Below, piece by piece: positions 1 to 35,631 of a stretch of 35,631 nucleotides of DNA (position 1 is its first letter; each line of letters starts with the position of its first letter). The notes under the pieces were generated by a model that worked only from the letters and a program-made list of their open reading frames with translations, was not told the DNA's origin and ran no database searches. The position numbers and the translations under genes are program-made. The stretch covers positions 1 to 35,631 of the forward strand of contig PGYH01000039.1 in the NCBI GenBank assembly GCA_002839575.1. Direction: 5' to 3'. This DNA comes from Methanomicrobiales archaeon HGW-Methanomicrobiales-6 (GTDB taxonomy: Archaea; Halobacteriota; Methanomicrobia; Methanomicrobiales; Methanoculleaceae).

Positions 1-418
1 GATCTGCACCATGGATTGCTTCACGCGAAGCTACGAAATTTCAGTTCTGTTATAGACCCGGGATGAGGAATCACCCCGGAAACGGTCTTGTTCCCCGGGC
101 ATGCCCCTGCAGTGGGCCGTGGGATATCGCCATTGGGGTGGCGGCTCGCGGGGAGGGGGTCTCCCCCTCCCCTGTCTCTACTGCCTAATGGGATACCTGG
201 AACCCCCACCCCACCCGGCCTCCGGCCTCCTCCCCCGCCCCAGGGCGGGGGCAGTCATGGCGATACCCGGTGGAAAGCCGTGCTCCTGATTACCCCTGAT
301 TGCGGCCGTCTGGAGCAAGCAGGGGGGTTTCAACAGAGCCCGCACGACCGCACCGGGGGTTCGGGTATCGAAACCTATATCGTTCAGGGTGCCAGACCAC
401 CGCCGCGGTGCATGCATC
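1..418. other. Intergenic region with dispersed repeat copy A
   Basis: No convincing gene is seen here. The ORFs that cross it are GC-rich shadows with low-complexity proline, glycine and arginine translations. The middle (about 120-270) holds a copy of a dispersed repeat described separately. The last 100 bases lead into the Mop gene. Confidence 0.6.
119..272 (+). repeat. GC-rich dispersed repeat, copy A
   Basis: The copy has three parts. First is a short block reading atatcgccattgggg. Second is a G-run/C-run hairpin at 150-172: a 10-bp perfect stem GGGGAGGGGG/CCCCCTCCCC with loop TCT. Third is a distal block at about 211-267 with ggcctccggcc and gcagtcatggcgata. The same modules recur at about 15206-15300 and, inverted in part, at about 35400-35610. 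The repeat is intergenic in every case. Whether it is mobile or structural is unknown. Confidence 0.6.
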
Positions 419-628
419 ATGAAGGTAAGTGCAAGAAACCAGCTACCCGGAAAAGTAACGAAGATTGAGCAAGGGATGATCCTCGTGGAGATCACCATCG
501 AACTGGACGGCGGCGGCGAGCTCGTTTCGGTCATCACTAAAGGAGCCGTGGAGAACCTCGGGCTTGCCGTCGGCAAGAAGGTCTACGCCGTGGTCAAGTC
601 GACCGAAGTCATGGTCGCCACCGACTAA
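419..628 (+). CDS. mop: Molybdate/tungstate-binding TOBE-domain protein (Mop/molbindin)
   Basis: This 69-residue protein is a single TOBE domain, the size of stand-alone molbindins, which bind molybdate or tungstate as oligomers in the cytoplasm and buffer the oxyanion. It begins MKVSARNQLPGKV and shows the family pattern: a strand with N-x-x-x-G-K-V, then a central I-x-I-E-L-D-G-G-G strand, then S-V-I-T-K-G-A-V-E-N-L-G-L followed by G-K-K-V-Y-A-V-V-K-S-T-E-V. The ATG at 419 is chosen because it gives the standard N terminus; an in-frame upstream codon at 389 would add ten atypical residues. The gene is monocistronic. It fits functionally with the modABC operon about 10 kb away, since formylmethanofuran dehydrogenase needs Mo or W. 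Binding preference between Mo and W cannot be told from sequence. Confidence 0.85.
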   Translation: MKVSARNQLPGKVTKIEQGMILVEITIELDGGGELVSVITKGAVENLGLAVGKKVYAVVKSTEVMVATD

Positions 629-680
629 AAATCCACCCATTTTACCCCGGCCTGCAGTTCCCCAAACAGCAGAGCAGTAA

Positions 681-690
681 CGCATAAATA
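681..690 (+). promoter_or_regulatory. Probable TATA box for the 737 gene
   Basis: The sequence cgcataaata lies about 50 bases upstream of the ATG at 737. It matches the archaeal TATA element and predicts a start about 25 bases downstream with a short leader. Confidence 0.45.
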
Positions 691-736
691 CGCCGGCAGC
701 CGTTCTGCCGACATACCCCGTGGGAGTACCGGCACC

Positions 737-1246
737 ATGGTACGAGAATATCCTCCCCTGCTGATCGCAGTCCTCATCTGCGTCATGCTCACCAGCACCG
801 CCTTCGTCTACGGCCTCCTCATGGACGGAAGCGCCCCACCTCCAGGACAGCCCGGCCCACCTCCTGCCCCGACAGCAACGCCGGGAACGCCGGTCGCGAC
901 CGGAATCCCGGTGCAGGTCACTTCTCGCTCGTTCTCCATCAGCGTTACGCCCGCAACCGCCACGGTTCGGCCCGGTGATACCATCAGGTTCACGCTCATG
1001 GTGCACCCCGAAGGCAGCTTTACCGGACCCATCGAGGTCAGGGTCTCCGCTACGGCGCTCGGGGGCGTGTTCCGCGACAACCACGACCTCGGCACGGTCA
1101 CCCCGCCCTACCCGCCGCTCACGTACGACGTCGTGGCGCCCGACCTCCCACCCCTCGTCTCCACCGCGACCGTGGACGCCACGGTGACGGCGACCGGAGG
1201 GGGCATTGTGCAGACAGAGCAGGTGCAGCTGGTCATCCGGCGCTAA
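737..1246 (+). CDS. Small signal-anchored protein with an extracellular beta-sandwich-like domain
   Basis: The 169-residue product has an N-terminal hydrophobic segment (about residues 7-27) that could be a signal peptide or uncleaved anchor. A proline/threonine/alanine-rich linker follows (about 33-58), then about 110 residues rich in alternating Ser/Thr/Val. That part includes the stretch V-T-P-A-T-A-T-V-R-P-G-D-T-I-R-F-T, which is typical of immunoglobulin-like or CARDB-like surface domains. I do not recognise a specific family. The gene stands alone. The ATG at 737 is the only start that puts the hydrophobic segment at the N terminus. It is probably exposed on the outer face of the membrane, but its function is unknown. 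Confidence 0.7.
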   Translation: MVREYPPLLIAVLICVMLTSTAFVYGLLMDGSAPPPGQPGPPPAPTATPGTPVATGIPVQVTSRSFSISVTPATATVRPGDTIRFTLMVHPEGSFTGPIEVRVSATALGGVFRDNHDLGTVTPPYPPLTYDVVAPDLPPLVSTATVDATVTATGGGIVQTEQVQLVIRR

Positions 1247-1699
1247 AACGCCGGCACGGTATACCGGCCGGCATGGCCTTTGCAGGGGGATCGCGGGATG
1301 TTCCGGGCAATATCCCCGCTACCATGTCCCCGCGCCCCTGATGGCCCGATGCGATCTCCCTAAATTGTCCTTGAATCCCTGAAAATTCTTCAAACTGAAG
1401 GGCATTTCTGAGCAACCCGCAGGGCCGGCGGGACGGTTACAGGGGTCGGCAGACATTACGGGCGATCAAGAGAATCTCTACGATCTGGAGAGATTATGGC
1501 AAACCCCTTGATTTCCACTGGAGATCCGGTCGCGCACCCCGAAGCGGCCCGGGAGGTCCGGGGCGCTGCCTCCACCCCCGGCTCCCGGTGCCGGTAAATG
1601 CCGCTGCTCCTCCGGCAGCAACCGCACTCCAGCGCCTCCGTGGGAGCGAACCGCAGCAAATACGGGCGTTACGGTGACGCCGTCCAGACACAGGAGAAC
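1247..1699. other. Intergenic region, no gene seen
   Basis: About 450 bases lie between the anchored surface protein and the end of the SET-domain gene. I see no ORF with sensible composition, no TATA box with a gene behind it, and no tRNA-like fold. A 32-residue ORF starting at 1496 is not supported by anything else. Confidence 0.4.
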
Positions 1700-2119
1700 T
1701 CACTCCTCCACCGCATCGAACCAGACGGGGTCGGGGCAGTCGGGCCGGCCGCCGTAGTTGATCGTGATCTCCTCGCCCCGCCGGATGGCACGGTGGGCCA
1801 GGATGCGGATCTCGCCCCTGAGGACGTCGCAGACGTGGTCCGCGTTCGCGTGGCGGGAGTGGTTGTAGAGCGACCCGTAGCCGAGCGCCACGGCGGCAAG
1901 CTCCCCCCATGCGAAGTAGTAATCGAAGAGGCGCGTCTTATCAAGGAGTCTCTGCTCGTCCGCTCCAGTGAGCACGATCACCGGGCAGACCTCGATCACC
2001 TCGCCGGCAAAAAGATCCCTGCGGGCGAAGACTCCCCGCCCGCGGCTGTTCGATGAGCCGACATACACGGTCTCTGGAGGATAGACGGCCCTCCCCGTCC
2101 CCACAGCACTATCGGTCAT
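1700..2119 (-). CDS. SET-domain protein, putative protein-lysine methyltransferase
   Basis: The 139-residue protein is almost only a SET domain. It begins after about 18 residues with V-Y-V-G-S-S-N-S-R-G-R-G-V-F-A. It carries the hallmark pair of the fold: G-S-L-Y-N-H-S (the N-H-S motif of the pseudoknot, SAM and substrate site) and G-E-E-I-T-I-N-Y-G near the C terminus. Family members transfer methyl groups from SAM to lysine side chains. In archaea the substrates are mostly unknown; chromatin proteins are one possibility. The ATG at 2119 is chosen because upstream residues are arginine-rich and lie in the region shared with the divergent ABC gene. There is no post-SET cysteine cluster. The target protein cannot be inferred. 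Confidence 0.8.
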   Translation of the reverse strand: MTDSAVGTGRAVYPPETVYVGSSNSRGRGVFARRDLFAGEVIEVCPVIVLTGADEQRLLDKTRLFDYYFAWGELAAVALGYGSLYNHSRHANADHVCDVLRGEIRILAHRAIRRGEEITINYGGRPDCPDPVWFDAVEE

Positions 2120-2320
2120 GGTATCGCTGCAACTTACAAAGGTGGACTCTCTCCGGGCAAAAAGGATATGGGCCCTCTGTCCGGGCAGACTGAAATCCCG
2201 GCCGAATCCTCCGGAAAAAAAGGCGTGCAGCCGCCTGCGCGGAGGAAGGGTTCCGCCCCTCCCGGAGCGGAAGGAGCAAGCGAAAAGATGTTGTATTCTC
2301 ACAACCCCACAGACTCATCA

Positions 2321-2326
2321 GGAGGA
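2321..2326 (+). promoter_or_regulatory. Strong Shine-Dalgarno site that fixes an unusual start
   Basis: GGAGGA lies 7 bases before an in-frame ATC (2334) and no ATG, GTG or TTG. It indicates that translation of the ABC ATPase should start near 2334. Confidence 0.5.
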
Positions 2327-2333
2327 AGAAACA

Positions 2334-3245
2334 ATCGGGGATGTCATCGTAGCACGCGACCTCTTGAAGCAATTCGAGGACCTCGTCGCGGTCGACCGTA
2401 TCACCTTCCAGGTCAGGGAAGGAGAGGTCTTCGGGTTTCTCGGCCCGAACGGGGCGGGGAAGACGACGACCATGAAGATGATCCAGTGCATCTCCCCAAA
2501 GACCGGCGGCACCCTGGAGGTCCTTGGCATGGACGTGGAAACCCACCAGCGGGAGATCAAGAGCCGGCTCGGCGTGGTGCCGCAGGAGACCAATCTCGAC
2601 CCGGACTTCTCGGCCTACCGGAACCTGCTGGTCTACTCCCGCTACTTCGGCATCCCGCAGCGGGAAGCGGAGAAGCGGGCGGAAGAACTCCTCGCGTTCA
2701 TGCAGCTCGAGGAGAAGCGGGACGTCCTGATCGACAAACTCTCGGGCGGGATGAAACGGCGGCTGATCATCGCCCGGGCCCTGATCAACGAACCGGAACT
2801 GCTCATCCTCGACGAGCCCACCATCGGGCTCGACCCGCAGGCGCGGCACCTGATCTGGGAGAAACTCCGGAGCCTCCAGGCCGAAGGAAACACCCTCGTC
2901 CTCACCACACACTACCTGGACGAAGCGGAACGCCTCTGCGACCGGCTGGTGATCATGGACCACGGTAAGATCCTCGTCGAGGGTGCCCCGGCAGACCTCA
3001 TCCGGGAGCATGCCGGAAACGACGTCGTCGAGGTCGAGCGGACGGAGAAGGTGGTCACCCGCCTCGACGAACTCGGCGTGAACTACGATCTCGCCGGCGA
3101 CGTGCTCCAGATCTTCACGGACCGTCCAAACGACGTGGCACGCGAACTGCTCGAGGTCTGCCGGCACGAAGCGGCGGTGACGGTCCGCCCGGCAACCCTC
3201 GAGGACGTCTTCCTGCGGCTGACCGGCCGAAGCCTGCGGGAGTGA
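2334..3245 (+). CDS. ABC-2 type transporter ATP-binding protein (NodI/DrrA type), non-standard start
   Basis: This is the ATPase of a two-gene exporter. Visible motifs are Walker A G-P-N-G-A-G-K-T-T-T, the signature L-S-G-G-M-K-R-R-L, Walker B L-L-I-L-D-E-P-T-I-G-L-D and the H-loop L-T-T-H-Y. About 85 residues follow, of the kind seen at the C terminus of DrrA/NodI-type ATPases. The conserved frame opens at about I-G-D-V-I-V-A-R-D-L, but no ATG, GTG or TTG lies in this frame between 2121 and there. The only in-frame ATG, at 2118, would add 72 unlikely residues and overlap the divergent SET start. The Shine-Dalgarno site at 2321 is spaced for the ATC at 2334. Either an ATC start or a base error at the start is possible. 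The permease follows after 6 bases. The exported substrate is unknown. Confidence 0.85.
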   Translation: MGDVIVARDLLKQFEDLVAVDRITFQVREGEVFGFLGPNGAGKTTTMKMIQCISPKTGGTLEVLGMDVETHQREIKSRLGVVPQETNLDPDFSAYRNLLVYSRYFGIPQREAEKRAEELLAFMQLEEKRDVLIDKLSGGMKRRLIIARALINEPELLILDEPTIGLDPQARHLIWEKLRSLQAEGNTLVLTTHYLDEAERLCDRLVIMDHGKILVEGAPADLIREHAGNDVVEVERTEKVVTRLDELGVNYDLAGDVLQIFTDRPNDVARELLEVCRHEAAVTVRPATLEDVFLRLTGRSLRE

Positions 3246-3251
3246 GCGAGC

Positions 3252-4019
3252 ATGATCGACATCACCGCGAGGGTACAGAGCGTCTGGCGGAGGAACTGGG
3301 ACGCCTTCCTCAGGACCTACCGGGTAAACTTCATCCCGCCCTTTATCGAGCCGGTCCTCTACCTTCTGGCCCTGGGATTCGGGCTCGGGACCTACATCGA
3401 GGCGGTCGACGGGATACCCTACCCCGTCTTCATCGCACCGGCCCTCGTCTCAATATCGGTGATGTACTCCGCCTTCTTCGAGTGCACCTACTCGTCGTTC
3501 GTCCGGATGTACTACCAGAAGACGTTTGATGCGATCATCGCGACGCCGGTCAGCATCGACGAGGTGATCGCCGGGGAGATGCTCTGGGGCGCCACCCGGG
3601 GGATGATCTACGCAACGCTGATGCTCCCGGTGCTCCTTCTCTTCGGCGTCGTCGCCATGCCCTCGTCCCTGCTCCTCATCCCCTTCGCCTACCTTGCAGG
3701 CCTCCTCTTTGCGGGCATCGCAATGTGCTTCACGGCGATAACGCCGAGCATCGACGCGCTGAACTACCCATCGTTCCTCTTCATCACCCCGATGTTCCTC
3801 TTCTCGGGGACGTTTTTTCCCCTTGACCTCTTACCGCAGCCGATCCAGTACTTTGCCCTCGCCGCCCTCCCGCTCACGCACGTTGTCGGCATCAATCGGG
3901 CGATCACGCTCTCGGCGTTTACGTCGGTGAACCTCTTCAGCCTCGCCTGGATCGCGGTGGCGACCGTCTTCTTCTTCGTCCTCGCGATCAGGCTGATGAG
4001 AAGGCGGCTTATCGTATGA
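3252..4019 (+). CDS. ABC-2 type transporter permease
   Basis: The 255-residue protein has six predicted hydrophobic segments in the ABC-2 permease pattern: an amphipathic N terminus (W-R-R-N-W-D-A-F-L-R-T-Y), a first segment around residues 30-48, four more, and a C-terminal segment ending in R-L-M-R-R-R-L-I-V. The central region F-L-F-I-T-P-M-F-L-F-S-G-T-F-F-P matches the conserved ABC-2 signature region of NodJ/DrrB-like proteins. It would form the membrane channel with the ATPase encoded just upstream (6-base gap). Substrates of this class include lipids, polysaccharides, drugs and heme-like compounds; nothing here selects one. Confidence 0.85.
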   Translation: MIDITARVQSVWRRNWDAFLRTYRVNFIPPFIEPVLYLLALGFGLGTYIEAVDGIPYPVFIAPALVSISVMYSAFFECTYSSFVRMYYQKTFDAIIATPVSIDEVIAGEMLWGATRGMIYATLMLPVLLLFGVVAMPSSLLLIPFAYLAGLLFAGIAMCFTAITPSIDALNYPSFLFITPMFLFSGTFFPLDLLPQPIQYFALAALPLTHVVGINRAITLSAFTSVNLFSLAWIAVATVFFFVLAIRLMRRRLIV

Positions 4020-4075
4020 CACGTCCGTGGAGCAAATGATGTTACGGGCTATTCGCTCGAGGCGCGGACGTCTTA

Positions 4076-4088
4076 TGCAAAAAAAGGG
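4076..4088 (-). terminator. Oligo-T terminator of the zinc-ribbon gene
   Basis: Read on the minus strand, a run of seven T residues (4079-4085) follows directly after the stop codon of the gene at 4089-4265. This is the usual archaeal intrinsic termination signal. Confidence 0.5.
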
Positions 4089-4265
4089 TTAGAATCTGGG
4101 TTTTCTGTGCTTCGGGAGGCAGTCGCGGCAGTAGACTGGCCGACCCTCCGTTGGCTTGAAAGGAACTTCGCACTCTTTGCCGCAGTCGGAACAGACCGCC
4201 TTGTGGAACTCGCGGGGACGGTCCTCAAACGAACGGGGGCCCCTGCGGGGGTATCTCTCTTCCAT
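4089..4265 (-). CDS. CxxC-x17-CxxC zinc-ribbon protein
   Basis: The 58-residue protein has an arginine/proline-rich N terminus. A single zinc ribbon follows: C-S-D-C-G-K-E-C-E-V-P-F-K-P, then R-P-V-Y-C-R-D-C. This spacing (CxxC, 17 residues, CxxC) and the V-P-F-K-P-T-x-G-R-P-V-Y-C core match a small family common in methanogens and some bacteria; its role is not established. The ATG at 4265 is preferred because it lies about 45 bases downstream of a good TATA box. An in-frame ATG at 4295 would add ten residues. Nucleic-acid binding is plausible from the basic N terminus but is only an inference. Confidence 0.75.
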   Translation of the reverse strand: MEERYPRRGPRSFEDRPREFHKAVCSDCGKECEVPFKPTEGRPVYCRDCLPKHRKPRF

Positions 4266-4310
4266 ATACTTCAACCATGCAGATAATCTGCACATACACA
4301 ACTACCTGCC

Positions 4311-4320
4311 TGCATATATA
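4311..4320 (-). promoter_or_regulatory. TATA box for the zinc-ribbon gene
   Basis: On the minus strand the sequence tatatatgca lies 46-55 bases upstream of the ATG at 4265 and is a close match to the archaeal TATA element. Confidence 0.45.
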
Positions 4321-4489
4321 GGTGCGTCTCACGATCCCATGAACGCAGAGCAGCACGGAACTCCTGCTTCCCGCCACACACCATCCAGTGCGGGCCCCCT
4401 CCCCCGGGTGCGTGCCCGGGCTTTCGGGGGAGAGAAATTCCTCTGCAGTGCGGCCATTGACCACCGCAGGGAGAACTGTGGCACAACCC

Positions 4490-4497
4490 TTTTATCG
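4490..4497 (+). promoter_or_regulatory. Putative TATA box for the 4527/4610 gene pair
   Basis: The sequence ttttatcg is centred about 33 bases before the ATG at 4527, the spacing expected for a leaderless archaeal transcript beginning at that codon. Confidence 0.35.
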
Positions 4498-4526
4498 ATA
4501 CTATCCTACCGAATGATCATCCAACT

Positions 4527-4613
4527 ATGGCACATGATACTCGATCTCTTTTGCAGCCCGGCATAACACCGATCCTGTTCCGGAAACACAACCGGGGGAG
4601 TGACCCGGCATGA
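4527..4613 (+). CDS. Possible 28-residue ORF overlapping the start of the fusion gene
   Basis: A short frame beginning MAHDTRSLLQPGITPILF and ending G-S-D-P-A stops in a TGA that overlaps the ATG of the next gene in an ATGA arrangement, the classic sign of translational coupling. Its ATG sits at leaderless distance from a putative TATA box. It could be a leader peptide, a small protein or a peptide substrate of the ATP-grasp enzyme, or simply chance. No family is recognised. The arrangement, not the sequence, is the evidence. Confidence 0.3.
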   Translation: MAHDTRSLLQPGITPILFRKHNRGSDPA

Positions 4614-6601
4614 CCGAGGACAGCCACACAGACGAGCCCCCCGATAGCAGGCGCAAGGGAAAGCGCCGGGACAGGAAGTCTATTGGTCCAGTCCCGAACC
4701 TTGAAGAGCATGTGAAATCCGACTGGTGGAGGGGTATCTTCAACCGGCTTTACTTAAAGACCGATGGGGATGTCGTCGACGATCCGCAGATCACCGAACG
4801 AGAGATTGACCGGATAGCCCGGATCCTGCACCTTCAGCCGGACGAGAAGATCCTCGACCTCTGCTGTGGCCAGGGGAGGCACACCCTCGAACTCGTGCGC
4901 AGGGGCTACAACGCCGAAGGCCTCGACCAGTCGCACTACCTGATCCAGCGGGCCCGGTCGACCGCGAAGAAGGAGGGGCTCTCCGTCCGGTTCCGGGAGG
5001 GGGACGCCCGCCGACTCCCGTACCGCACCGACACCTACGACGTCGTCCTCGTCCTCGGGAACAGCTTCGGCTACTTCGATTCCGTCGAGGAAGACCTGCG
5101 GATCCTCACCGAGCTCCGACGTATCCTCAAACCCTGGGGGCGGGTGCTCCTGGACGTTGCCGACGGCGAGTACTTGAAAGAGCACTTCCTGGCGAGGTCG
5201 TGGGAGTGGATCGACGATACGATGTTCGTCTGCCGCGAACGGTCGCTCTCGCTCGACGAACAGCGCCTGATATCCCGGGAGGTGATCACCGACGTCGAGA
5301 AGGGCGTCGTGGCCGACCAGTTCTATGCCGAACGCCTCTACACCCCCGAAGCGCTCCGGCGGCTCCTTGAGAAGGCGGGGTTTTCCGGGATCGCCTTCCA
5401 TGAGATCGCGACCGAGTCGCAACGGAACCAGGACCTCGGCATGATGGAACGCCGCCACATCGTCACCGCGGTCGTCAGGAAGGAGTGGTCGCCAGTGAAG
5501 GCGAGAGGGCAGGCGAAGACGAAACACGTCGCGGTGATGCTCGGCGACCCGGCCAGGCCCGACGCCCTGAAACCCTCCTGCGCCTTCGACGACGACGACT
5601 TCTACACCATCGACCAGATGAAGGCGGCTCTCCGGGAACTCTCCGGCTACCGGTTCACCTTCCTGTGCAAACACGACACGCTGATCCAGGACCTTCCGAA
5701 ACTGAGGGGAAAGGTCGACTACGTCTTCAACCTCTGCGACGAGGGGTTCAACAACGACCCGAGGAAAGAACTCCACGTGCCGGCGCTTCTCGAGATGTTC
5801 GATATCCCGTACACGGGATCCGGGCCGCAGTCGCTCGCGTTCTGCTACGACAAATCGCTCGTGCGCGGCATCGCGAAAGAGATGGGAATCCCGGTGCCGG
5901 ACGCCTGCTTCATCACCCCGGGCGACCGTACCTACGACGTCGGCATGAAACTCCCGGCGATCGTCAAGCCGAACGCAGGCGACTCCTCCTACGGCATCAC
6001 GCAAAAGAGCATCGCCCACACCATCGAGGAACTCTCCGACGTCATCAGCACGCTCCGGACGACACTCGGGTACGACCGCTCGCTCCTCGTCGAGGAGTTT
6101 CTCACCGGAAAGGACATCAGCGTCGGCATCATCGGCAACCCCCCCGGATACAGCATGGTGCTGCCTGTCATCGAGGAGGATTACTCCGCGCTGCCCCCAG
6201 AACTCCCCCGCATCTGCGGCTACGAAGCGAAGTGGCTCCCTGACTCGCCGTACTGGAAGATCGTATCGAAGCCGGCGGATCTCCCCGAAGAGACCGAGAA
6301 GGTGATCGTGCGGTGCTGCCTCGCCCTCTTCGAGCGCCTGGAATGCCGCGACTACTGCCGGTTCGACTGGCGCCTGGACGAGCACGGCAACCCGAAACTC
6401 CTCGAGGTCAACCCGAACCCCGGGTGGTGCTGGGACGGTCACCTCGCAAAGATGGCGAAGTACGCGGGCCTGTCGTACCCCGAGATGCTCCGGCGGATCC
6501 TCAAAGCCGCGGAGGAGCGGTTCGGCATGGAGCCGGAGAGGGATATGCGGGAGACCGGCAAGGAACCTCTTCCGTTCGACTTCAGCCGGCAGACGGCCTG
6601 A
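4610..6601 (+). CDS. Fusion of a class I SAM methyltransferase and a D-Ala-D-Ala ligase-like ATP-grasp enzyme
   Basis: The 663-residue protein joins two enzymes. Residues about 35-290 are a Rossmann-type methyltransferase with motif I I-L-D-L-C-C-G-Q-G-R at 81-90, followed by G-L-D-Q-S (acidic residue contacting SAM) and D-V-V-L-V-L-G-N-S-F-G-Y. Residues about 303-640 are an ATP-grasp ligase of the D-alanine-D-alanine ligase type: C-D-E-G-F, Y-T-G-S-G-P-Q-S-L, K-P-N-A-G-D-S-S-Y-G-I (ATP lid), L-L-V-E-E-F (ATP grip), and L-L-E-V-N-P-N-P-G (metal ligands). Ligases of this type join a carboxylate to an amine through an acyl phosphate. Methanomicrobiales lack murein, so the substrate is not cell-wall D-Ala. 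The basic N terminus (residues 13-23) is probably disordered. The product is unknown; one enzyme that ligates and methylates the same small molecule or peptide is the simplest inference. Confidence 0.85.
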   Translation: MTEDSHTDEPPDSRRKGKRRDRKSIGPVPNLEEHVKSDWWRGIFNRLYLKTDGDVVDDPQITEREIDRIARILHLQPDEKILDLCCGQGRHTLELVRRGYNAEGLDQSHYLIQRARSTAKKEGLSVRFREGDARRLPYRTDTYDVVLVLGNSFGYFDSVEEDLRILTELRRILKPWGRVLLDVADGEYLKEHFLARSWEWIDDTMFVCRERSLSLDEQRLISREVITDVEKGVVADQFYAERLYTPEALRRLLEKAGFSGIAFHEIATESQRNQDLGMMERRHIVTAVVRKEWSPVKARGQAKTKHVAVMLGDPARPDALKPSCAFDDDDFYTIDQMKAALRELSGYRFTFLCKHDTLIQDLPKLRGKVDYVFNLCDEGFNNDPRKELHVPALLEMFDIPYTGSGPQSLAFCYDKSLVRGIAKEMGIPVPDACFITPGDRTYDVGMKLPAIVKPNAGDSSYGITQKSIAHTIEELSDVISTLRTTLGYDRSLLVEEFLTGKDISVGIIGNPPGYSMVLPVIEEDYSALPPELPRICGYEAKWLPDSPYWKIVSKPADLPEETEKVIVRCCLALFERLECRDYCRFDWRLDEHGNPKLLEVNPNPGWCWDGHLAKMAKYAGLSYPEMLRRILKAAEERFGMEPERDMRETGKEPLPFDFSRQTA

Positions 6602-6607
6602 CCCGTC

Positions 6608-6617
6608 CACTTTTTTC
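6608..6617 (+). terminator. Oligo-T terminator after the fusion gene
   Basis: A run of six T residues (6611-6616) lies 10 bases after the stop codon. Confidence 0.4.
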
Positions 6618-6683
6618 GGCGAGCAGGAACGGCCCGGATCCTCACGAATGCATTTATTCCAAAAGGGCTATTGTCTCCCGCAG

Positions 6684-7892
6684 ATGGCGGTGCCGGAGAG
6701 AGATTCTGCCTTCGCGAGGTACGCCCGGGAGGCGGAGGCGCTCGCAAGAGACGTGGAGGACGAGATCGCACGCGAGGAGCAGCGGCAATCAGTCCTCCTC
6801 GCCTGCGACGGCCGGCTCCACGTCACCGGGCTCTTCATCCTCGCCGCGGTGCTCGTGAACCTTCTCTTCCTGCTCCTCCTCCCCCGGTACATGCTCTACT
6901 GGATCGCATCGAGTTTCATCCTTTACATGGTGAATCCCTTTATCCTGATGATCCCAACCGGGGGTCCGAAAACGGCCTTCCCGGACTGGACGGCGATTGT
7001 GGAGTTTCTCGGGTCGATCCGCGGTGCGGGGTGGATATCCTTTCTTGCGGCCGGAGACGCGAGGGTCTACTGGAAGGTCTTCTGGGACACCTTCTTCATC
7101 AACTGTCAGCCCCTCGCCGCTGGGTTCGGGCTGGTATTCGGCATCAACGTCATTTTCGCACTCTTCGGCGGGTACATGGCCGGGTCGCTCAGGCCCGGGG
7201 CGGCGGCACTGATCGTGCTCCAGTCCCTTGCAATCATCCTCTTCTATGCCGGCATCCTCTACGTCAGGCCCTACACGACGAGTTTCTTCCTCTCGCTCGA
7301 CGGCATGTGGACGACCCTGCAGGAGAAGGTCCGGGCCGGGTGGCGGGCGGCGATGCGGGTCATCCTCCTCGTCGCCGCCCTGGGGGCCGTGAGCGGGGCC
7401 CTCGCCGTATCGGCGATGCTCCTCCCCGGGATGACGTTCTCGACGTTCCTCGCCTCGGCCGATCTCGCCCTCGGATGGGACCTCCTGCCGCTCGCAGCCG
7501 TATTCGTTTCACAGGTCGTCATCGTCAGGTACCTGCAGGGGGCGTACAGCCGGGAACTCTTCATGCAGGTCGGCGACTATAAGATCCATGTCTGGCGGGA
7601 CGGAATCCTGCGCCGGCTCGCCGCATTCCCAAAAACCCCGGAGGTGATCCCGACAGAGGAGCGTCTTGCGGATCTCGTGGCAAACCTGGCGCAGATGCAC
7701 GGCGACTACCGGCGGATGAAGGCATACACTTCGGAGTATCACAGCATCTTCGGTTTCTTTCCGGTCTACCTCGTCCTGCCCGACGTCGGCCTTATCCTTG
7801 ACCGGAACCGTGATGCGCCGCGGAAATCCGTGCAGGAACCCGGCGGCAAGGTGCGCACGGACCCGGCCGACCGGACTTCGGGGTATGCATGA
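6684..7892 (+). CDS. Polytopic membrane protein of unknown function
   Basis: The 402-residue protein has an acidic, coiled-coil-like N terminus rich in Ala, Glu and Arg (residues 5-35). About six or seven hydrophobic segments follow, starting with G-L-F-I-L-A-A-V-L-V-N-L-L-F-L-L-L-L. There is a cytoplasmic-looking C-terminal domain of about 100 residues (R-E-L-F-M-Q-V-G-D-Y-K-I-H-V-W-R) and a polar tail. No family is recognised. The ATG at 6684 is preferred over one at 6648 because a TATA-like gcatttattcc at 6648-6658 overlaps the latter. It is transcribed alone. Confidence 0.7.
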   Translation: MAVPERDSAFARYAREAEALARDVEDEIAREEQRQSVLLACDGRLHVTGLFILAAVLVNLLFLLLLPRYMLYWIASSFILYMVNPFILMIPTGGPKTAFPDWTAIVEFLGSIRGAGWISFLAAGDARVYWKVFWDTFFINCQPLAAGFGLVFGINVIFALFGGYMAGSLRPGAAALIVLQSLAIILFYAGILYVRPYTTSFFLSLDGMWTTLQEKVRAGWRAAMRVILLVAALGAVSGALAVSAMLLPGMTFSTFLASADLALGWDLLPLAAVFVSQVVIVRYLQGAYSRELFMQVGDYKIHVWRDGILRRLAAFPKTPEVIPTEERLADLVANLAQMHGDYRRMKAYTSEYHSIFGFFPVYLVLPDVGLILDRNRDAPRKSVQEPGGKVRTDPADRTSGYA

Positions 7893-7920
7893 GTGCCGCC
7901 ACCCCGCCGGTACCCATCAG

Positions 7921-7930
7921 TATATAATAT
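7921..7930 (+). promoter_or_regulatory. TATA box of nifB, leaderless arrangement
   Basis: The element tatataatat is a near-perfect archaeal TATA box centred about 29 bases before the nifB ATG, so the transcript should begin at or within a few bases of the start codon. No Shine-Dalgarno site is present. Confidence 0.6.
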
Positions 7931-7954
7931 CCTCTGTCGCATAGATCTTATTAT

Positions 7955-8866
7955 ATGGCCGATGAGTATCGGACCGCGACGGTCCAGGGCAGGGATGTTC
8001 CTTACGATCCGGAGCAGTTGCGCAAGATCAGCGAGCACCCCTGTTACTCCGAGAAGGCGTGCCACGCTTTTGGGCGGTGCCACGTCCCCGTCGCCCCGAA
8101 GTGCAACATCCAGTGCAACTACTGCATACGGGACTTTGACTGCGTGAACGAGAGCCGGCCGGGCGTGACGAGCAGGGTCCTCTCCCCGGAGGAGGCGCTC
8201 GATCTCGTCAGGAACGTCGTCAAGGAGTACCCCTACGTGAAGGTGGTCGGCATTGCGGGGCCGGGAGAACCGCTCGCAAACCCGGAGACGTTCGAGGCGC
8301 TCAAGCTGATCCACGAGGAGTTCCCGCACCTGATCATGTGCATCAGCACAAATGGCCTCATGCTCCCGGAATCGATTGAGGAACTCGCAAAGTACGACGT
8401 CGGGAACGTTACGGTCACGCTCAACGCCGTCGATCCTGCTGTCGGCGAGAAGATCTACTCCTGGGTCGAGTACGACGGGAAGAAGTACCACGGGCGTGAG
8501 GCGGCAGAACTCCTCCTCTCCCAGCAGATGAAGGGGATCGAGATGGCGGTTGCAAAGAAGATGTTCGTCAAGATCAACACCGTCTACATCCCCGGGATCA
8601 ACGACGAGCACATCCCCGAGATCGCGAAGAAGGTCGGGGAGATGGGAGCGTTCACCTTCAACGTCATCCCGCTCATCCCGCAGTACAAGTTCGCCGGCAT
8701 CACCCCCCCAACACCGAAGGAGAAGCGGGAGATGCAGGATCAGTGCGCCCCGTACATCAAGCAGATGCGCCACTGCGCACGTTGTCGGGCGGACGCGATC
8801 GGGAAACTGGGCCAGGACGTTCAGTCCTGCGTCTACCAGCAGATGAAGGATGAGAAGGCAGAATAA
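7955..8866 (+). CDS. nifB: NifB-type radical SAM protein, single-domain archaeal form
   Basis: NifB builds the 8Fe-9S-C core (NifB-co) of nitrogenase cofactor, using SAM for the carbide. The 303-residue protein has the NifB signature C-H-x-F-G-R-C-H-V-P-V-A-P-K-C and the radical SAM triad C50-x3-C54-x2-C57 (C-N-I-Q-C-N-Y-C). These are followed by the NifB-specific C-V-N-E-S-R-P-G-V-T-S, the SAM-binding region G-I-A-G-P-G-E-P-L and a C-terminal C-A-R-C-R-A-D. The NifX-like domain of many bacterial NifB proteins is missing, as in methanogens. No other nif gene is in the window. Many methanogens carry nifB without the full nif cluster, so a role outside nitrogen fixation is possible. The molybdate uptake genes nearby are compatible with either. 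Confidence 0.9.
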   Translation: MADEYRTATVQGRDVPYDPEQLRKISEHPCYSEKACHAFGRCHVPVAPKCNIQCNYCIRDFDCVNESRPGVTSRVLSPEEALDLVRNVVKEYPYVKVVGIAGPGEPLANPETFEALKLIHEEFPHLIMCISTNGLMLPESIEELAKYDVGNVTVTLNAVDPAVGEKIYSWVEYDGKKYHGREAAELLLSQQMKGIEMAVAKKMFVKINTVYIPGINDEHIPEIAKKVGEMGAFTFNVIPLIPQYKFAGITPPTPKEKREMQDQCAPYIKQMRHCARCRADAIGKLGQDVQSCVYQQMKDEKAE

Positions 8867-8870
8867 CCTA

Positions 8871-8878
8871 CTTTTTAC
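8871..8878 (+). terminator. Oligo-T terminator after nifB
   Basis: TTTTT at 8873-8877 comes shortly after the nifB stop. It also lies just before the next gene. Confidence 0.35.
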
Positions 8879-8896
8879 CTGCCGGTGCTCCCGGCC

Positions 8897-9754
8897 ATGA
8901 CAACACTCACGCTCGGACCGGATCAGCCGTTCGACCTCGACCTGACGCTCTCCTGCGGGCAGGCGTTCCGCTGGGAGAAGGCGGACGGGTGGTGGCGGGG
9001 CGTCGCCGACGGCCGGGCCGTCCGGATACGGCAGGACGAAAACAGGCTCACGTTTGAAGGGGCGGACGCGGGGTTCGTCCGCAACTACTTCCGGCTCGAC
9101 CAGGACCTTCTGGCCATTCTCTCGTCGATCAATCACGATCCGGCGATCGCTGCCGCGATCCGGGATTGCCGGGGTCTGCGTCTCGTCAGGCAATCACCGT
9201 GGGAGTGCCTGGTCTCCTACATCTGCGCCACGAACACGAATATCCCGGCGGTGAAACGACGGGCCGCGCTGATGGCGGAACGCTGCGGAAGGCCGTTAGA
9301 CGGGCCATTCGGCAGGGCGTATGCGTTCCCGGACCCGGAAGCGTTCGGCGCAGTCTCCCACGCGGATCTGTGGGACTGCAAACTCGGTTACCGGACGGAT
9401 TACGTCTGCGAGGCAGCCGCATATGCAACAGAGCACCCGGACTGGGCGGAGCGGGTGGCCGCCCTTCCGTTCGAGGAGGCGCGGCAGGCGCTAATGCAGT
9501 TCAAGGGTGTCGGGCCGAAAGCGGCAGACTGCGTGCTGCTCTTTGCGTTCGGGTTCTTCGAGGCGTTCCCGGTCGATGTCTGGATACGCCGGATCGTGGG
9601 GGAGACCTACCTCTCCGATCTTACCGGCAAAAACTGCACCCCGGCGGAGTACGACCGGATCCGGCGGTTTGCACGGGACTACTTCGGGGAGTATGCCGGA
9701 TACGCGCAGGAGTACCTCTACTGCGCCCGGGGCCCGGCACGCCGGGCGCAGTGA
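8897..9754 (+). CDS. ogg: 8-oxoguanine DNA glycosylase/AP lyase (HhH-GPD superfamily)
   Basis: This base-excision repair enzyme removes 8-oxoguanine and nicks the abasic site. The 285-residue protein has an N-terminal beta domain with the OGG1-like L-S-C-G-Q-A-F-R-W. The HhH-GPD domain carries C-L-V-S-Y-I-C-A-T-N-T-N-I and the hairpin F-K-G-V-G-P-K-A-A-D-C-V, whose lysine is the expected Schiff-base nucleophile. The catalytic aspartate is in F-P-V-D-V-W-I-R-R. The length and N-terminal domain fit the OGG1 family rather than the shorter archaeal AGOG or OGG2. ATG 8897 is chosen, with GGTG about 9 bases upstream. A GTG at 8885 is an alternative that adds four residues. The start is 30 bases from nifB with a T-run between. 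Confidence 0.85.
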   Translation: MTTLTLGPDQPFDLDLTLSCGQAFRWEKADGWWRGVADGRAVRIRQDENRLTFEGADAGFVRNYFRLDQDLLAILSSINHDPAIAAAIRDCRGLRLVRQSPWECLVSYICATNTNIPAVKRRAALMAERCGRPLDGPFGRAYAFPDPEAFGAVSHADLWDCKLGYRTDYVCEAAAYATEHPDWAERVAALPFEEARQALMQFKGVGPKAADCVLLFAFGFFEAFPVDVWIRRIVGETYLSDLTGKNCTPAEYDRIRRFARDYFGEYAGYAQEYLYCARGPARRAQ

Positions 9755-9757
9755 TGC

Positions 9758-10210
9758 TCACTTGTTCCCGTTGCGGATACGCTCCCGGACGAGCAAGGCT
9801 CCCACAAGCAGGATGAGGATGCCGATACCTGCGAGGCCGATGGCGACGATGGTGACGAGGGCAATGGGCACTCCGCACACCATGATCACGGGCGAGGCGA
9901 TCCCGATGGCGACCTGTTTTTCGGGAGGCACAAACGTCCTGTTGTCAGAATCCTGGTGCCGGGAGAGCGGCACACTGTAGAGATGCGCCCTCGTCTCCGG
10001 GGGCATGTTCTCCAGGAATTCGGGGCAGATCCTCTCATAGTATTCCCCTACGGATGCGTTCCGCTCAAGCATCTGCTCATATATCTCGGAGTGCGACTCG
10101 TTGAACGAGTACTCGATGGCGGTCTCCCCTGCGGCCGATCCCGGCAAAAGTGCGGCAACCGCGAGCAGTGCCAGGAACAGCACGTAGCCTTGCTTCTTCA
10201 TGGTCGTCAT
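9758..10210 (-). CDS. Small membrane protein coupled to modC
   Basis: The 150-residue product has a signal peptide (K-K-Q-G-Y-V-L-F-L-A-L-L-A-V-A-A-L-L-P-G). An acidic extracytoplasmic region with several N-x-S/T sites (about 30-95) follows, then C-terminal hydrophobic stretches (about 102-142) that probably anchor it, with a basic cytoplasmic tail R-E-R-I-R-N-G-N-K. The ATG at 10210 overlaps the modC stop as TGATG, so it is translationally coupled as the last gene of the molybdate operon. I recognise no family. The context suggests an accessory role in oxyanion uptake, but nothing in the sequence shows metal or oxyanion binding. It converges with the glycosylase gene, three bases apart. Confidence 0.7.
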   Translation of the reverse strand: MTTMKKQGYVLFLALLAVAALLPGSAAGETAIEYSFNESHSEIYEQMLERNASVGEYYERICPEFLENMPPETRAHLYSVPLSRHQDSDNRTFVPPEKQVAIGIASPVIMVCGVPIALVTIVAIGLAGIGILILLVGALLVRERIRNGNK

Positions 10211-10998
10211 CAGAGGGGCCAGGAGTCCGGCGGCCCCCCGCAATGACCAGTGATTGGCGCCCGGGGCATAAGACCATTGTGGGGCCCCGGCCCGGCAAAG
10301 CTCGCGATAAACCCGTTATCCCGCATGCTGAGCACTTCCTCCGGCGCACCGTCGGCCACCACCCGCCCTTCCTCAATGAGGCAGATGCGGTTCCCGAGTT
10401 CCAGGGCGTCGCCAAGGTTGTGGGTGACGACGATGCAGGGGATGCCGGCGTTCCTTATCCGGTCGTGGAGTTCTTTCCGCATCGCTCCTTGAGCCCGCAT
10501 ATCGACGGCGGCAAGCGGTTCGTCGAGGAGGAGGATGTCCGGGTCGAGCACCAGCGCCCGTGCGAGGGCCACCCGCTGCCGCTGCCCGCCCGAGAGTCTG
10601 CCGACGTTGACGTCCGAAAGATCGGCGAGGTTCATCGCAGCAAGCTGGTTCGCCACGGAAGAGGCGATCTCCGGCCGCGGGACCTTCCGGCACCGGAGGC
10701 CGAACGCCACGTTCTCAAAGACGGTCATGTGCGGGAAGAGCGCGTAGGACTGGAAGAGGTGGCCGATCTTGCGGCTCTCGGCAGGGACGTCGATCCGCTC
10801 CTCGCTCGAGTAGAGTGTCCTCTCCCCGAGCGCAATCTCCCCCGCATCGGGCGTGAGGATGCCGGAGATCAGGTTCAGCACCGTGGACTTGCCCGCCCCG
10901 TTCTCCCCGATCAGGACGAGCGTCTCTCCCTGCCTGACCGAGAGCGTGACGTCGAGGGTAAAGTCGCGGAGGTGCCGGACGGCACGGACGGAGAGCAT
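10210..10998 (-). CDS. modC: Molybdate ABC transporter ATP-binding protein
   Basis: The 262-residue ATPase powers molybdate or tungstate import with ModA and ModB. It has Walker A G-E-N-G-A-G-K-S-T, the Q-loop L-F-Q-S-Y-A-L-F-P-H-M, signature L-S-G-G-Q-R-Q-R-V, Walker B I-L-L-L-D-E-P-L-A-A-V-D and the switch histidine in V-V-T-H-N. It stops soon after the ATPase core. The C-terminal TOBE domain of many ModC proteins is absent, which fits with the stand-alone Mop protein at 419-628 doing the oxyanion sensing or storage. The ATG at 10998 overlaps the modB stop (TGATG). The last 20 residues are low in conserved character. Confidence 0.85.
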   Translation of the reverse strand: MLSVRAVRHLRDFTLDVTLSVRQGETLVLIGENGAGKSTVLNLISGILTPDAGEIALGERTLYSSEERIDVPAESRKIGHLFQSYALFPHMTVFENVAFGLRCRKVPRPEIASSVANQLAAMNLADLSDVNVGRLSGGQRQRVALARALVLDPDILLLDEPLAAVDMRAQGAMRKELHDRIRNAGIPCIVVTHNLGDALELGNRICLIEEGRVVADGAPEEVLSMRDNGFIASFAGPGPHNGLMPRAPITGHCGGPPDSWPL

Positions 10999-11843
10999 CA
11001 GAGTCTCCTCCGGGTCATGATCTTCACCGAAGCGATCACCCCAAACGATATCGCGACCAGGATGATCGCGAGGCTGATCGCGGCATCGAGGTCGCCCTGC
11101 ATCGTCGTATAGATGGCAAGCGGCATCGTCTGCGTCCGGCCCTGGAAGTTCCCGGCAAACATGATCGTGGCACCGAACTCCCCGAGCGCCCGGGCAAACG
11201 AGAGTATCGCACCGGAGACGAGCCCGCCCCATGCAAGCGGGATGGTGACCCGGAGGGCGACGGTCGCCGGGGATGCCCCGAGCGTCCGCGCCGCATCCTC
11301 GTAGAGGCGGTCGACCGCCTCGAAACTCGCTCTCGCCTGCCGGATGTAGAACGGCGAGGCCACAAAGACCTGTGCGAGGATCACCGCAACTGTGGTGAAA
11401 GCGATGGAGATGCCGAAGTGGTCGAGGTACTGCCCGACCACGCCCCGGCGGCCGAAGGCCATCAGCAGCGCGATGCCCGCCACCGCCGGCGGCAGGACGA
11501 TGGGAAGGTCGGTGAGCGTATCGACGATCGCTCTCCCGCGGTAGTCGTGCCGGGCATTCACCAGGGCAAGAGGCGTTCCGAAGATGACCACGATCGCCGT
11601 GCTCACCGCCGCGGTGACGAGTGAGAGGGAGAGCGCGTCGAGCACCACCGGTTCGGCGAGCGACCGGAGGAACGCCTCAGGCGATATGCGCAGGAAGAGC
11701 GAGGCGACCGGCAGCGTGACGAAGAGGAGGAAGAGGGCGACGAGGGCGGCAACGAGGGGGGTGAGACCCGCCCTCGAGACTCGCGCCAGGCCGCCTTCGC
11801 GCCGGGTCACCTCAGGACTCTGCCGGAATGGGGTCGAATCCAT
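10998..11843 (-). CDS. modB: Molybdate ABC transporter permease
   Basis: The 281-residue permease has about six membrane segments (first at about 25-50) and the binding-protein-dependent transport motif E-D-A-A-R-T-L-G-A-S-P, which docks the ATPase, within a ModB/CysT-like sequence (A-R-A-L-G-E-F-G-A-T-I-M-F-A-G-N). It overlaps modC by TGATG and modA by 32 bases if the ATG at 11843 is used. A GTG at 11810, just after the modA stop, would give a 270-residue protein; both put the first membrane segment at a normal distance. Molybdate and tungstate cannot be told apart by sequence. Confidence 0.85.
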   Translation of the reverse strand: MDSTPFRQSPEVTRREGGLARVSRAGLTPLVAALVALFLLFVTLPVASLFLRISPEAFLRSLAEPVVLDALSLSLVTAAVSTAIVVIFGTPLALVNARHDYRGRAIVDTLTDLPIVLPPAVAGIALLMAFGRRGVVGQYLDHFGISIAFTTVAVILAQVFVASPFYIRQARASFEAVDRLYEDAARTLGASPATVALRVTIPLAWGGLVSGAILSFARALGEFGATIMFAGNFQGRTQTMPLAIYTTMQGDLDAAISLAIILVAISFGVIASVKIMTRRRL

Positions 11844-12597
11844 ACTCCGTCAGGATGGCGCTGCCGTCCGGGCCCCGGACGAACGCTATGAAGGACTCCG
11901 CTTCGGTCTTGTGTAGCGACTCCGCAAGGATGCCGAGCGGATACGTGGCCATGACATTATACTCCGCCGGAACCTCGATCCGGGACACCTTCTCGAGGTC
12001 GTCCTTCGAGACGTCCGATTTGTAGACGAACGCCGCGTCCGCCTCCCCGAGCGTCAATTTGGGCACCACGGAACTCACCGCAGTCTCCTCGGAGATGACG
12101 TTGTTCATCACGGCCTCCCGGTATGCCTCGCCGTATGCGGGATCGGCAGCCATCTTATCGAGCACCTGCCGGGTGTAGTCGCCGAAGGGGACGTCTTTGG
12201 TGCCGATGACAATCTTCGTGCCCGGGTTTGCCAGGTCGGGAAGACCCGTGATCCCGGCCGGATTGTCGACCGGGACGATCAGGGCCATGCTGTTCCCGAG
12301 GAAGACCGCCACGGTATCGTCATCCATGAGCCCGCCGTCCTGGAGGGCCTTCATGTGCTTTTCGCTCGCGGAGACGAAGATATCGGGGTTCGCTCCCTGC
12401 TCGATCTGGGTGCGGAGGGCCTGCGATCCGTCGAAGACCAGGTCGATCGTAAAGGCTCCCGTGAGCGACGCGGCCGTAAAGACGGTCAGAGTTGTCTCTC
12501 CCGGAGTTTCTTCTGTGGTCGTGCATCCCGCAACCAGGAGGCCGGCGATGATCACGAGGGTCAGGGCAACAAGGGTTGCCGTGGTAGGTACTTTCAT
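11812..12597 (-). CDS. modA: Molybdate-binding lipoprotein
   Basis: The 261-residue substrate-binding protein has a lipoprotein signal ending in L-V-A-G-C-T, so it should be lipid-anchored outside the membrane. It carries the ModA features F-T-A-A-S-L-T, S-Q-A-L-R-T-Q-I-E-Q-G-A, D-I-F-V-S-A-S, G-N-S-M-A-L-I-V-P and Y-P-L-G-I-L. It resembles bacterial-type ModA rather than archaeal WtpA. Between S-L-T and S-Q-A-L there are only about 11 residues where ModA proteins usually have about 24, so the first helix after the oxyanion loop appears deleted in frame. It is the first gene of the modABC operon, with a TATA box about 43 bases upstream. Confidence 0.85.
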   Translation of the reverse strand: MKVPTTATLVALTLVIIAGLLVAGCTTTEETPGETTLTVFTAASLTGAFTIDLVFDGSQALRTQIEQGANPDIFVSASEKHMKALQDGGLMDDDTVAVFLGNSMALIVPVDNPAGITGLPDLANPGTKIVIGTKDVPFGDYTRQVLDKMAADPAYGEAYREAVMNNVISEETAVSSVVPKLTLGEADAAFVYKSDVSKDDLEKVSRIEVPAEYNVMATYPLGILAESLHKTEAESFIAFVRGPDGSAILTEYGFDPIPAES

Positions 12598-12633
12598 ACT
12601 AATGACACCTTGCTATAGAGGATTGCGGCACGG

Positions 12634-12666
12634 GATATTTAATTTAGCTTATTTTGGACCCAAATT
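12634..12666 (-). promoter_or_regulatory. modA promoter region with a short palindrome
   Basis: On the minus strand, ttaaata (about 12636-12642) is a plausible TATA box for modA. Just upstream of it lies TTTGG-AC-CCAAA (about 12653-12664), five-base perfect arms in an AT-rich stretch. It may be an operator for a molybdate- or tungstate-responsive regulator. This is inference from position only. Confidence 0.35.
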
Positions 12667-12695
12667 AAGGATATTTGATTTACGCGCCCGGCGAG

Positions 12696-12703
12696 TATAA
12701 AAA
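12696..12703 (+). promoter_or_regulatory. Strong TATA-like element with no obvious gene behind it
   Basis: TATAAAAA on the plus strand points toward 12720 and onward, where the only annotated gene lies on the other strand. A 9-bp stem hairpin at 12780-12804 lies downstream. A short RNA is possible; chance is also possible. Confidence 0.25.
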
Positions 12704-12831
12704 CATGTTGTGCTGCCGGCTGCCGGAACGGACGATAAAAGAGTTCGAGAAGGCTCTGCCGGGCGGTCGGGCGAGAACCGGCCGGCACCCCGGCTGTGCC
12801 GGTCACGCGGAGGTGGAGCGATAGGTCCGGA

Positions 12832-13113
12832 TCAGGTACGCCGCCGCTTCACTTCATCCAGGAGCTCGCGGCGGACTCCCTCGATACGCTCGTTCACCAT
12901 CCGGGCAAGGGGTTCTTCCCCGGAAACATCGTAACGTGGAGTCTCCCGGCATCGCATCTCTTCGAGCGTCCTCGCCTTCGTCAGCTCCCCGATGACGGAC
13001 TGGGCCATATTCGAGTACTCGCCGCTGTCGACCTTCTCCTTCAGCCACCGGTAGAGATGGCCCGGGAGCCGCACACCCACCTGCTTGCTTGAGACGTTAT
13101 CGGGAGACTCCAT
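12832..13113 (-). CDS. Ribbon-helix-helix DNA-binding protein
   Basis: The 93-residue protein has an N-terminal ribbon-helix-helix motif: strand K-Q-V-G-V-R-L-P, then helix Y-R-W-L-K-E-K-V-D-S-G-E-Y-S-N-M-A-Q, then S-V-I-G-E-L-T-K-A. This matches CopG-like archaeal regulators that bind DNA as dimers. The charged C-terminal half (E-R-I-E-G-V-R-R-E-L-L-D-E-V-K-R-R-R) is a likely helical oligomerisation tail. A TATA box at 13142-13151 puts the start of transcription a few bases before the ATG. Two perfect palindromes lie in the region shared with the divergent gene and are candidate operators, which suggests autoregulation. It is not next to a toxin gene. Confidence 0.8.
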   Translation of the reverse strand: MESPDNVSSKQVGVRLPGHLYRWLKEKVDSGEYSNMAQSVIGELTKARTLEEMRCRETPRYDVSGEEPLARMVNERIEGVRRELLDEVKRRRT

Positions 13114-13141
13114 CTTCCTATTCAGGTATCCCGGCAGGACA

Positions 13142-13151
13142 ATTATATTAT
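13142..13151 (-). promoter_or_regulatory. TATA box of the ribbon-helix-helix gene
   Basis: On the minus strand the AT stretch tataatataa lies about 30-38 bases upstream of the ATG at 13113, giving a nearly leaderless transcript. Confidence 0.45.
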
Positions 13152-13173
13152 ACCGTTTTTATTTTTCCAATCA

Positions 13174-13199
13174 GATACCTATAGATACCGATAGGTATC
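13174..13199. promoter_or_regulatory. Inverted repeat, candidate operator
   Basis: GATACCTAT (13174-13182) and ATAGGTATC (13191-13199) form a perfect 9-base inverted repeat around an 8-base spacer that itself contains another GATACC. The site lies between two divergent promoters, next to a gene for a DNA-binding protein of a family that binds short palindromes. Confidence 0.55.
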
Positions 13200-13215
13200 A
13201 TTTAAGCAGTAGGAG

Positions 13216-13227
13216 CCCCTATAGGGG
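13216..13227. promoter_or_regulatory. Palindrome CCCCTATAGGGG
   Basis: A perfect 12-base palindrome with the same central CTATAG-like core lies 16 bases beyond the inverted repeat and immediately before the first plus-strand start codons. It could be a second operator or a hairpin in the leader. Confidence 0.4.
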
Positions 13228-13230
13228 TGC

Positions 13231-13362
13231 ATGAGACAGAGCAAGCCGACCGGGCGGTACCTGCCCGGCGATCGCAGGCGGACCCAAAAGATATGGGAGT
13301 GTGGCATCCCGTGGAGAGACAACCGCACTGTAACCAGGGGGACGGGCGTGTGCGCGGGTTAA
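13231..13362 (+). CDS. Possible 43-residue basic ORF
   Basis: This frame begins MRQSKPTGRYLPGDRRRTQK and ends T-G-V-C-A-G. Its ATG lies about 28 bases after a TATA-like catttaag (13199-13206), as for a leaderless gene. Its stop is 2 bases before a GTG that is in frame with the zinc-ribbon protein. It may be a small gene or a leader. There is no recognised family. Confidence 0.25.
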   Translation: MRQSKPTGRYLPGDRRRTQKIWECGIPWRDNRTVTRGTGVCAG

Positions 13363-13379
13363 GCGTGGCTGAAAAGACG

Positions 13380-13691
13380 ATGTGCCCGCCGTGCGACACC
13401 GGTGATACCGGAGTGGATGGATCTGCCCCCTGCCCATTCTGCGGGTGCCGGGACCACGTCAAGGAGATCATGACCGCCAACCCGCGGGTCCATACCGTCC
13501 ATCAATGCCTCAAATGCGGCCACTGGTTCGACGACCGGGGGCCGGCATGCCCCCGGTGCGGCTCCCCGGGGGAACTCCTGGGGAATGTCGACGCTCCCGG
13601 GTGCGGCATGTATGCGCAGTACCGCTGCTGCGAGTGCGGCCACGGGTTCATATTACGAATGAATTGTGACGGAGACACCTGTCAGACCTGA
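13380..13691 (+). CDS. Multi-zinc-ribbon protein
   Basis: The 103-residue protein carries five cysteine pairs: C-P-P-C at the N terminus, C-P-F-C-G-C, C-L-K-C-G-H-W-F, C-P-R-C-G and C-C-E-C-G-H-G-F. It is therefore mostly zinc knuckles, perhaps two to three zinc ribbons. The start is uncertain: ATG 13380, GTG 13365, ATG 13293 and GTG 13227 are all in frame. The cysteine-rich part begins only at 13380. Such proteins often bind nucleic acid or other proteins. It is divergent from the ribbon-helix-helix regulator and probably shares its operators. The function is unknown. Confidence 0.6.
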   Translation: MCPPCDTGDTGVDGSAPCPFCGCRDHVKEIMTANPRVHTVHQCLKCGHWFDDRGPACPRCGSPGELLGNVDAPGCGMYAQYRCCECGHGFILRMNCDGDTCQT

Positions 13692-13753
13692 CGGCGTATC
13701 GGTCCCGGCCCTTCCGTTTTTCCCACCCCGGATATTGCACAGGGATTTGTATT

Positions 13754-13762
13754 AAAAAAAGT
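13754..13762 (-). terminator. Oligo-T terminator of the homocysteine hydrolase gene
   Basis: Seven T residues on the minus strand (13754-13760) lie a few bases beyond the stop codon at 13767-13769. Confidence 0.5.
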
Positions 13763-13766
13763 GGAT

Positions 13767-14993
13767 TTACGTCCCGATCGTCCAGCTGCTCATATAGGTT
13801 TCCTGCTCGGGCGTCAGCCGGTCGATAGAGAGGCCGAGCGCGTCGAGTTTCAGCCGCGCCACGGCCTCGTCGATGACGGACGGGACGTCGTGTACGCCGG
13901 GAGCGAGTTCGCGGCCGTGCTTCGCGATGAACTCGGCGGAGAGCGCCTGGACCGCGAAGCTCAGGTCCATGACCTCGACGGGGTGGCCCATGCCTTTCGG
14001 CGTCGCGAGGTTCACGAGCCTTCCTTCGGCAAGGACGTGAACGGCTTTGCGGCCGAGAACGTAGGTGTCGACACCGTCCCGGTGGACGACGGAGTCCGCG
14101 TGCGATTCGAGCCAGTCGACGTCGATCTCCACGTTGAAATGGCCGGCGTTCGCGAGGATTGCCCCGTCCTTCATCTTCGGGAAGTGCCGCTCCGTGAGGA
14201 TGCTCGTATTGCCGGTGGTGGTGACGAAGATATCGCCGAGGCGTGCCGCGTCATCCATCGTCATGACGTCGAACCCGTCCATATGCGCCTGCAACGCTCT
14301 TCTGGGGTCGACCTCGGTCACGATGACGCGGGCGCCGAGGCTCCGGGCCTTCTGGGCAAGCCCCCGGCCGCAGTAGCCGTAGCCGGCGACGACGAACCTC
14401 TTCCCGGCGATGAGGATGTTCGTCGTGATCATGATCGACGCAAGCGAACTCTCCCCGGTGCCGTGAACGTTGTCGAAGAAGTGCTTCATCGGGGTGTCGT
14501 TGACGGCGATGACCGGGAACCTGAGCGCCCCCTCCTGTGCCATCGCGCGGAGCCGGTGGATGCCGGTCGTGGTCTCCTCGCACCCGCCGATGACCGAGTC
14601 CAGCACCTCCTGCCGCTCGGTGTGGATGCGGTGGATCAGGTCCATGCCGTCATCGACGGTGATCGCGGGATGGGCGTCGAGCACCCGGTCGATGGCCGCG
14701 TAGTACTCCTCAACGCTGGCTCCCCGGCGGGCATAGGAGTGAATCCGCTCCCGGGTATCGAGCGCCATCGCGACGTCGTCCTGGGTCGAGAGGGGGTTGC
14801 ACCCCGTGATGTGCACCTCGGCGCCACCCGCGGCGAACGTCTCGACCAGCACCGCGGTCTTCGCCTCGACGTGCAGGGCCATGCCGATAGTCATCCCGGA
14901 AAACGGCTTCTCCTCGACGAAACGCTTCCGAATGGACGAGAGTACCGGCATGTACTGCCGCGCCCATGCAATTTTTAGATCTCCAGACTCCAT
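13767..14993 (-). CDS. ahcY: S-adenosyl/S-inosylhomocysteine hydrolase
   Basis: The enzyme splits the by-product of SAM methylation into homocysteine and nucleoside, keeping methyltransferases active. The 408-residue protein has N-terminal I-G-M-A-L-H-V-E-A-K-T-A-V-L and V-H-I-T-G-C-N-P-L-S-T-Q-D-D-V. The NAD-binding loop is V-V-A-G-Y-G-Y-C-G-R-G, and the family signature V-T-T-T-G-N-T-S-I-L and A-G-H-F-N-V-E-I-D are also present. The C-terminal lysine/tyrosine pair of eukaryotic AHCY is absent, as in archaeal forms of about 410-420 residues. In Methanocaldococcus the homologue prefers S-inosylhomocysteine, which may hold here too. ATG 14993 has GGTGG five bases upstream. A TATA-like cttttaagta at 15062-15071 fits as promoter. 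Confidence 0.9.
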   Translation of the reverse strand: MESGDLKIAWARQYMPVLSSIRKRFVEEKPFSGMTIGMALHVEAKTAVLVETFAAGGAEVHITGCNPLSTQDDVAMALDTRERIHSYARRGASVEEYYAAIDRVLDAHPAITVDDGMDLIHRIHTERQEVLDSVIGGCEETTTGIHRLRAMAQEGALRFPVIAVNDTPMKHFFDNVHGTGESSLASIMITTNILIAGKRFVVAGYGYCGRGLAQKARSLGARVIVTEVDPRRALQAHMDGFDVMTMDDAARLGDIFVTTTGNTSILTERHFPKMKDGAILANAGHFNVEIDVDWLESHADSVVHRDGVDTYVLGRKAVHVLAEGRLVNLATPKGMGHPVEVMDLSFAVQALSAEFIAKHGRELAPGVHDVPSVIDEAVARLKLDALGLSIDRLTPEQETYMSSWTIGT

Positions 14994-15406
14994 AAAAACC
15001 ACCAGACCGTTTATCCCGCCCGGATATTCTCCGGTTTGTCTGTAAAGGTGTCTTTCGTGAGTACTTAAAAGTAGGGGAGCAGCACGGGCTCCAGGGGATC
15101 CGGTTCGCCCGAGGGTATGTGCAACCTCTATTGACGGAGATCCTCCAAGGAGCCCCGGAGTGTTCAGCCATTTTCCAGTCGCAAAAATCGGAAACGGATT
15201 TCCACCGGATATCGCCATTGGGGGAGGGGCTGACGGGGAGGGGGGATGCTCCCCCCTCCCCTGTCTCCAACCCGCTCCTCCTGTGTTCGTGCTCCGGTTC
15301 CAACGAAACTTCGCAAGTCGAAAACGCTACGCGTTTTCTCCTGCTCCTGCCCTTCGGCCAGTCGCATAGGCAAACCCTCATCATCTCCGCCTCAAAACCA
15401 CTACGC
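14994..15406. other. Intergenic region holding repeat copy B
   Basis: This lies between the divergent hydrolase and hisF. The left 100 bases contain the hydrolase promoter. The frame of hisF stays open through the region, but the translation has no homology-like character, so hisF should start at 15407. The middle is a dispersed repeat. Confidence 0.6.
15206..15330 (+). repeat. GC-rich dispersed repeat, copy B
   Basis: It contains the block atatcgccattgggg (from 15209) and a hairpin at 15235-15261 with an 11-bp perfect stem GGGGAGGGGGG/CCCCCCTCCCC and loop ATGCT. That hairpin is identical over 27 bases to the one at 35584-35610. A following block reads ttcgtgctccggttcc and resembles ctcgtgctccgttcc at about 35424-35438. 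Confidence 0.6.
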
Positions 15407-16213
15407 ATGGTTTTGACCAAGCGGATCATCCCCTGTCTTGACCTCAAGGACGGGCGGGTGGTCAAGGGCACGCACTTCGTCGGCCTGCGCGACGCGGGCG
15501 ATCCCGTGGAACTCGCCCAGCGCTACAACGAACAGGGCGCGGACGAGGTGGTCTTCCTCGACATCACCGCCACCAGGGAGGACCGGGGCACCATCATCGA
15601 CGTCGTGCAGCGGGCGGCCGACCAGCTCTTTCTCCCGCTCACCGTCGGCGGCGGCATCCGGACGATCGAGGACATGAAACAGATCCTCCGGGCGGGCGCG
15701 GACAAGGTGAGCATCAACTCGAGCGCCGTCGCCGACCCGAACCTGATCTCGCAGGGCGCCGAGCGATTCGGCACCCAGTGCGTCGTCGTCGCCGTCGATG
15801 TCCGGCGCAACTACGAGACGGCACCGGGAAAAACGCCGATCACCCTCCCCGACGGCCAGGAGTGCTGGTACGAGGTCGTGACCCACGGCGGAAGCCGGGG
15901 GACGGGGCTTGACGCCGTCGCCTGGGCGAGAGAGGCGGAGGAGCGCGGGGCGGGCGAGATCCTGCTCACCAGCATGGAGGCCGACGGGACGAAGGAGGGG
16001 TTCGATATCCCGATCACGAGAGCGGTCTCGGAGACGGTCGGCATCCCGGTGGTCGCGAGCGGCGGCGTGGGGACGCTCGAGCACTTCTACGGGGGGTTTA
16101 CAGATGGGAAGGCCGACGCCTGCCTCGCGGCAAGCGTCTTCCACTACGGCGAGTTCACCGTCCGCCAGGTGAAGGAGTATCTGGCAGGGCGGGGTATCCC
16201 GGTACGGCTGTAA
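15407..16213 (+). CDS. hisF: Imidazole glycerol phosphate synthase, cyclase subunit
   Basis: HisF uses ammonia from HisH to turn PRFAR into imidazole glycerol phosphate and AICAR in histidine synthesis. The 268-residue TIM barrel shows the catalytic aspartates in [14 protein letters not shown] and V-V-V-A-V-D-V-R-R. It also has the phosphate-binding loops T-V-G-G-G-I-R-T and V-A-S-G-G-V-G-T, and I-N-S-S-A-V. Length and motifs are normal. The ATG at 15407 gives the standard start ([12 protein letters not shown]). No other his gene is nearby. Its last 59 bases overlap the end of pheT on the other strand. Confidence 0.95.
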
Positions 16214-17810
16214 GGTCGAGCGCGAACGCCGCGACCGAATGCTCGAGGTCGAACGCCCCGAGAACGGCGGGGTGAACCTCCCCGAAGACCCCGACTATTT
16301 TCCCGTTGACGACGATATCCCCGCGGCGACCGTCGAGGAACGCCGGATCGGCCGATTCCGTGACGGTATAGGGGAGCGAGAGTTCCCGGCAGAGGACGTC
16401 CGCCGCCGCGTATGCCTCCGAGAAGTCGGCCGCCGGGTGGATGCTGACCGCCGCCGCTTTCTGGGAGGTGATGCAGTCCACGACCACGTCGCCCACCGCA
16501 AAGAGCCTCTGCGGGAGTTCGCGGTGCTTGTTCGCCTGGAGCATCTCCATCAGCAGGGGGAGGAGATCGGTTCTGACCACCGTCTGCTCCTCGCTGATCG
16601 GGTGGAGCAGCCGCAGGGTTCCGGGCGCGGGCTCCCGCTGCATGTTCGCATACAGCACCCGGTCGTTTGAGAGGGTGAACGGGATCGCCTCGAGGTACCC
16701 AAGACCGGTCATCACCGACCGGACCGCTCCCGTGATGGCACTGATCGGGTGCTCCTGTGCGACCGTGGAGGTCGCCGGGAGGGCGGCATCGAAGTTCTCG
16801 ATGCCGTAGGCGATCGCCACGTCCTCGAAGATATCCCAGTCGTGGAGGATGTCCGAGCGGTAGCAGGGGACGAGGATCCGGACCCTTGAAGCGCCGTCGG
16901 GCTCGGCGTCAAAGCGCATCCGGCGAAGGAGCCGCGACATCTCCTCTGCCGTGAGGGGGAGGCCGAGGAGGCGGGAGCACTCCCCGACCGAGACCACCCG
17001 CTCTGCGGGGGCGAGCGTCGGCATCTCCTCGCCCTCGACGGTGACGGTCTCGATCGTCGCCCCGGCCTCGGCGAGCGCCGTGCAGATGATGTTCACCGCC
17101 GTCATCACCGCCTTTCTGTCGGTGCCGGTGCAGTCGAGCAGGATGTTCTTCGTCGCCGCCGTGACCCGCGTCAGCTCGCCGTTGATGATCGGCGGGAAGG
17201 AGAGCACCCGGTTCTCGGCATCGACGATCAGCGGGAACTTATCGAAGTTCTCCACCAGGTGGGCGTAGTCCCGGCCCTTCGGGTGGTCGGCGAGCATCTC
17301 CTCCATCGTCATCTCCCGCTCGAAGTCCAGCGGGACGAAGGAGCGGTTCCGGGGCGAGGCGACGTAGCGGAAGGGAGGTTTGACCGTATCGAGGTCGTGG
17401 ACGCCGATCGCCACCTTGCCCCGCCCGCGCCCGACCGCCCAGTGGAGGGCTTCCTGGAGTGCCATCAGGCTCTCGATCCCCTCTTCGTCGAGGGCGACGT
17501 TCCGGATCACGGCCGAGCCGAGGAACGGCCGGATATCGGCAAGGTTCGGGTCGACCGAGAAGGTGATCCCGGAGGGGCGGACGGTGTAGTTCGGAAGCCC
17601 TTCCTCGATACCGAGGAACCCGCGCATCGCCCGGGCGACACCCTCGGGCGAGTAGAGGTCGGGACGGTTCGGGAAGAACTCGACGTCCACGTGGTCTTCC
17701 TCGATCCTCTCGATGTCGGCCCCGATCATCGGAACGCGGTCGATGATCGTCTGCCGGTCGGTGCCGGCCAGCCGTTCCAGGTACCGGTAAGGTAACGTGA
17801 TTATTGCCAT
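16155..17810 (-). CDS. pheT: Phenylalanyl-tRNA synthetase beta subunit, archaeal type
   Basis: PheT pairs with PheS to charge tRNA-Phe. The 551-residue length is the archaeal/eukaryotic type without the tRNA-binding N-terminal domain of bacterial PheT. It begins [11 protein letters not shown]. The B1-like region is [15 protein letters not shown], a [11 protein letters not shown] segment follows, then the B5 region and the class II-like core ([20 protein letters not shown]). It starts one base after the pheS stop, so the two are cotranscribed and probably coupled. The 3' end overlaps hisF by 59 bases on the opposite strand. Confidence 0.95.
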
Positions 17811-17811
17811 A

Positions 17812-19091
17812 TTACCGCCTCCCGCCGTAGGTGGGCGTATCCCGGACCCACTCGACGTCGCTCCGGTAGAGCTGCCGGAGATCCCGCAGCCCGAGCCGGA
17901 GCATCGCCACCCGGCTGATCCCGAGACCCCACGCGAGCACCGGGTGCTCGATCCCGAAGGGCTCGGTCACCTCCTGGCGGAAGATGCCCGACCCGCCGAG
18001 TTCCACCCAGCCAAGCCCGTCGACGTAGACCTCCGGCTCCACGGAGGGCTCGGTGTAGGGGAAATAGCCTGGCCGGAACCGGACCTTCTCAAAGCCCATC
18101 TTGGCGTAGAACTCCTTTAAGAAACCGAGGAGGTGGCGTAAATTGACGTCTTCGTCCATGACGATCCCCTCGAGCTGTTCGAACTCCGCGAGGTGGGTGG
18201 GATCGATCGCCTCCCGCCGGTAGACCCGGCCGATGCAGAACGCCCTGACCGGCGGCTTCGGGTGCGCGGCGAGGTGCTGGATGGAGAGGCTTGTCGTGTG
18301 CGTCCGGAGCACGCACTGCTCCGCCTTCTCGGCGCTCCAGGTGCCTCCCCATCCGGTCGAGGAGGTTCCACCGCCGTGCTCGTGCATATCGCGGACGCGC
18401 TCGTAGCCCGCCGGGAGCGGCCGGCGCTCGCCGAGGAAGAAGGTGTCCTGCATCTCCCGCGCCGGGTGGTCCTGCGGCTGGAAGAGGGCGTCGAAGTTCC
18501 AGAACGAACTCTGGACGATCCCGCCCGACATCTCCTCGAACCCCATATCGAAGAGGATGCGGCGCATCTCGTCGATGATGCGCTGGTAGGGATGCACCTT
18601 TCCGGGATAGGCGCGCCTCGGGAGTTTCGTGACGTCGTAGCGCCGGAGGGGGAGAGACTTCCACTCACCGGAGAGGATCTGAGCCGGGCGAACGCGGCTT
18701 CGTCGGGGCCCGGGGCGGTCTTACCGGTCTTTGTCACGACCCCGTCACGGATCGCGATCCAGCCTTTTTTGCGCATCCAGCCGATGGCGATCTTTGCGAG
18801 CGGATGGCTCTGGAGATCCCGCATCGGGATTGTCTCCTCAAAACTCTCGAGCAACTGCCGCTCGGGAAGGCCCTTTCCCATGTAGGCCCGTCCCTCTTCT
18901 GTCGGGACGTACCGACGGGCGACGTGTTTTTCCACGTCCACGAGCCCCCGCTCGCCGGCAAGGTTCGCATACTGCACCACCGCCTCCCGGCGGGTATCCA
19001 TCTTCTCCGCAAGCACGGCCGTATCGGCCGTCCCTATCGATCCCAGAACAACCAGGAGCTTTTTTTCGTTCAGCGTCAGTTCCACTCTCAC
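17812..19091 (-). CDS. pheS: Phenylalanyl-tRNA synthetase alpha subunit, apparent frameshift
   Basis: The catalytic subunit is spread over two frames. The first frame (19091 to about 18680) starts [13 protein letters not shown] and gives the winged-helix N-terminal part ending D-E-A-A-F-A-R-L. The second frame resumes at about [10 protein letters not shown] and runs through [12 protein letters not shown]. It then gives class II motif 2 ([12 protein letters not shown]) and motif 3 ([12 protein letters not shown]), down to the stop at 17812. The second frame is closed upstream by a stop at 18721-18723 and has no proper start. The total of 1280 bases is one short of a whole number of codons, so one base is missing, near 18670-18690. 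PheS is essential, so a sequencing error is the most likely cause; a real mutation or recoding is possible. The GTG start overlaps the trpS stop. Confidence 0.85.
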
Positions 19092-20344
19092 ACTTCCTCT
19101 GCAAGGTGCTCGACCGCATCCATCCTATCTCGTAAATCCTTGAGGAACGCATTCACGCGCTCCAGCGTCTCTTTCTTGCACTGCCCGCAGGTGAGTTCGC
19201 CGCTCTCGCACCGGCGGGCGAGATCGGCGAGTTCCACGTCGTCCTCGAGCATGTGGAAGAGGTTCAAGAGGTAGACCGAGCAGGCGTCCGGCTCGCCCCC
19301 GAGACGCTTCTGCTCCTCGAGCGTCATCCGCCCGCCGGTCTTCGCCGCCATGACCTTCTTCCTGACCGACTTTTCGGACTCGTAGAACCCGAACGAACTC
19401 TCGGGCGCGCTGCTCGACATCTTCCCACCCTGGAGCCCGGGCATGAAGATGTGGTAGGTCGACGAGGGGAGGTAGAACCCGAACCCGCCGTGAGCGATCT
19501 CGATCTCGCGGACGGCATCCTCGACCCGGTCCAGCGGAAGGCCCCTGACGTCCACGTGGCCCGCGTACTTCTTCGAGCCGGGGAAAGCCCGATGTACGGC
19601 CTCGAGAGCTGCTTCGGGAGCGTTCTTCGACCGGACGCTGATATGGTCGCCGCGGTCCTCGACCGTGAACTGCCTGAGTTTGTAGGCCACGTCCCGGGTG
19701 AGCCGGAGATGGGGGTCCTGGTCGAGGCCGACCGGGACGATTGTTGGTGCGGGGCCGGCGTCGAGCTGCGGGAAGAGGATGTCGGCCACCTGGGTGATGA
19801 CGCTCATCGCGTGGGAGAGCGAAGTATCGGGCCCGAACCCGTAGATCGCCGTCATCTCGGAGAAGTTCACCTTCGTGGACGCCTCGAACGCGAGATCCTT
19901 CAAGCGGTCGTTCTTGCTCTGGTAGTAGGTCGTGCCCTCAAATCCCAGGGCGTAGAGGGCCTTGAGATACTCCTTCCCGTACTCGCGGCACTTCTCCCAC
20001 GAGATGCCGCGGACCGCGTGCGCCTCCCGGTCGGCGACGGCGACGTAGCCGTTCCCGCCCTGCTGGACGTGCCAGACGACCTCCTTCATGACCATCAGGT
20101 GCCCGAGATGCGGGAGGCCTGAGGGCATGAACCCGGTCAGCACGTGAAACGGGGTTTTGTTCCGGATGGCGTCGGCGACCAGGCTGTAATCCCGGTGCCC
20201 GACGACGATACCCCTGCGCATAAACTGCGGTACCTCGGGAAGCCTTCGTGCGACCTCACCGATCGGCTCGATGCCGAACTCGGCAAAGAGTCTATCCACA
20301 TCGACGGTCTGGTTATTCGACCACGGGTTCATTTCGGAATGCAT
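19088..20344 (-). CDS. trpS: Tryptophanyl-tRNA synthetase, archaeal type
   Basis: The class I synthetase charges tRNA-Trp. The 418-residue protein has an archaeal/eukaryotic N-terminal extension and the HIGH-type motif P-S-G-L-P-H-L-G-H. A segment typical of TrpS, V-P-V-G-L-D-Q-D-P-H-L-R-L-T-R-D, precedes the KMSKS-type motif G-G-K-M-S-S-S. Near the C terminus are C-E-S-G-E-L-T-C-G-Q-C-K-K, which may bind a metal, and a helical tail. The operon order endA-trpS-pheS-pheT suggests transcription from one promoter. The ATG at 20344 lies 10 bases after the endA stop. Confidence 0.95.
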   Translation of the reverse strand: MHSEMNPWSNNQTVDVDRLFAEFGIEPIGEVARRLPEVPQFMRRGIVVGHRDYSLVADAIRNKTPFHVLTGFMPSGLPHLGHLMVMKEVVWHVQQGGNGYVAVADREAHAVRGISWEKCREYGKEYLKALYALGFEGTTYYQSKNDRLKDLAFEASTKVNFSEMTAIYGFGPDTSLSHAMSVITQVADILFPQLDAGPAPTIVPVGLDQDPHLRLTRDVAYKLRQFTVEDRGDHISVRSKNAPEAALEAVHRAFPGSKKYAGHVDVRGLPLDRVEDAVREIEIAHGGFGFYLPSSTYHIFMPGLQGGKMSSSAPESSFGFYESEKSVRKKVMAAKTGGRMTLEEQKRLGGEPDACSVYLLNLFHMLEDDVELADLARRCESGELTCGQCKKETLERVNAFLKDLRDRMDAVEHLAEEV

Positions 20345-20354
20345 GTGCTGTCGC

Positions 20355-21365
20355 TCACAGTTTTATTCGGGCGAATTCGACGTATCTGATATCGGTGTTA
20401 TATATGCAGGCAAACAACATCTTCTTTTTGACGCTGTGAGCAAGCCTGACCGAGCGGGAGACGGCGCTCATCGGCGTGGAGGTTCCGGACGCAACGGCGT
20501 GGACAAGCATCTCCGAGTGGCTCTTCTTCCCGGAGTAGACGCGAAAATGGTGGCCGAACTTGTACCCTGTTCTCGGGATGTAGCCTTTCTCCCGGAGGTC
20601 TGAGAAGACCCGTTCTTTTTCACGGATCTCAACGTCCTTTCCTGCCGCCGCATCGAGGAACTGCTCTGCACTCATCGGCTCCCCGTCCCGCGTGATTGAG
20701 AGGCAGCGTTTGCGCATGAGATAGATCGACTCGACCGGGCGGAGCAGCAGCCTCTGGGAGTCCAGTCTCTTGCCGTACCAGTCCTCCTCGAGCGAGGTTC
20801 CCGGTGGCAGGTGAGCCAGCGCGTAGGTCCCGAAGAGCGAAGCCTCCATCGGTGCTTCGCACCCAGCTGGCTCCTCGACGGCAGGGAGATCCTGCACCCG
20901 CACCTCGTAGTAGGTCAGCTCGTCCTCGTCGTCCACGACCGCGAGGAGGTACTGCTTGCGCATGTTGACCGCAGCGACCACGTCCTGGCTTAACCGGTCG
21001 AAGTCGACGATGTCGCGCTCGGAAAGAACCCGGATCAGGTACCGGGACTTCCCCGCGCCGGGCTTGTGGCCGCGGCGGAAGACGCGGAAGTCCTGCGGGC
21101 CGGGCTGGATCACGTATCCCCGCTCGCGGATGTCGCGGTAGACGAGATACCTGCGGACAAAGTTCGGCTGGCCGGCAAAGAGGCCGAGCAGGGTGTCAAA
21201 GTCGAAATCCCTCACGTCGATCTTGCTCCTTTCCATAAGGTAGAGCGCCTCTTCGGGGGAGAGTCGGAGGCCGGCCCCCTCCAGCCTCCCGTAGCCACCC
21301 TGCTCGTAGAGTGTGCGTCCTTCGCCCTTAAGACGCACCCAGGTTCCGTCGAATGTCGCCAACAC
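20355..21365 (-). CDS. endA: tRNA-splicing endonuclease, two-unit archaeal form
   Basis: EndA cuts introns from pre-tRNA at bulge-helix-bulge sites. At 336 residues this is the two-unit alpha2 type found in many Euryarchaeota. The C-terminal unit keeps the catalytic triad: tyrosine in G-Y-K-F-G-H-H-F-R-V-Y, histidine in H-S-E-M-L-V-H and lysine in S-V-K-K-K-M-L-F-A. The N-terminal unit (about 1-170, R-G-Y-V-I-Q-P-G-P-Q-D-F-R-V-F) keeps the fold but lacks the triad, as expected. The start codon is GTG at 21365. It heads the operon with three synthetase genes. A weak TATA-like attaatg lies about 30 bases upstream. Confidence 0.95.
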   Translation of the reverse strand: MLATFDGTWVRLKGEGRTLYEQGGYGRLEGAGLRLSPEEALYLMERSKIDVRDFDFDTLLGLFAGQPNFVRRYLVYRDIRERGYVIQPGPQDFRVFRRGHKPGAGKSRYLIRVLSERDIVDFDRLSQDVVAAVNMRKQYLLAVVDDEDELTYYEVRVQDLPAVEEPAGCEAPMEASLFGTYALAHLPPGTSLEEDWYGKRLDSQRLLLRPVESIYLMRKRCLSITRDGEPMSAEQFLDAAAGKDVEIREKERVFSDLREKGYIPRTGYKFGHHFRVYSGKKSHSEMLVHAVASGTSTPMSAVSRSVRLAHSVKKKMLFACIYNTDIRYVEFARIKL

Positions 21366-21460
21366 GTGCTAGAGCTATAGGGAGTTCACGTTCATTAATG
21401 GATTGCTGGAGATGAACCACCACGCTTTTTGCATGCCGCATCGCACCAGTGATCGATTCC

Positions 21461-22678
21461 ATGACGAAAGGATACCGAGCTATCTGGCGCCCGGAGATGA
21501 TCCTCGCAGCAATGCTCATCGTGGTGGTGCTGCCGGCAGGGGTCGTCTCTGCGAGCGAGACCTCTCCGGAGGTCGCCTGGAACGTGACGTTCACGCCGGA
21601 GAATATCAGCAAGTTCGATGCCGTTGCGCCGACCGCGGACGGCGGTTTCATTGCTCTCGGCTCCACCCTCACGCAGATGGTCGGGGGCAGGGAAGACCTG
21701 CTGCTCGTAAAGACCGATGGTCAGGGGAACGAAGAATGGACCGTGAGAATACCCGACATGGCACCGGCCTCGGTTGCAGAGACGGGGGACGGGGGGTACA
21801 TCGTCGGCGCCTACACCATGTCCAGAACGGTGGTTGATCAGAGCCTCACATCCCAGGGCACCTCGTTCCTGATCAAGACAGATGCCACCGGAGATGAGGA
21901 GTGGCGACAGGTCCTCCCGGGGGAGAAGGTCTCAACCGTCCGCCCGACCGCCGACGGAGGCTACGCCGTCATCGGGTGGCTCTGGGACCCCCCCGAATCA
22001 GCGAACGATACGACGGCAGTCATCACAAAGACCGACGGTGACGCAACGCCCATCTGGAACCGGACGTTCCCCGGCATCTCCGCAAACGCAGGGTTCGTGA
22101 CTGCTGACGGAGGCTACATTATCGGGGGCACGACATCGCCCTTCAACAACGACATCGGTGACGCCTTCCTCATCCGCCTCGACGCCGACGGCAACACGCT
22201 CTGGCACGAGAATTACCAGGCCCCGGTCGTCTATGACATCGAAGAGACCGATGACGGGCGGTTCGTCTACTCGGGCAACTACTGGTACGGCCTCGTCGAC
22301 AGAGAAGGAGAGGAGGTCTGGCTCAGGAATATGGAGGGGCTCTCCGGGTACGCCGTCGCCCTGCAGCCCGCCGGCGGATACATGATCGCAGGCACGGATC
22401 ACAGGAGTGGGGAAGGCTTCGCCCTCGGGATCGATGCAGATGGGACGGTCCAGTGGAACATGACCTTCCCCGCTACGGGTATCTATGCAGCCAGCAGCGG
22501 CCCCGGTGGCTACACCCTTGCGGGCATCCGGCACCTCTCGCCCGATACCAGCGTTGCATGGCTGGCCGGCCTCGCAGAGACGGCGGAACCGGCCCCAACG
22601 GCGGCACCGGGATTCGGCGCAGTGGTCGCCGGGGCGGCGCTCCTCCTCCTGCTCGCGGGAAGGGAGCGGAGAGGATAA
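21461..22678 (+). CDS. Secreted repeat protein with PGF-CTERM-like anchor
   Basis: The roughly 405-residue protein has a signal peptide (M-I-L-A-A-M-L-I-V-V-V-L-P-A-G-V-V-S-A). About seven repeats of about 45 residues follow, built on T-x-D-G-G-Y/F-I/V-x-x-G and K-T-D-x-x-G-x-x-x-W, a beta-propeller-like pattern common in methanogen surface proteins. The C terminus, P-T-A-A-P-G-F-G-A-V-V-A-G-A-A followed by leucines and R-E-R-R-G, looks like a PGF-CTERM sorting signal, which in archaea is processed by archaeosortase and lipid-linked. ATG 21461 is used; a GTG at 21449 would add four residues. It converges with the PKD protein. Ligand and role are unknown. Confidence 0.8.
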   Translation: MTKGYRAIWRPEMILAAMLIVVVLPAGVVSASETSPEVAWNVTFTPENISKFDAVAPTADGGFIALGSTLTQMVGGREDLLLVKTDGQGNEEWTVRIPDMAPASVAETGDGGYIVGAYTMSRTVVDQSLTSQGTSFLIKTDATGDEEWRQVLPGEKVSTVRPTADGGYAVIGWLWDPPESANDTTAVITKTDGDATPIWNRTFPGISANAGFVTADGGYIIGGTTSPFNNDIGDAFLIRLDADGNTLWHENYQAPVVYDIEETDDGRFVYSGNYWYGLVDREGEEVWLRNMEGLSGYAVALQPAGGYMIAGTDHRSGEGFALGIDADGTVQWNMTFPATGIYAASSGPGGYTLAGIRHLSPDTSVAWLAGLAETAEPAPTAAPGFGAVVAGAALLLLLAGRERRG

Positions 22679-22694
22679 ACCCCTCACTCATTGA

Positions 22695-22702
22695 CATTTT
22701 TT
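22695..22702 (+). terminator. Oligo-T terminator after the PGF-CTERM-like protein
   Basis: Six T residues (22697-22702) lie about 20 bases after the stop and abut the stop codon of the convergent PKD gene. Confidence 0.4.
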
Positions 22703-25317
22703 CAGGCCCCCTCCTTCCGGAAGTAGAGAAGGGCCCCCGCCCCCACGATGATGAGGGCAAGCAGGCCGGGGATGAGGTGCGCATAGGGAAGATCCGGCAC
22801 GGTTCCAGACTGCGGGCCGGTTTCGGCCGCGACCACCTGCGCCGCGCTGGCATCGGGCACTTCGATGAAGAGCGCGTATGGGTTGAAGTGAGAGGCAACG
22901 GCTGTAACACTCCGGATCTCAGGGTGGACGGTGGTCGGAACCTCCTCCCAGGCTTCCATAGACCGGTCGTACCGCTGCACCACGAGCCCGCTGCCGTTGT
23001 AGACGGCATCCCACTGCTCCTCCGTAAAGTTGAACGAGAGAGTCACCGGCGGAGAGAAGGCGGCTCCTTCCGGCCCCGCAAGCCAGGCATACCCGGTAAA
23101 CGCGTATGCGCCAACGCCGGGCACCGCGGGCACGTCGGCTGCATCGAGCGACACAAGGGTCACCGCGCGAAGTGGGTTTCCGGCGGCATCGACCGCCCTG
23201 ACGCCTTCCGCAATCGTGAGGGTCGCAATATCGTCGGCGGAACCGAGCAGGACGACCCGCTCCACGAGGCCAGCCTCTCCGATCTGCAGTCGGCCGGGGC
23301 CAGCGTCATCAGGGATGGTGTTCGGCACCGGAGTTGGCGTCGGGCTGGGTTTCGGCGTGTTCCAGCCCGGATCGACCCATGCAGAGCTACCGCCACCTCC
23401 TCCGCCGCCACCGCCCGACGACTTCTGCGTCGGTTTGGACGTTGGCGTAGGTGTCGGCGTCACGTTGACCGTTGGAGTCGGAGTCGGAGTCGGGGTCGGG
23501 GTCACGTTGACTGTTGGAGTCGGAGTAGGAGTCGGCGTTGGAGTAGGAGTCGGCGTTGGAGTAGGAGTCGGCGTTGGAGTAGGAGTAGGGGAATGAACGG
23601 TTATGTACCCGGGCTCTGCCGCCGTGCTGCTTCCGGCGGCATTCTCTGTGGTCAGGGTGACGTTATAGGCGCCCGCGTTCACGTAGGTGTGCTCCGGGTT
23701 CTGCTCCGAAGAAGTCCCGCCGTCGCCGAAGACCCAGGCCCACGTTTCAGGCTCACCGGCGGAGGTATCCGTGAACCTGACGGTGAGCGGCGCGGTTCCG
23801 TTCCTGGTGTCGGCCGAAAACGAGGCCTCGAGTCGCTCATAGACGGTGATGTAGCCGTACTCCGTGTGCGTCGCGCTGGCTCCCGCGTTGTCACAGGTCA
23901 GGGAGACGTTGTAAACACCGGGACGATCGTAACGGTGACGCGTGTCCCGGTGTGTCGATGTCTCGCCATCACCGAAGTCCCAGAGCCAGGCTGTCGCGTA
24001 GTTCGGGGAATCGCCGTAAAACAAGACTGTGAGGGGCGCAGGCCCCGACAATGGCACCGCCCGGAAGCTGATAACCGGCGGTTCCGGGGGACTTACATGA
24101 ATGAGATCGGTCTTCGTGACGGTGTCGGACCCGAACTCGTTATGCACCGTGAGCGAGACGGTGTAGTTCCCCGGGACCTCGTAGAAGTGCCACATATACT
24201 GCGAGGTCGAGATGTTCCCGTCGCCGAAGTCCCATTCCCAGGCGTCCGGGTCGCCGGCCGACTGGTCGATGAACCGGACGATGAGCACCGCCCCTCCTTC
24301 GGTTGGGTCCGCCGAGAACTCCGCCACCGGAGCCCCTCCGCTGAAGTAGGTGAAGGCGTAGATGTCCGAACCCCCGCCACGGCCGTTCTGCCAGACGACC
24401 CGATCACCGCTGACGGCAGGATAGAGCTGTTCGATCCCGGAAGGAATGACCGGCATCTGCTTATCCTTCCCGAGAGAGAGGTCGCAGATGTAAACGTTCC
24501 AGGTCCCCTCCCGCTTGTCCTCCCAGGCGATGAGGTCTCCGTCGATCGAGGGGGAGACCTGAGCGGCAGGGTCGTCGGTGATCCTCTGCTCTCCGGCGGC
24601 AGGATTGTCGAGATCGAAGAGGTAGATGTCGGGAGCTCCATTCCGGTAGTCCTCCCAGACGATCCGGCTCCCCGATATCGACGGGTAGGTCTGCCGCCAG
24701 TTATCCTGCGTAATCGGCTGCTTATCCCCGTTCCAGATATCGTACAGCCAGATATCTCCATTCCCGGCGCTCTCCTCCCAGACGACATACCTCTCCGAGA
24801 GCGCGGGCTTCCATTCGGTCACCGGCGAGCAGGAGAGGAAGGTCTCGCTGCCGGTCTCGATAGTATAAAGGCAGATATCCGTGCTCCCGCCCCGGGCATC
24901 GTACCAGACAACATGCTCCCCGTGAACGATGGGCATCCACTGGTCGGCCGGGTCGTCGGTGAGCGCCGTCGTCACGCCGGTCGATATCTCGAAGAAGCAG
25001 ATATCCGGGCTCATGTTCCGGTTCTCCTCCCAGACGACGTAATCCCCCGAGACGGACGGGTACCTCTGCCCCGTCCCCTCGCCCGCAACCCTCTGGCCTC
25101 CGCTGCCGGGGCTGCTCGAATAGTAGATCGACTTTCCGTTCCTGCCGTCCTCCCAGACGACCGTGCTCCCGTCGATATCGGGGTGCTCCTGCGATCCTCC
25201 ATCGATACAGATCGAAATTATATCCCCCGGGGCCCTCTCCCCGGCCAGGGCCGGTGATGCCAGCAATCCGATAACAATGACGGTACAGGCAACAATCAGC
25301 GCTTTAGATTCAGCCAT
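22702..25317 (-). CDS. Large surface protein: beta-propeller, three PKD domains, TP-rich linker, membrane anchor
   Basis: The 871-residue protein starts with a signal peptide ([14 protein letters not shown]). Residues about 30-345 hold about seven TolB-like repeats with the pattern Y-P-S-V-S-G-x-x-V-V-W-E-D/E-x-R-N-G and D-I-Y-L-F. Three PKD domains follow (about 350-600), each with W-x-F-G-D-G (W-D-F-G-D-G twice, then W-V-F-G-D-G) and Y-N-V-T/S-L-T. Next come a threonine/proline linker (about 603-665) with T-V-N-V-T insertions, a nine-glycine run, a beta-rich domain (about 700-830) and a C-terminal membrane helix ending F-R-K-E-G-A. ATG 25317 is chosen for the signal peptide. It is probably an S-layer-associated or adhesive protein. 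Unlike its neighbour it has no PGF motif. Confidence 0.85.
23440..23590. repeat. 18-base tandem repeat in the TP-linker coding region
   Basis: The unit ggagtaggagtcggcgtt occurs in three perfect tandem copies at 23522-23575 plus a partial copy. More degenerate copies lie on the left, together with two copies of a gtcacgttgac block. It encodes T-P repeats in the linker of the PKD protein. The 18-base unit keeps the frame, so copy-number change would only lengthen or shorten the linker. Confidence 0.7.
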
Positions 25318-25630
25318 TCTTGTATCACCACGATGAGAACGCCCCCTTCGTCCCATACGATGGTGTCTGTACGCGCGCCGGGGAAACGGAACTCCCCCGC
25401 CGGCGTACAAACGGAGATCCTGTGGAATTCCGGAGAATTACCGGGACTCCTCAGGATAAAGGGTTCGCGCGTTGCAGGATAGAATTGCCAATATAAATAT
25501 CTTACTATAAATGCAGGCGGACTGAGAGGGGATGCCAGATTATTATAAAAATTGTGAAATATAGTCCGCCCCGGGCGCCAGCGCAGCATACCCGGCAGCA
25601 CGATCTCGCCGGAGCAACGTCCCGGGGCGC
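25318..25630. other. Intergenic region with AT-rich promoter elements
   Basis: No gene is seen. An unusually AT-rich part (about 25490-25560) contains several TATA-like elements on the minus strand, among them gatatttatattgg (around 25490-25503) and gcatttatagtaag (around 25504-25517), that could serve the PKD gene with a leader of about 150 bases. A caatttttataat stretch (25543-25555) just beyond the endonuclease IV gene may act as its terminator. Confidence 0.4.
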
Positions 25631-26479
25631 TCACGCACCCGCAAGTTCACGGACCTTCGCGATATTTCCGGTATCGTCCCGCCGCTCGTCCACCGGCGTC
25701 TCACAGATCAGGGGGAGGCTCCGGACAACCGGGTGGCGGAGGATATGCCGGAACCCCTCCTCACCGATAGAACCGAGCCCGATGTGCTCGTGCCGGTCAA
25801 GCCCGCTCCCGAGATCGCCTTTGCAGTCGTTGAGATGAACGACCCGGAGGCGGGATAGATCGATCTGGTCATCGAGCTCCCCTAAGACCGCATCGACCCC
25901 TTCCGGGGTCCTGAGGTCATAGCCGGCAGCGAACGCGTGGCAGGTATCGAAACAGATTCCGACTCGTTCTTTCGCATTGATCCCGTCCATGATCCGCGAG
26001 AGGTCATCGACGGTCGTCCCCACGCTGTTCTTCTCCCCGGCGGTGTTCTCGAGGAGGAGCATCACGCCGCTCTCCCCGGCGTCTTCAAACGCCCGGTTGA
26101 TGGCGGCAACGACCCGCTCCTGCCCCGCTTCCATCCCGGCGCCGCGGTGGTGCCCGAGGTGGGTCACCAGGTAAGGTATCCCGAGGAGAGAGCACCGCCG
26201 GAGTTCCCCGGCAAGCGCCGCGACCGATTTTTCGTAGATCTCGGCATCGGGCGAGGCCGGGTTCGGGAGGTAGGGCATGTGGTCGACGACCGGGGCGATG
26301 CCCGACGAACTCACCGCCGCCCTGAAGGCCTCGGCCAGGTCCGGGTCGAGATCTTTTACCTTCCAGCCGCGGGGGTTTCGGGAGAAGATCTGAAACGTAT
26401 CGCAGCCCGCGTCAAGGGCCCGCCCGACCGCACGATCGATCGAACCGGCGATGGAGACGTGGCATCCTACCAGCACCAT
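25631..26479 (-). CDS. nfo: Endonuclease IV (AP endonuclease)
   Basis: This TIM-barrel, three-zinc enzyme cuts DNA 5' to abasic sites. The 282-residue protein has the Nfo pattern G-C-H-V-S-I-A-G-S-I, F-Q-I-F-S-R-N-P-R-G-W, V-D-H-M-P-Y-L-P-N. The metal-binding motifs L-L-L-E-N-T-A-G, G-I-C-F-D-T-C-H-A-F-A-A-G and H-L-N-D-C-K are present, with G-S-G-L-D-R-H-E-H-I-G-L-G. The ATG at 26479 gives the family-standard start; residues further upstream are alanine/arginine-rich and overlap aksF. It lies 25 bases behind aksF and may be the last gene of that operon. It complements the glycosylase at 8897-9754 in base-excision repair. Confidence 0.95.
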   Translation of the reverse strand: MVLVGCHVSIAGSIDRAVGRALDAGCDTFQIFSRNPRGWKVKDLDPDLAEAFRAAVSSSGIAPVVDHMPYLPNPASPDAEIYEKSVAALAGELRRCSLLGIPYLVTHLGHHRGAGMEAGQERVVAAINRAFEDAGESGVMLLLENTAGEKNSVGTTVDDLSRIMDGINAKERVGICFDTCHAFAAGYDLRTPEGVDAVLGELDDQIDLSRLRVVHLNDCKGDLGSGLDRHEHIGLGSIGEEGFRHILRHPVVRSLPLICETPVDERRDDTGNIAKVRELAGA

Positions 26480-26504
26480 AGCGTAACTCTCGACCCCAAA
26501 TCGC

Positions 26505-27473
26505 TTAGGCCTTCCCCCGCCCGACCTCGCGAAGCACCGCCGTCCCGAACTCCCGGGTCCCGGCGGCGCCGCCGAGGTCGCGAGTGCGGATGCCTGCGCG
26601 GAGCACCCGGTCGACGGCCTCCTCCACAACCGCCGCGGATGCGGGGTCGCCGAGGTGTTCGAGCAGCATCGCAGCGCTCCTGATGGCCGCGATCGGGTTC
26701 GCAATGTTTTTGCCTGCGATGTCGGGAGCGCTCCCGTGCACGGGCTCGAAGAGGGCGTGCCGGTCTCCGATATTGGCGCTCGGGAGTAGCCCAAGCCCCC
26801 CCACCAGGTAGGCAGCGGCGTCGGAGAGGATGTCACCGAACATGTTGGTCGTCACAACCACGTCGTAGCGGTCGGGGTGCATAAGGAGGTCGAGGCAGAG
26901 CGCGTCAATGTAGCAGAGCGTGCAGGGAACTCCCGCCCGGGTGGCCTCTGTCGTGCAGGCCTCGACGAAGAGGCAGTCCGACTTTAACACGTTCGCCTTG
27001 TTGCCGACAGTGAGGTGATGGCGGGACTTCGCGAGGGTGCAGGCGTATCGGGCTATCCGCGCACTCCCCCGCCGGGAGACGACCCGAACGGTGCAGGCAC
27101 GGTCGGCCTGGGTCCACTCGATGCCGGAGTAGAGTCCTTCGGTGTTCTCCCGGACGATGACGACGTCGACCCCCTCGCCCCGGATTGGGCGGACATTCGC
27201 GTAGAGATCGAGCGCGTGGCGGATCTGGAGGAGAACGCTCCGGTAGCCGGGATCCGGCGGCGTCGTGACGGCTCCGAAGAGGACGGCGTCCGCCGACCGG
27301 AGATCGGCGATCGTCCCCTCCCCACAGGCGCTCCCGGTCCGCTCCCACCGGCCGTATCCTACCTCGACGTCGAAGAACTCGATATCCGGGCGCACGGCCG
27401 CGAGGATATCACGGGCGACCGGAACGACTTCGTGCCCGATGCCGTCGCCTTCAACGACCGCGACCTTCACCAT
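26505..27473 (-). CDS. aksF: Isohomocitrate dehydrogenase, coenzyme B pathway (3-isopropylmalate dehydrogenase family)
   Basis: The 322-residue beta-decarboxylating dehydrogenase would oxidise isohomocitrate and its longer homologues to 2-oxoadipate, 2-oxopimelate and 2-oxosuberate. It shows G-D-G-I-G-H-E-V near the N terminus, L-L-Q-I-R-H-A-L-D-L-Y-A-N-V-R-P (substrate arginines) and V-R-E-N-T-E-G-L-Y-S-G. The metal aspartates are in F-G-D-I-L-S-D, and the NAD loop is E-P-V-H-G-S-A-P-D-I-A-G. Sequence alone does not separate it from LeuB; the assignment to AksF rests on operon partners aksA, aksD and aksE. It starts 23 bases inside the upstream gene. Confidence 0.85.
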   Translation of the reverse strand: MVKVAVVEGDGIGHEVVPVARDILAAVRPDIEFFDVEVGYGRWERTGSACGEGTIADLRSADAVLFGAVTTPPDPGYRSVLLQIRHALDLYANVRPIRGEGVDVVIVRENTEGLYSGIEWTQADRACTVRVVSRRGSARIARYACTLAKSRHHLTVGNKANVLKSDCLFVEACTTEATRAGVPCTLCYIDALCLDLLMHPDRYDVVVTTNMFGDILSDAAAYLVGGLGLLPSANIGDRHALFEPVHGSAPDIAGKNIANPIAAIRSAAMLLEHLGDPASAAVVEEAVDRVLRAGIRTRDLGGAAGTREFGTAVLREVGRGKA

Positions 27474-28272
27474 TCTGTCTCCTCCACGCGGTTGCGACCT
27501 GTCTTGCCGCCTCCGCGATCTCCCACGACGACGCTCCCCAGTGGACTATACCGCCGAACAGGCCGTTCCAAAGACCGATGCCGGCACGCTCGCTCCGGCA
27601 GCACCGGGCGATGAAAGGCTCGGCCGCCACAACCTCGAGGGGGCAGATGTTCTCCACGCTAACCCCTTCCCCGTAACACTCCCGCACCAGTTCCCGCGCC
27701 GTCAGGCAGCCGGCGATGCGGTCACCTGGTCGGAGCGGGTCCGCATCAAGGGTGCGGGGGAAACCGGCCGCACGGCAGGGATAAACATCGGCCTTGATCT
27801 CCCGGATATCCCGGACGTGGTGCTCGAAGACGACCTCGAGGTCGCCGAAGAGCCCGGTCCTCTCAAGGTCACCGAGCGTGGCCGAGAGGTGGGGGCGGGG
27901 CGGGGTGATATCATAGACGTGGATGCGGAGGAACCCGGAGAGGTCCGGATCGAGCACGAACGTGGTCTGCTCGCCGTGACCGGTGAATATGGTGCAACGG
28001 TACCCGGACCGCATCGCCTCCTGTACCAAGAATGTTCGATCCTGAACGTTCACGCGATCCGGGTAGCGGTAGACATCGTCGCCGGCGGCGAGCACCCGGG
28101 TCGAGAGGACGCTCCGCATCAGGCCGGTTCCGTTCGGATCGGTCTTCACCTCGATGACCTCTGTGCCGTCGGCGGTCTTCCGGACCAGGTAGCGCGAGAG
28201 GAAGTAGGCTTTATTGCCACACGGGGCGCCGTTCACGGACCCGACAAACTTGCAATGGGGAGGGAAGATCAT
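27451..28272 (-). CDS. Conserved-looking protein of unknown function inside the aks operon
   Basis: The 273-residue protein begins M-I-F-P-P-H-C-K-F-V-G. It has no membrane segment or recognised motif. Cysteines are at the N terminus (H-C, P-C-G-N-K) and in the C-terminal half (C-P-L-E-V-V, C-C-R-S-E-R). An N-terminal part runs Y-F-L-S-R-Y-L-V-R-K-T-A-D-G-T-E-V-I and a central one I-H-V-Y-D-I-T-P-P-R-P. The ATG overlaps the aksE stop (TGATG) and the stop overlaps aksF by 23 bases, so it is locked into the coenzyme B operon. A role in that pathway is an inference from position only. I recall similar proteins only from methanogens, which a search should test. Confidence 0.75.
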   Translation of the reverse strand: MIFPPHCKFVGSVNGAPCGNKAYFLSRYLVRKTADGTEVIEVKTDPNGTGLMRSVLSTRVLAAGDDVYRYPDRVNVQDRTFLVQEAMRSGYRCTIFTGHGEQTTFVLDPDLSGFLRIHVYDITPPRPHLSATLGDLERTGLFGDLEVVFEHHVRDIREIKADVYPCRAAGFPRTLDADPLRPGDRIAGCLTARELVRECYGEGVSVENICPLEVVAAEPFIARCCRSERAGIGLWNGLFGGIVHWGASSWEIAEAARQVATAWRRQNGEGRGR

Positions 28273-28739
28273 CAGCACGACCTCCAGTAGGGGGCCAGTC
28301 CTCCGGCCCGGAGGATGGCAACCATCTTTGGGGAGAGCGGGCGGGCAGGATAGCGCTCCCCGTCCACCTCCACCCACCCGGCATCGAGGTCGAAGGCGAT
28401 GCGGGCGCCGTCGGTGCAGGCGACAGAGGCCTCGATCACCGGCAGGCCGACGTTGACGGCGTTCCGGAAGAAGATTCGGGCGAACGACTCCGCGACGACC
28501 CCGACAACCCCGGCCTCGCGGAGGGCGACCACTGCCTGCTCGCGGGACGACCCGCAGCCCATGTTCCTCCCGGCGACGATGACCGAACCCCTGAGACGGC
28601 CGGCGAGCGCCGGGTCCAGATCCTCGAAGGCGTGCTCCGCCCAGACCGAGCGGTCTTTCGTCCGGAGGTAACGGCCCGCGATGATAAGGTCGGTGTCGAT
28701 GTCGCGCCCGAGACAGACCGCCGGCCCAACTCCTTGCAT
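28272..28739 (-). CDS. aksE: Homoaconitase small subunit, coenzyme B pathway
   Basis: The swivel-domain subunit isomerises homocitrate and longer homologues together with AksD. The 155-residue protein has D-I-D-T-D-L-I-I, the loop A-G-R-Y-L-R-T-K, and M-G-C-G-S-S-R-E-Q-A (substrate-binding serine and arginine). With the ATG at 28739, the loop residues are Arg26 and Thr27. This is the pair shown for Methanocaldococcus MJ1271 to distinguish homoaconitase from isopropylmalate isomerase, which has Val-Tyr. That start is supported by GGAGG seven bases upstream and by a TGATG overlap with the aksD stop; an ATG one codon earlier is possible. This is the best single piece of evidence that the cluster is for coenzyme B rather than leucine. 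Confidence 0.9.
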   Translation of the reverse strand: MQGVGPAVCLGRDIDTDLIIAGRYLRTKDRSVWAEHAFEDLDPALAGRLRGSVIVAGRNMGCGSSREQAVVALREAGVVGVVAESFARIFFRNAVNVGLPVIEASVACTDGARIAFDLDAGWVEVDGERYPARPLSPKMVAILRAGGLAPYWRSC

Positions 28740-29950
28740 CATGCCACCTCCGGCACGGTGATCTCCCCGGCTATGGCGCTCGCTGCGGCGGTGGCGACCG
28801 ACGAGAGGTAGATCTCGCCGCCCACGCCCATCCGGTTCTTGAAGTTCCGGTTGGCGGTGGAGAGGCAGACCTCCCCCTCCCCGAGCACGCCGGCATGTGC
28901 CCCGAGGCACGGCCCGCACCCGGGAGGCGCCACCATGCACCCCGCATCCACGATATCGGCGAGGACGCCGGTGGCAATCGCCCGGGAAAGCACTGCACGC
29001 GAGGCGGGGACGACCACGGTGCGGACGGCCACTTTTTTGCCCCGGACAATGCGGGCGAACCGGGCAAGGTCTTCATAGCGGCCGTTCGTGCAGGTCCCGA
29101 CGAAGACCTGGTCGAGGTGCGTGCCTGCAACCTCCTCCGCCTCCCTGACGGTGTCCACCCGGTGCGGGACCGCGACGAGAGGCACGATGCCGCCGAGATC
29201 GATATCAACGGTCCGCTCATAGCAGCAGTCCTCCGGCACCTGGGGCGAGGGCGCAACCCCGTAGTCCACGAGGTAGCGGACGGTGACCGGATCGGCGTAG
29301 AACATACCCGTCTTCGCCCCCGTCTCGACCGCCATGTTGCAGAGGGTCAGCCGCCCATCCATGGAGATTGTCGCCGCCCCGTCGCCCGCGAACTCCAGCG
29401 CCCGGTAAGTCGCTCCCTCCATCCCGAGTTTCGCAACGTAGGCGAGGGCGACATCCTTCGGTTCCGCGGCGCCGGAGAGCCTGCCGGAGAGGTTGACTGC
29501 GATCGTCTCCGGGACACGGAACCACGTGGCTCCCGACGCCCAGACCGCCGCCATATCGGTCGCGCCCACACCGGTGGCAAACGCGCCGAAGGCGCCGAGG
29601 GTGCAGGTATGGGAGTCAGCGCCCACGACAATCGTGCCGGGCAGGACGACCCCTTCGCTCATCACCTGGTGGCAGATCCCCCCGCCAGCGTCCGAGAGTT
29701 CTATCCCCGACACCCGGGCATACTCGCGGAGCTCGGCCTGGAGCGTCGCCGTCGTGCCGGTATTCGCCGGCACGATGTGGTCGAAGATAAGGCGCAGCCG
29801 CTCAGGGTGCGGGAGCCGCTCCACTCCCATCTCCCGGAGCGCCTCCCGGGCAAGGACACCGGTCCCGTCGTGGGCAAAGGCGATATCGACCTCCCGGTCC
29901 ACGTATGTTCCCGCCGGTGCGCCGAGGATCTGCTCCGAGAGCGTGCTCAC
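28739..29950 (-). CDS. aksD: Homoaconitase large subunit, coenzyme B pathway
   Basis: The 403-residue aconitase-family subunit carries the 4Fe-4S cluster. The cysteine ligands are seen in F-V-G-T-C-T-N-G-R and C-M-V-A-P-P-G-C-G-P-C-L-G. Other family segments are D-H-I-V-P-A-N, G-A-D-S-H-T-C-T-L-G-A-F, A-T-G-V-G-A-T-D-M and S-T-A-N-R-N-F-K-N-R-M-G. Size and motifs match archaeal LeuC/AksD; the partner AksE decides for homoaconitase. The start is GTG 29950, overlapping the aksA stop as GTGA. The usual G-R-M-G near the end reads N-R-M-G-V-G-G-E-I-Y-L, within family variation. Confidence 0.9.
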   Translation of the reverse strand: MSTLSEQILGAPAGTYVDREVDIAFAHDGTGVLAREALREMGVERLPHPERLRLIFDHIVPANTGTTATLQAELREYARVSGIELSDAGGGICHQVMSEGVVLPGTIVVGADSHTCTLGAFGAFATGVGATDMAAVWASGATWFRVPETIAVNLSGRLSGAAEPKDVALAYVAKLGMEGATYRALEFAGDGAATISMDGRLTLCNMAVETGAKTGMFYADPVTVRYLVDYGVAPSPQVPEDCCYERTVDIDLGGIVPLVAVPHRVDTVREAEEVAGTHLDQVFVGTCTNGRYEDLARFARIVRGKKVAVRTVVVPASRAVLSRAIATGVLADIVDAGCMVAPPGCGPCLGAHAGVLGEGEVCLSTANRNFKNRMGVGGEIYLSSVATAAASAIAGEITVPEVA

Positions 29951-31077
29951 TGGACGATCCCCTCCTTTGCCGCTCGCAGAAGGGTGCAGAGCACCTCACG
30001 GGTGACGCTGCACTTCCCCTCACTCTTTTGCTTGACCTGTTCGAGCACCCACCGCGCCTCCCCGTCAGAGAGGTCGAACCCATAGGCCTTCGCGACATGC
30101 TCAAGCGCCCGCCTCCCCGTATGCTTCCCGAGGATGAACCGCCGCTCGCTGCCTACCATCTCCGGGGCGATGTACTCGTAGGTCAAGGGATCACAGAGGA
30201 TGGCAGCGATGTGGATCCCGCTCTCGTGGGCGAAGGCGTTCTCGCCGACGACCGGCCGGGTACGCTCCGGGGCCACGCCTGAGCACCGGGCGACCAGGCG
30301 TGAGATGTCCTGCAGGCGGGAGAGGTCGTAGCGGTCGACGCCGCCCTTCATCCGCAGGGCGACGAGCACCTGTTCAAGCGCCGCGTTGCCGGCACGCTCG
30401 CCGATGCCGTTGACGGTGGTGTGGAGCTGGAACGCCCCAGCGGTCGCGGCCGTGATGGTATTGGCCGCCGCGAACCCGAGATCGTTATGGCAGTGGATGC
30501 AGAGCGGGAGGGGGGCCGCTTCAAGGAGACGGGAGACGACCGCGTGGATCTCAAGCGGGGTGAGGCAGCCGACGGTATCTGCGAAACTGACGAGGTTCGC
30601 GCCGCGCTCGACCCCCCGGGCATACATCTCCGAGAGAAACGCCGGGTCGGTCCGCGAGGCGTCCTCGGCAGCAAAGCGGACCTGCACCCCGTGGTCGGCG
30701 GCGAACTCCACCATATCGAGAGCACCGTCGAGCACCTCTTCGCGGGGCTTGCGGTACTTGTGGCGGATGTGGAGGTCTGAAGTCGCAAAGAATATGCTGA
30801 CCATGTCCACGTCGCAGTCGAGCGCCGCCTCGATATCGGGCTTGAGCGCCCGTGCCAGGCAGCAGACCCGTGCGTCGAGATCACTCCGGGCGATGGCCGC
30901 AACGCACTCCTTCTCCGCCGCGGAGACCACCGGGAAACCGGCCTCGATCACCTCCACGCCGATCTCGTCGAGCGATCGGGCGATCGCCATCTTCTCATCA
31001 AGGGTAAACGAGACGCCGGGAGTCTGCTCCCCGTCTCGCAGCGTTACATCACAGATCTCGATATGCCACGGTTTCAT
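29947..31077 (-). CDS. aksA: Homocitrate synthase family, coenzyme B pathway
   Basis: The 376-residue enzyme condenses acetyl-CoA with 2-oxoglutarate and, in later rounds, with 2-oxoadipate and 2-oxopimelate. It has the DRE-TIM signature D-V-T-L-R-D-G-E-Q-T-P-G, E-A-G-F-P, the metal histidines in H-C-H-N-D-L-G-F-A, and G-E-R-A-G-N. G-I-H-I-A-A-I and F-I-L-G-K-H-T-G-R-R-A-L are also seen. It ends at about residue 376, without the regulatory C-terminal domain of LeuA and CimA, as expected for AksA and NifV. ATG 31077 has AGGTGA six bases upstream and overlaps the upstream TPP gene by 29 bases. Confidence 0.88.
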   Translation of the reverse strand: MKPWHIEICDVTLRDGEQTPGVSFTLDEKMAIARSLDEIGVEVIEAGFPVVSAAEKECVAAIARSDLDARVCCLARALKPDIEAALDCDVDMVSIFFATSDLHIRHKYRKPREEVLDGALDMVEFAADHGVQVRFAAEDASRTDPAFLSEMYARGVERGANLVSFADTVGCLTPLEIHAVVSRLLEAAPLPLCIHCHNDLGFAAANTITAATAGAFQLHTTVNGIGERAGNAALEQVLVALRMKGGVDRYDLSRLQDISRLVARCSGVAPERTRPVVGENAFAHESGIHIAAILCDPLTYEYIAPEMVGSERRFILGKHTGRRALEHVAKAYGFDLSDGEARWVLEQVKQKSEGKCSVTREVLCTLLRAAKEGIVQ

Positions 31078-32308
31078 GGTTCTCACCTTCTGGGCAGGTG
31101 CCTTCGATAACCACCGTCCGGGGCCCGCCCTCAGGAGGAACAAGGGCCCGGCGAAGCGCCGCGGTGTCGTCTGCAGCGCAGATGACCGGATCCGCCCAGG
31201 CGGTGTAGCGAAGGATGTCAGGGACGGGGTGACCGCCGGTCATCCCCATCCGGTTGTTCGCAAAGACGATACAGAGGAGCGGGAGTTTACGTTCGTAGAC
31301 GTCGATGAGGGCGTTCAGGCCCGAGTGCAGGAGCGCGTAGTCGCCGGTGAGCGCGACGCCGGGACCGGTCGCAGCCACGGCAACCGACGAGCCGAGGCCG
31401 TAGGTGGCGACGCCGATGCTATAAGGAGGGTTCATCGCGAGGATCGCGCACCCGGCGTCGCAGACCGCCCGCATCCCGCGTTCACGGAGGATGGCAAGGG
31501 CGGGGTGGAACGGGCAGTTCCGGCAGAACGTCCGCGAGTAGCCCCGGGTGGAGAACCGTTCCGGCTCCCCGGCGGGCTCAGGCGGGGTAAGCAGCCGGTG
31601 CTCCCGGAGGAACGGGCGGCTGATCTCGGGGATCGAGGCGAGCGCGTCCGGGGCCACCGCAGGGGGCGGGTAGGCGGTGACGATGCGCGGCGTCCCTCCG
31701 GTAACGCGGTTCAGCGGCGAGGTGCGCGACCAGACAAACATCGCCGCGGTCCGGCGGTCGGCTGTCAGCGCCCGACCGGCCATCGTGAGTCCCGGATCCG
31801 CGAGGCTTCCCTCCCGACGCCGCCGGGGAACGGGGACGTCCGGCACATCCGCATCCAGGAGGTCAGGCGTGACCCTGATAATGGCAACACGGGAGAAGGT
31901 CTCCGAAGCCTCGAACGCCGCCTCGACTGCCGGGCCGAGCGTCTCGGTATCAGGTTCCAGCACCGGGACCCGGGCCACCTCGCCGTAGTAGCGGGAGTCC
32001 TGCACGACGTCCGATCCGGCCGCGCGCACATCGTCACCGGCAACGATAACGACGCCCGCCCGAAGGCCCTGAGCGGTGGCGTGCACCAGCGGGTCCGCAC
32101 AGGCGTTGAGGCCGACGTGCTTGACCACCACGGCAGCCCTCCTCCCGGAGAGCGAGTCGCCGAGGGCGTACTCGAGGGCAACCTTCTCGTTTACGGTGAT
32201 TCCGGCCCCGACCCGGGCGGCAACCTCCGATACCGGGTAGCCGGGGACGGTATAGCAGCGGTCTGCTGACCGGAGGAGGGCCTGTGCGAGCGCCCCGGTG
32301 CCCTTCAT
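31049..32308 (-). CDS. IorA-like thiamine-diphosphate enzyme without ferredoxin domain
   Basis: The 419-residue protein resembles the alpha subunit of indolepyruvate ferredoxin oxidoreductase. The N-terminal pyrimidine-binding part has Y-T-V-P-G-Y-P-V-S-E, N-E-K-V-A-L-E-Y-A-L-G and V-K-H-V-G-L-N-A. The C-terminal part has C-R-N-C-P-F-H-P, P-P-Y-S-I-G-V-A-T-Y-G-L-G and the ThDP/Mg2+ motif G-D-Y-A-L-L-H-S-G followed by F-A-N-N-R-M-G-M-T-G-G. IorA is normally about 600 residues and ends in a two-cluster ferredoxin domain. Here that domain is missing and no gamma subunit gene is adjacent, so a non-oxidative decarboxylase is plausible. It is coupled by ATGA to the radical SAM gene and overlaps aksA by 29 bases. 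Candidate substrate: 2-oxosuberate. Confidence 0.82.
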   Translation of the reverse strand: MKGTGALAQALLRSADRCYTVPGYPVSEVAARVGAGITVNEKVALEYALGDSLSGRRAAVVVKHVGLNACADPLVHATAQGLRAGVVIVAGDDVRAAGSDVVQDSRYYGEVARVPVLEPDTETLGPAVEAAFEASETFSRVAIIRVTPDLLDADVPDVPVPRRRREGSLADPGLTMAGRALTADRRTAAMFVWSRTSPLNRVTGGTPRIVTAYPPPAVAPDALASIPEISRPFLREHRLLTPPEPAGEPERFSTRGYSRTFCRNCPFHPALAILRERGMRAVCDAGCAILAMNPPYSIGVATYGLGSSVAVAATGPGVALTGDYALLHSGLNALIDVYERKLPLLCIVFANNRMGMTGGHPVPDILRYTAWADPVICAADDTAALRRALVPPEGGPRTVVIEGTCPEGENHETVAYRDL

Positions 32309-33276
32309 GTGTCCCTCCCCGGCACCAGATCGCACCCGGTACATGCCGCACACATCGTTAGCGCCCGGCAGGGGTCGAGCCCCGCCCGCCGGAGAATCTT
32401 CTTGTGAACCTCACAGAGCCTGAGAAGTCGGTCGGCGGACGGCCGGGGCATGTCCGCAAGAGACGCCGCCGGGGTGAGGGGGCGGAGGACCGGGACGACC
32501 CCGATCGCAGCGAGGTCTCCCATGATCCGCTCCAGGTCTTTGTTGGTCTCCCCGAGGCCGACGATGACGTTCGAGAAGACCCTGCCCCGCCCGAAGAGCG
32601 CGACGGAGGACGAGAGCGCCTCCCAGACTCCCTCCCAGGAGAGGCCGGGACACATCTCCGAGAAGAGTTCGGGAGTCGCTGCCTCGATGTTGAATTTTAC
32701 CTCGGCGACGCCGAGAGCGTGAAGCCTTGCCGGAGTTTCGGGGCAGGGGTAGATCGAGACCCCGATGGGTAGCTCGAAGGAGCGGAGGGCTGCAACGACC
32801 TCGAGGACGTAGGCCTCCTCCTCCTCGATCGAGGAGGCGACACCGCTCGTGATCGCGATGGCGTCGATCCGGTCGGCGACGCTCTCGATCATCCGGACGA
32901 TCTCGGCGATCTCCTTCCGCCGACCGGGGAGAGACGGCACCGGGCAGTAGCGGCAACGAAAGATGCATGTCCCGCTGACCGTGATGTAGGCCTGGCGGGG
33001 GCAGTGGAGGGCAGCGGGCTCAAGGCGGCCGGAGACCACGTCGTCGTCGATGAAGAGGTCTGCCTCGCCGCCCCCCCGGTGGACGACCTCGATAGAACAT
33101 TTCTCATCGATGCCGGCCCGGACACGCCGACCGGTGACGGGAGAGAAAAAGAGTGAGCCGGATGTCCCGGCTGAAGGGCCGGCGGCGGAACGGGATACGT
33201 ATTCATCTGCAGGCTCGCCGGAGAGGCGAACCGAACCAGCCTCAAGCAGCCGGGCTTTCAGCCGGACCCATTCCAT
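32305..33276 (-). CDS. Radical SAM protein of unknown function in the aks operon
   Basis: The 323-residue protein has the radical SAM cluster motif C-I-F-R-C-R-Y-C (C-x3-C-x2-C) at about residues 103-110, preceded by a roughly 100-residue N-terminal domain. Partial TIM-barrel features are A-I-T-S-G-V-A (the GGE-like region), K-F-N-I-E-A-A-T and V-I-V-G-L-G-E-T. The C terminus holds a second cysteine set, P-C-R-A-L-T-M-C-A-A-C-T-G-C, which could bind an auxiliary cluster. I do not recognise a named subfamily. Its start overlaps the second mmp11 gene by 19 bases and its end overlaps the TPP enzyme by ATGA. Context suggests coenzyme B synthesis or methyl-coenzyme M reductase maturation. Confidence 0.85.
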   Translation of the reverse strand: MEWVRLKARLLEAGSVRLSGEPADEYVSRSAAGPSAGTSGSLFFSPVTGRRVRAGIDEKCSIEVVHRGGGEADLFIDDDVVSGRLEPAALHCPRQAYITVSGTCIFRCRYCPVPSLPGRRKEIAEIVRMIESVADRIDAIAITSGVASSIEEEEAYVLEVVAALRSFELPIGVSIYPCPETPARLHALGVAEVKFNIEAATPELFSEMCPGLSWEGVWEALSSSVALFGRGRVFSNVIVGLGETNKDLERIMGDLAAIGVVPVLRPLTPAASLADMPRPSADRLLRLCEVHKKILRRAGLDPCRALTMCAACTGCDLVPGRDT

Positions 33277-34151
33277 AACGCCAGTGCCTCCTCATACCGC
33301 GTGGCAAACGGGATCGCCGCAACCGCTCCGATCGCGCCCCGGCCATCCATGATGATGGAGAGCCGCGGATCGTCGAGGGCGGCAAGGTCGCCGGGCGAGA
33401 CCTCGCCCCGCTTTACGCGTCCGCCGAACTCTTCGAGCGGCGAAGGATCGAACCCCCACCAGACCGCCATTCCGGTCTCGTCCGAGAGCGTGTACTCTTC
33501 CAGGTAATCGTGGTAGTGCCGGATCAGTCCAACGGGATCGGAGGTGGCGAACTCGCAGGCAATGGCGACGCAGTTCTTGGTCCGGTAGGGGACAGGATAG
33601 AGCTGAACGATGGTGTGAGAGAGGTAGCGTGAACGGGCGTCTTCGACGGCCCGTGCGATGTTGTGGGCCAGCGTCCAGGTGGCGCCCTCCTCCGGGGTAT
33701 CGGTGTCGTCGATGCCGACGATCACCCTCTCAAGCCGGGGGAGCCAGATCGTCGAGCCCGCGAGACGCCCGCCGCCGGCAGGGTCGCTCTTGCACCGGAC
33801 GACACCCGCAGCTTCGGCGCGGCAGATGGATGCCCCCACGCCCCCGCCGCCGAGCCCACGGTAGGTGACGGCGATCTCGTCCCCTTCGACGGCTACACCG
33901 GCGATCCCCGCCGGAAAGACCGAGCCCTCGAGCGCGAGGTCGGCGCTGCCGGTCGAGAGGAGGTAGCGGTTGGTCGACCCCACGGTGCGGACGGAGCGGA
34001 CGAGCGGGCTCTGCGCATAGTGGCGCTTGACCCACATCGCGCCGCCAGTGCAGTCGAAGAACTCGATGAGCTCAACCTGCCCGGCGCTCTCGTCGGCCAC
34101 CGCCACGATCTGTGGATACCGTATCGTGTACGGGTCAGAGAGTTTCTCCAT
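33258..34151 (-). CDS. Methanogenesis marker protein 11-like, paralogue 2
   Basis: The 297-residue protein is a diverged copy of the gene upstream. Both share an N-terminal beta-rich half, then the motif V-I-V-G-I-D-D-T-D-T-P-E-E-G-A-T-W, then V-Q-L-Y-P-V-P-Y-R-T-K-N-C-V-A. A C-terminal S-D-E-T-G-M-A-V-W-W-G and a final G-R-G-A-I-G-A-V-A-A-I-P-F segment follow. The I-D-D-T-D motif also occurs in TiaS, the tRNA-Ile2 agmatinyltransferase, where it belongs to an ATP-using domain. The ATG at 34151 overlaps the first copy by 17 bases; a TTG at 34169 is an alternative. Whether the second copy keeps the original function is not known. Confidence 0.7.
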   Translation of the reverse strand: MEKLSDPYTIRYPQIVAVADESAGQVELIEFFDCTGGAMWVKRHYAQSPLVRSVRTVGSTNRYLLSTGSADLALEGSVFPAGIAGVAVEGDEIAVTYRGLGGGGVGASICRAEAAGVVRCKSDPAGGGRLAGSTIWLPRLERVIVGIDDTDTPEEGATWTLAHNIARAVEDARSRYLSHTIVQLYPVPYRTKNCVAIACEFATSDPVGLIRHYHDYLEEYTLSDETGMAVWWGFDPSPLEEFGGRVKRGEVSPGDLAALDDPRLSIIMDGRGAIGAVAAIPFATRYEEALALWNGSG

Positions 34152-35091
34152 AGAGACCTGCCGCTTCAACGCCCTTGTTCCCCCAGAGAACGGCGCCCAG
34201 TGCTCCTATCCGCCCTTTCCGGCCGGTCGAGTCGATGAACCGGATACCCATCCGTGCCGCCTCCGCCTCCGCGTCGTCGACCGTCAGGAGTTCGGTCTTG
34301 ACCCTTTTCGCGTAGGGTGATTCCTCAGAAAACGCAATCCCGCGGTAGACGGCGATGCCGGTATCGTTGCTGACCGCTTCGGACTCGACAAAGTCGCGGA
34401 CGTATTCGAGGAGTTCGTCCACCTTTCCCGGGCGGACGGCGAAGTTCAGGGCGGACCCGACGCAGTTGGTGGTCTTCTTCGGGACCGCCGGGTTGAGCTG
34501 CACGAGGCGCATGTCCAGGTACTCGACCCCCGGGATTGTGCAGGCTTCGGCGCATTTGAGCGCGAGCACCCACGTGGCACCCTCCTCACGGGTGTCGGTG
34601 TCGTCGATCCCGATCGTTACCTTCTCATAGAGCGGCGATACAATCCGCACCCGGCAGGTCCGGGCGCCGCCGATCTTGAGATCGTCTTCGGAGGGGTACT
34701 CGGCCCGGAGCACCCCCGGCGCCTGCGGCAGGCATGCGGCGACGCCGACGCCCGCCCCTGCAATCCCGGACCAGGTCGTCACCACTTCATCCCCGACAAC
34801 CTCGACCCCCTCGAGTGCCTGGCCGCCGATCTCCTGGCCGGCAGCCCCGAAGTTCGCGGGGGATACACCCAGACGGGCAACCATCGTCATCGTCGTGCCC
34901 TCGACGTGGCAGGACTGAATTGCACCTCTCGCCCGCACCCGATTCGCCGCATCCCACTCGATGGTCCCCCGGGCCCGGCAATGCTCGCGGATCTCTGCGA
35001 GACCGGCGTTCTGGTCGACCATGGTGAGGAATTTCATCGAGAACAACGGCCCGAACCGGGCCCTGACTTCATCAGGCGTGAGCGTAATCAT
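34135..35091 (-). CDS. mmp11: Methanogenesis marker protein 11-like, paralogue 1
   Basis: The 318-residue protein leads the operon. It begins M-I-T-L-T-P-D-E-V-R-A-R-F-G-P-L. The middle has I-G-I-D-D-T-D-T-R-E-E-G-A-T-W-V-L followed by V-Q-L-N-P-A-V-P-K-K-T-T-N-C-V-G. Near the C terminus are N-D-T-G-I-A-V-Y-R-G-I and a final G-R-I-G-A-L-G-A-V-L-W segment. I associate this pattern with methanogenesis marker protein 11, a family found only in methanogens and without a settled function. The ATG at 35091 has GGTGA five bases upstream; longer frames upstream are low-complexity. The promoter has a palindromic site. Confidence 0.7.
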   Translation of the reverse strand: MITLTPDEVRARFGPLFSMKFLTMVDQNAGLAEIREHCRARGTIEWDAANRVRARGAIQSCHVEGTTMTMVARLGVSPANFGAAGQEIGGQALEGVEVVGDEVVTTWSGIAGAGVGVAACLPQAPGVLRAEYPSEDDLKIGGARTCRVRIVSPLYEKVTIGIDDTDTREEGATWVLALKCAEACTIPGVEYLDMRLVQLNPAVPKKTTNCVGSALNFAVRPGKVDELLEYVRDFVESEAVSNDTGIAVYRGIAFSEESPYAKRVKTELLTVDDAEAEAARMGIRFIDSTGRKGRIGALGAVLWGNKGVEAAGLYGETL

Positions 35092-35105
35092 GATGTCACC
35101 GAAAT

Positions 35106-35142
35106 AATCGTTAACAAAATTATCGTTGATAACGATATTTAA
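35106..35142 (-). promoter_or_regulatory. Promoter and candidate operator of the mmp11-aks operon
   Basis: On the minus strand ttaaatatcg (about 35133-35142) is a good TATA box about 47 bases before the ATG. Immediately downstream, overlapping it, is a perfect inverted repeat ATCGTT-GAT-AACGAT (plus-strand 35122-35136). A third half-site ATCGTT lies at 35107-35112, exactly 15 bases away. Sites overlapping the TATA box and the transcription start would favour repression. Confidence 0.5.
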
Positions 35143-35631
35143 GAGGATCGATCGTGAGGGAACGGGTGAGCCAGAGCGGGCTTTGGCAGGGGATGAGGGG
35201 GGAAGGGGGGGTTTTACACGCGGTTGAGGGGAGCCGGGGCGGGGGGTGATTGAGTGTGAGGGCGGTTCTTTCATAGTGGGGATCGACTGGGTGGTGGAAG
35301 TGCCGGGAGGGGGACCCGGGGAGCAAGCAGATTTGCATTTCAGACGATTAGTCTATCGTGTCCTCACCAGTTGCAAGCCCCACCCACGGCTTTCCAGTGG
35401 ACTGCGCACCTCCGCACCTCCGGTGCTCGTGCTCCGTTCCTGCCAGAACATCGCTTATCGCCATGACTGCCCCCCTGGGGGCGGGCCGAAGGCCGGGCGA
35501 GGTGCGACGGACGGGACGTCCGGAGTTCGAGAAGACCACGGGTCTTCGAGTGGGGGCTACAGATGTCCTTTTTCCGAGAAACAGGGGAGGGGGGATGCTC
35601 CCCCCTCCCCACCTGACGGTGGTCGAACTCC
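35143..35631. other. Intergenic region with repeat copy C
   Basis: No gene is seen from the operon promoter to the end of the window. The left part is G-rich and the right part contains the repeat. A 7-bp stem hairpin GAAGACC-acg-GGTCTTC lies at about 35531-35547 within it. Confidence 0.5.
35400..35610 (-). repeat. GC-rich dispersed repeat, copy C (rearranged/inverted)
   Basis: The hairpin at 35584-35610 is identical over 27 bases to the one at 15235-15261. Part of the copy (about 35453-35503), with atcgccatgactgc and cgggccgaaggccggg, is the reverse complement of the distal block of copy A (about 211-267). The modules are therefore shared but not in the same order. Confidence 0.55.

Follow-up and report, generated by a model that had tools for sequence, protein, structure and literature searches.

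What does a ligase of the D-alanine-D-alanine (Ddl) type do in an archaeon without murein, fused to a methyltransferase and preceded by a frame of 28 codons? The locus lies in a contig of Methanomicrobiales archaeon HGW-Methanomicrobiales-6 (PGYH01000039.1), of which a stretch of 35,631 nucleotides was analysed (the window). The best explanation, to which we give an even chance, is a bifunctional small-molecule enzyme for ligation and methylation, together with an AUG-led coupling ORF. The two-part enzyme probably links two small molecules to each other and also transfers a methyl group. The features of the locus are:

4490-4495, +: TATA-like box TTTTAT (sequence, by eye) in a conserved promoter block (about 4479-4526); positions -36 to -34 are T in 28/28 genus-level upstreams
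4527-4529, +: near 5'-terminal ATG, found in all genus-level upstreams (28/28)
4527-4613, +: 28-codon upstream ORF with unconserved peptide, probably a sequence-independent coupling ORF
4597-4603, +: Shine-Dalgarno-like GGAGTGA (by eye), 6 bases 5' of the fusion start; relatives show a purine-rich block
4685-5491, +: class I SAM methyltransferase half (residues 26-294) with motif DLCCGQGRH at 83-91 (Pfam, alignment, structure model)
5516-6535, +: Ddl-like ATP-grasp half (residues 303-642; Pfam, structure match, alignment to solved ligases)
6221-6235, +: YEAKW (residues 538-542), aligned with the Ddl loop YEAKY (5d8d); Y, E, K and W in 61/61 rows, A in 57/61
6410-6442, +: NPNPGWCWDGH (residues 601-611), aligned with NTxPGMTSHS; Mg/oxyanion positions kept, second-substrate position altered

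The frame at 4610-6601 (+) encodes 663 aa and is a methyltransferase/ATP-grasp fusion, as an earlier note on this DNA had read it. Pfam places Methyltransf_25 at residues 81-177 (1.3e-19) and Dala_Dala_lig_C at residues 423-631 (8.7e-26; 91.1 bits, cut-off 24). AlphaFold models the whole fusion as two domains (pLDDT 81.4) whose mutual placement is uncertain, given a pTM of 0.62. Five weak PHROGs matches all fall in the methyltransferase half, and the single PADLOC match (mads_2, 9.1e-20) covers only residues 43-188 and is taken as general methyltransferase similarity.

The family is widespread. A scan that took one genome from each of 84,980 species confirmed at least 583 relatives of the fusion, and 80 loci were kept. 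All of these except one, L068, which begins at a contig end, cover at least 613 of the 663 residues and both halves at 62-93% identity, the nearest named record being a Methanoculleus (93% across the whole protein), which suggests the genus. Members are scattered across many bacterial and archaeal phyla, and those of methanogens, Atribacterota, Planctomycetota and others are 57-70% identical. By title, they include Planctomycetes, Atribacteria, Deltaproteobacteria, Thermotogota, Altiarchaeota, Methanophagales and Jordarchaeia, and single placements may be wrong since most are metagenome bins. The same note had considered a Ddl-like domain out of place in an archaeon lacking murein, but the fusion family occurs in several archaeal groups. 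The Pfam ligase domain is also above cut-off in 14/14 control genomes (4 archaea), a weak control because the model matches other ATP-grasp enzymes as well; in the window's own genome it matches two places within one 1064-residue frame.

At E <= 1e-100, the fusion is found in 52/150 genomes of the order and in 28/29 of the genus (a hand count that includes broken and contig-cut copies). The corresponding figure for the phylum of an Atribacteria genome is 31/50, and for the phyla of a Desulfococcaceae, a Planctomycetes and an Aminicenantes genome it is 7/247, 4/199 and 6/199, respectively. In the wider phylum of the window, the ligase half is matched at E <= 1e-15 in 47/246 genomes; 15 of these 47 belong to one archaeal family, f8 (genomes of 2.1-4.1 Mb), with 63-65% identity and open frames of 648-797 residues, and the four f8 loci read (L222, L223, L224, L227) have both halves within one frame. 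The gene seems dispensable, as it is absent from the genus genome G028 (99% completeness) and broken in G004. Genome G049 (L175, L176) contains two full copies, which have neighbours in common, and an interrupted one.

The protein alignment consists of 61 rows, namely 60 of the 80 kept loci and the window sequence (L005, L006, L008, L009, L012, L014, L018, L019, L021, L025, L029, L035, L039, L044, L049, L064, L065, L067, L068 and L069 were left out). In the tree of these rows, which carry 18 phylum labels, the 12 Methanomicrobiales rows, including the window, stand together, while phyla are mixed elsewhere with many open forks. Horizontal transfer fits the patchy spread but is unproven, since the starred branches force only one or two changes per listed phylum. 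Among plasmids, 684 records match the fusion and none covers 80% of the query (nine of the ten listed are annotated ATP-grasp); two rhizobial loci showed no visible shared context. Among the papers listed by searches of the open literature with narrow terms, none described such a methyltransferase and ATP-grasp fusion.

The short ORF at 4527-4613 (+) reads MAHDTRSLLQPGITPILFRKHNRGSDPA (28 aa), and its TGA overlaps the fusion ATG at 4610 as ATGA. Its start lies about 34 bases from the centre of the TATA-like box (by eye); both the overlap and the near-leaderless distance had been pointed out before and hold. The two genes downstream have apparent ATGs about 30 bases after TATA-like sequences (at about 6684 and 7955; by eye), and near-leaderless starts thus look ordinary here. 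Transcription of the fusion from 4610 only, which the note had named as a refuting result, is disfavoured: by eye there is no TATA-like sequence 25-35 bases 5' of 4610, and the block before 4527 is conserved. Rfam gave no match up to E 1 between 4100 and 4800. A small Cys-rich ORF (CxxC...CxxC, by eye) at 4105-4270 (-) is divergent from the fusion.

We compared 28 distinct genus-level upstream sequences, kept from 45 regions (33 distinct). Those of L004, L014 and L015 were included on title or likeness, and that of L110 comes from a genome with a broken enzyme gene. Five upstreams of more distant relatives (L107, L108, L109, L111, L112) were kept apart and are described separately; L109 is the same as L016, a record titled Methanoculleus but classified in another genus. 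With the regions anchored on the ATG homologous to 4527, its A, T and G are each found in 28/28 at a constant spacing from the TATA-like box. Relative to the enzyme start, this ATG is located at -83 (16), -84 (9), -86 (2) or -85 (1).

The peptides that follow it differ in sequence and, owing to indels, occur in three phases relative to the enzyme. Their frames end at +4 in 16 cases, at -15 in six, at -6 in two and at -9, -5, -2 and +8 in one each; all stops are thus within -15 to +8 of the enzyme start (28/28), with 12/28 not ending at ATGA. In two sets of leaders, with one phase each, pN/pS is 1.43 (9 rows) and 0.91 (7 rows), compared with 0.14 and 0.12 for enzyme codons 26-200, and the peptide therefore shows no selection. 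Clades A (seven of the nine leaders with the ATG at -84) and B (9 rows) were picked after the sequences were seen. Pairwise leader values, from small samples, are 0.39 for the window and L084 (ATG frame, 17 differences), 0.73 for L096/L104 (23 differences) and 1.41 for L103/L015 (16 differences). CDS values for A with L102, L103/L015 and L096/L104 are invalid, as CDS indels were compared without gaps, and were not used. The 28 leaders have no consensus RNA structure (0.0 kcal/mol; 200/200 column shuffles were as low or lower). Among the more distant relatives in the order, the ATG is present in L109 and L108, where the ORFs run to +8 and +38; the short ORF of L111 has only 13 residues, and L107 and L112 lack an ATG in the interval from -95 to -71.

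The proposal that the short ORF is a leader or a substrate, with in-frame conservation in relatives as its check, falls for the peptide: neither its sequence nor its phase nor its end point is conserved among the 28 genus-level relatives. A leader-peptide attenuator that depends on sequence would have a conserved peptide, which is not what the pN/pS values indicate, while a coupling ORF independent of sequence would have a fixed start and a stop near the next start, and both are seen in 28/28. The conserved promoter and AUG thus suggest a near-leaderless upstream ORF of the latter type.

The strongest competing explanation, to which we assign somewhat less than an even chance, is that the ATG at 4527 is part of a conserved promoter or start-site element, the leader being an untranslated 5' region of the usual kind and the enzyme starting via the Shine-Dalgarno-like GGAGTGA that precedes it. 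The 45 bases before the ATG indeed form a conserved block, with 0.05 and 0.09 differences per site in the two clades, against 0.12 and 0.23 in the leader. Invariance also extends to nine of the 48 columns that precede the ATG, including TTT at -36 to -34, so part of the conserved ATG signal belongs to the promoter. Against a pure promoter element, the ATG is invariant though its immediate flanking bases vary (positions -3 to -1 conserved in 22, 22 and 24 of 28, positions +3 to +11 in 12-20 of 28), and a stop before -20 occurs in 0/28 ATG frames versus 15/28 and 13/28 in the other two frames. By chance, about 54% of leaders with this composition would be open in the ATG frame; openness of the one ORF therefore means little, and openness across relatives, whose sequences are related, is moderate evidence. 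Under the coupling explanation, the promoter position predicts a transcript start no more than a few bases from the AUG at 4527. Ribosomes would load at this AUG, read a short ORF of arbitrary sequence and stop on or near the enzyme start, where they would help initiation alongside the Shine-Dalgarno-like sequence.

Turning to the enzyme, the SAM-motif residues D83, C86, G87 and G89 of the methyltransferase half are invariant in the 61 aligned rows, and this half is modelled with a pLDDT of 89.1 and a pTM of 0.88. Its fold matches are small-molecule and peptide methyltransferases, both N- and C-directed (Z 20.5-24.6 among the best 50 listed), and from sequence and model it appears to be of the type that acts on small molecules and peptide N-termini. 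By sequence, the nearest solved methyltransferase is NmbA (9ri2), with 2e-24 over residues 47-259, Cap region included; the next match is at 1.3e-14. NmbA methylates the cysteine nitrogen of bacillithiol (PMC12719100). It differs in being unfused, whereas the methyltransferase half here is joined to a ligase.

The product could accordingly be a low-molecular-weight thiol, in which the ligase attaches cysteine and the NmbA-like half N-methylates it. We consider this improbable: the sequence likeness to an enzyme acting on a cysteinyl amine speaks for it, but the fold search does not single out NmbA, which ranks only eighth, mixed with C-methyltransferases, while others rank as high, and the NmbA paper reports that no complete bacillithiol pathway was found in archaea (PMC12719100).

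Another clue to the product comes from unfused relatives of the ligase half. The nearest of these are found in eight genomes (loci L214-L221) with 36-40% identity. A gene of the lysine-2,3-aminomutase family (KamA/LAM) is present in 8/8 of these loci (found by tblastn, with Pfam or NCBIfam confirmation on four) and is fused to the ligase in L217; the two aminomutases tested score above the KamA family cut-off and below that of AblA. A GNAT domain occurs in 7/8 (tblastn; Pfam on part), in several cases fused to a second ligase, and 7/8 genomes have two ligase matches on the same strand. These loci resemble the fusion in that an amine-modifying domain adjoins or is fused to a Ddl-like ATP-grasp ligase, but they differ in that the ligase is unfused or fused to GNAT or aminomutase, never to a methyltransferase, and in that the aminomutase gene is always present. 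From sequence, ligation with an amine-capping domain recurs as a combination. Related ligases are thus used with amine-capping enzymes, and the methyltransferase fusion looks like the methyl version. NAGGN synthesis uses a GNAT-ATP-grasp fusion, which likewise ligates and caps an amine in one polypeptide, with acetyl there and methyl here; our literature search found no paper combining NAGGN synthesis and such a fusion.

Among the fragments read from the ligase-half search, none was a clean unfused copy with more than 57% identity. In G1011 the two halves are present in two frames, and the same is true of G851, where a gap lies between them. G939 has one piece reaching the contig end and another C-terminal piece without the rest nearby, and the copy of G661 is cut by the contig end. 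L221 (6978-11893, -) has remnants of the fusion at either end, a methyltransferase piece at 11498-11893 and a ligase piece at 6978-7226. Between them, and on the strand that they share, are a ligase, an ORF that by eye is GNAT-like and an aminomutase gene, as if a cassette had replaced the fusion; this is a metagenome bin and an assembly artefact is possible. L115 (694-2844, -) encodes a different archaeal fusion of 716 aa, a Ddl-like ATP-grasp followed by an M20/M28-type peptidase (by eye), near a serpin-like lipoprotein and a sortase-like membrane protein (by eye).

Outside Methanomicrobiales, no constant neighbour gene accompanies the fusion. Recurrent neighbours, suggestive only, are CorA on the same strand (14/121 loci, several being the same genome counted twice), MgtE (2 of 121) and an AstE/AspA-like gene (5 of 121, with one repeat of the same genome and one weak match). 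The two AstE-like neighbours tested are far below DoeB in score, with 53.4 and 51.1 against 402.7. In the window, the fusion is followed by a membrane-protein-like ORF of 414 aa at 6648-7892 (its start may be at about 6684), without a Pfam or NCBIfam match at E 0.001, which clusters with ORFs of only three other Methanoculleus-type loci. Next comes a short NifB-like radical SAM protein at 7955-8866 (TIGR01290, 378.7 bits, cut-off 343.65), a homologue of which follows the fusion in ten loci (clustering).

The aminomutase neighbours hint at a compatible solute or conjugate with a beta-amino acid as its building block, again an unlikely product in our estimation. Besides the 8/8 unfused loci and the recurrent CorA or MgtE transporters, three loci of one other genus (L179, L180, L182) have a KamA-like gene (31-33%) about 2.9 kb from the fusion on the opposite strand. 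In L041 (157-6361), a second, unfused Ddl-like ligase adjoins the fusion on the other strand (match 2350-3132), with a GNAT-like match about 4 kb on (5858-6361). However, LAM_C is present in only 15/35 genus genomes, compared with the fusion or its pieces in 28/29, nine genomes at 99% completeness have the fusion without a LAM_C match, and the known Methanoculleus solutes differ. The fusion is thus independent of the aminomutase, and beta-lysine as a required substrate is ruled out for the genus.

The ligase half retains a complete catalytic centre. Aligned with the solved ligases 5d8d and 1e4e, K415, K453, K541, R584, D586, N601 and G605 are invariant (61/61) and E599 is present in 60/61 rows; their catalytic roles are those we presume from known ATP-grasp enzymes. 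In NPNPGWCWDGH, W606 is found in 60/61 rows and every other position is invariant, and near the start of the half G312, D313, K321, P322, F326, D329, D330 and T333 are in 61/61 rows. The structure search returned Ddl and VanA (Z 25.6-28.9 among the best 50 matches listed), which the modelled residues 303-642 resemble in fold and catalytic positions. The fusion differs from these enzymes by the attached methyltransferase, by the altered second-substrate motif and by scores far below the family cut-offs. The position of the SHS serine of Ddl, which we take to hold the carboxylate of the second D-Ala, is G610/H611 in 61/61 rows, so that the YEAKY/YEAKW and NTxPGMTSHS/NPNPGWCWDGH alignments keep the catalytic centre and differ at this serine. 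The scores are 131.4 bits against 243 (PRK01372) and 121.7 against 245.65 (TIGR01205), and no NCBIfam model reached its cut-off among the best 25 of 72 matches. Despite the Ddl fold and catalytic positions, a true D-alanine-D-alanine (or D-Ala-X) ligase for cell-wall peptide is thus very unlikely, and we rejected the idea of a misplaced one.

Least probable of all is a RiPP-like leader or substrate modified by the fusion, a reading largely refuted from sequence: the ATGA overlap would suit it, and RiPP systems include ATP-grasp ligases and N-terminal methyltransferases (the cypemycin and crocagin methyltransferases are among the fold matches), but the 28-codon ORF shows no conserved precursor peptide for a ligase (graspetides included) in the 28 genus-level relatives, where phase and sequence vary under the pN/pS values given above, and L107, L112 and L111 lack the ATG or all but 13 residues.

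We therefore return to the bifunctional enzyme. Its ATP-grasp half would activate a carboxylate, probably that of an amino acid, as an acyl phosphate and then join it to an amine, yielding an amide. The N-terminal half would methylate before or after ligation, most likely on nitrogen, although C- and O-methylators belong to the same fold class. As a single gene that lacks a fixed partner, the fusion has the look of a self-contained pathway drawing on common metabolites; by the same token, no constant partner gene backs a pathway. As to this pathway, we favour a scarce metabolite. More tentatively, and with doubt outweighing belief, the fusion may be a one-gene pathway, undescribed in the papers searched and present in many phyla, that makes a new class of N-methylated amino-acyl conjugate and that in Methanoculleus is under the control of a leaderless upstream ORF, with selection on the start of this ORF and a peptide free to drift, even across frames.

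The identity of 57-70% across phyla, together with no NCBIfam model at its cut-off (best 25 of 72), suggests a shared, so far unnamed small molecule. The open copies of f8 may permit removal of the gene in a laboratory strain. The short ORF, in turn, lends itself as a natural test case for translational coupling by archaeal leaderless AUGs in the absence of selection on the peptide.
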